Assembly: GCA_037178675.1 (NCBI GenBank)
Contig: JAYMGJ010000426.1
Location: forward strand, 1 to 64,000
DNA length: 64,000 nucleotides
Source of the DNA: Scleroderma bovista
Lineage: Eukaryota > Basidiomycota > Agaricomycetes > Boletales > Sclerodermataceae
Direction of reading: 5' to 3'
The position numbers and the translations under genes were made by a program. A model generated the notes under the pieces. That model had not been told where the DNA came from. It worked only from the letters and a program-made list of their open reading frames with translations, and did no database searches. This document shows, piece by piece, positions 1 to 64,000 of this stretch. The number at the start of each line of letters is the position of its first letter. Position 1 is the first letter of the stretch.

Positions 1-250
1 AGCAGAATTTGTCAAGGATTGGTAAGGGATTGGTAAGAGCTTTGTAAGGGGTTTGTAAGCGATCAGTAAGCAAGGGATAAGCAGGAATGAGTAAGCATAG
101 GAAGCATGAATAAGCTGCTGAGTAAAGGAATGAGTAAGCTGCATGACAAGATTGATTGGTAAGGGAGTGAGTCATCAGCTGAGTAATATACCAAAAATGC
201 GAAAGGAATAGAGTAATACTGATGACAAGAGAGCATCAGTAAGCAAGGGA
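1..250. repeat. Degenerate GTAAG pentamer array
   Basis: About ten copies of GTAAG occur in the first 195 bases, spaced irregularly by 5-25 nt and mixed with variants such as GTAAA and ATAAG. The stretch is A/G-rich on the plus strand and nearly lacks C. No reading frame is supported. It may be the tail or a decayed tandem array belonging to the retroelement remnants that follow, but nothing in the sequence proves that link. The array probably continues outside the window. Confidence 0.55.
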
Positions 251-1429
251 TGAGTCACTGCACAGCAGAAGGAGTCATTGATGCACAGCCTAAGAAGTTT
301 GATGGGGGGCTGTGTACCATCAGGAATTTGATGGGACAACAATGGGGAAGATCTGGGATTAATAGGGGGATTGATCCGAGACAAAACAGCCACAAGAAGG
401 GTACCAGGGGTCCAGAGGTCTTTTTGGGGGGTCAGCATACACTAAAGTATAGTGCATGTGTTCTAGCGCCGCTGAAGCGGGCTCCCTTGACGAGCTCTCT
501 TCTGGGAAAGAACGAGAGAGGGTTCTTCTTCCTAATAGCACTATAAAGTGGGGGGAAATAACTGTCATGGTGCTGGGGGACGTCATCTGAAAGTAGGGAA
601 GCAGATAGAGTATTGAATTCGACGCATCCAGGGAAGTGAGACGAACGACAGAGGAAGATGGACATGGCAAGTATCTGGGAGGAAGGGACCATAGGCTGAG
701 GGCTCAGGGGACACAGAGACGACCAGAGAAGACTTCTCAAGCTTGACAATAGACCTAAGATGACCAAAGTACGTCCTTGACGCAGGACTGACAAGGAGAA
801 CGTGCTGACCGAGAACGAGAGGGACTGAGGGAGCAGGCTGGGAAGATATGTGCCAGGCAGTGCACGGGAACTCTGGGAGAGGCTGTCCTAAGAGCAGGAC
901 ATAGTGGAGATCTGCAGCAATAGCGGAGAAATGATCCAGAGAAAATACGGACTCCATAGTGAGCAATGAAGCGAACATCTGGATTGCGGGGGGAATATCT
1001 CCGTGGGAAATGAACGGATTTGCGTCGGAACTTGACAGGCAGATAGACCACGCTCTAGGCTTTCTGACGGTATAGTCATGTGCCTGATAGCTTCAGAAAC
1101 GACGGAGCTATTCAAAATATCGGAATGCCGGCACTGGGCGCCTAAAAATGACATTTGGGCGCTAAAAATCATTTCTTCTCTTTCTCCTTCGTTTCTCCAT
1201 CAATTCTCCGGCTTCTTTGATCGTTCTGGTATGGGAGTTGGACTGCAGACGTGTGCATTCCTTTCTCATACCACAATTGACGTTATTCCTTCAGTTTCTT
1301 CTGCTTCTTGGCGGTTCTCGTGCGATAGATGACTGTCTGCATTGGCATTCATCTCTCGCATCAGGATAGTCGTCTTGTGTGATGGATGGCTACGATGAGG
1401 GTCCGTCGTGCTTATCCTTCGCATAAGGA
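251..1429. other. No gene seen; possible decayed repeat
   Basis: Several overlapping minus-strand frames of 90-130 codons run through this stretch, but none begins or ends plausibly and I recognise no domain. It lies 3' of the LINE remnant (minus strand), so it may be the eroded 3' part of that element or of another repeat. I see no promoter, RNA gene or terminal repeat. Confidence 0.4.
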
Positions 1430-2768
1430 TCATTCAATATAGGTGTTATCTTCCATGTTCACTGTACCAAACCTGTTTGGTGCGTGACACCGCTCTTGTC
1501 GGAGTTCGTCGGAGGAAACGATTCTGACACCTGTGAGTTTCATGAATGCTCTTGAGGGGAGCATGGGGTCAATTGTGGAGAGGTGGGGGAAGTGGGTTGA
1601 GATTGACCACTCGTCTTTCCAGAGCTTCTTCAGCATTACATTGTGGTGTTGCTTGAGTGCAGGGATACTGCATGGCAGCTGCTTCCATAGTGCGATGGGT
1701 AGTTTGTGCTTTGGGCTTGAGTTGGTTGCTCCCTTCGCTGCCAACTTCACTTCCCTGTCCGCTACTTCATTGCCCTCAACATCTTTGTGTCCTGCTATCC
1801 ACCTGACTGTTACATCCTCCCTGCTGCTGTCCTTCTTCTCATGTAGATGGCACATAAGGTTTCTAAAGCGGAGAAGAAGGTAGTGGCCTGGTTTAGCTGT
1901 CAGGTTCTCACCTGATCTGATAACTGCTTGATTGTCAACTAGTATCGTTGCCAGAAAGCTTGTTTCAGGTCTTGTTAGTAGGAGGTGCACTGCTAAAATG
2001 AGGCCTACTGCCTCTGCCTTGAACACTGTGTGGTGTTCTGCGCTGCCTAGGTGGTAGCGGAGAGTTGTGACATGGGTGTAGTCAATGTATAGTACTGCAG
2101 ATGTGCCTATAAGTCCATTAGTGCATGAACCGTCCGTGAATACAAGTGTTCGATCTCTCAGCTGCCTGAAGTCCTCAAGGGATGCTTCTTTGTTCTCTGC
2201 AATGTATGTTTTAAATGGGGGGCATGTGCCTGGCTTGACGGCATGTGGGAGGATGGTTTTGTTGTGTTCCGGGTGAACTCCCAGTGTGTGTATGAGTTTG
2301 TGAAGTGCTGAGTGGTGTCTCTTTGCATCCTTTTTCTCTATTCTTTGGAAGAGGATCTGTTGAAACATTAAGTGGGCTGGTAGCAGGTTGGTGTGGACAT
2401 TCAGGGAGTCTGTCAGTGTGGTCCTCATTGCGCCTGTTATGGCTAGCACCACCATTCTTTGAGCTGAACCGATCTTCCTGGCTGTGCCTTTCGATCCATG
2501 CAGTCTCTTGTCTGAGGGGTGGGCAAAGGAGGGTTGCTGACAGGTAGAGTTGGTGTATGAGCTTGGCAGGTAAACCCCACAACGTGGCAGACAGCTGCTG
2601 GAGAAGGATGGTGTACTTGGCACCTTTTGCCATTGCATAGGCTGTGTGGGCCTTCCAGCACAGTTCGTTGTCAATGATGACTCCTAAGAACTTGTGCGTT
2701 CCGTATGGACTCATCAGGCATCGACAGCGATGTGGCAGGCTCAAGATTGAGTGAATAAATGTCAGCAA
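1430..2768 (-). mobile_element. LINE-type retrotransposon remnant (RT thumb + RNase H)
   Basis: The minus strand encodes the end of a non-LTR retrotransposon ORF2. The upstream frame (2768 to about 2545) carries the end of the reverse transcriptase, with the FLGVIID and LWGLPAKLIHQLYL stretches. The frame then shifts in the 2480-2545 interval, and the second frame (to 1430) carries the post-RT region and an RNase H domain. All four RNase H acidic positions can be read: FTDGS, FKAE, VDNQ and GNEVAD. The catalytic RT core, the endonuclease and the 5' part are absent, so the copy is 5'-truncated and frameshifted and cannot be autonomous. After KLTGV the C-terminal region is also corrupted. The class is clear; the exact clade is not. 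Confidence 0.85.
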
Positions 2769-3282
2769 AGTGCAAGGAGATGAAACAACTCACCTAGTGG
2801 ACGCATACGCCATGCAACCACCCAGGAACGCCCCGAGACGTGCCTACGGAGTCGTTAGACCCAGGCATCGACATGGAAGGATCAAGATCGAACCTACCAA
2901 CGTCAGTCGAACGCCAGAGGTCGAGAACACATACCTGGGATGCGTTATCGCGTTGCGGTCAACTCGGAGACCTAAAAAGCGAATCAGAAGGTTAAATAAA
3001 CTTACCTTCAAGTTTAGGATGCCGGGGGAGCCTCGCAGACGTGACAACGGAGACCATGGATGAGTCCCGTGCGCTGCAATCAGCACAGGCATATGGGCGT
3101 GACGTAACTTACCAAATCAGGTAACGACACAGAAGTCACTCCAAACCTTCACATCAACAAGTCTCAAATATTATTCGTATCAAATGGACACTTTTATTGG
3201 GAACAACATTCAGCTAAGTACATCTATTAGATTACTTTTACTATACCTTTCTTTCCATCACACCACTTCGTTTATGGGGGAG
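2769..3282. other. No gene seen
   Basis: Short ORFs on both strands (2770-3063 plus, 2844-3092 minus) overlap each other and have no recognisable domain. The last bases before 3283 (TATGGGGGAG) resemble the polypurine tract of a Copia-type LTR element. Confidence 0.4.
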
Positions 3283-3475
3283 TGTTGGAGATAAACAGAC
3301 AGTTGTGGTATATTTACCTACTTACATAAGCTTGCATCGCACTAGAGTAGAGTTCCTAGTACCATAGTTCCCTCAGTAGCTTGCCAGCATACTGAGGCTA
3401 CCTACAGCTCCTTCTCCCTTCTTCCAGGCTAGACCTTCCCTGTGCAGACCACCACCTTTCTATACTACATACGAC
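3283..3475 (+). mobile_element. Probable Copia-type LTR (3' LTR or solo LTR)
   Basis: The segment starts TGTTGGAG directly after a GGGGGAG purine tract and a plausible end is ...TACATACGACA, giving a 193-bp TG...CA unit. The arrangement GGGGGAG|TGTTGGA is typical of the PPT/LTR junction of Ty1/copia elements. I found no second copy in the window and no clear target duplication, so the 3' border is a guess and the internal coding part is missing. Confidence 0.4.
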
Positions 3476-4699
3476 ATTGAAGGGAATTTAATTGACCCAT
3501 GTTTCTACCGCCATCATTTGGAAGGAGCTCCTTTGTAATGGCTTTTTAATTCATCAAAGGACATTGGGCAACCTTCATGGTTGACATTTTTTAATTTCAT
3601 TGATGCATCCTGAACATATCAAGCAAGGTCTCTGCTGATGCATTGATGCAGTCAGCACTTCCCAAGTCAGATGTAGAACTACAGTAGTAGCAACAATGTA
3701 TTTAGAGAGAGAGAGAGAGAGAGAGAGAATTCTGAATTTGTATACTGCTGCAAGCAAACAAACAGTGCTAAGACATGGTGCCACAGGCCATAGGAGAGCA
3801 ACCAATGTATATGAGGAAACTAAAGTAGAATATTTGTGGGTCATCACTGTATGTAATCTTGTTGGATATCCATGGGGGCACTCCAGTTGCATGTGATAAA
3901 TTATTTGGTCTAGCAAATATGAACATGTCCTGGAATAAAAGGAGGTCAGTATGGTGACAATGTATTTAGAGGCAGTGCATTATATAGTATATTTAATATC
4001 AACTGTGCTCACTGCATTGTGTAGGAAGTTGTGTGACTCTTGGATATTTATTGTGTCATTGCAATGCTGCCTTCTCTGTACTACATTCTGTGGTTTCTAT
4101 TGATGTCTGGTGATATAATTACTGATTGTGAAGGTTACAGCCTACAGGGATGTGTAGAATTAATGAGTCTGCCCAGACTGTACAGATTTGCACATAGATG
4201 TGTGAACTGTGGGACCTGTAGCCAAAAAGGGCTGTTTTGCTGATGCTTGTGACCAAGCTCAGACAATGGAGGTCATTGTCTACAAGTGGATTTCAATGTT
4301 AATCGTATCTTCCTTACTTGTAACTTTACCATATCGGAAACAGGAATTGTGGCCATTGCTGGTGGAAGGCTGCTCAGTGCTCACGTAGACACATTGGGGT
4401 GTGAAGAAGACAGGATGCATTGACCACGCTGTCTGCTATCTCACTGACCATCAAACTTTGTAGACTAGTTCACAGGTTCATGACAGACTCCTAAAATCGG
4501 ACGTGGAATCCGCAATCCAGGGCCGAACATCTGCCTATTTTGTCAACATCTCAAGCTCAAATCCGCAATTTTGGGGCCGAACATAGGTGGGAGCTTCCGG
4601 GGGCCTAGTGACCTTGTAAACAAGGTGATAAATTCACAGTGGGTTTCTGAGTCTCCAAATCCTAATTCACGGTACACTATTTCTTTCAAGTACCGCCTC
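3476..4699. other. Gene-free AT-rich stretch
   Basis: Only short ORFs are present. The phrase CAATGTATTTAGAG occurs twice (about 3693 and 3959), and the first copy runs into the (GA)n microsatellite. The 3' part, from about 4480, should hold the promoter of the gene starting at 4700. Confidence 0.5.
3704..3728. repeat. (AG)n microsatellite
   Basis: An uninterrupted AG dinucleotide run of about 12 units. Confidence 0.95.
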
Positions 4700-5501
4700 A
4701 TGGCTGGCTGGACATGCACCATTCGTCATCCATGGTTAGGTCCCTCTGTTGGAAAGCGCAGACTGGCTGATGGGGAAGGAGAAGATCCTGACACCACGTT
4801 CAGCTTACCCTTTAAGCGGAGGAAACACCACACCCTGGAGCATGGCTTCGCGCGCCTGACGTTAAATCACACTGCGTCGCCTCCTTTGCCTTTGCCCTCC
4901 CCGCCTTTGTCGCCCTCGCACCTGACATCTCAGGTTGATTCGACGAATATATCAGCGTCTAGCAAAGCAGGCGTGTCTTATTCTTCAACGTTTGATGTGC
5001 CTCTTCTGCCGACTTCCTTCGTAGGCTCCACGTTGCCAGAATCCGACATAGAAATGGATGTCGAAGGTGACAGTAAGCACTCATCTTCTCTGTTCACCAT
5101 CCAGTTCATTCAACCGACATCACACCTGCCACACAGGTTCGTGTACCGCTTTGCACGGCACTCCGACTGTGTGGTCAGCCGTGGCTTACTCGCCCGAAAA
5201 ACAGAGTTCCGAGCCAGAAGAAGAGCCAGAACAGTTCAAGCAAGTTGAAATTTCTCCTGTTTTGCTTGGACACTTGAAACATACGAAGCGTTCCCCGATT
5301 ATCCCAATCACCTCACCAAATACTACTGCATCTTCTTCTCAGGCACTTGTTCTCTATCGGCCACTACGTCCACCTTCACCTACGCTGACTTCACAACATG
5401 TACCGGAAGACGACAACACTGGCAGTGGAGACGACACCGTCAATGGCTCGGGCAAGGTAGGCATGATGCTGGGAGAAAATGCAATGGACGTAGAAGTGTA
5501 G
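4700..5501 (+). CDS. Unknown protein with KRRK cluster, two exons
   Basis: Exons 4700-5072 and 5137-5501, joined by a 64-nt intron (GTAAGC...ACACAG), give 245 aa. The start at 4700 (MAGWTCTIRHPWLG) was preferred to an in-frame ATG at 4571 because the region before it looks non-coding. Residues near 25-50 carry KRRLADGEGED and FKRRKHHTLEHGFARLTL, a likely basic nuclear-localisation type cluster; the rest is rich in Ser, Pro and Thr and ends in an acidic tail (AMDVEV). I recall the VGKRRL...KRRK..LEHGFA pattern from unannotated Agaricomycete proteins, but know no function. It is probably disordered and nuclear. Its 3' end converges on HAP2 (197 bp apart). Confidence 0.65.
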
Positions 5502-5697
5502 CACCAGATATCTACATGATGTTTGAGGGTTGTCTGCTTGCAACGAGATTTGTCACAACATCTACTACAACATACAGGACGTGAATCTATGCAAGGGAGG
5601 TATGGCAGGGTGGAGAACGTAGGTATGACTATCGGAATCATGAAATAGAATTGAACAGGAGAAACAGAAAACAGTTCATTTGCCCCCCACACAGTTT

Positions 5698-6948
5698 TTA
5701 GCGCCTGGCAGGATCCATGTGGCTGGGAGGATTTCCGTAAGATGGCAGAAGGCCCTCGGAGTGTCCCTGCATTTCTCCGGTGGATGAACCTTGCCCGCCC
5801 TCCTCATTAGGATATAGTCCCTCTGAGAAATTTAAGTGACGGAGACGTGTGTGGGCATGCGGATGGGGGACGTGGTGGAGTGTAGACTGAAATGGGGAAC
5901 GTAAGGCTAGAGGGGATGTCCCCTTGTGAGATGCATGTGGTTGACCGGGTAATATCGGGCAAGGTTGAGGGTCGACAGGCGAAGACTGGGTGGATGCTGG
6001 TAGATGTATATGGATCGCTGAGCCTGGACGGCTGTCAGGGTAGGAGCGGGAAAGCTGGGGGGACAGAGAGGGAGGAGAAGAGATGTTCTGTGAGAGTGAT
6101 GGGTAGGGAGCGGCTACACCCGACAGTCCTACGGAGTTATTTTCAGTTGTGGGTAATACTCGGCCATATGGGTCGCGGTTATGGACAAGTTGGGGCTGCA
6201 AGTGGGCGTGAGACATTGGAGCGATAGGCCGGTTTTCATGGGAGGGTGGATCGACTGAGTCGAGGAGGACGTCTGGAGGGTGAAGGTCCTCATGTTTATT
6301 AGTGGAAATGGAACCAGCAGAAAGGTCAGGGAGGTCGTCGATTGTGTCACCGTTGGAAGGTTGTTGAGCGAGCTTTTGAGCGGCAATTTCTTCGGCTGTG
6401 AGAAAACGACCACCTGGACCACGGGGGCGACGCATGGCGTGCTTGTGACGAGACTCGTGGAGATAAGGCTGAGGAGGCAAATGGGTGAGAAAGAGGGCAG
6501 CATCAGCGGGAGAGAATGGCACCTTTCTCTGCCTGGAGAGCCTGTGAACCTCTTCTAGCCTCGCTCTGGCCACGCGACGCTTGAGGATGCGAAAGTACTG
6601 CTTGGCATTGACATAGAGGGGTTCCTCATCGACGGGAGTGTCGTCGGGATGATGGTCGCTGGGGGGGATGACGTTTTCGGTGTCGTGAGGGGAGATCTGA
6701 TGGGCTTGGACATGGTGGAAGAGGTCATCCTGGGCCAAGGTGCGGTGGGTGGTATGGGCGGGAGATGAAGGAGCAGGGGAATGGCCTCGGTATATGTTCT
6801 GTGAGTAGATCTGGTTCTGAGACGGGTTCTGGTGTTGCAGCTGTTGGGATTGGTTTTGGTAGTTGTGGTGGAAGTGGAGGTGGTGATGATAAGCGGGGGA
6901 GAGCAGCTGATCGACAGGATCGCCCATTGATTGGCTCCTCGCGTTCAC
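5698..6948 (-). CDS. HAP2: CCAAT-binding factor subunit HAP2 / NF-YA
   Basis: Two exons, 6523-6948 and 5698-6468, give 398 aa. The 54-nt intron 6469-6522 (GTGCCA...CTCCTCAG) is a multiple of three and has no stop, so a naive ORF keeps it as 18 extra residues inside the DNA-binding domain. Spliced, the core reads [22 protein letters not shown], then a short linker, then [22 protein letters not shown], the subunit-association and DNA-contact halves of CBFB/NF-YA. The N-terminus is Gln/His-rich and the C-terminus Pro/Ser-rich, as usual for fungal HAP2 activators. The protein works with HAP3 and HAP5 on CCAAT boxes in the nucleus, controlling respiration, nitrogen and iron genes in fungi. A CCAAT motif lies between Met1 and Met8 (about 6928-6934). 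Confidence 0.95.
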
Positions 6949-7383
6949 TCAGCAAAACGACCTTGCCACTGCAAACGGGAATGTAGTGGGAACCGATGTG
7001 TCAGCACAGATTATGTCATCGCATCGCAGCACTGGGTGTTCCACGAATATTCTACTGTATGGGGGGATGGGGGGGATCGAGGCCAGACCGTCGTCGTCCT
7101 GGGGGCTCTTGGGTGATGTAGTCGAGAGTGTAGGACTGCGAAACCTCCGTCCACCGGCCAAGTCGTTGTCCCAGAATGGTAAATGTCACAGCAATGTCAC
7201 GGTGTAAGTAGGTTCGATTTGGGGCTGGTTGCATTGACATTCCTTCGATTCTACTACGATCTTGCAAGCCTACTACAGCGTAAATCGCTGTTCTTGAATC
7301 ACCTCCTGCGCAAGGATCTACTTTCTATTTTTTTCAGCCGCCCAAAGTCGTCAACGGCCATTTGGTAATATACCCTCAATCTG
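6949..7383. promoter_or_regulatory. Divergent promoter region HAP2 / Zn-cluster regulator
   Basis: The 435 bp between two divergently transcribed transcription-factor genes has no supported ORF. It must contain both promoters. I see no clean TATA element; a G-rich run (GGGGGGATGGGGGGGAT, about 7059) is the most obvious local feature. Confidence 0.5.
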
Positions 7384-9012
7384 ATGGTCTCGCTAGGTCC
7401 CTCGCCTCACTTGTCAGAGTCTCCTGACGAGACGGGTTCCACCCACGAGGCAAACGAAGACGGCCAATTGACCATTCGAATCCCAAATCCTAAAGTGTAC
7501 ATGGCCCGTCAGTCACAATGGAAAGGACGCAGAGGAAAACCCCGCTGTGACCACTGCCGCATAAACAACTTGAAAGTGAGCCGCGACCACCCCATGGGTG
7601 TCAGAAATACCATCTTAATTCCTGTTTAGTGTGATAGGGTCCTCCCGACATGTAACCACTGTTCCTGGGCCAACAATCGGGAGTGCGGGTATACACCCCT
7701 GCCCACCCCAGCTCACCGGGGCATTCCCCGTTGTGACAGGTGCCGATTCGGTAATCTCAAGGTGCCTACTCCTCATTAAGCTACATTGTCGTCTAATATA
7801 GTTTCCAAGTGCGACCGCAATCTACCAGTTTGTAGCCACTGCGCTGACGGGGGACATTCAGAATGTAACTATACCCCTAAGAAGCGACACAAGGTCCCGT
7901 CGGATCATGCTACATTTGTGGAAAATCTCACATCTCCATACGGCGCCAAGACGACGTCCTTTCTCGTCTCGGAGACTCCTACCAATGACGAGGTGCCAGG
8001 TGCACATGGTGACTCAGGGGATGGTCATAGCTTTTACGGCCAAAACGTAGCAACGTTGTCTGGATCCCGTTCTTCAAGTACACTCTCGCCGACTGAACGA
8101 AATAGAAAGGAAGCAATTGGGCCGCATTCCTCTGACCATGTCGCCCCTGACCACAGCGAACAGCGGTGGCTTCTTCGTAACACGTTTCCGAGTCTTACTC
8201 CTCGCCAATCCCATAGTACCAGTCAAATATCCTTCATATCCCAACCGTCTTTGGCGGAGAAGGGACCCGTAGTGAACAGGTCATTGGTCCAGTCCTGGGT
8301 ACATCCGTCATTCGCTCCTCTTCCGGACGCTATTAGCAAACGTATCAGCAGTGTCAGCGCCGTCGAAATGCCCAGTCGCGCGCTTTTTGAAGAAGCCTTA
8401 GCACAATTTTTGGCCGATTTGCCCATTGACCTGCGGGAGACATGTGCTTTCAGCCCTGAAGTATATGCCGCTGTTTGCCATTCTCTGTCTGGCTTTGGCG
8501 CAGAAAAACTCTCTGATCGTTTGCGCATGTGGCTCGCGTACCACCATGTCCGATTAGGATCGGAGAAATATCATCTTTTGCTACTTCCTCGGGATGCTTT
8601 TTTTCAAATCGTAGCAGCGGAAGAAGAGAACCTTTGTCGAGATTACATGGCATATGTCGACGACCACCCTATAGGAAGTGGTCGGGCCACCGAAATCGCT
8701 TCATCGGAGACCATCGATCATGACCTGGGAGGGTTCGAATGGACGAGAGCTTTCGAAAGGATACCCGTGCTCGACCAGATATATGATATCCTGGTTTATG
8801 CTCATCGCGCTCATGGTCCCTCGACCTCCGTACTCTTCGAAGCACGGAGAATCGGAGTGGTATGTGTTCTGCCTCTTCCTCATTCGACGCTTATCTCTGT
8901 TCGCTAGGCGGGAATAACCTGGCCGATGGTGGAAATATTCATTAAACTCTGTCCGCTGTGCAATTTGCGTAGCAAATCCAACAGTATCCGTAACGACACG
9001 GCGGCCAAATAA
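7384..9012 (+). CDS. Transcription factor-like protein with tandem Zn2Cys6-type clusters
   Basis: Exons 7384-7575, 7630-7761, 7810-8859 and 8908-9012 give 492 aa. Introns are 54, 48 and 48 nt. The N-terminal 130 residues hold two consecutive binuclear-cluster motifs. The first starts CDHCRINNLKC and continues CNHC...C (CX2CX6CX6CX2CX7C). The second starts CDRCRFGNLKC and continues CSHC...C with the same spacing. Intron 1 and intron 2 each cut just before the third Cys of a cluster, so the two units look duplicated, introns included. The remainder (residues 130-490) is Ser-rich and then helical, with KLCPLCNLRS near the end. Zn2Cys6 proteins bind DNA in fungi; a double cluster is unusual and the target is unknown. 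The last exon is the least certain part. Confidence 0.75.
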
Positions 9013-9581
9013 GCTGTTGGGGTATCGAAGCCATCAGAAGTTGGAGATTACCATTGTCTCCCTTATACACGCAGGTACCGCCATTAATTGCTTTGATGTG
9101 ACACCCGATTGGACGCCTGCATCTGGATACGGTAGTGAACGATGCGATTTCAATGATAACTCCCTCAGGTAGACTGAGGCATTGTACGAGTACTCTGATG
9201 TCATCCATCCGATAAGTTCCACCATTTCTGAAGTTCAATGCCTCGAAGACAAGGCAATGTTTCACCTGGCCTGATTACGGTGGCATGATAAATTCCCTGA
9301 TCCACCCGCGTTGCAAAAATCGTCGTCCCACCTACATACTGATCTTGCCGCGAGAATTGACACTCTTCATTTATATCTGAGCTCCCGGAACATTACGGAT
9401 GGGTTGTCTAGATAGCCTCTGAAACAAGATTTTGATCAGAAATAAGCTCCTAGAGCCCTGGAAAATTAGTGGCACCTGCGGCAGTGTTTAAAGATCGAGT
9501 CGGGACTTGCACTGTATGGTATTACAGGAATAGAAATCTGCCTACTGTGATATACGCCCGCCATGCACTAAACTCTCCCAT
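9013..9581. other. Intergenic, no gene seen
   Basis: Convergent intergenic region between the Zn-cluster gene and SPE2. Minus-strand ORFs of 60-107 codons near 8942-9265 are antisense to the last exon and lack any recognisable domain. Confidence 0.5.
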
Positions 9582-10880
9582 TTACCGAAGTTCGAAACTC
9601 GCGAAGGCTAAATCGTATCCGCCAAATTCATAATTGATTTTGTCAGTTCTTCTATACGCTCTGCGACGTTCCCCATCAACCTCGTTTCCTGCCTCTGAGC
9701 CACTAGACGGATAGGATTCAGGGCGGCGTCCTGTGAGAGCAACCTTGAATGCCCTCTGTGCAGCTTCGATGGTATCACCACCATCCTCCTCTGCATTGTT
9801 ATTTTCACTTGAAATGAATAGTGTCAAGCTAAGCCTTCCAGGTTGAAATATGTCGACCACACGCCCGACGAGAGTCTCTAGGTCCGGCATGTCATTCTTA
9901 GAGGAAGAAGGGGTTGTGGAGAGTGGTACATTGCACTCAAAACTGGCATAGGACCAACCCTCCTCGGGTGTTACGTGGATTGTGTAGTATCCTTCTCCAC
10001 TGTAACCATCCGGTCCAGGATTACCCCACTTCAGCAGAGCATTAGACGAGTACCCACAAGGGGAAAATGCATAGGCATCCAGCGTAGTCAAGTGAGCGGG
10101 GAAAATCTCCGTTATTCGGAGAGCAGAGGACAACGTCTGACCGAGTGTGGACGGCAACCGATCAGAAGGGACGTCATCGGCTGGTGAAGAAGAAGCGGAA
10201 TCGAAGAAAGGCTCGCGAGCATCGGGTGAGAGATCACTCATAAGGATCTCAATGGTGTAATCTGGTGGTGGAGGCACTTCGGTTATGTCTGGCGGGACAG
10301 CCTCACCAGGACTCGTTATGTAGAGTAACCAGTGGTCACCGTTCACTTTCCCTACAGTGTACGCTGCACCCCTTGGAAAGATCGCGTCCAGGAAAGCAAC
10401 TTCATCCTTCCACTCCCGATGGGGACCGAGCTGGCGTTCTGGAAACATGAAGGACTTGCGGGAATAGAAACAACGATAGACAGATGGAAGAGACGCATAG
10501 TCTCGAGCAATGTCGAGTATTCCCGGAAGGCCAAGCAGATTAAGAGTTGTACCGCATGTCTTTAAGATGATACGATGGGCGAAGACAAAGAGGGATGACT
10601 CGCTACCAGAGATGGTTTGAGTGAAATAGTTTGCGAAGATACGTATTACTGACCTTAATAAATACGCATCCGTTTCATCACCTTCGATGACACTGAGGAC
10701 CTTGCATTTGACGATGGCGAGCATGTCCTCCCATGCATATCGGGGGACTTTTCTCAGACCGATTTTTCCATTCTTTGGAGAGTGCGCATCGGGTACATGA
10801 GCCGGAGAAGGGGCGAACCATACCTCCAGTAGTTTCTCTGGTCCTTCGAAGGGGGCAGATGCAGACATCCTTGACGACAC
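9582..10880 (-). CDS. SPE2: S-adenosylmethionine decarboxylase proenzyme
   Basis: Exons 10654-10880 and 9582-10602 give 415 aa. The enzyme decarboxylates SAM to supply aminopropyl groups for spermidine and spermine. Visible family landmarks: FEGPEKLLEVWF near residue 11 (active-site Glu), the autocleavage site YLLSESSLF with the future pyruvoyl Ser at about residue 78, KTCGTT with the proton-donor Cys, SPCGYSSN, and YYTIHVTPEEGWSYASFE. The single 51-nt intron (10603-10653) splits the Ser codon directly before the Glu-Ser cleavage bond; it is in frame and stopless, so unspliced RNA would still be read through. An alternative start exists at Met5. The gene is head-to-head with the FAM210-like gene, with 109 bp between the start codons. 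Confidence 0.96.
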   Translation of the reverse strand: MSSRMSASAPFEGPEKLLEVWFAPSPAHVPDAHSPKNGKIGLRKVPRYAWEDMLAIVKCKVLSVIEGDETDAYLLRSVIRIFANYFTQTISGSESSLFVFAHRIILKTCGTTLNLLGLPGILDIARDYASLPSVYRCFYSRKSFMFPERQLGPHREWKDEVAFLDAIFPRGAAYTVGKVNGDHWLLYITSPGEAVPPDITEVPPPPDYTIEILMSDLSPDAREPFFDSASSSPADDVPSDRLPSTLGQTLSSALRITEIFPAHLTTLDAYAFSPCGYSSNALLKWGNPGPDGYSGEGYYTIHVTPEEGWSYASFECNVPLSTTPSSSKNDMPDLETLVGRVVDIFQPGRLSLTLFISSENNNAEEDGGDTIEAAQRAFKVALTGRRPESYPSSGSEAGNEVDGERRRAYRRTDKINYEFGGYDLAFASFELR

Positions 10881-10989
10881 TTGCGATCGACAAGCGGACT
10901 TGCTAACCGGTCATCGCCGAAGAAAACCTTTGGTCATCCTGCTGATTTCCTTTTTCAGTCAGTAGTGTTTTACCAGTTCCACAAAGACC
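10881..10989. promoter_or_regulatory. Bidirectional promoter SPE2 / FAM210-like gene
   Basis: Only 109 bp separate two divergent start codons, so both 5' UTRs and promoter elements must share this stretch or extend into the opposite gene. No TATA box is evident. Confidence 0.6.
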
Positions 10990-11661
10990 ATGCTAATGAT
11001 GCTGCGGCGAATGATTCCTCGACTCCCGCTGCTCAGAGTATCCGCACCAATCCTACCCTTGGCCTCACGGATAGCCACACCATCAGCGAATCTTTCCTCT
11101 AGGGGGCTCTCGTGGTCTACGCTACGCTTTTTTCGTGCCTCCACTCCACGTCTCGTCTCCACCCCACCGCCGTCCCCTCGACAAGATGATGGTAACACCT
11201 CTTTGCCGCAAGGCGCCACACTTTCACAGCGACTCAAGTACCTGATGAAGTCCTATGGGTGGTATGCAGCTGGGGTTTATTTTGTTCTTTCAACCCTCGA
11301 TTTTACCGTTGCCTTCATCGGTATAAATTTACTGGGTGCGGAGCCAGTCTCGCAAGGCGCAGCGTATGTCAAAGAGGTCATCGTCGGAATGTTACCTGCA
11401 AGAACACCGGAGCCTGGCAGGGAGGGAGCGGGGAACACTGGTGAGGATACGGGGGGTCAGGAGGGGCTGTACGCGATGCTAGTCTTGGCCTATACCATCC
11501 ACAAGACGCTGTTCTTGCCCGTTAGAATCGGGTTGACTGCTATGTTGACGCCTCGGTTAGTGGGTTGGCTTCGTTCGAGAGGATGGGCAGGTGGCGAGGG
11601 AGCGAAGCGAGCGGCACAAGAGATGAGAAATAGGCTCCGAAGCAGAAAAGAAACCGACTAA
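10990..11661 (+). CDS. Mitochondrial FAM210/DUF1279-type membrane protein
   Basis: A single exon of 223 aa. The first 65 residues are Arg/Ser/Leu-rich and lack acids, as in a mitochondrial presequence. Then follows LSQRLKYLMKSYGWYAAGVYF, the conserved start of the DUF1279 domain, a hydrophobic helix (FVLSTLDFTVAFIGINLLG), a variable Gly-rich loop, and a second conserved block ending KTLFLPVRIGLTAMLTPRLV, then a basic tail. Human FAM210A and yeast YGR147C-type proteins share this domain and act at the mitochondrial inner membrane; the biochemical role is not settled. The start could be any of four Mets within residues 1-8. Confidence 0.85.
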   Translation: MLMMLRRMIPRLPLLRVSAPILPLASRIATPSANLSSRGLSWSTLRFFRASTPRLVSTPPPSPRQDDGNTSLPQGATLSQRLKYLMKSYGWYAAGVYFVLSTLDFTVAFIGINLLGAEPVSQGAAYVKEVIVGMLPARTPEPGREGAGNTGEDTGGQEGLYAMLVLAYTIHKTLFLPVRIGLTAMLTPRLVGWLRSRGWAGGEGAKRAAQEMRNRLRSRKETD

Positions 11662-11875
11662 ATGGGGGTCTGGTCGAACGCCAGTGGTATAATTCCCTCT
11701 CAATTCTTGATATTTACCATAGGGATTCCAGGATACCTTGCATAATTTTGAGCATTCCATTTAGTAGAAATCATCTTGTACACCATCCCTAATCAAACAC
11801 TTGATGTCGTGACATAGGTAGTTGGTGTGATGACTTGTTTATTACCTATCTATCCGTGCTCATCACCCAACTACG

Positions 11876-12448
11876 ATGGCCTTGACCAGGGCGGTTATTC
11901 CCGTGTGTGCAAGGCATTTCAACGGCGGGATTGGTTTGCAGCGGAGGTTTGCGTCGCATAGCAATCGTGCTCATAAGGACCTGGAGGGTCAGACACAGGC
12001 TCACGCAGAGTGTATGTCTTCTCGCAGTAAATGGAAGGCATAAGCTGACCGTAGTTGAAGCCGGATTTTTCACCCCGTTCTGGCGCAACACCCTTTTCCT
12101 TTCACTTGCCGCTGTTGGGTTCTACAAGTGGGCTCCCAAGTCAGACGAAGATGCATACTTGACCAAGTGGCTGTCTCACTATTCAACACCACGGGAAGTG
12201 TGGGCAGCAGCCAACGAGCAACAGCTGCTTCGATCACAGGAAGTGGCTGTTAATAACGTGTTGCAAACGAGTGCACAGCGGCCATCCATGGTGCGGTACA
12301 GATACCCTCAGTGAGTCTCCGTTGCTGTGTGGATATCCGGTATGATGACGCCCAGCGGTTCGCTAGAGCATTGGAGCAGAGCTCTCCTCACTTGCAGCCC
12401 ATTGGTGCTGCCACCCATGGTAGCTACGATGAAAAACACGCAGAGTGA
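11876..12448 (+). CDS. Small mitochondrial protein, complex I 17.8 kDa subunit-like
   Basis: Exons 11876-11987, 12055-12310 and 12367-12448 give 149 aa; a donor at 12012 instead of 11988 would give 157 aa and is also in phase. The N-terminus (MALTRAVIPVCARHFNG...RRFASHS) looks like a mitochondrial targeting sequence. It is followed by one hydrophobic helix (FFTPFWRNTLFLSLAAVGFY) and then a soluble C-terminal part containing YLTKWLSHYSTP and VRYRYPQALEQSSPHLQPIG. This layout (presequence, one TM, RYRYPQ...SPHL.P.G) is what I associate with the fungal NADH:ubiquinone oxidoreductase 17.8 kDa accessory subunit. That assignment is from memory and moderately sure; the gene model itself is solid. 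Confidence 0.6.
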
Positions 12449-12631
12449 ATGATATGAGAGATCCATAGACACAGTCCCAGTCACGGGACCAGTTCGTTGA
12501 TAGCTTTTGAATTACCATTTTTGACTACAAAACTACGTTCGCTCCCTTCCCACCGCCAACCGTTTACATCGAGGCCACAAGCCACGTCCGTCCCAAGGTC
12601 CACTACTTGGCCGTAGTGTAGTTCCAAGTCT

Positions 12632-15600
12632 ATGCCAACCACCATGTTTTCCCCACCATTGTCGCCGTGCATTTCAGCCATTCTCCTGGCATTCGTGGCG
12701 CGTTCTGCATTCGCGTCGCTACCTCTCATCGACTTTGACCGCATGGGCCAGGTTGCTCTTACTGGCGCCTTTGCGGGACTCAGTTTATTCGACAACTCCA
12801 CGTCTGCCGTCTTTGACCCCTCCGCAACGTCTTTGCTTTCTCGCACGCCTCACGGTGCCCTCTCGAACCTCGGCAACACCAACCCTGGTGGTTCCATCTC
12901 TTCTGGTTGTGCTATAGACGACGTTTTTTATTTCACTGGATCCTTCTCCTCAATAGGCAATATCTCCGCTACCTATGTTGCGTCATTCTCCCCTTCTTCC
13001 AGTACATTTTCTGCACTGGGCTCAAATGGCCCAAATGGCCCGGTTACAGCCATTTATTGTGACACGTCCAATAGAAGTCTTTGGGTCGGCGGTCACTTCT
13101 CATCCCCAGGTTCTTCAATAGCCATTTGGAGTATCAAGTCCAAGACCTGGTCGGCACCACCTTTCAAAGGGCTTTCGGGTGCAGGCGCGGAAGTCTTCGC
13201 TATCGCACCCAATGCATCCGCCTCCAGTTTGTTCTTCGCAGGTTCATTTATCACATCTTTTCCCGCGAACACTACGTCCACCAACAATACTAATAATCCA
13301 AATGTTCCTTACTCCCCGGGTGCATCGCCCTTCTCCTCCTCGTTGGTTCCCATTCCCCTACAAAACGCAGAAATCGAAGGGGCACCATCGTCCACAAACG
13401 CACAGTTTAGTGACATTCAAGTCATCCTCTGTCCAGATGGTCCAGATGGTCCAGGAAATACTTGGCTCGCCCAAGACGGCAATAGTGCTGTTGTCACCGT
13501 CCGAACGTTTTCCTCCAGCAATGCATATGGTATTCGTCTAGGCAATACCTTCATCACCGACTATGGGACAACTGGTTTTAGGTATTATGCTCCTCATCAT
13601 GTTTGGCCTACACTTAACTTTTGTCTATTGATCAGTGTCACGTCGCTCCCGGATAACACTGTGCAAACCTTGTCATATGTGGACCCATCCACTGGACAGA
13701 ATTTGACATGTGCTGATCCCTGTCCACTGTCGACGGATTCGTCTATTCTTTATCAGGATTTCTTGTTCGCTTCGCCTGTGACCTTAAGTGGTGTTCAAAT
13801 CACCCTTTCTGAATGGACTGGCGCTGCCCCCGGTTTGCACATGATGCAACTTTTGTCCTCCGGTGCCTTTGCTTCTGCGGTTGATGACGAAAACACTCAG
13901 TCCTGCTTCGCGCCGAATCCTTCTAATGTCACAACGACGGGTACTTGGACTACAAAGGATGCTAGTACGAACATCCCAGCAACTTTGCAGACCGTCCTTG
14001 TTTCCACTGTTGCCGTTGGTACCCCCTCTGCGCAGTCTCCTACACTCACTTGGATGCCTTATGTTTCGGCATCGGGACAATACGAGATCAATTTGATTAT
14101 CCCTGGTTGTGCAGATTTCCAGGATTGCGCCCTTCGTACCTCGGTTCAAGTAACGGTATTCCCTGGAGGTGGCTCACAACCATACGTCACCACTGTGTCA
14201 CAGCAGAATCAAGATGATGCTGCAGTACTTATTTACAGCGGGTCAATTGTTCCATCCTCCTCTAATTTTGTGGTGACGGTCACCATGACACTCGCAGACA
14301 GTCCGGCTGGAAGCGGTGAAAACGGGGAGTACGAGTTGGTTGCGGGGAGCCTAGAGCTTGTCTTGACCTCTGCTAGCATCGTAACCAGCTCTGGTTCTGC
14401 ATCATCTGGCACAGGGTCGAATAGTAGCATAACGGCGCAGCATGGCTTCGGTTTCTTCGAGTGGCCGTTGGACTCCTCATCAAGTATCGATGCAACAGGC
14501 ACGATCCCAGGGACTGGGAAAACCCCCCTGGACAACGTGGGTGCTGAGCTATACAACGCACTGGGCGCAGCTGTCTCTGGGACGACAGAGGTTTCCTCTG
14601 TTATTCAGCACTCCTCCGGAATTATATTTTTGGGTGGCAACTTCAAGCTTAGTGCAGGGGCAGCCAGTGGGACTTCCAATATTGTCGCCTACAAGGATGG
14701 AAGTTTGTTTGCATTGGCCAACAACGGGCTCAATGGAGCCGTCTCTTCGTTTGCCCTTTATGGGGACGCACTTTACGTCGGAGGAGCCTTTTCTGATACT
14801 CAGACCGCTTCGATGCAAGGCAAACTGAGAGGGGTTGCCGTGTATCATATCAGCCTCAACTCGTGGGGTACACTTGGATCTGGTGTCGATGGTCCCGTAG
14901 CGGACATCGCCATTTCCAGCAACCAACTCCAAGTTGTTGGAGCTTTCACTCAGACTCTGTCTGCGTCAGGCTTCGCTTCTGCTGCGGGTGGCTTCGCTGT
15001 CTGGGACATCAAGAGCGGATCTTGGGTCAATAGCGGGGGTTTTGTCCGTGGAAACATGACGTTCGTTGGCAACGGCACCTCCTCTAATAGCCAAGCGCAG
15101 TCTCAGTTTATAGCAGGCAGCGTTCAGAACATGGCTGAGTATGGCTCCACTGGTTTTGTCATGTTGTCGAACGACGGTAATGGCGCTGTTGTGACTCCGC
15201 TTGGCACCCAGCTTGGCACGACCAATACATCAATTACAAGCACGACAAATCTGCGTAGAGGGCACCGTACCCATGGTCCAGTATCTTGGGTTTCTCATCA
15301 CCTGAGGGCGACTTTGTTTCCCCGGCAAACAACAAGCTCGAGTTCTCCATCAGCATTACCGCCCTCTCCTGCACCCGCTCCTGCAGTCCTTGCTGGAGCC
15401 TTCTGGTCCAATGTGACATCCTCGCATGAGGTGGCGATAATTGGAGGCAATTTCACTTTCGCCACTTCTTCGTCGGCAGTGTCCCAGGGCGTAGCTATTT
15501 ACGACCCAGTCTCGTCCACCCTCAGCGCACTTACTGGCCCGCAGATATACGGCATCGTTCGTGCGTTGCTTGTTGATTCTGAGCAACACCTTTATGTAGG

Positions 15601-17229
15601 GGGGGAGTTCAATTTAAGTGTCGCCAGTGCCAATGGATTCGCCATCTACAATCTGGCTGCTCAGAAGTGGCTCACTTCGTTTACCCAACCCCTCCAGGCG
15701 ACCTCCGGAAGCAATGTTGTTGTCCGTTCCATAACAACTTCTACCTATATGCCCAACACTGTTGTTGTTGCGGGCACTTTCCATCAAGCAGGCTCGATCA
15801 ACTGTGTCGGAATCTGTCTCCTCGATACGACGCTCAACCAATGGAGTGTACTTGGGGGAGGCATTCAGGGTGACGTTTCCTCCGTTTCGTATGCTGGAGT
15901 ATGTTTATCGTTACAGGCAGCGATCACCTACTTACTCTTAATTTCAGAGCAATCAAGAATTCCTAGTCGTCGGTGGAGCGATCACGCTTCCCAACGGGGT
16001 CACTGCAAATGTTGTACAATACAGCTTTTCTAATGCTACCTGGACTGCCATCGGAAACCCCAGTGATATCCCGGGTCCTGTGACGGCTGTGGAAGTAAAT
16101 GACGGCAACTCATCAAGCATATTCGCTGCCGGCCGGTGGGTTTGCTCTTTGTTATGCGCATCCTATTGCCTGACCTTTTCTGTAGCACAAGCAATGGACT
16201 ATTGCCCTTCATGATGTTCTGGAATGGTATTTCGTGGTCTAACATTGGTGTGCATTCTCCGATTTGCAGCATTTGGAAAATTCACGATTTGATTTTAGGA
16301 ACCACCCTTGGGGGCAACTCGAACATCTCACAATTGCTTATGGTACCCCTTCAAAATACGCACAGCTCCAACGCTATCGTCGAAGCTGACCGGATGCTGA
16401 TGGTTTCTGGATCATTGTCCGACTCGACATTCGGCTCAGCATCATCCGTACTCTTTGATGGCGAGTCGCTCATCCCCTATATATCTGCAGTATCAGCCCA
16501 AGGGACGATGGGATTTATCTCCGCGCTATTTTATTCGATTGCCAACTTCAGTTTTGTGCAACAACGTATGTGTGGAGGTAGAGCGTACCCGTATTTCGGC
16601 TAATTATCTTTCCCCTCCAGATTTCCTCGCCACTGGAGTCGTTATTCTAATCTCTATTGCGATTGCGGCTGGTCTTGTCTTCCTTCTTGCACTCCTGGGA
16701 ATTATTTGGACTCTTCTATCGAGGAGAGACGAGAGAGTCAACAAATACGATCCCAACGCAGAAGACGAGGACTCCATTCAACACCGCCCCTCTTCCTTAC
16801 TAGAGCATATCAATGCTGCCACACGGACAACGATTCTTGGCACAAGTCCGTTCGCCGCCAGTGCCGAGAAGGAAGAAATGGCACGTACAGGTGGTAGTGG
16901 AGAGCCTGATCCATTCGGACCAGATGGAAGCAACTACTTGCGTGCGGAGACACCTTCCGACGCGGTTGTTGGAACTTTGGCGGCAGCAGAGGAAGATAGT
17001 CGGCCTGCTCGTGCAAGGTATTCGTTCGACGGGACTGGGGAGGGTGAACTTCCTTTGACTGGTGGGTTAGCAGTAGATGTCCTTGATGACCGAGATGCCG
17101 CGTAAGTCGTATCTTAACAATTATGAGTGTAAGTTCTGGTCCTCAATCGCAGACATTCATAGGTGGTGGTATGCCAGGAATCCGCAGACTGGACAGGAGG
17201 GTGTTGTCCCTGCAGCATATTTATATTGA
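12632..17229 (+). CDS. Rax2-like cell-surface polarity protein with C-terminal SH3-like domain
   Basis: Seven exons (12632-13581, 13636-15898, 15948-16135, 16186-16247, 16299-16565, 16621-17101, 17163-17229) sum to 4,278 nt, 1,425 aa. A signal peptide (residues 1-28) precedes LPLIDFDRMGQVALTGAF, the usual start of the Rax2 ectodomain. The large ectodomain has repeated kelch-like units of the form (Y/F)VGG.F.....S..IA.W, many N-glycosylation sites and Ser/Thr-rich stretches. A TM helix (GVVILISIAIAAGLVFLLALLGIIW, here quoted only by its position, about residue 1255) is followed by a cytosolic tail that ends in an SH3-like fold: ARYSFDGTGEGELPL ... WWYARNPQTG ... VVPAAYLY. Yeast Rax2 marks cell poles for bud-site selection. 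Two of the introns are multiples of three and stopless. Confidence 0.88.
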
Positions 17230-17376
17230 TTTGTTGCGATGAGCGCAACCAGAACGTTCTAAAAAGAAAGGAGGAAGTTTTCCGTGCATTATTATACCCT
17301 ATTTCATGACAAATGACTTTGATTCTCTATCCTACGCATTTTTCCCGTCTAGTAGAAGAAAGTAGCTGCAAGTTTG

Positions 17377-18857
17377 TCACTGCAGAATGCAAGTCAGTAA
17401 GTGTCAAAAGGAGTAAGGTCATCCTTGCCTGTAATAGCGGATCGCGATAGTGCTTCTGGTGATTGTGTATAAACCCGACCCTTGTCTTGAACTCCTCTCG
17501 TCGTCTCTGATCTCTGAATTCCCTTACGTGGCGTCCCGCCTCTCTTGCTTCACCTCTATTTCTTGCTTTCACTACTTCGGTTCCGCCACCGAATGCGCCA
17601 AATGCACCTTTCCGAGGTACAAGGGCGGAATTTTTATCTTTAAGGAGGCGACGTACAAGAGCAGCGCCCGAGTCGGGGTCTTCTTCCTTTGCACGAATGC
17701 CGTAGAACGATTGGTCATAGTAACGTTTCATGGATCGGTGTCCTATGCGGGCGCCAGACGGGAGTACGAGCTCATACTGGGTATCGCCATAAGTGATCTG
17801 ACCACTAGGTAGGTCATCAGAATCCGATGGGTCACCGGAGTTAACGACCTCTTCGGTAACTTGATTCACTTCTTCATCGTCATCTTCTACGTCCTCCCAT
17901 CCTTCTTCATCGACATCGTGTTTTGGCTTTTTACTGCTCGTCTTGTTTTGTTCTCCACCATCGGGATAGGAGCTCGTAAAGTCGTAGAAACCAGATACTT
18001 CAAGTCGATCTGCCTCAGTGTCATACGCAATCTTGCAGTGACTCTTATCAACCATATGTTTTCTGACTGCCTCCAGCGTTCGCAGCTCGCGACCTCGCCC
18101 ATTACAGTAGATGCACATGTTTCCGATATTAATCTTCTCGCCCAGATAAGCAAGAAGCCCAGGGAGATCCACAAGGTACTCGGCATCTGGAATGAAGAAA
18201 GAATGGGTTGAAGACATGTGCTCGAGATTGCTGGAGATGGAAGTAGAAACGCTTTGGCAAAAAAGGCAGGCATTGGGGTCCATGTTTTCGCGGGCGGTGT
18301 CAATTTTAGCGGCTAAAGCGCGTTCAAGTTCACCTTCTGAAGATGCGTCCTCTTCGTCCAATTGCGGTAGACAAGATGTTGAAGATGTCATGGTGGGATT
18401 GGTGACCTTGATAGGCGTTTTGAGCTCATTCTCTCTGTGTTTTCTCGAGTTGATGTGGGATCTGTACGCATTTTCTGTGGTGTATGTTTTCCTGAAACAA
18501 TGTAAGGCCAATATAACAGCATCATGGCAGAATTCAGGAGAGGGCTACGATACTATGGCAAGGCAAACTCACCGACATACGTCGCAAGTCATGCTTTTCG
18601 GAGATGTAGTTACTGCTGTCTCAGCGCGCCGCTCCAGAACTTTTTGATTGAAGACAGCCACACTAACTGGTGGTAGGCCAGAAACGCGACGCTTCATGTT
18701 GTATCGATGATGATCCGAACGATAGTGAATCCCTACAACAAGTGTCAGGCGATGGAAAGACTCGGTTAGAAGTGGTACTTTGGCCCTCCGCCGATGCGAA
18801 CGCAATTGTGCAAGAAAGGCACGTAAATAGTGAGGATTCTGCAGAGCTCGAACTCAT
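17377..18857 (-). CDS. REI1: 60S ribosome biogenesis zinc-finger factor REI1 (ZNF622)
   Basis: Exons 18779-18857, 18573-18732, 17429-18491 and 17377-17379 (stop codon only) give 434 aa. REI1 is a cytoplasmic factor that acts on pre-60S subunits, helping to release Arx1-Alb1. The sequence shows the N-terminal C2H2 finger (FTCLSCTIAF ... H..), the second finger CDVCRKTYTTENAYRSHINS, a pair of further fingers (ACLFCQSVS...H...H and CIYCNGRG...H) and the conserved end HYRDPLLQ. The last junction appears to be a GC-AG intron (17380-17428, CAG|GCAAGG) after which the next codon is TGA, matching the family C-terminus. Without that splice the ORF would run 33 residues further to 17327. It converges on the Rax2-like gene. 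Confidence 0.92.
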
Positions 18858-19152
18858 TGCTGGACGATATGGTAAAGTAGTGATCATACTGTAAGTTTGA
18901 AGTCATCGAACATCCCTCATTTGTGCTTGTTTGCGCATCCGCTTTGCCTCCCAAGAACGGAAAGGCGTCCCGCATTTTCGTCCACCAACAACCATATCGC
19001 CCGCAGCCACCAGTGCCCTTCTCAGAGTTCGGGTATGTATTCGATCCTGCTCTATCTAGTTTTGTTTCCTCCTATCGCTGGACGGCTACCATCTTCTTCC
19101 GATACAATGTCTCGGGTTTCCTCGACGCCTTCAATTGGGACTTTGACGTAGA
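18858..19152. other. REI1 upstream region; possible 5' part of the bHLH pseudogene
   Basis: The plus strand has overlapping short ORFs, including one with Pro-rich residues (QQPYRPQPPVPFSEFG) followed by a GTATGT donor-like site at about 19033 and a GACGTAG acceptor-like site just before 19153. This could be the decayed first exon of the bHLH pseudogene, but it also has to hold the REI1 promoter. Confidence 0.3.
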
Positions 19153-19690
19153 TGCCCATGGAATCCACCTCAGCTGCCGCCTTTACAGCCCCTTACCCCT
19201 CGGGCAATAGCCCTACTTCCTTCACAATTCCGGTTCCCCAGATAGCGATCCAACCAAACACGCGGGAGGAAGATTCCCCTACAGAAGAGGGAAGAAGAGG
19301 AGCTCGCCCCTGAACCGGATCCATCACGGAGTCGGTCACAGACGAAAGAGCACGTCTGAGTCCCTGCAACCCAACAGAGCCCAAGCCGCTCTTGTCCACC
19401 TCACAAAAGAGGCTCAATCACGTCATGTCCAAGAAAAAGCGTCGAACGCGATCCGCTATGGTTACGCCCAGCTGATAGCACTTTTTACTCCCGCTCGTGC
19501 ACAAACCATCGATCTACCATCGAGAGGGCGATCCAAGGGATAGTTGGATGAATAGCAAAGGCCACACCAAAGGCAAAAGTGGCGTCTTGTTCCGTGCTGT
19601 GGAATATTGTCGTTGGCTGGAGGAAGGAAGTGGGCGCTCTCAAAGAAGAGGTCCTTCGCCTGGAGGCTGCAGCTAGAATCATTGCACCTT
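19153..19690 (+). pseudogene. Decayed bHLH transcription factor gene
   Basis: Three plus-strand frames together spell a basic helix-loop-helix domain, but one-base shifts break it. SQKRLNHVMSKKKRRT is read from 19401; then AIRYGYAQLIALF is read from 19448 in another frame; GHTKGKSGVLFRAVEYCRW is read from 19560 after a stop at 19541; and VGALKEEVLRLEAAAR is read from 19630 in a third frame. The shifts fall inside contiguous helix codons, so introns cannot explain them. Known Agaricomycete bHLH proteins have the same order (QKRLNHI.SEQKRR, GYAQL, KGKSGVLFRAVEY, REEV.R.EAA). A Ser/Thr/Pro-rich N-terminal stretch starting at 19153 ends in a stop at about 19312. I consider this a dead gene. Confidence 0.75.
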
Positions 19691-19718
19691 GCTGATATGC
19701 ATGGGGAACCCTGTCGTT

Positions 19719-20081
19719 GACGCTGCTTCTTGATCGCGATGAAATCATTGGTGTACTTGTCCACGAGGTTGTGCACTGCCACTAACAACATGCTCTCCAC
19801 TCCAGTGTGTCAACGAATACTATTGTTAAGAATGGAACAGTTCATTGATGAAGGGCAGACCTCGTGAGATCGAAGGTGTGCTGTATTTCCCAGCAGGCGG
19901 CAGTGACAAATGGAACAAAGGATATGATACCACAGCGTACTTCCTCGACTGGATCGAGCGACGGCGTGACAATAGTACCATCCAGAAGTTTAATGCATTT
20001 GTGGAAGACAGGATATACGACCCGAAGATCTTGGCTGTTGTTAGAGATGCGGTTGACATTTTGTGGGACCTCCTGCAATGA
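19719..20081 (+). pseudogene. Truncated basic secretory protein (BSP) metallopeptidase-like fragment
   Basis: Two pieces of the BSP family (plant basic secretory protein, a presumed zinc peptidase) are present. LLLDRDEIIGVLVHEVVHC (from 19723) carries the HEVVH zinc motif and is followed by stops; EGVLYFPAGGSDKWNKGYDTT...AYFLDWIE (from about 19870, another frame) is the family C-terminal half and ends at 20081. The conserved middle with the third zinc ligand region (usually ...PGGLIEG.AD) is missing. Only 30 bp separate it from the bHLH remnant, so a deletion seems to have brought two unrelated dead genes together. The N-terminal half of BSP is also absent. Confidence 0.75.
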
Positions 20082-20217
20082 GCTAAATCAGGATACAGAG
20101 CGAAAGGATGCCCGCTAACTTGACCAATTCATTATTACAACCATAGCAGCTACAAGAATAAGTATGGATAAGCAAGATAGTGGCCAAAGACGAATAGATT
20201 ATTGCCGAAACAACGCA

Positions 20218-23159
20218 CTAACCCCACTCTTCTAGTTCTCGAGCTAGGAAGTCTTCATCTTCACCTTCGTCATCCTCGTTTATTGGACTCGGAGCACCAG
20301 GGGAAGGTGTTAGTCGTTGAAGGCTACTACTTCGACTCCCTAGTTGCGAAGCCGCAGCGATCTCCTCAGCCGTGAATGCTTCTTGCAGCTTGGACATCCC
20401 AATCCGACTTGCAAAGAGTTTCTTGCGTTTGGCAAGTGGAGACCGCACGACATCTTGTTGATCGGACGCATTGCTCCTCTCTGATGGTGTAACGCTTCTG
20501 AGGCGTTTGCGATTGGGTCGTGGCGTCAAACTCACACTACAGGCGTACAGCTCATTCAGCCCAAGATGTATTCAAGCACAAGTATGGACTAACCTGTCCT
20601 GACTACGAGAGTCATCAGTGATAGCATCCTCGTCATCCGTGGCCATTCCACTCCTCACGCCGCCATGCCTACTTCCTGTGTCGTCTTCGTCATCACTCTC
20701 ATTCATAGCCGCCTCCACTTCCTCGTTAATATCGTTCCAGTCGATGTCGGTAAGCTCCAGTGTCGGTTTATCAACCGCAGATTCGACATCCCAGTCATCG
20801 GCGTCTGGCTCCGGATCAGACGATATCTGATGAGGGTCAAGATTAGGACTTAGACTTGCAGCTGACGGTGTCGGATCATCAAGGAGATACGGCGTCTCCT
20901 CCTGTCGCTGCCAAAGCGCCACTGAGTCGGTAAACCAGGAAAGCCACACAATCTTGATACCTCCTCGCTTTCGTGCTGCATCAACCTTGGCAGTTCCATG
21001 CTGAAAAGTATTAGCTGATCAGAGGCATGGGATAATCCACTGACTCGAACCTTAGCAGCAACGACATGGGTAATTTGGCCGGAGAGTTCTGTGTGACATT
21101 GGCCACCAAACATGTGCGCGACCCTCCAAATCTCTGTTGTCTCTGGTCGCGTATCGAGCGGTATAACGCTGGAGAAAATGATGTGGACGCCTTGCAATGT
21201 TCGCCGGCGGATTCGGGGAATAATTTGCTATTTTCAAGCGCCTTAGCACACAGTTTTAATACATTAGTTGTCACTCACCTTGACATCATACGGCTTAGGG
21301 ACGATGAGCTTACCAGTATGATGTCGTGTCCATTCTTCTGTGTGATTGCTGTCATACGACGCGTAGAACTGCCGGTGAACTTCTCCTAACAGCTGACAAA
21401 GCATTGGGATGAGTGGTTACGACAGATCGTTCAACTTACATCGGCAACCCGCTTCAGTTCAGTGTCATCATTCTTCAACAACGCTTTTCGGGGTGAAGCA
21501 TCCGTCGCCTGCACCTTTTCAGAGCTTGGTGCATCCGAGGGTGTATTCGTCGAGCTTCCACTTTCGTTCGATGCCGTCTGCAATGCCTCCTGCTTTTTTG
21601 CTAGTGGTCGCCCTTCCACTTGTGCTTCCAGTACCAATGAGTTCTGCGTTAACATCGCTTTAGATTCTTGCTCCGTACGTTCGCGCTCTTCGGGTTGAGT
21701 ATAAGACGGTGGTGATAATACTGGAAGGTCTGACGAAGGAGCGGCCGTTTTGCCTTAGTTTGGTTGTCTCAGGCCAAAATCCTAATAAAAGCGTGAATGA
21801 ATAATCACCTTGTGGATTTTTACAACCTGGGAACTCTATCTTTGGCAGGAACGCAGAGTTGATGTCCCCGATCCCGACGAAGAAGTCATCTTACAAAGAA
21901 TGTCAAGCGCGTGCCTCAGTGGAACGGACCAACTCACAAGGAATGACTTTGATTAAGTTTGGACTCCACTCCCATACATCAGCACGGTCATCGATAATAA
22001 CAACCATGGATGTATCGCACGGAAACAAACGCTGGAGACTCTTCTGCGTAAGACCTGGATAGTATAAGCAATGGGTGGCATAACATGACCTCATGTACTT
22101 ACTTTCACTTTCGTCTCTACTTAGGATACGGCCACCGAATATCGTGTCGTCTGGATCAATGGCTGCACATACTTCCTCCGCATATGCCCGGGTCCCCATC
22201 GTATAGATGTGCATCTCATATTTGCAAGACAGTTGTCGGAGGAACGATTGATAGCCTGGCCTATTGAGGAGTCAAATAGGGTTACTGAGAATGGGCGAAG
22301 TACATACCGCGGCTTGATGTAATACATACACCCTTGATTCTCGATATGCTTCTGTTTGCCTTTAGATCTCAGTGGGTTCTTATGCAGTGGGACGCCAAAA
22401 GCTTCAGGGCCGAGCCGAAATTTGCGTACATCCTTGAGGGCATGCCAATTGGGATTGCATTCGTCCTCATCAGAATCAGTGTCATCCGATTCAGAGTTAG
22501 TTGAACTTGTGGCTGCTTCTGCCTTCTTGGCCTGCCTAGCCTCCCAGGCCTCGCCCTCGGCAATCCACTCACCGACGGTAGGATCGACAGTTGCATGAAC
22601 GATGGTCTGGTCCAGATCGACGATCAATGATAACTTTCTGGCTGTCAAGAGGCGTTGTGCGGTTTCCTTCTCAATCTTTTCTGCTTCTTCCAGGGATGCA
22701 GTCGGGCCGAAGGAACAGTGGGTCATCTGAATACGGGCACGGGACGCATCGGAAAATCCGGTGTAGTCATAGCTGTACAAGTGTGAACGCTCGCTCAAGG
22801 TTGCCAGAAATGACGTACGTTGTCATATCCTTGCCACAGAGACCACACAGGCCTCCGACCTGGACGCCATGCTTGCAAGGTTCGGACATGACTACAACAG
22901 GCTTCGCTCTCGCCCGTTGAAGAGTGATCTCGTCCCCAACGCGAACTTTCCAGGTATCGATGGTACCTTCGAGGGAGCAGTCCCATGTTCCAAAGCGAAG
23001 TTCCGGTCTTGAACCGGGTATTGGGGGCTGATACTCGAAGGAATAGCTCAGTAGACGAGTGCCTCGTTGCACTGGTGAGGAAGGTTTGACGTCGAGAGAA
23101 ATGACCTTGACAGGGTATGGCAAATGTTGGGGTAAATGAAGCTCTGTTGGGCTGGACAT
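20218..23159 (-). CDS. FCP1: RNA polymerase II CTD phosphatase FCP1
   Basis: Ten exons (22819-23159, 22308-22772, 22103-22260, 21938-22054, 21809-21889, 21440-21753, 21279-21392, 21051-21227, 20594-21000, 20218-20536) give 830 aa with every phase matching. FCP1 dephosphorylates Ser2-P on the C-terminal domain of Rpb1 and recycles polymerase in the nucleus. The N-terminal biotinyl-like region is followed by the catalytic motif LIVDLDQTIVHATVDPTVGEW (DxDxT at about residues 166-170), the second part PGYQSFLRQLS...IYTMGTRAYAEEV, VIIDDRADVW, and PYDFFVGIGDIN. A BRCT domain follows (GVHIIFSSVIPL ... THVVAAK ... IKIVWLSWFTDSVALW). The protein ends in an acidic tail with FLARELEEWG, the type of motif that binds TFIIF. 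One intron (22055-22102) is in frame. Confidence 0.97.
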
Positions 23160-23894
23160 GGCCGCCAGCGTCAGCGACGTTCCCGGTGTTCAGGGTGGTA
23201 TGTGGAGTGACAATATTCGCTGCAGAAACGAGATTCTGTCTCAGTCTGACGCTGGATATGATGCGGGGCCAAATGACTACAGTAATCTGGCATCCACTGG
23301 TACTTGAGATATTGAGATCTCTAGGGCTCGTTTTGCAACACAACACAAAAAGTACTACTTATTTGACTCATACTGATTGTTGTGACATTGGGCTTTCACT
23401 CATCCCTCAAACGGTGGTAATCGGAATCACAATTTGGGGGGATAACACCAGCGACGTACGGAATGGCAGAAATGCAGTCTGCTGATGGAGTAAGCAAGAG
23501 TGAATGATTCAGGCTTCAATTAGGCTTCAACACCACGGTATTTGGACGAACGCCCTCTTTCTCGACTTTTAAAATTGTCAGAATAGCTACGGTAAATGAT
23601 ATACGATGGCTTCGAGATAGTACTACAGTGATAGAGGCAACTGTTCGTTTTGAGTGTTTACATAACTGTCTTCAACACTTACCCTTTTTGGACTGTACTT
23701 AGTACCTGCAATGTAGCCAGATTGGGAGAACTTCCACATGCGAACCGTTCAGCCTCAATCATTATGGCTCTCGTCTTGAAACCTGGCCATGTCGTTCGAT
23801 ATGATTGCCACTGGCGCCCGTACGCTATATAGGAAGGGGGAGGGGAGGGTCCCTCCCTCCTTCATTCCCCCACCAGGTTGTTTCGTAAACCATA
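23160..23894. promoter_or_regulatory. Divergent promoter region FCP1 / unknown-family gene
   Basis: No supported ORF lies in these 735 bp. A TATATA element at 23826-23831, about 64 bp upstream of the ATG at 23895, is followed by a purine-rich run (AGGAAGGGGGAGGGGAGGG) and a pyrimidine-rich stretch, which is a plausible core promoter for the plus-strand gene. Confidence 0.55.
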
Positions 23895-24966
23895 ATGCTC
23901 TCCTTCGAGACCCTTGTTACTTTCTCCACTCTTCTTTTAAATCGTTTCAGCCGGGATCTCGGTATTCGTAGTAACGTCCCATTTTATAATCCGATCTTGA
24001 CTGGCGGATCTATGTTGGACAACGCAGGAAATGGCCTTGGCGAACCGTTGAATGTAGGTCTATACTCACTTTCCATCCGCTTTGCGTACTTCCACTACAA
24101 CAGGTTATAATCTCAGGGCTTAGCTCGCCCGTTGTTCTTTCGGGCGATGGCATCCTCAATTATGCACGTGCTATAGGTTTGTAGGTAGAATATTTGTCGT
24201 GTTCAGTGCTCCATGGTGATGAGTTCCTTTTCTCTCGCGAAAGTGCCGAAGAATGTTTTGGTATCCACCTTGGGGGACTTATGTCTGCCAATCTGGGTGA
24301 TGGGAAGGGTTGGGCCAATCAGACCTATGAACTTCGCCAGGACTACGACAACTCTGGGATCGGAACCTGCTTGGAGAGTCTTGTTGGTGGCAATCATTTT
24401 CGGTGAAACATCCCTATAATGTGCCAACGAAGTAAACTTCTAATACTTGAGTGACGGTCATCGCCCATAACAGAGTTTTCGTTCAGAATGGCGCTTCAGC
24501 CAACAGCGGTGCCTTGTTCCTTGCGTACGTATTGTGAATCTTACCATTTACGTTTGTAACGTATTCCTTCGTAGAGTGTCACAGGAGGAGGTAAGAGCAC
24601 TCGTAGCCTCTTACGAGCTGCAAGTCATTGTTCCATGTAGCCTGCCTCCAAGCATCATGATATTATCCCCAACGGATACAATATTGGACGGTTAGTCTGG
24701 TCGTTTGTGCCTGCATCCGTGCATTGAGGTTCTTTTCGATAGCGACAACTTAGTGGCTGCTGCAGTCGGAGAAACAAGCTTTGATGGTGTCATTTATTAT
24801 ACCACTGCCACGAACATCACTGGACTACTCCCTCCGGGTTCTGATCACATCAATCACGGTGCGCTGAAATCTGAATCCGAGAGTAGGTCTTCTGACCGTC
24901 AAGTTAGGCATCGCACAGGATGGCATCGTTACCTTGTTGACGGTTACTATACTCGATGAGCCATAA
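23895..24966 (+). CDS. Conserved unknown fungal protein, eight small exons
   Basis: Exons 23895-24053, 24104-24180, 24244-24402, 24474-24524, 24575-24590, 24641-24690, 24743-24858 and 24908-24966 total 687 nt, 228 aa. No domain of known function is visible. Recurrent phrases (GSMLDNAGNGLGEPLNVIISGLSSP, given by position 39-63; GDGILNYARAIG; CFGIHLG; NLGDGKGW; DNLVAAAVG; NITGLLP.G) match a family I have seen repeatedly in Agaricomycete proteomes with no assigned role. The N-terminus (MLSFETLVTFSTLLLNRF) is hydrophobic but lacks a classic signal peptidase site. Exon 5 is only 16 nt. The whole gene is invisible to ORF finders because no frame is open for more than 84 codons. A TATATA box lies upstream. 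Confidence 0.8.
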
Positions 24967-25333
24967 GGTGTGTGTGCATCCCACCTACACGCACACGTAA
25001 CTTATTACCGTTTGCTGACAAGGTCATTGTGAGAGGAATTTTGTAATCGCGTGCTTATGCCTTTGTTTGTGCTTTGCTTCTACTTGGTCTGTGTTTTGCG
25101 GGACGACTTGTCGTCAGATACTGGAGAAGAGCTTGGAACCGTTCTGGTGTACAATATATACCCGTTTTCAATTCATCGAGGGTTTGAGGGATGGACCGCT
25201 CGCTGGGACGTTTGTTATGAATGAAGACATGGTAATCGAGTGTATTACATGTATTGATCGTGTGGTCTATGGTACAAGTGACACGATGACACAAAAGCCA
25301 AACTATTATATACTGTAGTTGTAATGCTGCCTT
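24967..25333. other. Convergent intergenic region
   Basis: 367 bp between two convergent genes; it should hold both 3' UTRs. Short ORFs (25055-25294 minus, 25067-25318 plus) overlap and have no recognisable features. Confidence 0.5.
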
Positions 25334-27333
25334 TCACTCCCTGAAGTCAACCATGTCACCTATAGCAGCCATCTCCTCATTCCACCCAATATGTTCTGGG
25401 CTGTCGAGAGCGTCTGACAGAAGAGACATATCCTGATTTTGTGTACTGTGGTGCGGCACATGGTCCAATGCGTAGGGTTGCTGCTCCTCCTCAAGTTGTT
25501 GTCGAGTCCGGCGCTTGACCCGATTGAGAAGAAAATCCAACTGTAAATAGTTGGAGTCGTTCTCAGCGAACTTACGATGTCTTCGATCTCGTATGTGCTG
25601 CTCAACAGCGTCAGCGGACGTTAATTTGTTGTCATGAAACTCACCACTTCGAAGTCTTCAAATTTAACCCTGCAACTTTCACAATAACCGGGTTTAGTTC
25701 CTTCGTCACGCTTAGGCAGTTTCAATGTATTAGTGCTCCGGCTTTTTCTAAGGAGAACACGTTCCGGGATACCATCAGGCGGACCCATTGCACCGGGCTC
25801 CCGATTCAGAGTACCTTTCGTACTTAGTGACGATGCTTTTCGTGACGTGACAACATGTTGCTGTATGCGCCCCCGTAGAGAAGCAGGCAAGTCGAACGTT
25901 CGCAACGGGCGTCCTACAGTTGAAGTGGTCCCCGTTGCGGATGCAATTGCAACGCTATTACCCGAGGCAGCAACATAGGTGCCTGTGCAGGTAGAAGCCA
26001 AATAACCAGATGCATTTGCCGAGGGTTGGGTGTCTTCCAAGTCCGCGAGCTCTTCTACGCAACCGTTCGCGGCTTGACGGTGCAAGTTATTCATTGAAAC
26101 CGAGCGGCGAAGATCGGGCTTCCGGGATACAAACCAAGCCGTTGCTCGCTTCTTCTGCTGGAGTTCTCTGGCCGCTCTCTGTCGCTTTTCAAGCTCTCCG
26201 TCCTCCTCCGCGCGGCGACCCTTCTCCCATCGCCTCCTCTCACGCTCATCAAATTCTATGAAAGGGCCCCTGGAATTTGGGTGACAATAAAGCACAGGCC
26301 AGGCTCCTTGATCTTTGCCGTCCTTGCCCTTTGTGATAGGATATTCCAGAGCGTGGATAGTAGCCAACTCCTGCTGCACGTCTTCCACCAAGACAAAGAA
26401 ACTGTGCTTTGAGAAGTATCGAAAGTCATGGCGCTTCTGCGTAGGGTCACGTTCACTGTTTCCGTGGAGGCGTTCTGATGCGAGTAAACGGGTGAGGCAT
26501 CGCTGATTCGTAGAGGTGACCGGGATGGACTGAGCACTCAATGCCTGTTTCAGGGATGCTGATGCAGGCACATCACAGCGATCGAGTACGCTATCCAATT
26601 TGGTAGTATTCCAAATCTTAATTCCAAAAGCCTGTGCCTTGTCCATAAGGCTAAAATTTTGCGTACAACCATCCTCGGATACACTGAGGGGCTCATCTCA
26701 GTGATGGATAGCAAATTCGGAATATTTTGGCTCACCGGCCTGTAAGTTTGATGGGACTCTTAAGAAGTGATGCGGCCCGCCCAGCAGAAGCTCGCATGCG
26801 ATGGGCGTTTTCCTTGTTGCAGGTGGTCTCTTCAGCGGGTAAGGGTTCATTTGTGACCAAATGCGTTATCTCGTTGGAGAAGAAGTCGTCGACACGCTAT
26901 TTATATAAAGTGAAACTGAGAGTGGTGAATAGCGAAAGGACGATCAACATACAGCACCGAGCTGAACAACCCTAGCCACTAGGGAGGCCCTTAACGATGC
27001 AGATTGGGGATCCAGCTGATCCAAGTCAAAATAAAAGATGAAACTTGGGAATGCGCGCGTGTACTTGATGCGAAATTCATTCTTGGCTGCTTCACGCGCG
27101 AGCCTCCTCTGGTCCTTGTCTCTGCGTTCCTCGTCGTTCTGGCCGGCCAATGCAGTAGGCTCCACAGAGACAGATTTCACTCTCTTTGAGTGAGAAGGTG
27201 TGAGGACGACATGTCCGGGGGCATCGGGTGAGCGAGGACGCTTCACCGGACGAGTCGGCAACTTCTGCGGCGAGAGTCCAAACGGCAGCTCTTGTTGGCG
27301 TGTGCTAAGAGGCCTACGGGCGAGGTTGACCAT
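25334..27333 (-). CDS. DBF4: DBF4-type regulatory subunit of Cdc7 kinase (Dfp1/Him1)
   Basis: Exons 26953-27333, 26736-26896, 25645-26683 and 25334-25600 give 615 aa. Dbf4 activates Cdc7 to phosphorylate Mcm2-7 at replication origins. Motif N, the BRCT-like part, is RVDDFFSNEITHLVT and continues to AFGIKIWNTTKLDSVLDRC. Motif M is HDFRYFSKHSFFVLVEDVQQ, continuing to AWPVLYCHPNSRGPFIEFDE. Motif C, the zinc finger, is PGYCESCRVKFEDFEVQ with HIRDRRHRKFAENDSNYLQLD. The N-terminus has Pro/Lys/Arg-rich stretches. Inside motif C the coding sequence contains a perfect-looking pseudo-intron (25541-25575) which I did not splice because it removes conserved residues. The start at 27333 lies 201 bp from the divergent gamma-tubulin complex gene. 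Confidence 0.93.
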
Positions 27334-27534
27334 GGACTCTATGCTGAATCGAAGCCTGCTTCCGCTTGAAGGTGCTTGAGACGGTGAATGGACCCAACGG
27401 AGTCGAAGATAGGTTTGCAAGTTGCCACTAGGACATGACGAAACGGTTGGTACAACAAACAACAACAAATAACGCGTCAACCTCGTGACGTCTTTGGCAC
27501 ATTTAGTACTAGAGAACCGATCTTGCTTTAGAAC
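27334..27534. promoter_or_regulatory. Bidirectional promoter DBF4 / gamma-tubulin complex gene
   Basis: 201 bp separate the divergent start codons of two cell-cycle genes. ACGCG occurs once (AACGCGTCAACC, about 27471), which resembles the MluI cell-cycle box (ACGCGT) bound by MBF in yeasts. That a fungal DBF4 promoter carries it is consistent with known G1/S control, but one hexamer can occur by chance. Confidence 0.5.
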
Positions 27535-30500
27535 GTGGAAGACCTGAAGAACCACCCCACACACGGTTCTCGAATGATTGAAGACGATAGTGATGTACTT
27601 TCGCTTGTTTCCCTAGCTCCACTGGCACCCCGCTTCTTCCTCCCGCGGCTACAGGACAAACCCCACGATCCCATTTGTGACGGCATAGAATTCGGACGAT
27701 CTGCTTTAGATGCCTCCGAACGCGGTTCTGACCCACTATTTCCTCGGCCTAGGCCTCCGTCCCATACTGCCTCTGTTGAGAAGAGCCCAGCCCCTTTGTG
27801 GAGTCAAGCTCTGATGCACCCTTTTGACGAGGTAGGTGACGGTCCATTCTAGATTTTCACATCGAATCACTATCGATAGGACCGCACTTTGTCGTGGGTT
27901 GGTAATCACCCTTGCAAAACTAGTGACAGCGTCAAGACACCATTTTTGACCGAGCAGCCTCCCCCTTTGTACGATCTGGTATATTACCGGTCCGCTCTTT
28001 CTAATCAAATCTGACACAAGATATTCACAATGACGCTTAGCATTCTTTATCCTCACAATAACCCAAAGAGTGTACTTATCTGTAGATCCACCACCGAGTT
28101 CATAGAATCCCTCAAATTGGTTGTCCTGGGAAGTTCATCACGTTTGTATACCTGGGATAGAGTTTCAGAGTTATTCGTGCACGAATATTCTTCAAACTTT
28201 GGTTCAATGACTGTCTTCATTGAACCTGGAAGCAAAATTGTCCATGGAAGGTATGCACACACGCCACATTTCCGATCATTATCTAACGTTTCCTAGTTAT
28301 TTGCAACAATTTCTTGAGCTCGGGACCCTCGTCCGCCGCCTGGAGGTATTTGTGCATGGCTTGCGTGACAGGTACTTGAGCGCGTGGATTTCTGTAGACC
28401 GAAAATGACGCAAATTTAACGGCTAGAAAGAGACATGCAAACGCGACCGTCCACGCCTTTGCCCATGGGCTTTCGACCCTTCTCAGCTTTCTCAGACATC
28501 AACTCTCGGACGGTCCGTTGTTCAAACACAACGATGGTTTTCATGCGTGTGACTTCGCTAGTATTTGGCTGCGCTACACAGAGTGGGAAGGGGTCGTCAG
28601 AGCTCTGGCTTCTCTATGCCACAGGGTACTACATCAATTCGCTTTTTTCGTAAGCGCTTGCTGATTAATCTAGAGCATAGATACTGTTCCAGAAGATTAT
28701 CCAGAGTTTTCCATGGTTCCTGCGGACTTGTTAACTGTTGTATACCGAGCGCTCGAACAACACGTGCGGCTTTCATCCCCTCGATCTGTAACCGCAGTCG
28801 TGGCCTACCTCCTGACAGCTGCTTCAAGGCCATATCTTGCACACTTATGCAAGTCGATGATACGCGGCGAAAGCGGTCACCTGCCGTCGACGAATGAGAG
28901 GCTTCATTTTCTGGACGCTCCGCCACTGTTTGAAGGAGATGGAGATGGCCATGAAGAAACCTGGAAAGATAATGATCTCTTGGATATGGATCGCTTCCCG
29001 GAGTTCATCCCATCCGATTTGGCAGACATCCTCCCCGTGGCAAGGAAGTCCCTCAAACTCCTTGAAGCCGCACAACCAAACCATTGGATTTTCTACGAAG
29101 CTACAGCTCCTCAGGAAGTTTCATGGTTGTGGACGGAAGCAGAAATCCAACGAGCATGGAGTAACGTTCAACCACTTCATTCAACACCCACTCTACCACA
29201 TACAGACTGTTCGCCTTTCAGAGTACTCGATACCCGTAATTCAGTCCTCGATGAGTTCAAGATCTTCGATCTGGCCCCAGGGATGCTGAGCGCGGGGGAA
29301 ATCGATGGCGATTCACAATCAGCAATCCATAAGTTTGTGGCCACTTTCCCCGAGTCACTACCCATGATTGCCCCCAATTTGCACCTTCTTTGTGACCTGG
29401 TCTTTTCGCCTCTCCAAAACCACGCAACCTTACTTTCCAGTGCTCTACTCTCTGTTTTCCTTGATCGGGCATCTTTCCTCTGTTTAGATGCACATTTGAT
29501 ACTGCTTCGTTCTCATTTACTATTGACCTCTCACGTTTTTAAACCGAGACTCGCTGCAGCCCTGTTCTCCGATGAGGACGAGTTGCAAACCCCGGGACGC
29601 GCCATGAAGGTATACCACCCATCGGCACCCCAGCAAAAGCTGCCTATTGATGGGCATCCCCAAACCAGCAAAGCAATTGGTTTAGCAGCCCCTCTGATAT
29701 CTAGAGATACTTGGCCGCCTGGTGGTTCCGACCTTAGCTTTCTCTTACGTACAGTCATCGCCGATATGCAGGATTCCCTATGTCCTCGAACACGACTGGT
29801 GGAAGAGAGCCTGAATGGTATACAGCAAGTCATGGATGAAGCCGTGTTTCGCCTGGGCTTTGCGGTACGAGACCTTCCAGCAGGCACAGGTCGGGAGCGA
29901 TGGCTAGACCCTCTGAGTGAGTGCTCTCTTATCAGTATCAAACATTCAACTCACACGCGAGTTCAGACATTGAGTCAGTGCTTAGCGCTCCATGCCGTTA
30001 GCGTTGGAAACCTAATAATCCCTTAGGGCCCTGGACTTCCTTTACCTCGACTACAAGGTACCACACTCCATGGAGGTTCTGATTCCACAGGCTGTATTAT
30101 CGAAATATCAAAGAGTCTTCTCGTTTTTGCTGCGGCTGATGCGAGGTATGTTGGCACACGCTAGGTGAACTAGTCTAAACAAGGGCTACAGTTGAGGCTG
30201 CCATTCGCTTCGTCTTTCGTTTGATGCGCCCATCATCTACCCCACTTTTCGATACGCTTTCGGCTTCCAATAGGGTGCTTTGTCATTTCCGCTTTGCCGC
30301 ACACTCCTTCATCAGCGCCCTCTCAACTTACGTCTACGATATTGCCATCGGGGGGAATTTCGATGTATTCCTATCCCGGATTGCTGTGTGCCGTAGAAAT
30401 ATGGTTTCAGATCACCCCTGTGAATTTCGAGATATCTTTGATCTCGCACAGACTCATTCCTCTGTCCTGGACAATATACTCAGCGCCTGTTTGCTGAGGT

Positions 30501-30878
30501 CATCACAAAGATGTACCGGAGATATCCTGCAAGGTGCAATGGAACTTGTACTACGGTTCTGTGTGTTTGTCGGAGACTTGGCAGATGGTCGACTGGAAGA
30601 GTATCGAGCAGCTTCTACCCTCGAGGCACTGTATGTCGCTTTTCGCAAGAAGGTTGCAAGACTGGTTTGTTTTCCCTTTACAGTTTTCGTTCAACAAGTC
30701 ACTGATCATATTTTCACAGGTGAAAGTGTTGACAGTGCTGCTTGAAAAGCAAACTAAGCCACTGCCGAAGGTTGATGAGGTCGACGGTGACCTTCGAGTT
30801 GCCCCCGGCGGCATAGAATCCCTTCAACACTTTCTGACATTGCTGGACATTAGTAACTGGTGGAAGTGCGGTGAATAG
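27535..30878 (+). CDS. Gamma-tubulin complex component (GCP family, Spc97/Spc98)
   Basis: Ten exons (27535-27831, 27880-27978, 28021-28250, 28297-28371, 28427-28625, 28674-29916, 29967-29973, 30027-30145, 30192-30664, 30720-30878) give 966 aa with all phases consistent. GCPs build the gamma-tubulin ring that nucleates microtubules at spindle pole bodies. The N-terminal GRIP1-type region includes ESLKLVVLGSSSRLYTWD, FLELGTLVRRLE and LRHQLSDGPLF; the C-terminal GRIP2-type region includes ALDFLYLDYKVPHSMEVLI, YQRVFSFLLRLMR, VEAAIRFVFRLMR and FRFAAHSFISALSTYVYD. Length and spacing look closer to GCP5/6-like than GCP2/3, but I cannot settle the paralog. Exon 7 is only 7 nt. A later in-frame Met at 27574 is an alternative start. 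Confidence 0.88.
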
Positions 30879-31415
30879 AGAAGGCGCGCAGCGTCCAGTG
30901 GGATCGCTGCTCCAGCGTGTCTCAGAATAATGATTCGGTTCGTGCAGTTGAATGTTGGAGTTCCAGACATTCAGTGATTTGAGTTGCACAAAGGTAACTA
31001 CCATTTCGTCGCGAAATCTGTCCTGTCTCGTGTTCGCGCTCAGAAGTATCCATTTTCAAAGACTGGAGTTGAACGTCACAGTAAGTTATATCCAGTGGCG
31101 TTTGGAGAGTATGTCGGCCGCCTGTTGTTTGTTTCGTTTCGAGGTGATCAACTATTCTCGCCTTGAAACTTGTCCTTGCAAATTGGATTTCGTGCTTTGG
31201 CCTGAAGGCTGTGTTCCTTCGAGCTTTCGTTTTGTGCGTATTTGATAGTATCGTTCCGCCCTGTATTTCAACACTTTCCCTCAAAAGCCATGAGCTGTAG
31301 TTCAGCATCAAAATATCTATCAGAACATCTACCCTAGTACAAATTGGACTTAAGGTACAAAAAAGAGGCCAAAAATGAATTGAATTCCGCAGATGTGATG
31401 GTAAGGTAGTGGTTC
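30879..31415. other. Convergent intergenic region with unassigned ORFs
   Basis: Plus-strand ORFs (30952-31245, 30984-31166) and a minus-strand ORF (30922-31311) overlap one another. None has a recognisable domain or a convincing splice partner. I treat the region as 3' UTRs of the two convergent neighbours. Confidence 0.4.
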
Positions 31416-32714
31416 CTATCCTTGTGGAATAATGAGGTGCTCCTTCACGAATTCATAGGTGAAAAATGATGTAGCTATGCTTGGGGCAACTTTCACTGCA
31501 GGTATCATGTACTTGTCAGTGGACCGCGTCGCGTATCTAATTCGTTTTACTCACGTAAATTGGGCCAGAGGCCACGATACATGCCACGAAAGCCTTCTGT
31601 GCGAATGATTGATACCAACGCATCTACGGCACCGTTGCGTTTACGTCTAGCACCTTCCATGCCAATAACCTGCATCTTCCGTCGCAAAACATCAAGGGGG
31701 TAAGTGAGGGTCTGCGATATTGCTCCTGCATGCGACACATAAGCACGTATTGATATGGAGAGCAGCCAGAACCCCCACCTGATAGCGCCCCGCAGAGTAA
31801 TCTCCTTCCAACAGTGTTTTTACCTGGTGGTGTAATTATTCCTCGAAACCATTCGTAGGCAGCAAAATTGATTCCGACGTATGGCGCAACCCCCAGTGCT
31901 GTGGGTATTAAGCCACGGTACAACGCGCGTATTCCACCCTCTTCGCGCATGATCTTGATGGTCATCCCAATTATTGTAAGGTCTTTGTTGCTACATTTCG
32001 GTCGATGTGAAGAATGACTGGAGGGAATACTTTGATCTGATGAAGGATTGGAGGGAACCCAATGAGGTTGAACAGCAGGTGGTGGTGACACGTTCTGCAT
32101 AGGTATACTGGCTGTAGCTATAGATAGTCGTGCGCGTACGAGATCGAGGGGGTACGTCGTACCTAATGATCACGTTGAGCAGCAGACCGAGGAAGGAATG
32201 TCCATGACGAACAAACGGAAGCTATACCAGCTAGAGCGCCGCTAGCCAGTCGCTTAGGGGTATCCAGCTGACTCGTACCATCCCGAATGAAGAACTATGT
32301 ATAAGAAAGGGAATCAGGGAGCACGGGGACTGTATGTGGTAGATAGCTTACTTTCTTCACCTGTTCATAGGTCGTGAATTGGACAGCGCTGTAGGGCACT
32401 ATTCGCAAGCAATTCACCCCGTTGCCTCTCATATAACCCTTGAACCCTTCTTCCTTCCACATCCGTACAAGACTGGTCCACACCCCCTTGTACTGCTTCT
32501 TTGAAGTGCGGGGCTGGACTTGCCTAAAGGACGTCATCAAAGGTCAGAACTCTGTTGTAACGACATTGAATTCACCCATTGCTCACTGAATGATTTTTAG
32601 CCTCTCTAATGGGCTCACGACAGTCCGAGACGTCGCACCTGCGACACCACCAGCGACGAAGTATGACATTATCTCCGGCGAGTAGAATTTCGGCTGTCGG
32701 TCTGGGTCACCCAT
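31416..32714 (-). CDS. Mitochondrial carrier, SLC25A42/Leu5-like (CoA-type)
   Basis: Exons 32587-32714, 32352-32523, 32213-32294, 31779-32162, 31555-31725 and 31416-31495 give 338 aa. Three Solcar repeats are visible, each with the PX(D/E)XX(K/R) signature: SPLERLK, YPLDLVRAR and YPLDVLRRK. Matching second-helix motifs also occur (GFKGYMRGNGVNCLRIVPY, GIRALYRGLIPTALGVAPY, GFRGMYRGLWPNLLKVAPS). A Ser/Pro-rich loop of about 45 residues is inserted in repeat 2. The combination GNGVNCLRIVPYSAVQF and APYVGINFAAYE is typical of the subgroup that includes human SLC25A42 and yeast Leu5, inner-membrane importers of CoA or its precursor. Substrate is inferred from family resemblance only. Confidence 0.88.
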
Positions 32715-33304
32715 GCCGTCTAATTATAAAGGAGAATGAGGTCCTTCGGCAACACTAGAGTTAGAGAATGTAGCCGATAAGCATGAAAATGAAGAAGAGG
32801 ACGGAGAAATTGGCAGTGGGAAATAAGATGGCAGACGTAGAGATTCATAGCATTAGCTCATACAAATTATCGGCCAGGGTTTCACTACTTAGTTCACGAT
32901 TATTATGACAGTTGACATATTATGTCCGAATAATATTCACTACAAACTTTTCGAAATAGAGGTACTTAGTATCTGCCCATCCACTAAGTATCGAAGTCGA
33001 CAGTCTACCGTGTAGATTATGCAATCTCGATGTATTGTTTGAAGTTGTGCATTACGAAGCGAGAAGTGTTCCGATACAGGCGCAATGAATTGTAATACGC
33101 AGATGAAAACGACTTTGAAGACTGCTTGCTCAATGCCATCGTTATAACGGCAATATCTTGATATATGCAGATCGCGAGTGAGTATCTTTGAGTGATCGAT
33201 CGACGTTTTTCGGTCTGCGACTCACCAGATAGGTCCATCTCATCCAAACCCCACGGCTGTACTTCATCAAATGGCAGATAGCCACAGCTGCCAACATCCA
33301 TGCA
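32715..33304. other. Intergenic: carrier promoter and CDK8 3' region
   Basis: Both flanking genes are on the minus strand. A minus ORF at 33017-33301 starts inside the region following the CDK8 stop but has no domain and is probably 3' UTR. No RNA gene or repeat seen. Confidence 0.5.
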
Positions 33305-34935
33305 CTAACCAATCCTAGCCTTCTTCCTTGCTGTTCCACCTTGATTACCAGGCACAGGTGCTCCGCCTGCGCTGACGCTAGTGAAGCTGGCAGTGCTCCC
33401 GGGCTTCGATTGCTGGGAAGGATTTCCCTGAGACTGCTGAGTTAAATGCTGTACCTGTCCGTGGACATGGGCTGGGGGAACGTGAGGTTGACTCTGCGCT
33501 TGTGTTGGAGCAGGAACACCCATCATCGATGGAGCCTCGTCTTGAGTGATTCTGCGTTGAGGTGGAAGTTGATGGACGGGGATATATTGGAAAACACTGT
33601 TTAGGATATGAACCCACTTATTATGGGCGTGCAGGGAAGTCTTTGGATATAATCGACATACTTCCAAGTTGGCCGGGGATCCTCCTGAAACCATTTATGC
33701 GTCAAGGCATCTTTTGCAGTCAAACGTTTATCGGGGTCAAATGCAAAAAGTTGACGGAGCAAGTCGTGACCGTGCGGCGACCGGATGCGTGACTGACACC
33801 ATTCAGAAAGACGGTTTTGATATCTTGACAGCGAGAGCTACAAAGTTAGCACTGGGGGGAAAACAAGATGTTAATACCCACGGATCCAATCTTTTCATAC
33901 TCTGATATTCTGGGGTGTCACGGACACCTGGCCAATCCCTCTCTTCAGTCCACGACAAACAATTAACTGAGGGATACAAAGTATGTGCAAAGCAAGGCAT
34001 TACCGTCTGGTGTGCCGAGCACTTCGAAGATCTTCAGCAGCTGATCCCTTTGAAATGGCACGTTTTTCTTTGAGTCTAGTTTTGCTTCTTCCCCTTTGAA
34101 AATAGGTCGTAAACTGGCCAACTCAGCGAACACGCAACCAACAGCCCAGCAATCGATGGCTTTGTGGTAGTGTTTAGCACCCATAAGAAGTTCGGGAGCA
34201 CGGTACCATATTGTGACCACCACCTTGTCTCCAGCGAAAAGTGGCTGCAAAGGCTGGTATATAATCCGAGCCAGTCCCAGGTCCCCGATTTTTACGACAC
34301 CAGAAGCAGTGATAAGAATATTGGCCGGCTTGAGGTCTCGGTGCAAAATATGCGCTGAATGAAGGTAGACAAGCCCATTCAGGAGTTGATATACCATTGA
34401 CTTTAGGACTTGAGACTGGATCTGGATCCGGAGCGTTTGGGAGTAATGGTGTATGACTTGCTGGCAGAACATCACCGCTTGTCGAGAGCTCAATGAAAGA
34501 TCCGGGACGCACGAGGAAATCATGTTCAGCGTATTCAAAGACCATGTATATGGATTTGTCTTCGAGTATGACTTCCTTCAAAGCAACGACATTTGCATGG
34601 GAAATCTCTCTGTTGAGCTGCCTTTGCATCAACACAGGCAGGATTATGTTCGCAGGGTTGATTGTACTCACCGCCATCTCGCGAATGGCACTTTGGCTTA
34701 TTCCCGTGTAGGTTACCACGTCGCCCTCTTTGTCTGGTTTGAACTTTTTGATGGCATAGACGACCCCATCGCAATCTACGCTCTGAGCCTTGTACACCCT
34801 TCCGTACGTTCCAGATGATATAAATCCCAGGATGGTGTATTTCGACGTCACACCACGATGAGATGCATCTCGTTTCGCGCGGTATATCCTCATCAGGTCG
34901 GTCTGAAACATGTTGTGTGGCCAGTCGTCTGACAT
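33305..34935 (-). CDS. SSN3: Mediator kinase CDK8 / SSN3 (SRB10)
   Basis: Exons 34672-34935, 34513-34617, 34004-34460, 33882-33942, 33662-33823 and 33305-33596 give 446 aa. This is the cyclin-C-dependent kinase of the Mediator CDK8 module, acting in the nucleus. Visible: P-loop [18 protein letters not shown]-type lysine in [12 protein letters not shown], helix C SAIREMALNREI, catalytic [16 protein letters not shown] in place of DFG (the atypical DMG/DLG is usual in CDK8), and [16 protein letters not shown] without an activating Thr-loop phosphosite, as in CDK8. It continues through RLDPYQNRL and [21 protein letters not shown] to a Gln/Pro-rich tail ending ARKKARIG. One intron (34618-34671) is in frame and stopless. 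Confidence 0.95.
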
Positions 34936-35122
34936 GGCTGGGATTCAATGCATAGGGACGCTGGGCGAATTGAAATGCCGCTCAACGTAGTAGGGCTCGT
35001 AATTCCAATAGATAACAGTCTCTCCAACTACTCTGACAAGGTAGAGTGCCATAGGATTTTCAATGTACATACAATCTGATGGCCGAGATCATATCTGCGA
35101 ACCAAAACAACCCAAGTGTCAT

Positions 35123-37057
35123 TCAAGAGGAAGGGGCGTCACCCTGTCCCTCCTGGGGATGTGCTGCATCGTCGTTGTCAGTAACGTTGTTAAATATCGG
35201 TCCAATCACATACCCCCTCCTCGATCTCCGCGGCGGCCACGACCTCTGCCACGACCGCGGGGTTCATCGCCACCACGCCCCTCAGTATCAGATCGGCCCC
35301 GACGTGCTGTTGACTGTGTAAGGACAGGTTTGTGCTGTGTGGAAAATACCAGCTACCTCTATCTCCGCCACGATGACCGCCACGGGATCCTCTGTAGAAG
35401 CCACCTCTTTCACCCCGGAAACCAGAGCCACGCGTATTGCCACGGTCGCCACGATGACTTCGTCCACGGCCACGGCCTCCACGGCTGGTGGGAGTGAACC
35501 CATCGTCCTCATGTTGTGGGCCAGTTGTCGGAACCTCAATGCCATTCACGGGTGCCAAGGTGGGTAGGTTCACTTCGGGTATCGCAGGCTCTGATGGTAC
35601 GAGACTGGCCTGCAGATTGGCTATGGAAGGGAGCCCATCTTCATCAGCTTCAGCCCAGTCTATAGGCAAGGTCGAAGTGGACTATCAACTTGGTCAGCAA
35701 GTACACTTAGAGCTGGCATACGAAATCTATACCTCAACAACCACAACGTCAGGAATGCCATTGGGCTCTTGTTCAGGAACCCCGTTCACCTCGGCCTCGG
35801 CCTCAGGGGGGTCCTGTTTATCAACCCATCCTGTGCTTGTCTCAAAGTTGTCGAGCTCGCTCGCCTGCATAAAGCGGAAGCTGTTAGAAACATTTACAAC
35901 GTCAGGGATCCCAGAAACTGGTTCATCAGGTGCACTGTCGACAACAACTTCTGCTTCTGCTTCTGCTTCTGCCTCTGCCTCTGGTATATCAGGCGTCGGA
36001 TCAGGAAGAGGAGTTGGCTCGCGCAAAGGGTCCAAAAATGATTCCACCGCTTCGAACAACCGAGTATCTAGAGGTAGGGGATTAATGCAGACCAATGCCA
36101 GCAATATTACTGTCTTACATGCCACACCGTCTATTTCACCTTGGCCTGTGAGAAGTCCGGAAATAAGGGCCTGCTTGCTATCACATTCTTCGCCTACGAG
36201 AATCTCGCACGTTCTGAATATAGCGGACCCTTCGGCCTCATCGAAGCCCAGCACGGCAGGAAGGGGATTGCCGGCAGAAAGGAGAGACCGTATGCGAAGT
36301 AATGTCAATGTTGATGACATTCTTGAAATGCAGAGTGCCTGGAAGTTGCGATGTTGAATGGTGTAAGTAGCCGCGTTGGCAAATAGTCAAACCTGCGTCG
36401 ATGACACGGCTTGTGCAAGCTTCTGCGCTTCAAGCCGTTCAGCATCCGCCCGTTTAAGAGCTAATTTGCGTGTCGCTTCGGCCTCGTGAACCTAACTATA
36501 AATTCAACAATTAGACAGGAAAGCGCCAATAACCACACCTCGATTGCTCGCTTGACTTCCTCCAGTTCCTTTTGGACTGCCTCAAGAGAAGAAAGAGTCT
36601 TTATGTTTCGCTTTTGATCATCGTCCAATTTTTCATAGTCAGTAGATGCGTAACCTGCAATCCGTGACTGCGCGGACCAAGAGTTCGAATTCGTTAACAG
36701 TCGCGGATGTCTTAGGTGCAAATATTGAAAACATACGATTTTTTTGTTGAGCGCTCGCATGCGCTTCTGTAATAGTTCTACTACTGGGCTAGGTTTCAAC
36801 AGGGCGTCATCGTTGGTTGGGGCTTCAGAGGCAGCAACAAGCTCGACAGGACCAGCGCTTTCTTTTGCCTCGCTTTCCTCGGGAGCCTTGTCCAGAGGGG
36901 TAGTGGAATTCGCATCCAGACAGATGGGGGAGCCTTCCACAGGAGAGTCAGGTGTTTTGGTTTTGTTGGACTTGCGCTTCCTCTTCTGTGACTTGGAAAG
37001 CGGTGGCGGGGGTGGAGCACCGGGGACGATGCGAATGGTAGGAGCAGTAGCGGCCAT
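35123..37057 (-). CDS. Caprin-like RGG-box protein (putative RNA-binding)
   Basis: Eight exons (36737-37057, 36539-36667, 36393-36491, 36119-36338, 35733-36067, 35357-35681, 35214-35306, 35123-35163) give 520 aa. After a Lys/Pro-rich N-terminus comes KRMRALNKKISRIAGYASTDYEKLDDDQKRNIKTL and then a coiled coil, QKELEEVKRAIE through LAQAV, of the kind found at the start of caprin-type proteins. A helical middle region (LLRIRSLLSAG) and acidic, repetitive stretches (alternating Glu-Ala) follow. The C-terminal quarter is a dense RGG box (GGRGRGRSHRG, FRGERGGFYRGSRGG, RGRGRGRGRRGDRGG), which binds RNA. The RGG box is spread over three exons; the ORF frame past 35357 looks like junk unless two 50-nt introns are removed. 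Family name is by resemblance; function unproven. Confidence 0.72.
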
Positions 37058-37216
37058 GGAACAAAGACGGGGTCTAGCGGACGTGCAGGGCGTTCAGAGA
37101 TGCGAGTCGAGGGCTACGAGTTGAAAATTCAAGGTTCCCACGCTAATAGCAACGATTAGTATTTTGTTTGTACTTGTTTCGAGGAGTGTCATTGGCGGAG
37201 ACCGTTCGTCGCCATC
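37058..37216. promoter_or_regulatory. Bidirectional promoter caprin-like / one-TM gene
   Basis: The 159 bp between two divergent start codons have no ORF. No TATA box is seen. Confidence 0.5.
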
Positions 37217-38990
37217 ATGGAGACTCCTTCGTCCGTCAGTCTCTTGAAGCCCCGGCTCAGGCTCCTTAGGCGCAGACCAAACCTCCTTACGCCAGATAAC
37301 GGCAAGACCGGAGTTGTTTCTTCCTCGACATCCAATGACTTCGCGAGTTCTAGTGAGGAAGAGGTCGACCAGTCCACTCCCGTCACCTCGTTGGGTGTTG
37401 AGCCAGGACCGAGCCGTATATCTCTCTCCTCCCTCTCGATTGATCCCATACCAGCCGATACCCCAGCTGCCCGCCTCCGAGCCCTTCTCACTCTTACACC
37501 GCGTTCACCGCCCACCACCTCTTCCATTGCACGCGAAAATTTGGACGAGCTTTTCTCTCGCGCCTTAGATTCCGATATCTCCTCTGAGTCATTACACGAA
37601 ATATCTCCCCTTGGGGCCTGGATGGGAACTCCCAGTCAACCCACTGTCAAGTCAGCTACTGTCGATACACCTATTTCATCTCCAGGCTCCAGCGCGCCAC
37701 CACCTCACACCCCAGCCCCCCCAGGCGCATGGGCTGCCACTCCCAATCAACCCATCATAAAGGCGGTTACTGTCAACACTCCTGTTTCGTCACCATGTCC
37801 AAACTCGCTACCACCTCACACCCCAGCCCCTCCAGGGGGATGGATGGCAACTCCCAATCAACCCACTGTGCAGGCTCTTATGATAAATGACTCGCAGTTT
37901 GGGACGATCGGAAGGAGGAGGAGCCTCCTGAAAGTTCGCTTCGACATATCTGAATCTGAAAGCTCTATTGTAGGAGATGATCCGAGTTCCCTATTATCTG
38001 CCGTAAGGTCGGACAATCCAGAAGTGCCAGAGCTACCTGAACGAGGTGCACTCCATTCTCAGAGGCCAAACTATAAATCACCTATGGTACGCGTCGTGGA
38101 CGCATATGGACGAGATGCGGATGATGTGGCAGCGTCAGAGGCGGAAAGTTCACACGATCAGATTAACCGGGCGGACATGGACATGGGTACGCATAGTCCG
38201 TCTCATCCTATCGTGCCCGCCTCTCCTACAAACACAAGCGACACCATTGCTCGTATGAAACTAACGCTGCAGGAATTGCATCAAGGTTTAAGTGACGCTG
38301 ACAGGTGTGCTTTCTCTTCTCAGTCCCTAGTCAGGGTGTAGACACCTTTGCAGGTCAGCAGATGAAATTGTGTTCAACCCAGACCATTTGGCGAAGCTCG
38401 AAGAAGTTTCGACGACTGCCCGACTAGCGAGGCGCGAACTTGCCCAAAAGGTCCAGAGAGAAGCAGCGAAGGAGAACGAGATTAGCATGCGCAAAGCGCC
38501 ACCATGGACTAAGCGACTTGTGGTATGTAAACACCTAGGCTTCGTCAATTCATCAAGCTACATGTCAGGTGTACAAGCAGAACGGTGCCAATGGCGGGTG
38601 GAACCGAGCCCTTGTATACTCCATCCTCTTCATACAGCTGCTGTTAATATTAGTCATGTGGAGGTACGTCCAACCACAAAGCCTTAGATCTGAACGAACC
38701 ACTCAGATCTGTCACACAGATACGCTCATATGGAAGCTCGCAGGCTCTTTTATACTACATATTATGATCCCTTATACCCTGAGCTGCATTCTCTTGACGG
38801 CAGCCCATATTTTGTTGGCGCGCTGCCACCATCGCCCTCGTGGACAGCGCCTCTTTCGTGGGAGAACATTCGCCGAGAAGGATGGAAGACAGCGACTGTG
38901 GAGATTGGGCGGGCATTCAGACATGCCAGAGACCGGGTTTGGGACGGCTGGCCTGAAAATTACTGTTCTCGTACTGAGAGACCAACCTGA
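37217..38990 (+). CDS. Unknown single-TM protein with internal 37-residue repeats
   Basis: Exons 37217-38304, 38354-38522, 38569-38663 and 38720-38990 give 540 aa. The N-terminal two thirds are Ser/Pro-rich and probably disordered, with three tandem units around residues 130-225 (GAWMGTPSQPTVK, GAWAATPNQPIIK, GGWMATPNQPTVQ). A block RRRSLLKVRFDIS and PMVRVVDAYGRD comes next, then a coiled coil (HLAKLEEVSTTARLARRELA) and one hydrophobic helix (ALVYSILFIQLLLILVMWRY) near residue 445. The C-terminus has TTYYDPLYPELH. No signal peptide is present, so a tail-proximal membrane anchor is likely. I know similar unnamed basidiomycete proteins but no function. Confidence 0.75.
37609..37890 (+). repeat. 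111-bp tandem repeat inside the coding region
   Basis: The phrase ACTCCCARTCAACCC recurs at 37628, 37739 and 37850, an exact 111-bp (37-codon) period. The repeat unit encodes (G/A)W..TP.QP..(K/Q)A..V.(T/N) plus a Ser/Pro spacer with HTPAPPG. The third copy is partial. Confidence 0.9.
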
Positions 38991-39467
38991 AGGCTCTTAG
39001 AACCTTCGATGGCTTGAATTCCATACATAGCGCACTTCACCATTTCCTCGCTCACATCCATGAATACATGGACATGCAGGACATGCACTTCGTTTCAGCG
39101 AGTACTTGCAAAACAATCGTACATCCCCCAATAAAATATAATATAATTGGATCCTATAGCAATGAATGCAGTATTCTATAAGGGTTACAGTGACTGACGT
39201 TCCGCCTCTTAGATAAGAAACACTGGTAGCATCAAGGAAAACCCAGGGAAATCGAAACAAATGAGGCTTAATGAGGATCCAGCCAACAAAATTCCGGGTA
39301 ACGTAGGTATGGAAGGAGAACGCGAAACGAACGTGGAAGTGAAGATGCCATTGATACAAGTGAAAGTGATGAGTCCCGAAGGCAAAAATGGGAAGATTCA
39401 GCTCCAGCGGATTTGAGTGGCGATGCATGCAAAGAATGGACACGTAAGAGAATGCTATAGGACGTTA
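38991..39467. other. Convergent intergenic region
   Basis: 477 bp between two convergent genes; minus ORF 38997-39443 is His/Phe-rich, has no domain and is unlikely to be real. Confidence 0.5.
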
Positions 39468-42400
39468 TTAGGTGACGTAGAGCACTACTTGGCCGCCAGG
39501 ACGGAATGACTCAAATGCCATTTGCACGTCTTCAGTAGACCTGAGCGAAATCATGTCACCGTCCTCGTCTTTGTACTTCACCCGTAAAGGGCTATCTTCC
39601 CGGCGTGGGCCACAAAGACGTATCTTCTTTTCGACCTTGTCGACAAGGTCACTGAAATCCGTAGATCGAGGAACATGGATGACGAAAATATCTTCATTGT
39701 AATGAACCTTCACCTTGACAGGAGGGGACAAGCCGACATGTCCGCCTCCGCCATTGGGCGCTAGACTCTCAAATGTCCGCGGTCGAGATGTAACTGCTCC
39801 CCCAAGAGATGACTCGCTTGAGTCAAATGGCGTTATTGGTGATGTATTGGGCGATTCCTCTGACGACCCATGTGTTGACTGGCTGGACCCACTGCCACGC
39901 TTGCTTTGCGTAATAATAGATCCTTGCGATCGATGTGGCCATGTACTTGCGGCAGGAACTGGGGGAGGTGCAGCTATGGGTACATAGGCGCTAGGTTGGC
40001 TAGCGCTGCGTGAGCGGGTTATGGGAAAGGCACCGTTCGGAGATGGTGAAGGCGTCGCGCTTCGAAAGTCGCCTGCGTCATAGGTTGCCCTGAGTTGCGA
40101 CGAACTTAATTGGGAGTGTAAAGGCACTCGGAGAGGTCGAGTAAAACTATTGTCTGTGCTTATGCTTGTACTGGAGTCCACGCGCGGTGGTATTGGATGA
40201 TAGGTTGGTATGATAGCAGCAGCCGCACCAGGAGGCAGCGGAAGCGGTAAGTTCTGAGGTGTGACCCGATCCCGGCCATTTGTTGGATGTAGAGAAAGGT
40301 TTCTGAGATACGGAGAATGTGACATCGAAGATGAAGTCCTGTCGTGCACGTTTGGAAGAGGCGATCGGTGGGGCATTGAGACCGGAATGGATGCGTGGCT
40401 GTTGTGGGCGATAAGGGGAAGGCTACGTTCCGAAGCTCTGCGATTTGCAACCTCCTTGATCAAACGATTTATTTGGGATTCCCACTGTTTGAGTTGTTCT
40501 TCTGAGCGACACCGCAGAGTAAAAAATTCAAGGTCGTCATCCCCCCTCCACCAGACGGCCAGCGAATACGGAACAACATTGCTTGAACCTAGAAGAGTCA
40601 GATACACAAGTACTAATACTGATTAAAAAATAAACGTACCGACAGAAGTTCTCGGGGAAGATGGAATAGCCTGCGTCACATTGTTCAAAAAAATGCGACC
40701 CTTCAAAAGAAGGGGAGTATCCTTGTCTTTGTTCGGTACGGCCCCGGTTGCGGGTGAAGACATCGACTGTTTTTTCAAGATCGAGTTATTCTTGCTGGCT
40801 TTCTTGCCGTTTGGGGGTGGCGGTAGGGCTTCTTTGCAACACAGGATGATCTTTTCGAAAAGGAATACATGATATTCTCTGTCAACCTCCGACTTCGTGA
40901 CGGTGAAGATGTCGTCAAGTAAGAGATTGCCAAAGTTGGACAAGTGGTGACCCTTCCAGTCCTTTACGCGACTTTCAAGGTTTTTGACGGTTTGAAGATT
41001 CTCCTCCCGTCGTTGCGCTTCATTGATCTGATCCGCTATGCGCTTGGCTGCAGCGGAACCTGCCTGGAGCTCCTCATAATGAAGATAATCACTTGGAGAA
41101 GACGCCTTAATTAGGGACTGTGGGATGAAGCTAAGTATGCTAACGAGTCGGTCGAACTGCACGCACATCAAGAAGGAGTGGATATTTGCAGATGCGCTGG
41201 ATAGGCTTGATCAGAAACGCGGGTAATTCTGATTTGGCGTTGATCAGGTTATTGTGCACCTGAAAATGGCAAGTTAGGTTAGATATGGGAATTAACAAAA
41301 CCAAAGGGGCAACGTTCCAGTTGTCATGCCGACAAAGTACAACAACGCATGCAACGTACCTGCAGGTTCTGTTCTTCAGCAAGCATAAGTTCCACTGCAC
41401 TTGTGTAGTTTGCACAGTATGGTTCATACACCTCAAAATCATCCTCCTGCATTGTGATGATAACGTTTGCATAAGGGCAAATAAATAAATAAAAGCCAAT
41501 GCTTACGTGTTCCAGAAAGTGGAGACCCCAGCGCTGATCTTTCCATGGCAATTCTGCAGTGCCTTCTAGGCGAATTAGGAACTTTCTTTGGAAGTTCAAT
41601 AAATTGTTCAGGCCAGGGAAGAGCAGATGAATGGTGTCTTGATCTATCGTGTTGCTGTGGGATAACGCATTCGCGTATTTCTACTCAAGGTAAGGCAAAT
41701 ATCCACGAGCATACTAACCTACACACCTGCATGACCTCCAAGTCCTGGACGTATTTGCGTTCCGTTTCAACCATCTCTCTTATTATATTGTTACGAGCAG
41801 CTTCTCGAGCATTAGCAGGAACAGCAGTATTGGGAACGTCATTGATGAGGGAATCGATTGATTCTTGTGGTGTGAGCAGTTGTGGAGAAAGCGGAGGAGG
41901 CTCGAATATCTCGGGATGAAGGAGGTCGACAATAGTGGTGACGGTTTTTACGACCTACCAATTATCTGCGTGATGATGCAACTTCCTCTTGTACCAAGGC
42001 TACGTACCTTGACTAGACCATCAGTCGAATGACGCTCCCATAGGTCTGTAACCGTAAATTGTTCGCAATCCTGGACCTGTTTGATCCGCATGGCAAACAA
42101 CGCAATGGCGTGCTTCTTTGCGCGTTCATTGGAGACATCAAAAGTAGCGGCATCCGTATCGATGGAAATGGGAGGGTTAGGAAGAGGGAGCAGGTTGAAC
42201 AGGAAGCAAAGGGGAATGCCAAGAGAGAAGCAGTCCCAAAGCTGTGTGACGGGATCCGTTGACTGACGAAGGGAGCCGGTGGGGGACGAGAGGACAAAAA
42301 AATCGGAGAACTCCGGGATACGCATGAGACGGGAACGCAATGACGAGCATTGCTGGTAAAGAGAGGTAGACTGGGACGCAGCCTTGTTAAGAATATTGTT

Positions 42401-42475
42401 GTTGGCGACTGGGGTGTCAATGACAAGACCAGAGCTGGATGCAATTGATTTTTTACGACCGGGGACGTTGGCCAT
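39468..42475 (-). CDS. CDC24: Rho-GEF CDC24 (Cdc42 activator)
   Basis: Exons 42008-42475, 41727-41954, 41507-41680, 41360-41446, 41167-41259, 40640-41117 and 39468-40588 give 882 aa. Cdc24 loads GTP on Cdc42 at sites of polarised growth. The calponin-like N-terminal domain starts after YQQCSSLRSRLMRIPEF and includes DPVTQLWDCFSLG. The DH domain includes REMVETERKYVQDLEVMQ, FPGLNNLLNFQRKFLIRLE and AFLIKPIQRICKYPLLLD (the conserved DH helix). The PH region follows (WKGHHLSNFGNLLLDDIF ... YHVFLFEKIILCCKE ... ILKGRIFLNNV type). A long Ser/Pro-rich linker leads to the C-terminal PB1 domain (KVKVHYNEDIFVIHVPR ... LRVKYKDEDGDMISLRSTEDVQMA), which binds the Bem1 scaffold. The PB1 OPCA acidic motif (KDEDGDMISL) is intact. 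Confidence 0.96.
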
Positions 42476-42736
42476 GATTGGGAGGCTCTAAGACAAGAGC
42501 AGGAGAGCGTCGAAGGCGTCGACGGACGATCAGGTTGGCAGTGGCAAGTAGATGGGCGAGAAACGATAATGCCTTTTGGGACTCCGACGACGACCTGTTG
42601 ATGAACACAAACACACGTAAACATTTATTTATTTATTATTTTACTCAAGTAATAGTAATAATAATAATATGTAAACTCTGCTGCCAGTCTTCTGGCACTC
42701 CGCATCTGCGACTCTCTCCATCCCTGGCTGAGACCC
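42476..42736. promoter_or_regulatory. Bidirectional promoter CDC24 / RAP1 with AT microsatellites
   Basis: 261 bp between divergent start codons. It contains TTTATTTATTTATTATTTT near 42622-42640 and a run of (TAA)n at 42651-42668. Such AT-rich runs often keep fungal promoters nucleosome-poor. Confidence 0.55.
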
Positions 42737-45262
42737 ATGGCACCAGCGCGTTCCAACAGACGCGAACAGCCAGGCCAGTCCAGAAATGCACCCTCAGACG
42801 ACTCGACACCCAACGATGCCGCCAATAACGACCTCTTCTTGGAACCCATGATGGGCACCCCACTCACCGTCTACATCGAGAAGGACGTCGAAGAACGGGA
42901 GTCTCTCGTCCAACTCATCTCCGTGCGTATTCCGCCTCCTTTGGACATCCTCATTCTGATCCGCGACTCGCTTTCTCCAGAAACACGGCGGGGCCGTTTC
43001 CCCTGGCTACAGTGGTACCCCCTACATCCTTGGTATGTCATCCCCCCGCATCCGGTTCCGTCACCTTTGACATAAGTCCCAGTCGATCCTCACAAGGAGT
43101 CGGGCCAGAATCTGTATCGCCAATATGCTGGAAAGAAGGGAAAGATCGTCCTTCATTTTCGATGGGTACACGAGTGCATTCGCGCGGGAGCACTGCAGAC
43201 CTTCCAGAACAACTGGGCAGGTTGTAAAGTGTCCGGCACAGAAAAGTGCATCTTTTCTTGAATATCTTCTGAACATGCTAACCCATCCTTCTAGACTCAA
43301 CCCCCCCACGACCACACCTTCGCAAGATGACTCTGCACATGCCACCCAATCAACCCAGACTCCCCCAGTACAGTCGACGCCACCTCATCAGCAAGCCGTT
43401 CCTCCAATTCCTCCTCCAGAATCTTTGGTCCATCCCCCCCAACAAGGCTCGTATGGCTATCCTGTCTATGGCCACCCATTACATCCCCTTCCCAGGGGAA
43501 TGCAACCTCCAACAGCTGCACCACCCCAATCCTGGCAGACCCCCAATGCTATAGCGCCGCAGCAGACTCACATGCCGCCACCTCAACCACCGGGCATGCT
43601 TCCTCGCCCTCCTCATCCTTATAGAGATGGTCCCTGGGTAGCTGGGTTTGATCAGCCTCAGATGGTGGGTGGCCCTAGTAATGCTCCTTTTGACTACAGA
43701 TATAGGGATGACCAACCTGGCTGGGTGCCTCCCCCAGGAGACTTTTCTTATGACCCTGCAACAGTAGGCACGTTGACATGCATAATGTAAAATGTACTAA
43801 CAATATTCGGTCTGCACCAAGTACCAGGCTTCCTATGAACAGCCACCGCACTACTTGGCAGAAGCTAGTTCGACCAATGCCGGCCCATCCAGCGCCCCCG
43901 CCGATAACCCTGCCATGGAGAAAACTCGCGGCCGCAAACGAACCCGCAGTCAGGTGAGGTTACACTGGCATGGTGATCTTTCTTCGATCATTCACACTTG
44001 GCAGGCCACCCCTGCTGTCCCGCCATCAACTCTCGTTCTTAACAGGAAAAATCCACCTGCTCGGTCCCCCACGCCTCCAACTCGTGTGATTAAGAGCACA
44101 TACGGCGGCAATCTCTTCACCTCTGATGACGTTCTGTATCTCAAAAAATACATTGATTACTGTCAGGAACAAGGTTTGGTCCTCAGGTTCGCATTTTTAG
44201 TTATCAACATGACAGACATTAATGAATATTATTAGTCTACGTGAAATATGTGAACGAATAGCCGTTAAGGTCGTTCGACTTGATTAATTAATGAATATAA
44301 CGTATACTGATATTTCTTTACGACCAGGCGCCTCATCACACGTGAGTGGGTTGTCTATTGATATCTCTTAACCCCTAACAAGCGTTCAAAGATTTTACTC
44401 TTGGCGAAGGTACTGCAACAAGCATCAAATCCGTCTCGGTGGATATTCTATGGATACTGGCGACTCGGGAACGCCGCCTCCAGAGGGTGATCAGGGTACC
44501 AGTCCAACACCCGCACCTAGAAGTGGGATGACTGGACCAGGAGTCATTGCTGCAGCTCAACAGAAATTGCAACAAGATGGAAACCAACCTCGCAATCGAT
44601 CACCCACACCTCCACGAGCACTTTACAGGAGTACAACTGGCAAAGGTGTGGCATTCACTGATGACGACGTGGCGTTCCTTGTCCGTTTTATGGAATATCG
44701 AAAGTGAGAATCATTGCCACTAATGCCCATAGTTTCGGCTTATTGCGACCGTTGTGAACAGATCGCAGGATCGCTTTGATATGGTGGCATTCTGGAAAGA
44801 CGTCGCTGCTAAGGTAAAGCGACTCCAACATGATGGTTTATCATCACTAATAGCTTTCGAAGGCTCCCCATCATTCCCGTGCATCTTGGATGAAGTTTTG
44901 GCGCCGTCACAAGCATGAGTTAAACAGGACCGAAGAGGATGATCCATTACCGCAGCCGCCTGAGAAAAAAATGCGGTACTCTCGAACTGATGACATCCTA
45001 CTTGCTAAATACTTTTTCACGAAACCTGAGGGAACATCTGATAAGGTCTTCCAGACCTTTGGCCGCCTGGTATTTGCCCTTTCTACAAATCTTGGCTGAC
45101 GTGTTGACTATCTTCCTATCCTAGCATCCTCATCACCCTTGGAAAGGATGGCAGGAGCACCACCGGATACACAAGGCCAAGATTGATCACCTCATTCAAA
45201 AGCTGGGCAATGGGGAAAGTATTGATTTCGATGAAAATCCATCGAATTCGACAGATAGTTGA
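42737..45262 (+). CDS. RAP1: RAP1-like telomere protein: BRCT plus three Myb-like modules
   Basis: Twelve exons (42737-42922, 42981-43032, 43083-43245, 43295-43763, 43822-43953, 44005-44186, 44236-44269, 44328-44341, 44392-44703, 44762-44813, 44863-45069, 45125-45262) give 646 aa. The N-terminal BRCT reads FLEPMMGTPLTVYIEKD, ISKHGGAVSPGYSG and ILHFRWVHECIRAG-like (here IVLHFRWVHECIRAGAL). A Pro-rich linker follows. Three Rap1-Myb-like units come next: FTSDDVLYLKKYIDYCQEQ ... APHHTFYSWRRYCNKH; FTDDDVAFLVRFMEYR ... APHHSRASWMKFWRRHK; and YSRTDDILLAKYFFTKP ... HPHHPWKGWQEHHRIHK. Rap1 proteins have BRCT then Myb and sit on telomeres through partners such as TRF/Taz1. Number of Myb units varies between lineages. 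Exon 8 is 14 nt. Confidence 0.85.
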
Positions 45263-46559
45263 GCATTCTGGGCTGCGTTTTCCATGCCCAACATCTATCA
45301 TGGAGGTTTGGGGGTCATGGCCAAAAGCTACCGCTGTTGCTAATGGTGCGACGTTGGATCTGAGGTAGACTTGCAAGTTACTTTGACTGCGCTGTAGTAC
45401 GGCGCCTATGATACTGTTGGCCAGCCAATACTTAGCTAGTTTCCTATTTGTCTTATATAGTTCTTTGCACAGTCGCACCTCATGACCAAACGATTCCTAA
45501 GTGTTGCGAAGATGAACGACCTTATCAGATCCATACAATATTCGTTGAGATAGTGACAATGAATCATTGTCGCCTGCCTTGGCAAAATCCTCAAGGCTCA
45601 AGTTGCTTGTCCGAGATGGTGGCCAGGGCCGTAGTACGGTAGTAGGAGTACTGCAGTGTGATTCGTTTGAGCGCGGAAGTTCGCCATTGTGTTGAGCAGA
45701 AACGCTTGAGCTCACGGTGAGCTCGACGAGCGCAACGCACACTGAAACACGACGACACATTGAAAGCGTCACCGCCAGTCGGAGAGGGAACGATTGTCTT
45801 CCATCGTCGAAATGTTTTTCTCCAGGGGAGACCGAGGTCCTATGTCGATAGCTCTATCGAACACAATGGTAAACCCGCGGCATCAACAGAGAAATGCGAA
45901 TTCCCAGATGGCATGTCGCCACATCCGCCACGTAGTAACTACACCTCAGGCGCATGTCACCACATTCGCCACGTAACGAATCGTCACTGCTGGACAGCCT
46001 GCACCGACCTTTTCAAACAACGGACTCGCTGTGAACCCTATTAGGAATTCCCCTCTGTCCATCACTGAAACAGAATTTTTTTGGGGAGGCTTTACATGAA
46101 CATTATAAAATGAGTAAAGGCCAGAATTTCATCGAATATGACAATCCGCCAGATAAAGATGTACATAACTTTTTAAAGGTCCTCGGGTCTGTTAATGGAT
46201 ACCTTTATTCTCCAAGCTTTCAAAAGACATATTATTGTTGGTTGTGATGAAGTCAGACCTTTAAGAATTTACCTTACAATCTATGACCCATTTCATACCA
46301 TCAGAGCCCTCTAGTGACATTGAAGTAATGTTGCCATGGGTGGACCAACTTCACGCCTAATTGCAGAAGTGGCCCAAAAATTGAGCTGGTTTGCAAATGA
46401 CCCTAAAAATGTGATGCGTTAGGCAGCACCTGCAGGTATCTGACCGACCAGACCCGCCCCGGGACAGGTACTGCACCTGGTATAGTCACTCCGTGTTAAC
46501 CATAATAATAATATAGATATTGTGCCTAAGTTGTATACTACAAGAGGTTGCTGTATGTA
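45263..46559. other. Gene-free accessory stretch
   Basis: No convincing gene. Two imperfect copies of an ATGTC(G/A)CCACAT(C/T)CGCCACGTA unit lie at about 45912 and 45955. Around 46110-46430 the composition changes to AT-rich, non-coding sequence. A possible TATATAA on the minus strand occurs at about 45452. Confidence 0.45.
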
Positions 46560-46965
46560 CTATAGTAGCCTATGGCATCCTTCGACATACGAGGGCATTG
46601 TGGGCGTTGCAAGCATCGTTGCAGGTATCGTGCCTGTGCGTGCTGCAGGCAGGCATCGTCGTCATCGATGTTCTATGACAGCAGTGTCGCAGCGTGTACA
46701 GCAGGTACTAGACGTTGTCGATGTGGACTGCAGTGGTACATGTCATCGATGCAAGGGTGGGGGCTGATAACCACGCACTGATCTGCCTGCCTCTTATGCC
46801 AGTCGTCACTTGCGCAAGTGGGTCGTCGTTGTCATGATTGGTGTGCCTCTGCAGGTAGTAGGTGGGTGTAGGCGAGTGTTGTCACCGTTGTCGTAGTCGT
46901 CCTCATTGCTGATTCGTAGAGCTAGACTGTCAGATGTGTGGATGAGCTTGGAGATCCGGGCCCTT
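46560..46965 (+). repeat. Triplet-biased (GTC/GTT/CGT) degenerate repeat
   Basis: The plus strand is dominated by GTCGT, CATCG and TGCAGG words in imperfect succession, with a perfect 14-bp palindrome CACTTGCGCAAGTG at 46807-46820. The bias is close to that seen at 52650-53060 and to the reverse complement of 47460-47640. No single unit length fits. It could be an old minisatellite or a non-autonomous element. Confidence 0.4.
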
Positions 46966-47164
46966 GATTTCACGGCTGTATAAATCCCTCTTCGTCATGG
47001 GCAGATGATGATCCGGGACTCGAGTAGCTGGGCGTGAAAATGAAAGATCACATGGGCTGAGGCTTAACCAAAACAAGCATAAAATTTAACTACTTGAACT
47101 CAAACTTTAGTAGCATTCAATAAGACCCTTTTAAGTCCTCTGGGCTAGTGAAATGCACGGGTAT

Positions 47165-47245
47165 GTGTAACCCGCACGGGATACGGGTACTACAGGGGAT
47201 CACGTTCCAGAACCCGTAGCACCTTGGCTCAACCCGCGGTGACCC
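47165..47245. repeat. ACCCG/CGGGT-rich block
   Basis: The short words ACCCG, CGGGT and GATACGGGTAC alternate over about 80 bp. A second block of the same kind lies at 47708-47775. Confidence 0.4.
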
Positions 47246-47459
47246 GTGTGACGCGACTTCCAAATCAGGCAACATCGTGTCAGTACACAAAGTACCACTC
47301 TGGATCTTCGACGCTTTGCATCTTCGAGCTCCTGCATCGACGCCTGGGTCCAACGACCCCACAAGAGTATGTTTATTTTATTTTATCCATTTCATTGACT
47401 ATTTCTTCTTACAGGTCCTCTGCGCGCACGCCTTGTACCCATGGCCACCCACCAGCAGT

Positions 47460-47640
47460 GTCAATCATGATGCAGAACAACAACATGCGTGGCCAGCGAC
47501 ATGGCAGCATGACGATGGCACCAACGGCGACAACGAGGAGGAGGAGGACCGATGATGGCGACAACGCATGACATGAGGACGATGAGGGACACTGACGATG
47601 ACAACAGCGACAACGCACGACACGACGACAACAATGTAGT
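47460..47640 (-). repeat. Triplet-biased (GAC/AAC/ACG) repeat, opposite orientation
   Basis: The plus strand here shows GACAACG, GACGATG and GAGGAGG words, i.e. the complement of the bias at 46560-46965. If both belong to one family they are in opposite orientation. Confidence 0.4.
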
Positions 47641-47707
47641 CACATGGTAGAATAGAGTACTTTGTACAAATTATTTACTTCTAATATAGTAGATGGTGAC
47701 CTGTGAA

Positions 47708-47775
47708 TATACCCGTCGACGACATCCGTGGTGATATACACCCGGTGTACACCTGCGGGTCGACCCGTGCATATC
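47708..47775. repeat. ACCCG/CGGGT block with palindrome
   Basis: Contains the perfect 12-bp palindrome CGGGTCGACCCG at 47756-47767 and the near-palindrome ACACCCGGTGTACACC. Same word family as 47165-47245. Confidence 0.45.
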
Positions 47776-47935
47776 ATGGTTCTGTAATTGTTGTGGAGGG
47801 TACTGTCCTTCTGAACCCTCTGAAGAACTGACTACACTTTCCTACATCATGCGCCGTGCTGCATGCTCTTGACGTCCATTTGCCATTGTCACCCAACCTG
47901 CTTGTTTGGTTGCACAGAGCTTGGATGGTCTTTTA

Positions 47936-48017
47936 CAGCAGTTTGCATAAGTAATGGCACTCGCGACTTCGCCAAACAAATACAATTCATCGTGAGATTT
48001 CGTGTAGCTACCCCTAG
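47936..48017 (+). repeat. Left terminal inverted repeat (82 bp)
   Basis: Begins CAGCAGTTTGCATAAGTAAT and ends GTAGCTACCCCTAG. It matches the reverse complement of 50956-51037 at 81 of 82 positions. The transposase ATG lies 28 bp inside it. Confidence 0.96.
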
Positions 48018-48044
48018 GACTGTAGACTTTTAGCTCTCACAACT

Positions 48045-49114
48045 ATGGGCAACCGTAGAATTTCACCCGATGTCAAGCTCGCTGCCATCCATTTATACGA
48101 GCGCCGACTTCTACCTCTCCGCCAGATCCTTGAGTGTGTTGGATTTTCCCGGCGCACCTTCTTTCGTATCTTGAAGTTATTCAATGAAACTGGTGAAGTT
48201 GCCAAGCCCCGCAGCCTCGCTCTCAGCCGTCCGAGGACCTTCAATCACGAAGACCTCAACTACCTCCTCCAGCTCGTTTATCACCGGCCGAACTGGTTCC
48301 TCGACGAGCTTCAAGAGCTTGCGGAATCCAACCGTTTCATTTCAGTTCACTTCTCCACCATTCATCGTGAGCTTCAGCGTGCTGGCGTTTCCCTCAAAAA
48401 GCTTCGGAAGATCGCAAAGGAGCGTGATGAAGACCTTCGTGCTGATTTCATGCGGAAAGTAGCCCAGTATGCACCAGAGGAGATGATCTGGATCGACGAA
48501 ACCTCTAAAGATGAACGGACCTTGATTCGACGCAACGGTAGGGCCAAAAAGTCGCATCGTGCCAGCATGAAGGGGGTTTTTGTGAGAGGAAGACGGCTCA
48601 CGGCTGTTGCAGCACTGTCCATTGATGGGATAGTTGCTGGGCATGTTGTCGAAGGATCGCTTCGCCGCGCTGACTTTCTATCTTTTCTTGAGGATGCTGT
48701 GGTATGCTTTCTATTGCTATTTCATGTGATGGGCTGATTGCTATGTTTATAGCTCCCTCAATGCACACCCTACCCTGGTCCAAGAAGTATATTGATTATG
48801 GACAATGCACGGATCCACCATGGAGAAGATATCCTTGAACTCACGGCCCAATACGGTGTGTTCACACCCTATTTACTCTACTCATGCCGGTGACATCATG
48901 TTTCAATGCAGGCGTTAGATTGGAGTTCCTTCCTCCCTACTCCCCTGACTTGAATCCGATTGAGGAGGCATTTTCGAAGATCAAGGCGTGGATTCGTCGT
49001 CATGCGGACCTGCTTTCCCATGATGATGGAATCTTTTATGATCTACTACTTGCACTCGAGGTTATTACAGCGGACGATGCGCAAGGGTACATTCGCCACT
49101 CAGGCTACTTTTAG
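48045..49114 (+). CDS. Tc1/mariner-type DD34E transposase
   Basis: Exons 48045-48701, 48753-48855 and 48912-49114 give 320 aa. The N-terminus is a paired-type HTH: ISPDVKLAAIHLYERRLLPLRQILE with FSRRTFFRILKLF, then a second helix-rich part with RPRTFNHEDLNYLLQLV and STIHRELQRAG. The catalytic core has D151 in MIWIDETSKDERT, D236 in ILIMDNARIHHG and E271 in PYSPDLNPIEEAFSKIK; 34 residues separate the last two, hence DD34E. All three acids and the SPDLNPIE signature are intact, so the protein may be functional. Both introns are small (51 and 56 nt) with canonical borders and phases. It cuts and pastes the element at TA sites, in the nucleus. Confidence 0.95.
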
Positions 49115-49205
49115 CGGTACATTAGTGCAAAGCACTGTAAAATGTACACATAGCAAATGTTTTGTATTGTACACGTTGACCTGTCCACCCAACTTGAGAA
49201 AATTA
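49115..49205. other. Convergent 3' junction inside the transposon
   Basis: Only 91 bp lie between the two stop codons, so the 3' UTRs of transposase and passenger gene must nearly or actually overlap. Confidence 0.6.
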
Positions 49206-50918
49206 CTACACTCCGCACCATTGTAATACAGCATCTCGAAGCTGGGCGACCTCACCACGAAGAAGTCCGATAGCTTTGATGTCATCGAGCGACACAAAGC
49301 GTAGAGCATGGCTTGACGTGAATCCGTTGGACTGGAGCTTGATCTGTAATTCGTCAGAGAGGCTGTATGTGTGACAAAAATCAGCAAGTGAAAGGCGTGG
49401 ACCAAGGTTTGACTGTTGGGCGGCCGACAATAACATTGGTTCAGCGGAGAAGATGGAATTTGTCGCAGGTGTGACAGGTGGCTGCACTGCCAGCTGTTCC
49501 TGTGGACGACCTTGGAGCGTGTGGAGCAATTCTCCGAAGTTGAGGTTAACAGAGACTGGGGCATTGGTGGGGCCAGCCTGGGCATTGGCAGGGGTAGTCT
49601 GGGCGTTGGCGCTGGGGGGAGTCTGGGTATCTACCAACTTTCCCTTTGATCGTTCTAACTGATCACGTCGTTCCAAAAGAAGCGATTTCTTTCCCAGCTG
49701 TTCAGCCGTCGCACCATCGAACAATTTGTGATTTGGCGGCATCTCGAGTGTAGCAAATTCCGGGCTCTTCAGCTGGTGTACTGTGTAGTTAGAAGAATAA
49801 ATAAAGCTTTGATATATATCTACCATGGCTGCTGCCCAGCAGTCCAAGCGAGCAAAGTTGAGTGGAATGTGTGTTCCACCATCCGTTGCATTGATGTAAC
49901 AGTAGTTGCTGTCACAGCCGGGTTTCTTGTAGCATGCCCACCGGTTACGAATGCGATTGATATTGTCGTTGATCGGACGTTTGTCAGGATCGATATCAGA
50001 GGCCTTGGGGGCCTAGTGTTGCAACGATCAACCTAACAAACCAGGTTATGTGCTGAATACATACCTGTGTCTTCATTTTTTTGGCCTTCCGCTTTACATC
50101 AAGCCCAACTCCGTCGCTCTCTGAGCCAGAATTGATGATCTCGAGACCGTGGTTCTCTTTTTCCTTTGGATGCGATTTGCGCTGTCAATGGTGGTCAGAA
50201 AGTCGCATATATGCAGCATTGTAGTACGTACTTTTGCAAGCTGCACTGCCTTCAATTCTTGCACATACACGGTAGCTTGCTGATCTTTTGCCTTTTGAGT
50301 ACGTTCACAAAGTAAGTTGTAGTTGTCTTCATTTGTGATGGACAGCGGCTGGGGTGAGACACGAGGGATCACAAACGATACTTCGTAGTCTTCATAGGAA
50401 ATATAGTCGAGTTTCAATTTTTCATCGATCTTCACAAGTAGTTGTGCTTTCCATGTATCGAATGGAATGTCACTGTTGAGTTTGAGGTACGAATTGTGGC
50501 CGCGGCGCTTCTTCATTTCTTTGGTCCTTTCGGACGCGGGGAAGATCGAGAGGTTGAATGTGAATTTGATGGGCGCTGGTTGGACAGGCTCCTTGGGCCG
50601 AGGATTCTTCACTATAGAACACCAAATGAACAGTAATGACTAGAATCAATGCATATACGCACCTTTTTTGCCCTTGGAAGCAGCTGGAACCTCTACTGTT
50701 TGAGCATGAGCATCATGCTCTGCCAGGGTCTGCTCCAGGGCAGCTTCGTCAAGTTCACGGTCAATGCTGTCCCGGCTGAGCACCGAGTGGGAGCCTATCA
50801 TGGTTGACGAGCTGAGTTCCTCATCACTCATTGCGCTTGGTGAAGCTGGGCCTTCTGGACTGACAGGATCAGAGGTCTCGATGACGTCTGCATCTTTGTG
50901 ATTCTTTCGTGGCGGCAT
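49206..50918 (-). CDS. Transposon passenger gene, unknown: Cys cluster + SAM-like C-terminus
   Basis: Exons 50663-50918, 50232-50611, 50065-50181, 49824-50012 and 49206-49772 give 502 aa; introns are 50-52 nt and all phases fit. Residues 1-85 are acidic and Ser-rich. Residues 90-212 form a mixed alpha/beta-looking block (APIKFTFNLSIF ... YEDYEVSFVIPRV). Residues 213-251 are Lys-rich with a likely NLS (DVKRKAKKMKTQ). Residues 275-310 read RWACYKKPGCDSNYCYI...H, a CX5CX4C cluster with a nearby His that could bind metal, then LDCWAAAMLKSPEFATLEMPPNHKLF. Residues 340-445 are low-complexity. The last 55 residues (LSLADFCHTYSLSDEL ... LRFVSLDDIKAIGLLRGEVAQLRDAV) resemble a SAM domain. I recall similar W.C...C...CY/SAM proteins in many Agaricomycetes, without a function. 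Confidence 0.85.
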
Positions 50919-50955
50919 GGTTTACGAGTATGATAGAGTACAGTGAAGTGTCACG

Positions 50956-51037
50956 CTAGGGGTAGCTACACGAAATCTCACGATGAATTGTATTTGTTTG
51001 GCGAAGTCGTGAGTGCCATTACTTATGCAAACTGCTG
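50956..51037 (-). repeat. Right terminal inverted repeat (82 bp)
   Basis: Reverse complement of the left TIR with a single mismatch; ends ...CAAACTGCTG before the flanking TA. The passenger gene ATG lies 37 bp inside it. Confidence 0.96.
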
Positions 51038-51382
51038 TAATTCATACACATAATGTTGTTGAAATGACAATTTCGAGGCATCAGAAATGTAAATCACAAG
51101 GCTTTAGAAGGCATGGCCAACTTATGAATAACTGGGGTGGAGTAGTAAGACATTAACAAATGTTTGCGAGTTGGACAGGTTGTCCATCCAAGTCCAAAGA
51201 GGGTAGAAAACGCATATTTATTTTGTTTATTTAACAGCAACAGCAACCAATAGCACGTTCTTACGGTTTTAGTGATGTCATCAAGCCAACTCTTCGTCAA
51301 CATGTTCCGTTTCCTCAACGTCGTGCAACGTGTACAACTCAGGTCACACATTTCCATGATTTGAATTATTCCCCTCTCGGAC

Positions 51383-51388
51383 TATAAA
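51383..51388 (+). promoter_or_regulatory. TATA box of the small secreted protein gene
   Basis: TATAAA sits 38 bp upstream of the ATG at 51426, an ordinary fungal distance given a short 5' UTR. Confidence 0.6.
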
Positions 51389-51425
51389 ATGCAGGCATGA
51401 GGTCCTTGTCCACCTGACTTTCGAA

Positions 51426-51733
51426 ATGAAGTTCCATTTCCTCAGCGTCTTGCCGATCCTCTTGTCGCGCATTGCCTTCGGAGCTCCCAATGGTGTCTCG
51501 CTCTTTGACGAACGCGAGACGAATGTCATGCCGGAACTGTTGTTACGGCGTGATATTACTAAACTCGTATCGAGAGATTTCTGGTGTGGTCATGGGCGCC
51601 GTCAGTGGTGTTATATTCAGCTCAACCTGTACTCACCGTATTGACAGACCTGTGCTACGTATTTTTCTGTGTCGAGAATGGCTACCACTGTGTGCGTGCC
51701 CATGAGTGGACCATACCAGTTGACCGATACTGA
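51426..51733 (+). CDS. Small secreted cysteine-containing protein
   Basis: Exons 51426-51600 and 51648-51733 give 86 aa. Residues 1-21 (MKFHFLSVLPILLSRIAFGA) are a clear signal peptide. A pro-like stretch follows, with LLLRRD, a possible Kex2-type site. The C-terminal 35 residues read FWCGHGRHLCYVFFCVENG and then YHCVRAHEWT: four Cys in 15 residues, which could form two disulfides. It is not recognisable as a known effector, hydrophobin or pheromone. A TATAAA box upstream supports expression. It begins 389 bp beyond the right end of the transposon, in a gene-poor repeat-rich zone, a setting typical for fast-evolving secreted proteins of fungi. The splice choice is inferred; unspliced, the ORF stops at 51644. 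Confidence 0.6.
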
Positions 51734-52559
51734 TGGCGTATGCGTTTCTTAGTGTAGCCCTTCCCGCTCTTGTCCAGATGGTAAATCCTGCTGCGGCCAT
51801 GAATGCTGCGGCTAAGGTGCTTACATAACTTGCCATGTTCAGAATAGATGTAAGATTTTTATCATAGCAAACCTTTTATCGCGCTACTTACATTTCCCAT
51901 CTAGGCTGTCCGAATGGGACCCCATGCGTTAGAAATAGTAATTGCCTCACATGATTTCGTTCCTTTTCGTGCTGCAGTATGTAGGAATTATTTGATGTCG
52001 CTTGACCGGTCATTCCAATTGCATTGCTTCACGACGACAAAGCATATTGTCCAGCTGACAATTTAGGGATATCCCCGTGGCAATCACTGGACACCGTATC
52101 AACAGACGTGAAGCTCGGGTGGCCCATCCTTTCTACCTTCTGAAATTGCCCACTGAAATAATATGAGAAGACACAGACCAGATCTCCAACAGGCCTGACT
52201 ATTGCGACCTGATGCGTACCACTTGCGATTGCCAGTCCATTCGACAAAGGGAAGGGCGATGTATCAGCAAACTTGTCTGTATTTCGGATCAGTGGCTGCT
52301 CTCTCGAGACTCTTGCAAAGTCGTTTTATTTACTTGACGTAGTAAAGGTCACTGCGACTGGAAATTTATGTGCTTTTGAAATTTGAATATCCTAGTACTT
52401 TACACTTGGGGAGGCGCCAGCAGCCACCTTGCTTGGTCGAGCTCACTCCCCCCCTTTCTCCCCATCTAGGATGACACCACCACTCCACCTACAACATGCA
52501 TGTAGCTAGTTCACTAGATATATTATGAATAGTATACATAGTGCATGTAATGATATGCT
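51734..52559. other. Gene-free stretch
   Basis: Only short ORFs; none has a recognisable domain or a splice partner. No repeat boundary seen. Confidence 0.45.
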
Positions 52560-53070
52560 AATATACCCTTCGACACCCCGGGCTAAGTTGGTTGGTGTGG
52601 GTCAGCTGTGGGTTGGGCCTAGGTTGGTACTAGGTAGTCGGATACCTGCGGGTTTGCTCGCAGGGAAGGCAGGCAGCAAGGGTTGCCGTCGCCGTCTGTC
52701 GTCGTGCTGCTGACTGCGTGGTGGAGATGGAAGAGGTCATGTCATTGGTGTATCGCTGCCTGGTGGTAATAGCCGTCGTTGTGACTGTCGTCATCGTCGT
52801 CCCCAGTGGGGTGGTGGTGACCGCCGATGACATCGTTGCGCTGCCAGTTGCAAGGCAGTGGTAGTAATGTTGGCGTGGCGCTGGCTACACGGGTGGTTGT
52901 GGAGGTGATGTCACTGGTTCACGCGATGTTCCCCATCGGCAGTGGCTATACGGTGCTGCAAGCAGGTCGTCCTCGTCCTTGCCATCTTTGGTGGTGTGGA
53001 CTGGTGGTGGACTGGTGGCGGCGGCGGTAGTCGTCATCATGGCGGTTGTAGGTGAATTGACAGCTGCTAT
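52560..53070 (+). repeat. Triplet-biased (GTC/GTT/GGT) degenerate repeat
   Basis: The plus strand is rich in GTCGT, GGTGGT and TGCTG words over about 500 bp, in the same style and orientation as 46560-46965, and starts with CGGG- and GGGT-rich words like those at 47165 and 47708. Short ORFs in it are by-products of the triplet bias. Confidence 0.4.
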
Positions 53071-53463
53071 GACCCGTTGTATTACTGGACACACGAAAGA
53101 ATATAGTAAGTAAAGACAAATAGACGGCCTGAGCGTGTTTCCTGAGAATTTCTTTGGGTACGCGTCGCAACAAGTGTGCTGTCATCGAGGTGGGCGCAGG
53201 GCGAGGGGTGAACGTCCAAGGTCACCGTGCTCGATTAAGGACTAGAACCTTGTACTACAACATTCGGCTCTGGTTTTTGCGACACGACAGGGGCTGCACT
53301 TTCTCACGAATATTGGGTTGAGATTAACCTCGCCAAGCAAGGTAATGTTATTTTGCCTTTAGGCGGCGACTGCCGGTAGTATAGGGGGCGCGTTCTCACG
53401 ATTTTTGGGGGGCCATAGGACCTTGCCCAAGCAAGGTGATAAGTCATTGTAAACACCTCCATC
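53071..53463. other. Upstream region of the dioxygenase gene
   Basis: Two phrases, ACCT(C)GCCAAGCAAGGT and ACCTTGCCCAAGCAAGGTGAT, lie at about 53328 and 53411, each following a (C/G)TTCTCACGA(A/T)(T)T phrase, so a ~85-bp unit seems to be duplicated. No gene seen. Confidence 0.4.
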
Positions 53464-54964
53464 ATGGTCCATCATACACTCGAGTATCTCTCCCAGGAAC
53501 AAGTGCACCTAGTCAGTAAAATCCTCAGACCTGCACAATAACCAACGCCGACGCATTTTCTCCCACATATCTCCAGTTCTATCGAAACGGGTACTATACT
53601 AGTTCTTCTCCAGTCTGTTGTGTAGGCACACTAACTTGGTTGCCCAGTTATGTTAGAATTCCAGCATTTTTGTCCAAGGACGAAGTCAATTCATTACTTT
53701 TGCGGTCAAGGGAATTGTTGGACCAATTCAATCCAGAAGACCACCCTCTTGTGAGGACTGTTCTTCTAATCCGATTGAAGTTAGTGTATCGCTCTGCATA
53801 GACAAAGTTTACAACTTCCGACGATAACCATGTCGGGGACGAGTACTTCCTCAACTCCGGAGATAAGATTCGCTACTTCCTAGAAGAGGGCGCAGTGGAC
53901 AAGGACGGACATCTCACCAAAGAGAAGGCGAAAGCTATCAACAAAATTGGCCATGGTATGTTGAGATCTCTGCACCAGAGACTTGAATACACAGATCTAA
54001 ACTAGATCCATAGGGTTACACCTCCTAGATCCTGTCTTCCGCAAAGTCACGCTGGAAAACAAGGGGCTTAAATTAGTGGCGAAAGACCTTCGTTTCCATC
54101 ACGACCCTGTCGGTGAGCTATTTTATCCATAATACCAGTGGACAGTGACGGTGTTCAATTTGGACGTATCACGTATCGCATACAAGCACTCCAATCCATG
54201 CTGATCTTTAAACAACCAGAAATTGGAGGTGCAGGTGTGTGGCCACACGTCATTTTCGGATTCGTGCAATGATTAAAGCAGTGGGTCCTAGTCCCTGAAC
54301 ACAATGACTCGTGAGTTGTTCTCGGTGCATGGATCCCTCCTACTCATCCAGGTCGCCATATCTGCGACGGCAAAGGACATTTCTGGTGGGATGACCGTGC
54401 ACGCTCCGCTTGGTTTCGTCTGACATGGACCGTTTATAGTATACGTCTCCGCCTACTGCCCTGGGCTTCTGGATAGCTTTAGAGCGGTGCACAGAAGTAA
54501 ACGGAGCTCTGTCATTTCTACCCGGGTCTCATCTTTTCACCCCGATTACCAAGCGTTTCATGCGGCTCCCTAGTGGTGGAACTGGATTTGAGTCGATCGC
54601 GTCTCTGGTGCTGCCAAAATCAGACACCAGTCATACAGCAAAGCACACCACCCAGAGCTCAGCTGCGGAAGGGAAATACGTATTAGAAACGTGTGAGCCG
54701 GGTAAGAGCCTAGCAAATGCTATTGACTTCCCATTTACAAGACTGGGTATTGCAGGGGACTTGATCATCATTCACGGCAGCGTCTTGCATAAATCCGAGA
54801 GAAACACAAGTTCTCGGACTCGTTATGCGTATACTTTTCACATGATCGATTCGCCTCCTCATGCCGAGTATGATGAGAGAAACTGGCTCCAACCTACTAT
54901 GGGGCCCTTTCCAAAGGTACTTGATGCCCCAAACGAAGAACCAATTTCAATATGCGAATTTTGA
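53464..54964 (+). CDS. Phytanoyl-CoA dioxygenase family protein (PHYHD1-like)
   Basis: Nine exons (53464-53511, 53577-53590, 53648-53750, 53802-53955, 54014-54112, 54187-54234, 54292-54310, 54376-54385, 54440-54964) give 339 aa. The family uses Fe(II) and 2-oxoglutarate to hydroxylate or demethylate small molecules. Visible: QVHLFYRNGYVRIPAFLSKDE at the start, [37 protein letters not shown] (cited by position 165-200) with the HxD iron ligands (H-N-D), LPGSHL, and IIIHGSVLHKSERNTSSRTRYAYTFH with the distal His and the 2OG-binding Arg. The HxD motif is assembled from exons of 48, 19 and 10 nt, so it is invisible in the ORFs. A separate human PHYHD1 substrate is unknown. Confidence 0.88.
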
Positions 54965-55038
54965 AACTGAATGGTGTATCTTGGTGTACAAATGCTAATA
55001 CCAGCATGGTTACTGCTTTCTTTATCTTACCGCTGTAT

Positions 55039-57032
55039 CTAGAATACTTGTACTCTCGCCCTCTCAAGTACAGTATCTGGTGTCAGGTTGTACAGCTCAT
55101 CCATGAGTGCTGAGAAAAAGGATCCTGAACCTCGTACTTCTGGTCGTGATGCTGCGATCTCTGCTGCTATGGTGAGTACTAAAATGCTGTGAACAATGTT
55201 CCATGAAAATCTAGCATGATCCCCACGAGGTTGTCACTTACCCTCCAACTGCCCCTAGTAACATATCTCCTCTTACTAGTTTTCCAAAACCGTCTTCAAT
55301 ACGTGCCTGTGTCCAGGCACCGGCACAGAACGTAGCAATGCATGTGCCTACCATACACCCAGATCCCGTTATGTTACCAAGTAGCTTGTGCCCATTATCG
55401 AGCTTGATAACGGTCACACCGTCTGATACCCAATCTGTTGGGCCAGTTAAAGCAATCACACAACCTAGAAAATAAGGTAGACATGAGCCTAAAAGGTTTT
55501 TTTATGAAAGGGTGACATACGTTCCCTGAGCGCCAGCTCTTTCACGAACTTTGCAGGATCTACGAACCCAGAGCCTACACTATCCACACCTTTAGCCTGA
55601 ACCTATACAGATCATTAACGGATCGTTGCTATCAAGTGAATGTAGGTGCGACATTGACCTCCTCGGATTCAGCCAATGCGGCAAGTTCTGCTGCGTTGCC
55701 TTTGATGACACTGGCTTGCCAGTTATCCAATAAATGGGCTGCTGTCCGCCGTCGGAAGTGGGTCGCTCCTACACCGACGGGATCGAAGACGACGGGTTTA
55801 CTTTCCCGATTAGCGTACTTCCCTGCAAGCATCATGCCTTCCTTGTCTGTGACTGTACCAAAGTTGATGAGTAGTGCACCCAATACGCGACTAAGGTCCT
55901 CCATTTCCTCTGAGGCAGTGGCCATGATGGGACTTGCGCCTAATGCTAGGGTGACATTTGCAGATTGGTTTGTGACGACAACGTTCGTAATCTATGTAAC
56001 TGAGAAAACAGGAGGGAGAAAGAGAAAGACACCAACCTGGTGGACAAGAGGGTTGTGGGCACGAATGGCACGGATCAGGCCGATCACGCCCGCTTTGACA
56101 GAATCAGCAGTATACATAGGCGAAGACCATGCCTTCTCTTGCTGCCCAAGTTGAGCAGACCAGCTTGTGTACGCTTCTCGAAGCGTTCGTGCACTTCTAT
56201 AGGGATCCCGGGATGCTACGATCTCAGAAACGACGGCGATCCCGTCCAACCGATGGCCTGAAGGAGAGACGCTTCCATGCAGCGTTCTCAGCAAATTGTC
56301 TGACTTGATTCCTCCTGGTTACCCAGGCGAGTTCAGCTAGTGTCCTTCATAACGACCACGGTGGAATGCTTCATACCAATTGCTACTGCTTTCACATCGG
56401 TTCCGTCCAACGCGGAGAGGAAGCTTCCTACCCCTCGTACTCCTATCACTGGATTTGTGAGCTCCTTGGTATGAGTTGTCCAGACAGCGCCGATGCCAAT
56501 ATAATCGGCACGATCCTCCACCGCCTTCTTCAAGTGATCCAGATTGTTGCAGGAGACACCAATGATCGCGTTTTGGGGAAGGAGAGTTCGTGCAACGTGG
56601 ACTGGCATATCTGTCTGACCGAGGTGTACTCCATCGGCATGAACGGCTAGAGCGATATCGACTCTGTCATTGATGATAAGCGGGACTTTGTACTTGTCAC
56701 ACAACATTTTAGACTGCCGAGCTATCTTGAAAAACTGGGATTGAAATATAGGGATACGCAATCTGAGAGGCGGGTTTAACGTACTTCCAATGTATCTGCC
56801 TTTTTCTCTCGGATCTGGACAATGGTTACACCTCCCCGCAAGGACTGGTATGGAATGGTCAATCCTCTCGTACTCCGGGATGAAGAAGAGGGAACCAACT
56901 TCTTCCAAAGAGTCGAGATAAGTCTGTAAACAATTCATTTGAGTGAAGGAGATTCTATTGCGAATGCCTAACCGTTCCCTCAGGAAGCAGATCTCGTCCA
57001 GTAACGAGATATAATGAGTAGTCGATAGCCAT
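55039..57032 (-). CDS. THI6: Bifunctional thiamine phosphate synthase / hydroxyethylthiazole kinase THI6
   Basis: Nine exons (56973-57032, 56896-56923, 56785-56831, 56377-56734, 56037-56314, 55659-55991, 55521-55602, 55242-55464, 55039-55186) give 518 aa. The N-terminal ThiE half joins HMP-PP and THZ-P to thiamine phosphate: MAIDYSLYLVTGRDLLPEG, VTIVQIREKKADT, LIINDRVDIALAVHADGVHLGQ and AIIGVSCNN. The C-terminal ThiM half phosphorylates hydroxyethylthiazole: ITNVVVTNQSANVTLALGASP, VVFDPVGVGATHFRR, KGNAAELAAL, VGSGFVDP and GNITGSGCMVGT (the catalytic Cys is here). The 28-nt second exon and the 47-nt third exon hide the start from ORF finders. I see no TPP riboswitch-like structure, but did not fold the introns. 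Convergent with the dioxygenase gene, 74 bp apart. Confidence 0.96.
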
Positions 57033-57199
57033 CTTCCTGTGTCTCACTGGTAGCGCGCACTGTAACAACTCGAGCTTCGGTCGTAATGGATGCTATGATT
57101 GCGGGAAGTTATAAGTTATGCCACTTATGTAAGTGTCATCTGGTAATCAAAATTGACTGGAAACTGTTCGTGTAAGTGACCTATAGGTGCCAAGATTTC
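57033..57199. promoter_or_regulatory. THI6 promoter / 7TM gene 3' region
   Basis: 167 bp. TCACTGGTAGCGCGCACTGT at about 57045 looks faintly like a tRNA A box, but no B box or cloverleaf follows. No other element recognised. Confidence 0.4.
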
Positions 57200-58407
57200 T
57201 CATACTAGTATTCCGCCATCTCTCTTAAATACCGCTTCCCTCCTCTTCCTCGACGACTCGCTGCTCTCAGGGGGAGGATCTTTCGAGCGCCAATCGCCCC
57301 ACATACCGGTGTTAAAAATGGCCCTAATGTTCGGAACAAGGAGCATGAAGCATGCGAACCAGTCGCTGAACATGTGGAAAACATAAAATGTAGTTTTCTC
57401 AGAAAGAGTATTTCCCGAACCAGGCGCAGTAGACGTCAAGGAAGTGGTCCGGTGGTACATGAATGCAAGACGGAAGACAGCAGATGACACCTGGCATGAA
57501 AGAAGTTAGCATATGTCAGAGTTTTGCTGGCGCAAGCATACATTACACGCCAATATGACAAGGATGAGAGCGACCTGCACAGGTCGAACTCTCGGAAGCT
57601 GACGCGCCCGAAAGACCAAAACAGCGACAAGAATGAGGAGAACGAGTGAAATACCGGAACTCAAATATCTGAGGGTAATTGTCAGAAAACATTCCAATGC
57701 GTTGTCGGACGTTTGTTACCTTGTTATCATGACTTCGTTGGCAGTGCCAGCATTGCTTATCCCTCCTTTATAGTGAGTGTTTCCAATGATACCAGGGATA
57801 GTAGCAACCAGAAGCATCAGCTTTAAAATATCCGTCCAGCGGCGATAAAAGGCTCTTTTGCGAGGTTGATCGAACTGCACTTCCCCGCCATCAAATAGAG
57901 AAGGTCTGTTGCTTCGAGAGGGCGACAGCGGGATCTGCGACGAAGAGGTGGTTCCAACTGGTGATTCTGCGCCACCCGCGTGGTCGAGTGTAGCTCCCTT
58001 GGTAGAGTTCACATACAAACAACGAAGAAGGGAGATGGTATCTTGCGCGATAGCTATGTAGGCGAGGCCGATGGTGACCTGCATGTAGGTCGCCAGCGTT
58101 TTTGAGCTTTGTTGTGCTGGAGTTTGACTTTGCTTTGCCCTTAGGGAGAAGACCACAACCCTATCACACATGGGTAATGTCAGGGAGACATCAGACAACG
58201 TCACATTGCAGTCACAAGAACTCACCTCTCTATAGTGGTAAGCACTGCGTTGACGCTCAATATGGCCCTCGATTGCTTGTTGGCGAGGCGGACAAAGAAG
58301 ATGGGGAGAAGCGAGGCGTAAAGGATAGCAAAAACAATGGAAGAGCCAAGGTCTCCATCCAGGGCTACTCCTCCCACTGGGGAGGGGAAGGCAGGATTGT
58401 TGTCCAT
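57200..58407 (-). CDS. Seven-transmembrane-type protein (DUF7702-like)
   Basis: Exons 58226-58407, 57720-58160, 57542-57668 and 57200-57490 give 346 aa. At least six to seven hydrophobic helices are visible: SSIVFAILYASLLPIFFV, the AILSVNAVLTTIERVVVF stretch, MQVTIGLAYIAIAQDTISLL, LKLMLLVATIPGIIG, GISLVLLILVAVLVF, VALILVILACN-VSSAVFRLAF, and MFSDWFACFMLLVPNIRAIF. A long Ser-rich loop (TLDHAGGAES...SRSNRPSLF) separates helices 3 and 4. The N-terminal ALDGDLGSS and topology resemble a fungal integral-membrane family sometimes labelled DUF7702. I cannot say whether it is a receptor. An alternative splice would change only the loop. Confidence 0.7.
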
Positions 58408-59443
58408 GGTTCCAACTGCAAAGGTAACCGAAGCGATTACCCTGGCCTGTGGTTGCTCAGTCGTACGCTGAACAAACGGAGGAAAAGGGTGTCGACAGTT
58501 GTTAAAAAATGAACCAGCTTTACAGTGGTCAAGTTACACGACGCATGTGCATGACGCGAGCATGATGGACATGCTGTATCCGCGAGTACATGGTCAGTGG
58601 CGTGCATGATCATAAGCCTGTGCAGGAAAAGAAGGCCCGCGTTTGGGTCAATCTGTATCATGATCTCAAATTACAATCGCCAAAGTGTCCTCAAATTTCT
58701 TCAAATACTGTGCATCTAGATGTCCCAGTCAAGTGGCAGTTCTATCTGGAAGAAGCGCACTCACCGAAACCAAATAGTCATTATGCATCAAGGTTGAAAT
58801 ATACATATCATACGACTCGACGAGTCACACTGAGCCCAAGTTGAGGCACTGAGTTGGTAGCCTAAGATATTGAAATCTCAGTTGTAGTCCCACGACCAGT
58901 GACTAGAGGCATTATATAAGTAGTTGAGTTACTTGAGTATAGTCTAACGTTTATTGGGCTTACTAGAAGCTGAAAACGGATAGTAGTAGTAGTTTCTGTT
59001 CCGTGCGCAAGGCGGATGGGGCTGTTCTTTCATTGCGTAGGTATGTCGTCGGTGCTGAGGGGCGCCATCCTCTCTCTGACCGTTTCCCTTCGTTTCACCA
59101 GGTAGGTTATTCTTGTTGACCTCTCCCTGATCCGTTTCTCGTCGTTTCGCCGCTCGTTTTTGCGCTACCATCCACTATCTTTATTTTTATTTTCACGCGT
59201 ATACTCAAGTCGTTTCCGTTACCAATGTATCTCGCATGGACTGTAGGGCTCTCCAGGTGGTTTATTCACGCCAGGCGGCTATTTGTAGCTTCTCAATGAA
59301 GCAGCACGATGATCATATTAGGGGTTTACAGAAAACAAAACCCCCCAATTCGCATCGTTCCAGGCTCAACGCGCCCCGTCAGCAGACAGGGCAGGTTGTT
59401 TTGTTTCATAATATTGTGGTTCGCAATCCTAATTATTGCAGAT
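58408..59443. other. Gene-free stretch
   Basis: ORFs on both strands are short and without recognisable features. A run of ACTACTACT-type triplets (about 58981-58992) is the only simple repeat. Confidence 0.45.
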
Positions 59444-59894
59444 ATGCCAGATACAATCATTGAGCTTGTTGATCGCTTCACAAAGGACGAGTGGGAATAC
59501 TATGGCCCATACACCTTGCTCCTGATCCATCTCTTCCCCTTTGAGGAAGACTCCTCATCTTAAGGATCCTGAATCCACCGACATCGTACACAAAGTTGTC
59601 CGAAAGCGAAAGTATCCCGTGCCTTTCATCGAGATGAACCCCTTCACGCATCTCGATGGGTTTCCTACTCGCGGGAAAACGGATTTCGAGATGCGCGAAA
59701 GATTATTTTCCCTCGTTGACAAAAACCTCGTTCAAATCCCAAAGTTATACCACCATGTACATTGCCCGAAACCGGAAACCTGTTGTTGGACCCGGCTGGG
59801 AGGCCAAGGTGAAAGAATTGGTTGCGTCGATCAAAGCAATGTGTGCTGATATTGCTTGTGCATGTCCCATCCGTACTCCTCATTTTTTCTGAAA
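59444..59894 (+). pseudogene. Decayed accessory gene of an unnamed Agaricomycete family
   Basis: Three frames carry pieces of one protein. From 59444: MPDTIIELVDRFTKDEWEYY, then GPYTLLLIHLFPFEE. After a +1 shift near 59541: HLKDPESTDIVHKVV...VPFIEMNPFTHLDGFPTRGKTDFEMRERL, then IPKLYHHV. From about 59745, another frame: WEAKVKELVASIKAMCADI. A known, widespread basidiomycete family runs in this order (FP..EW..YGPYN.LL..LFP ... VFFIEVKPF..L ... MRDRF..L ... IP.LYG.SA ... EAMC-type end); its FIE(V)K motif suggests a PD-(D/E)XK nuclease-like fold. Here the Lys of that motif is Asn, and the segment after LYG (about 60 residues) is deleted. It is dead. Confidence 0.6.
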
Positions 59895-60690
59895 TTCAAG
59901 GATATGAAGCGATTGTCAACGTGACTCATTCGCAGCACGAGCTCCAATCAGAGAAGCTATGTATTACTCACTCACCTTCGAGTATACTCGTCTGACTTTA
60001 TGCAGGGTTATTGACTCAATGGTGGAAGTCACTACTTCCGAATCCTTTGTCACCCATGCATTGGCGGTATCCCGAGCCTCGAACCCTCGCTTGCCGTTAT
60101 ATTTCAAAACCATACCGAAGATTTCAGAGATTGCTAAAAAGAAATACACCTAGATACAGCTTCATGATTCGATGAAATTCAAGGTGTGCATTTTCAGCAT
60201 TTGCATCCGAGGATTTCAGAGATCTTTTGGCTGAATGAGTATCTGTCTGTCGGATTGACAATTGTTTCAGATGACCCAGCTTTTCATGCACGTCTGAGGC
60301 TTGTCCTTTCGGAACGTGAACGAGCATTGATCACAGGACTCCCATGGCTCTCGAAAACCTCCAGTGGCACGGGGAGTGGAAGGTGGTCATGTCACACTGC
60401 GAACTCCATTGTCCCTTGTGGCATGGGTGGAACTACTGCTTAGGATCCCATAATTGACAACCAATGCTTGTACTCGACAAGTAAGGACATAAAAGAGCTA
60501 CCTGCACCCTAGCTACTCCACGACTTTCCTTCTGTGCAAATTCCGCCACTCCTTTTCGATGGATCAATTCCGCAAAATTTTCAAGTTGTAAGTCCTAATC
60601 AAAACATTGCAATTTTTACAGGTTAAAATAGCACGACTATGCAGGTCTGGTCAGGCTAGTGGCACTCCGCCGCTCAAGCACGCTAAGTCT
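59895..60690. other. Gene-free stretch
   Basis: Short ORFs at 59959-60153, 60124-60327 (minus) and 60186-60443 have no recognisable features. A possible mini-exon starting ATGGATCAATTCCG at 60558 is followed by a GTAAGT donor, but splicing to the next ORF fails in phase. Confidence 0.4.
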
Positions 60691-61628
60691 ATGCCCCTCC
60701 GGTCTGGCCCCAAGTCTGTCGAACAAGAGGGTGAACACCAAAAACCCGTTTACCGCGGCAGGAGACCGCTCAAAACCAGCGATTTGGTTTACGTTGAACA
60801 GATTCCAGGAATATTGGATATCGATCGTAGTACCTACGCAAATCCCTCTCGTCCTGGCTTTCATAGTTCATACCTGGATCTCCTCGACCGGTTTCCCTCT
60901 CCGCCAAGCTCACTGCCACTGCCACCCCAAAATCCATTGAGATCATTGGCAATTAATAACAGTAACACTACCGCCTACGTCGTTGATCATCCGACTCACT
61001 GTCCTCCTGCCGGTCGGGAGGCCACTCTGCAACGCTCTGTGTCTGCGTCATCCTTCTCCTACCCGACTTCAATTGCATATAAGTCACTGAATCAGCCTCG
61101 CAGTCGGCGATGCCACGAATTCCCCACAGGTCCAGTCGCCATTGACGAAGAACAGGAATCAGGGCTTCAGGAAAAGCCGCCTGTCCTTGGCAGTGTCACA
61201 CCTCGTCGTTCGCGGAGATTCCTTTCCCAATCACATGACCCAGCCCATTCTCCAGCAGTTCTACAGAGACATCGGCCCTGCAAGAACCACCTCAACCCTT
61301 CCTTTACCCATCCGGCTGCCCAAGGCTGTCGGTCAAAATTGGGCAAACCCTCTAGCATTTCACTTCAATCCCGCACCCAAGTTTCCAGTGCAGGTCGAGG
61401 ACAGTAATATCACCGTGACAGTATGGCCGAATTCCCTTCCAACGCTCAACACCCGAGGATACGTACACTGTCTCCATAGAAGCTGATCTTGTGACTGTTG
61501 TTGAGCTGGATCCACAGGCCACAGGCCACAGGAAGTACACTGGTTGCGAGATGCGGGCACATGCTGGATTCCGAAAGTGGTGCAACTTGGGGTTCGGTAT
61601 GTTAACGGCTGCATCTGTGGCAGATTGA
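60691..61628 (+). CDS. Unresolved coding region, unknown product
   Basis: A frame from 60691 (MPLRSGPKSVEQEG) stays open to 61407 and is rich in Ser, Pro and Arg. A second frame (to about 61398) reads PKAVGQNWANPLAFHFNPAPKFPVQ; after a possible intron (GTCGAG...CCCGAG, 61399-61459) a third stretch reads DTYTVSIEADLVTVVELDPQATG, then HRKYTGCEMRAHAGFRKWCN, ending at 61628. The last two join in phase, but I found no splice linking the first to them. Either an intron near 61250 was missed or the gene is frameshifted. No domain is recognised. It converges on TAPT1 (71 bp apart). Confidence 0.3.
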
Positions 61629-61699
61629 CTGGCATTAATGCCTGCAAATGCAAATCCCCGATGGGTGATTCCATTCGAGTATTAATTGTACATCTGAAT

Positions 61700-63948
61700 C
61701 TACCAAATACGCTTTACCATCGTAAATCGGGTGAGATCTTCCAATGCTGGGCATCTTTTGGGACCATCAACCTGCCCTTCACCCATCTCACCAACACGTG
61801 TGGCGTCGTCCCGCCAGTCATCTATCATTTTCTTGAGTTGCTTATTGTACTCTCGTTCCTCTTTACCCTCCCCGATAGGATTACGCCCGAAATCATTGAC
61901 CGCATCAGCAGCGGCACGAGTTTCCATTCCTCCCCTTCGCTGAGTGGCATAGGATATCAGGTTTACTCCCAAGAGCACTTTGAACGCGAGGGAGCTAGCT
62001 CAGGCGGCATTCTAGTGCACTAGGTCATCGCAACCGAAGATACACGCACCATAACCAAAACGCTAGACCTATTGCAAAGCATTTGACAAGATAGAGGGCT
62101 TCCGCAGATGACATTTGACCCAGAGTATGCAATCTCCATTCGCCGTAAAGGTGGTGAGAGAGTACAAGGTTAAGCGATTGAAATCCGATGAGGATCGCAA
62201 GAACAGCCAGAGGGACTGAGGCAAACCCCAGACGACGCGCGACCAAAGGAGATTGATCGACATATGAATGCTAGTATTCCAATTGAATTTCACAAAAATG
62301 CAGAAACAACTGAAGGAAAACCTTGCGTGCGCCTAATCTACCAACCGCGCTTCCACTCGCTAAGTCACGACACAGAACATCGATATACCGTTCGTATACC
62401 GAAGGTCGAATGTGATTAAACTTGGTGATGAATGCATGTTTCAGCCAGTCCACCAGCATTTCGGACACTAAAACTGTCAACACCGGCTGAAGATGATTTG
62501 GTATGCGAAGATTGTTGTCAACATAAAACAACGCACGTAGGATATTGTCCATAATACATTGTTCCCTCTGAACCAACCAAAGCTTTTGGGCATTACGAAG
62601 CCGCCAGAGAAATCAAACTCTGATCCGCTGAGTTCGATCAGATTGCGGAACGCGACAACAAGAAGCATTAAGGACAATGTGAAGCGTTCCACAATATCTG
62701 CACATGTGATCTGGAAAAGATTGTCCTTTTCGAATTTCTTGAAGACACAGCCTTTGATCTCGACAAATTGGTTCGACATCAGAAGAGTAAGAAGAGCGTG
62801 GTCATACGAGTTCACAGCAACGTTCAGCGAAAGAAGTTGGTACAGCATAACGAGCGTATGGCATGCTAGCAGATGGTCAAAAGGCATGGTAAAACCATGG
62901 CCAACGCACTTACCAACATACAGCGTCGCTAAGACGAAATAAACATATGGGCGAAGTATGTGGGATGTCACTGGCGTCCCACGAGAAACCGTTTCCAGAG
63001 TGGAACGCGAAAACAAGCAATCAAGGATGTCCTGGCCGATCGATGCACAGAGCCTGTCAGCAATCTTTTTTCCCATTTAAAGTCAGTAGCATTGATTGAC
63101 AACTTGAAAGAGAATTGCGCACTTCCAAGGAGTTGAAAATAACATATAACTTTATGGTGTCCTGGCCACGAATAGAGTGATAAATCTTGCTAGCGTCTGT
63201 CAGCGGTAGCAATACAGTGACGGACACCACGACTAGTAATGTGCGTAGGATGTCGGCCTTCTGAGAAGGAGGAAGGCGCGACTTAGTAGATAAAGAGAAC
63301 ATATTATCAAACAGACGGAATATGGCAAGGGTGAATCGGATCGGAAGGATGGTGAATGTGTAAAGGAATGAGTCCAAGCACAGAATAAATCCAAAGCCAA
63401 CGATCTGAACAAGTCAACAAAATAGACGGCATAACTAAGGGGTGGGTACATGCCTTTTCGATCGCGTATGGGATACTCAAGAAGTTACTGACTCTTTCCC
63501 ATTTGAGTTCTTGGTGAGAGTCAAAATCGGTTGCTAGTAGCTCCTCACGAAGATAGTCCCATAGAGAAAATAGAGGGTCGTCCATCTGGTTCATCAGTGG
63601 TTCCTGCAATGTCCTCCGGTCTATTGGAGGCGGAGATGCAGGAGGGGACGGAAGAATCGGTGTCGGCGGAAGTGACGCGTAAGCGAGATGTCGCACACTG
63701 ACTTCCTCTGAGATAGCACGTTGTGCAGTTGAGTCGTGGTCGCTGAATTCAGCAGAACTGCGACTGTATTCATGGCTCGTCTTGGTATCCAATGCATCTT
63801 CCATTGTGTGCGCTCCAACAGAAGACGACCTTCCCCGTCGACCACGGGTCCCGATCATCGATGTCGAAACTGAAGGATGTGAGGGATTCCAGGTTGGACC
63901 AATTGATGCAGAGGAGAAGCGACGGCGAGACCGTCTTGACACAGGCAT
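61700..63948 (-). CDS. TAPT1/EMP65-family ER membrane protein
   Basis: Seven exons (63454-63948, 63123-63404, 62914-63064, 62558-62865, 62322-62486, 62050-62270, 61700-61994) give 638 aa. The family sits in the ER membrane; yeast EMP65 works with SLP1 in protecting folding clients, and human TAPT1 is linked to ciliary/Golgi function. The N-terminal 110 residues are Ser/Arg-rich. Conserved parts are FILCLDSFLYTFTILPIRF, IADRLCASIGQDILDCLFSR, LVMLYQLLSLNVAVNSYDHALL, LLMSNQFVEIKGCVFKKFEKDNLFQ, VSEMLVDWLKHAFITKFN, YVDQSPLVARRLGFASVPLA and the end LEDLTRFTMVKRIW. Intron 1 (63405-63453) seems to be GC-AG. The last exon lies under a plus-strand ORF that I regard as its shadow. Confidence 0.92.
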
Positions 63949-64000
63949 GACACTAACTGTACCATCTACGTGTGTGCAACTGCCAATGATTATGTAATGG
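63949..64000. other. Window edge, upstream of TAPT1
   Basis: 52 bases upstream of the TAPT1 start codon; nothing further can be said. Confidence 0.4.

Follow-up and report, generated by a model that had tools for sequence, protein, structure and literature searches.

A recently inserted member of an old two-gene IS630-Tc1-mariner lineage in Scleroderma bovista, with a candidate transposition helper encoded beside the transposase

Tc1/mariner transposons are the textbook example of a self-sufficient one-protein system and hence serve as gene-transfer tools across kingdoms; the transposase is usually, though not by definition, their sole gene. An element in the basidiomycete Scleroderma bovista raises the question of what a second, intact gene is doing inside such a transposon. 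It lies in a 64,000-nucleotide stretch of contig JAYMGJ010000426.1 (assembly GCA_037178675.1, positions 1 to 64,000 of the forward strand; hereafter the window), for which an original prediction, made from the sequence alone, had proposed a young transposon whose additional gene either helps the element or was captured from the host. Our reading, to which we assign a probability of about 60%, is that the element inserted recently, that it belongs to an old IS630-Tc1-mariner lineage with two genes, and that its second protein helps transposition and associates with itself.

The element spans 3,102 bp (47936-51037) with TA on either side, exactly the boundaries that had been proposed; its features are collected in Table 1. 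With the TAs included, the inverted arms (47933-48017 and 50956-51040, 85 nt) are 99% complementary, and within them the terminal inverted repeats (TIRs) proper match at 81 of 82 bp, in keeping with the predicted 82-bp TIRs with one mismatch. Both genes are undamaged, as had also been claimed. The transposase, encoded by three exons on the plus strand, is 320 residues long, contains no stop and has 34 residues between its second catalytic aspartate and the glutamate (DD34E; counted by hand on the predicted protein), while the second gene, convergent to it on the minus strand, has five predicted exons that encode 502 residues with no stop and with GT-AG boundaries at all introns. Our own spliced profile alignment returned identical second-gene exons, which serves as a consistency check only, because the profile held the window protein itself plus 10 relatives. 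The PPNH.F motif of the second protein lies in exon 5, after the CWAAAM motif of exon 4.

Table 1. Features of the two-gene element, in window coordinates.
Feature	Position	Strand	Basis
Left TA target-site duplication	47934..47935	.	Single TA at three empty paralogous sites
Left TIR, 82 bp, first letters CAGCAGTTTGCATAAG	47936..48017	+	
Transposase exon 1: HTH domains and first catalytic D	48045..48701	+	Pfam HTH_23, DDE_3
Transposase exon 2: second catalytic D	48753..48855	+	
Transposase exon 3: catalytic E 34 residues past second D; stop	48912..49114	+	
91-bp gap separating the stop codons of the convergent gene pair	49115..49205	.	
Second gene exon 5: stop; SAM-like C-terminus	49206..49772	-	AlphaFold2 model of exon 5
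Predicted SAM-like five-helix domain, ~aa 438-499	49218..49403	-	
Second gene exon 4: C-x5-C-x4-C-x9-H cluster and conserved CWAAAM motif	49824..50012	-	
Second gene exon 3: basic Lys/Arg-rich linker	50065..50181	-	
Second gene exon 2: predicted PB1-fold domain	50232..50611	-	Alignment to modelled homologue P0001
Second gene exon 1: start; corresponding part of homologue model low-confidence	50663..50918	-	
Right TIR, 82 bp	50956..51037	-	
Right TA target-site duplication	51038..51039	.	Single TA at empty paralogous sites

The transposase belongs with the IS630-Tc1-mariner group. Pfam DDE_3 matches it at 94.2 bits (cut-off 28.6) and HTH_23 matches its N-terminal region at 31.0 bits (cut-off 24.6), such that a DDE_3-type DD34E domain and an N-terminal helix-turn-helix accompany the TIRs and the TA insertion with duplication; the element departs from the group in that the transposase is not its sole gene, the second gene being present in 4/4 copies of the window family and in related families. 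The NCBIfam model of the bacterial IS630 family also matches at 169.6 bits (cut-off 100), but the window transposase is eukaryotic, contains introns and is accompanied by a second gene.

In A-type relatives, the second protein is predicted from models to comprise a PB1 domain, a segment containing the Cys/His cluster and a W..PPN..F motif, and a SAM-like C-terminus. A PB1-type beta-grasp fold is seen in the predicted model of its homologue P0001. Foldseek alone returned nothing for the model at an E-value of 0.001 or better, its list being headed by a superantigen-like protein with PB1 domains at ranks 3, 7, 13, 14 and 17 among other beta-grasp proteins, and the PB1 fold stood out from these candidates only after realignment. 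The Pfam PB1 family matches neither the window protein nor, among the 25 of 26 matched families listed, any of 23 relatives. For the C-terminal domain the predicted structure gives a tie between the SAM, RAD51 N-terminal and RpoA-CTD folds; Pfam SAM_EPH matches the window protein at 18.2 bits (E 0.0021), under its cut-off of 27, and among the 23 relatives SAM_TNK is matched in five (best E 0.014) and SAM_EPH in three (best E 0.1). A sequence search for a solved relative gave weak matches only, namely NusA (E 0.34) and a MAP3K15 SAM domain (E 0.8). On these models we place fair confidence in the presence of one assembly-type fold in the second protein.

The insertion and its age were read from the surrounding repeat and from sister copies. 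The target site lies in another repeat, from which both flanks of the element derive, and in the genome searched (51.8 Mb, 850 contigs) the paralogous repeat copies on C40, C18 and C484 are empty at the exact site, their flanks adjoining with one TA instead of two. Because these three copies cross the site with a single TA, the element is a true insertion rather than a chance arrangement, and the TA duplication predicted at both ends holds. Families were grouped by similarity of transposase and second gene, family A being that of the window, and three further near-identical family-A copies (98-99% identical to the window copy) are present in the genome: C365 (98.7%), C677 (99.0%, with a 1.28 kb insert in one TIR) and C477 (98.1%, ending early at position 2884). 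These identities, together with the 9 private differences of the window copy among the four, make the description of the copy as young and recently moved a fair one. The original prediction had proposed that all copies be listed and each be examined for both genes; the transposase gene and the second gene are each present in 4/4 of the family-A copies found, the latter without its N-terminus in C477. The window copy and C677 are stop-free in both genes; in C365 two stops plus a 1-nt gap interrupt the second gene, and in C477 each gene contains one stop. Across the four copies there are 85 private differences, of which 82 are transitions of the C>T or G>A type and 72 fall at CpG; this is the mark of methylated cytosines decaying, and the elements thus appear to be methylated. 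A comparison of dN/dS between copies, likewise proposed, was run and gave second-gene values of 0.22-0.59 for the six family-A copy pairs, which rest on few changes; these values are nearly uninformative, because the copies differ almost solely by CpG decay, which swamps selection, and they were therefore dropped in favour of the subfamily pairs described below, which supplied the answer instead.

The association of the two genes extends across the genome. It was searched with the transposase and the second protein and then with further family members, and 44 loci were fetched; clustering of the hits gave at least 55 second-gene clusters and at least 68 transposase clusters. A transposase lies within 1.6 kb in 38 of the 55 second-gene clusters, and all 38 pairs are convergent, no other orientation being found. 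The other 17 are fragments, split copies or copies at contig edges: seven are pieces of 276 bp, five are other short fragments, C476 lies at a contig end, C264 and C595 are pieces of broken-apart elements, and C32 holds the second gene in two pieces with no transposase match. None of the 17 matches over the whole gene, most being known as search matches alone from lists that are lower bounds, and there is no intact, unique host copy of the second gene outside the element among them. Conversely, 30 of the 68 transposase clusters gave no second-gene match; 17 of these matched over less than 400 nt, two (C504 and C722) lie at contig ends and 11 are longer. Of the longer ones, C673 contains a diverged second gene in a convergent frame: its open stretches, which were chosen by eye, match the all-family second-gene profile at 82.7% (E 9.5e-6), as compared to 0.8% or less for eight letter shuffles, 2.8% for the family E profile alone and 0.2% for the family F profile alone. 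Another, C743, is truncated; no second gene was found in 1.5 kb of flank at C475 or in the 1.6 kb up to the contig end at C353; and C64, C271, C331, C345, C458, C498:62k and C699 are known from search matches.

Related families keep the second gene in the same convergent place. Family B contains the nearly identical C418, C69 and C472:234k, in which the TIR arms of 72-74 nt match fully and both genes are open, together with C373, C590 and C595; family C contains C386, C256 and C208; family D contains C472:183k, C684, C493 and C631; family E contains C354, C777, C60, C191, C43, C535, C264, C536, C135, C494, C582 and C453; and family F contains C19, C15, C733 and C258, with remnants at C157 and C233. 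Ends were measured at 16 loci, and 13 of these have CAG...CTG ends with TA on both sides and contain both genes or their decayed remains, counting L047, whose left end was placed 11 nt too far out by the script. These 13 are 2.84 to 3.23 kb long, excepting C677 with its insert, and their outermost bases are CAGC at every end except one (CAGT, L029), adjoined in most families by a.GTTTGCA-like stretch. Of the other measured loci, two (L014 and L031) have been shortened by deletion, and no ends could be located for L024.

Profile comparisons connect the second genes of these families. The profile of families A-D matches that of E at an hhalign probability of 96.6% (E 6e-10) over 155 columns that start in the Cys/His region and end in the C-terminal domain, with the PB1 part outside, and that of F at 88-92% (E 7e-7 to 3e-6) over about 255 columns that start inside the PB1 part and likewise end in the C-terminal domain. 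In fifteen column-shuffled comparisons the probability was at most 1.9%, and against the transposase profile it was 0-0.2%. Compared directly, the E and F profiles do not match (0.8%); each matches A-D. At the level of sequence, these matches show that the second gene is homologous, by common descent, across three transposase superclades. On reading by eye, a PB1-like stretch also appears at the start of the E proteins.

For 12 representatives, hand-chosen from the 37 loci at which the transposase was modelled, the transposase and second-protein trees agree in topology as read by the author, and the two distance matrices are correlated (r 0.92, a value reached by 0 of 10,000 permutations). The deep branches of the second-protein tree are weak, because the superclades share only 12-21% identity in this protein; inside the superclades the agreement rests on better alignments, with some supports modest (62-94). 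The second protein is the faster-evolving partner, as families A and B (window and L017) share 31% identity in it as compared to 58% in the transposase. Spliced models of decayed copies (L010, the second gene of L011, L015, L019, L021, L023, L024, L028, L029, L036, L037 and L043) may skip stops through spurious introns and were used for detection, with L024 also in the tree.

Substitution ratios for the second gene were computed for 13 subfamily pairs, of which the six informative ones gave dN/dS values of 0.13-0.20: 0.17 for L035-L038, 0.14 for L041-L047, 0.13 for L041-L044, 0.20 for L033-L035, and 0.15 and 0.17, in either order, for the two pairs with L040 (L035-L040 and L038-L040), in which the L040 model is shortened by its locus boundary. 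Close pairs gave 0.21 (L042-L048, 7 changes), 0.45 (L022-L024), 0.47 (L017-L021) and 0.60 (L017-L020, 6 changes), values that rest on few changes or on decayed copies. The ratio was not computable for L046-L049 (no synonymous and 9 other changes) and was saturated for L042-L046 and for the window copy paired with L022. For the transposase, the same 13 pairs gave 0.07 to 0.90 where computable, and 0 for L017-L020, on one change. Because the seeds that guided the E and F gene models were picked for conservation, dN may be somewhat lowered. Judged from these codon comparisons, the second gene is shown to be under purifying selection, and both genes of the pair are constrained.

These results support the systematic two-gene lineage that had been suggested, as 38 of 55 clusters are paired, all convergently, and homologues occur in three superclades. 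With regard to the two explanations originally offered, a helper or a captured host gene, the data point to a gene of the element's own and contradict host capture. We infer that the second gene functions in transposition, for the benefit of the element. PB1 and SAM modules commonly join proteins to themselves or to partners, and for this reason the likeliest job of the second protein would be to multimerise and to scaffold or deliver the transposase complex. In such a mechanism, the first gene would supply the DD34E transposase of a cut-and-paste element in Agaricomycetes, the second protein would multimerise via its PB1 and SAM-like modules, and the multimer may, by analogy with helpers of other superfamilies, scaffold or deliver the transposase-DNA complex in end pairing, nuclear delivery or target tethering. 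A bolder version, which we put forward only tentatively, is an obligate two-component element whose PB1/SAM-like protein, kept since before at least three superclades split, would form polymers on the element or its target and govern the time and place of transposase action; we know of no helper polymer in the Tc1/mariner superfamily.

The best rival, owing to the CpG decay of the copies, is that the second gene encodes an anti-silencing factor that works against DNA methylation or chromatin silencing by the host and uses its PB1 and SAM-like modules to recruit or block host complexes. The apparent methylation of the elements is consistent with this idea, and the fast evolution of the second protein would fit an arms race, but a general Pfam scan detected no silencing-related family in the protein, and the stretch from W..PPN to the C-terminus remains alignable across very diverged transposases, which better fits a partner inside the element; we consider this rival unlikely. 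It is less probable still that the gene is a recurrent passenger, a part of the element kept for the host or for another mobile element with no role in transposition. Any interaction of its product with the transposase is putative, and some transposase loci have no detectable second gene, as this idea would allow, but long co-divergence with one transposase lineage is hard to sustain for an unhelpful gene, and no domesticated stand-alone copy was seen among the unpaired clusters. One-off uptake of a host gene, carried by this transposon as cargo, is scarcely credible and was rejected: host genes with PB1 domains do exist, the window itself containing a CDC24 gene, and we know of no such second protein in Tc1/mariner elements, but the gene is in every family-A copy found, its homologues hold the same convergent position in related families, the gene trees agree, and not one of the 17 unpaired clusters matches over a whole gene, which are the grounds on which we regard the second gene as belonging to the element.

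The proposed helper dependence has counterparts in other superfamilies. PIF/Harbinger elements, which belong to a different superfamily and use a different target site from Tc1/mariner, encode a Myb-like helper as their second protein; Pfam found no Myb/SANT match in the second protein described here. PIF/Harbinger and Pong are likewise two-gene cut-and-paste elements with two ORFs, one of them the transposase, as excerpted from PMC5543537. Within the Tc1/mariner group, the statement in the original prediction that elements normally encode only the transposase stands as the usual case but not as a rule, since multi-gene elements of this type are already known: the ciliate TBE and Tec elements (PMC4724952, PMC7325037), Fanzor-carrying Mariners (PMC3627910) and MarCry-1_FO (PMC3212892). 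TBE and Tec, like the window element, combine a DD34E-type transposase with extra element genes, and all three TBE ORFs are described as being under purifying selection, with an overall dN/dS of 0.1-0.3 (PMC4724952, PMC7325037). The TBE TIRs, at about 80 bp, are also similar to the 82 bp seen here. The extra genes are set apart by their descriptions, as TBE carries a 22-kD ORF and a 57-kD zinc finger-kinase protein and Tec a recombinase, whereas the fungal element has one extra gene, with PB1 and SAM-like parts; it contains two genes only, and a zinc finger-kinase or a recombinase is found in neither product.

Mariners with Fanzor, GIY-YIG or methyltransferase genes likewise have a Mariner-type transposase, further genes and TA duplications, but they are presented in PMC3627910 as captures by several superfamilies, with four related examples single-copy, whereas the gene studied here is co-inherited with its transposase; the Pfam scan found no Fanzor/TnpB domain in the second protein. 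MarCry-1_FO of Fusarium oxysporum is likewise a fungal element with TA duplications, in which a second gene accompanies a Mariner-type transposase, but according to PMC3212892 that partner is a Crypton tyrosine recombinase and the TIRs are 16 bp long. In plant MUSTANG-B (MUGB), a transposon-derived protein likewise gained a PB1 domain, in that case through an additional 5' exon in a domesticated gene of MULE origin (PMC8616336), whereas here the domain is predicted in a separate gene within mobile elements. Searches of the open-licence literature turned up no account of a PB1/SAM-like partner, nor of a two-gene fungal Tc1/mariner lineage of this kind. The retention of a second protein by a fungal lineage across deep divergence suggests that dependence on a helper arose or persisted here too, and the gene pair offers a natural system for learning how transposition can be regulated or targeted.

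Relatives of both proteins also occur outside S. bovista. A search of viral contigs found no relative of the second protein, and two protein searches found at least 24 relatives in at least six Agaricomycete genera (Leucogyrophana, Pisolithus, Paxillus, Suillus, Pholiota and Phanerochaete). These are currently named hypothetical, uncharacterised or SAM domain-containing proteins, and the present work gives such Agaricomycete proteins a likely identity. Relatives of the transposase occur in 14 Agaricomycete genera among the 120 matches listed of 3,416. Phanerochaete sordida has a relative of each, a transposase (P0039) with 57% identity to that of the window and a second protein (P0010) with 31%; each is assigned to a contig of 1,222,123 bases, which suggests that the two genes lie on the same contig.

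The four family-A copies (the window element and loci L009, L010 and L011) differ from one another by 85 private differences. All but three of these, 82 in number, are C>T or G>A changes, and a CpG position is affected in 72 of the 85. This pattern is a sign that family-A elements are subject to cytosine methylation. In the C677 copy (L009), one TIR is broken by a 1.28-kb insertion that, as judged by eye, contains many short CGTC/CACC-type repeats; neither gene of this copy contains a stop. The window element itself is nested within another repeat, empty copies of which are present on contigs C40, C18 and C484; these paralogous sites in the same genome are 98-99% identical, and the repeat also has more diverged relatives. 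Coordinates of the features are collected in the table.

Features in and beyond the window
Feature	Location	Strand	Remark
CDC24-like host gene	window 39468-42475	minus	Pfam CDC24 calponin, E 2.3e-13
Repeat around the element	window 47436-47935 and 51040-51281		element nested within
Insertion in TIR	L009 3767-5044
L014 derivative	L014 1745-2879		~1.1 kb, TIR-bounded, TA-flanked
L031 derivative	L031 1532-2599		~1.1 kb, TIR-bounded, TA-flanked
Apparently split B element	C595:65302-66574 (L025) and C595:85571-86695 (L026)	opposite	
Truncated transposase copies	C743:4314-4985 and C504:33039-33710		equal scores
Second gene, L054	C673:9301-10900		very diverged, beside another transposase

Several shorter or broken forms were also found. 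Seven 276-bp pieces (two on C1, and one each on C12, C181, C193, C489 and C546) all code for the same portion of an E-type second gene, with six of the seven scoring equally in the second-gene search of the genome, and no transposase match adjoined any of them in the genome search. They are probably a short non-autonomous derivative that has since spread. Of the two TIR-bounded derivatives, L031 retains fragments of both genes, while neither transposase nor second gene was detected in L014. On C595, the second gene of a family-B element is broken near residue 468 and its pieces lie 19 kb apart; this appears to be a single element in two parts, in a pattern like that left by an inversion. The truncated transposases on C743 and C504 look like one and the same copy, and this duplication is possibly assembly redundancy.

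At L054, the product of the second gene contains a PB1-type stretch, and its C-terminus looks SAM-like on inspection by eye; this additional gene may point to a fourth lineage. A PB1-like stretch, recognized by eye, terminates the final open frame of the CDC24-like host gene, about 8 kb from the element's PB1-fold second protein; their proximity is probably coincidental.
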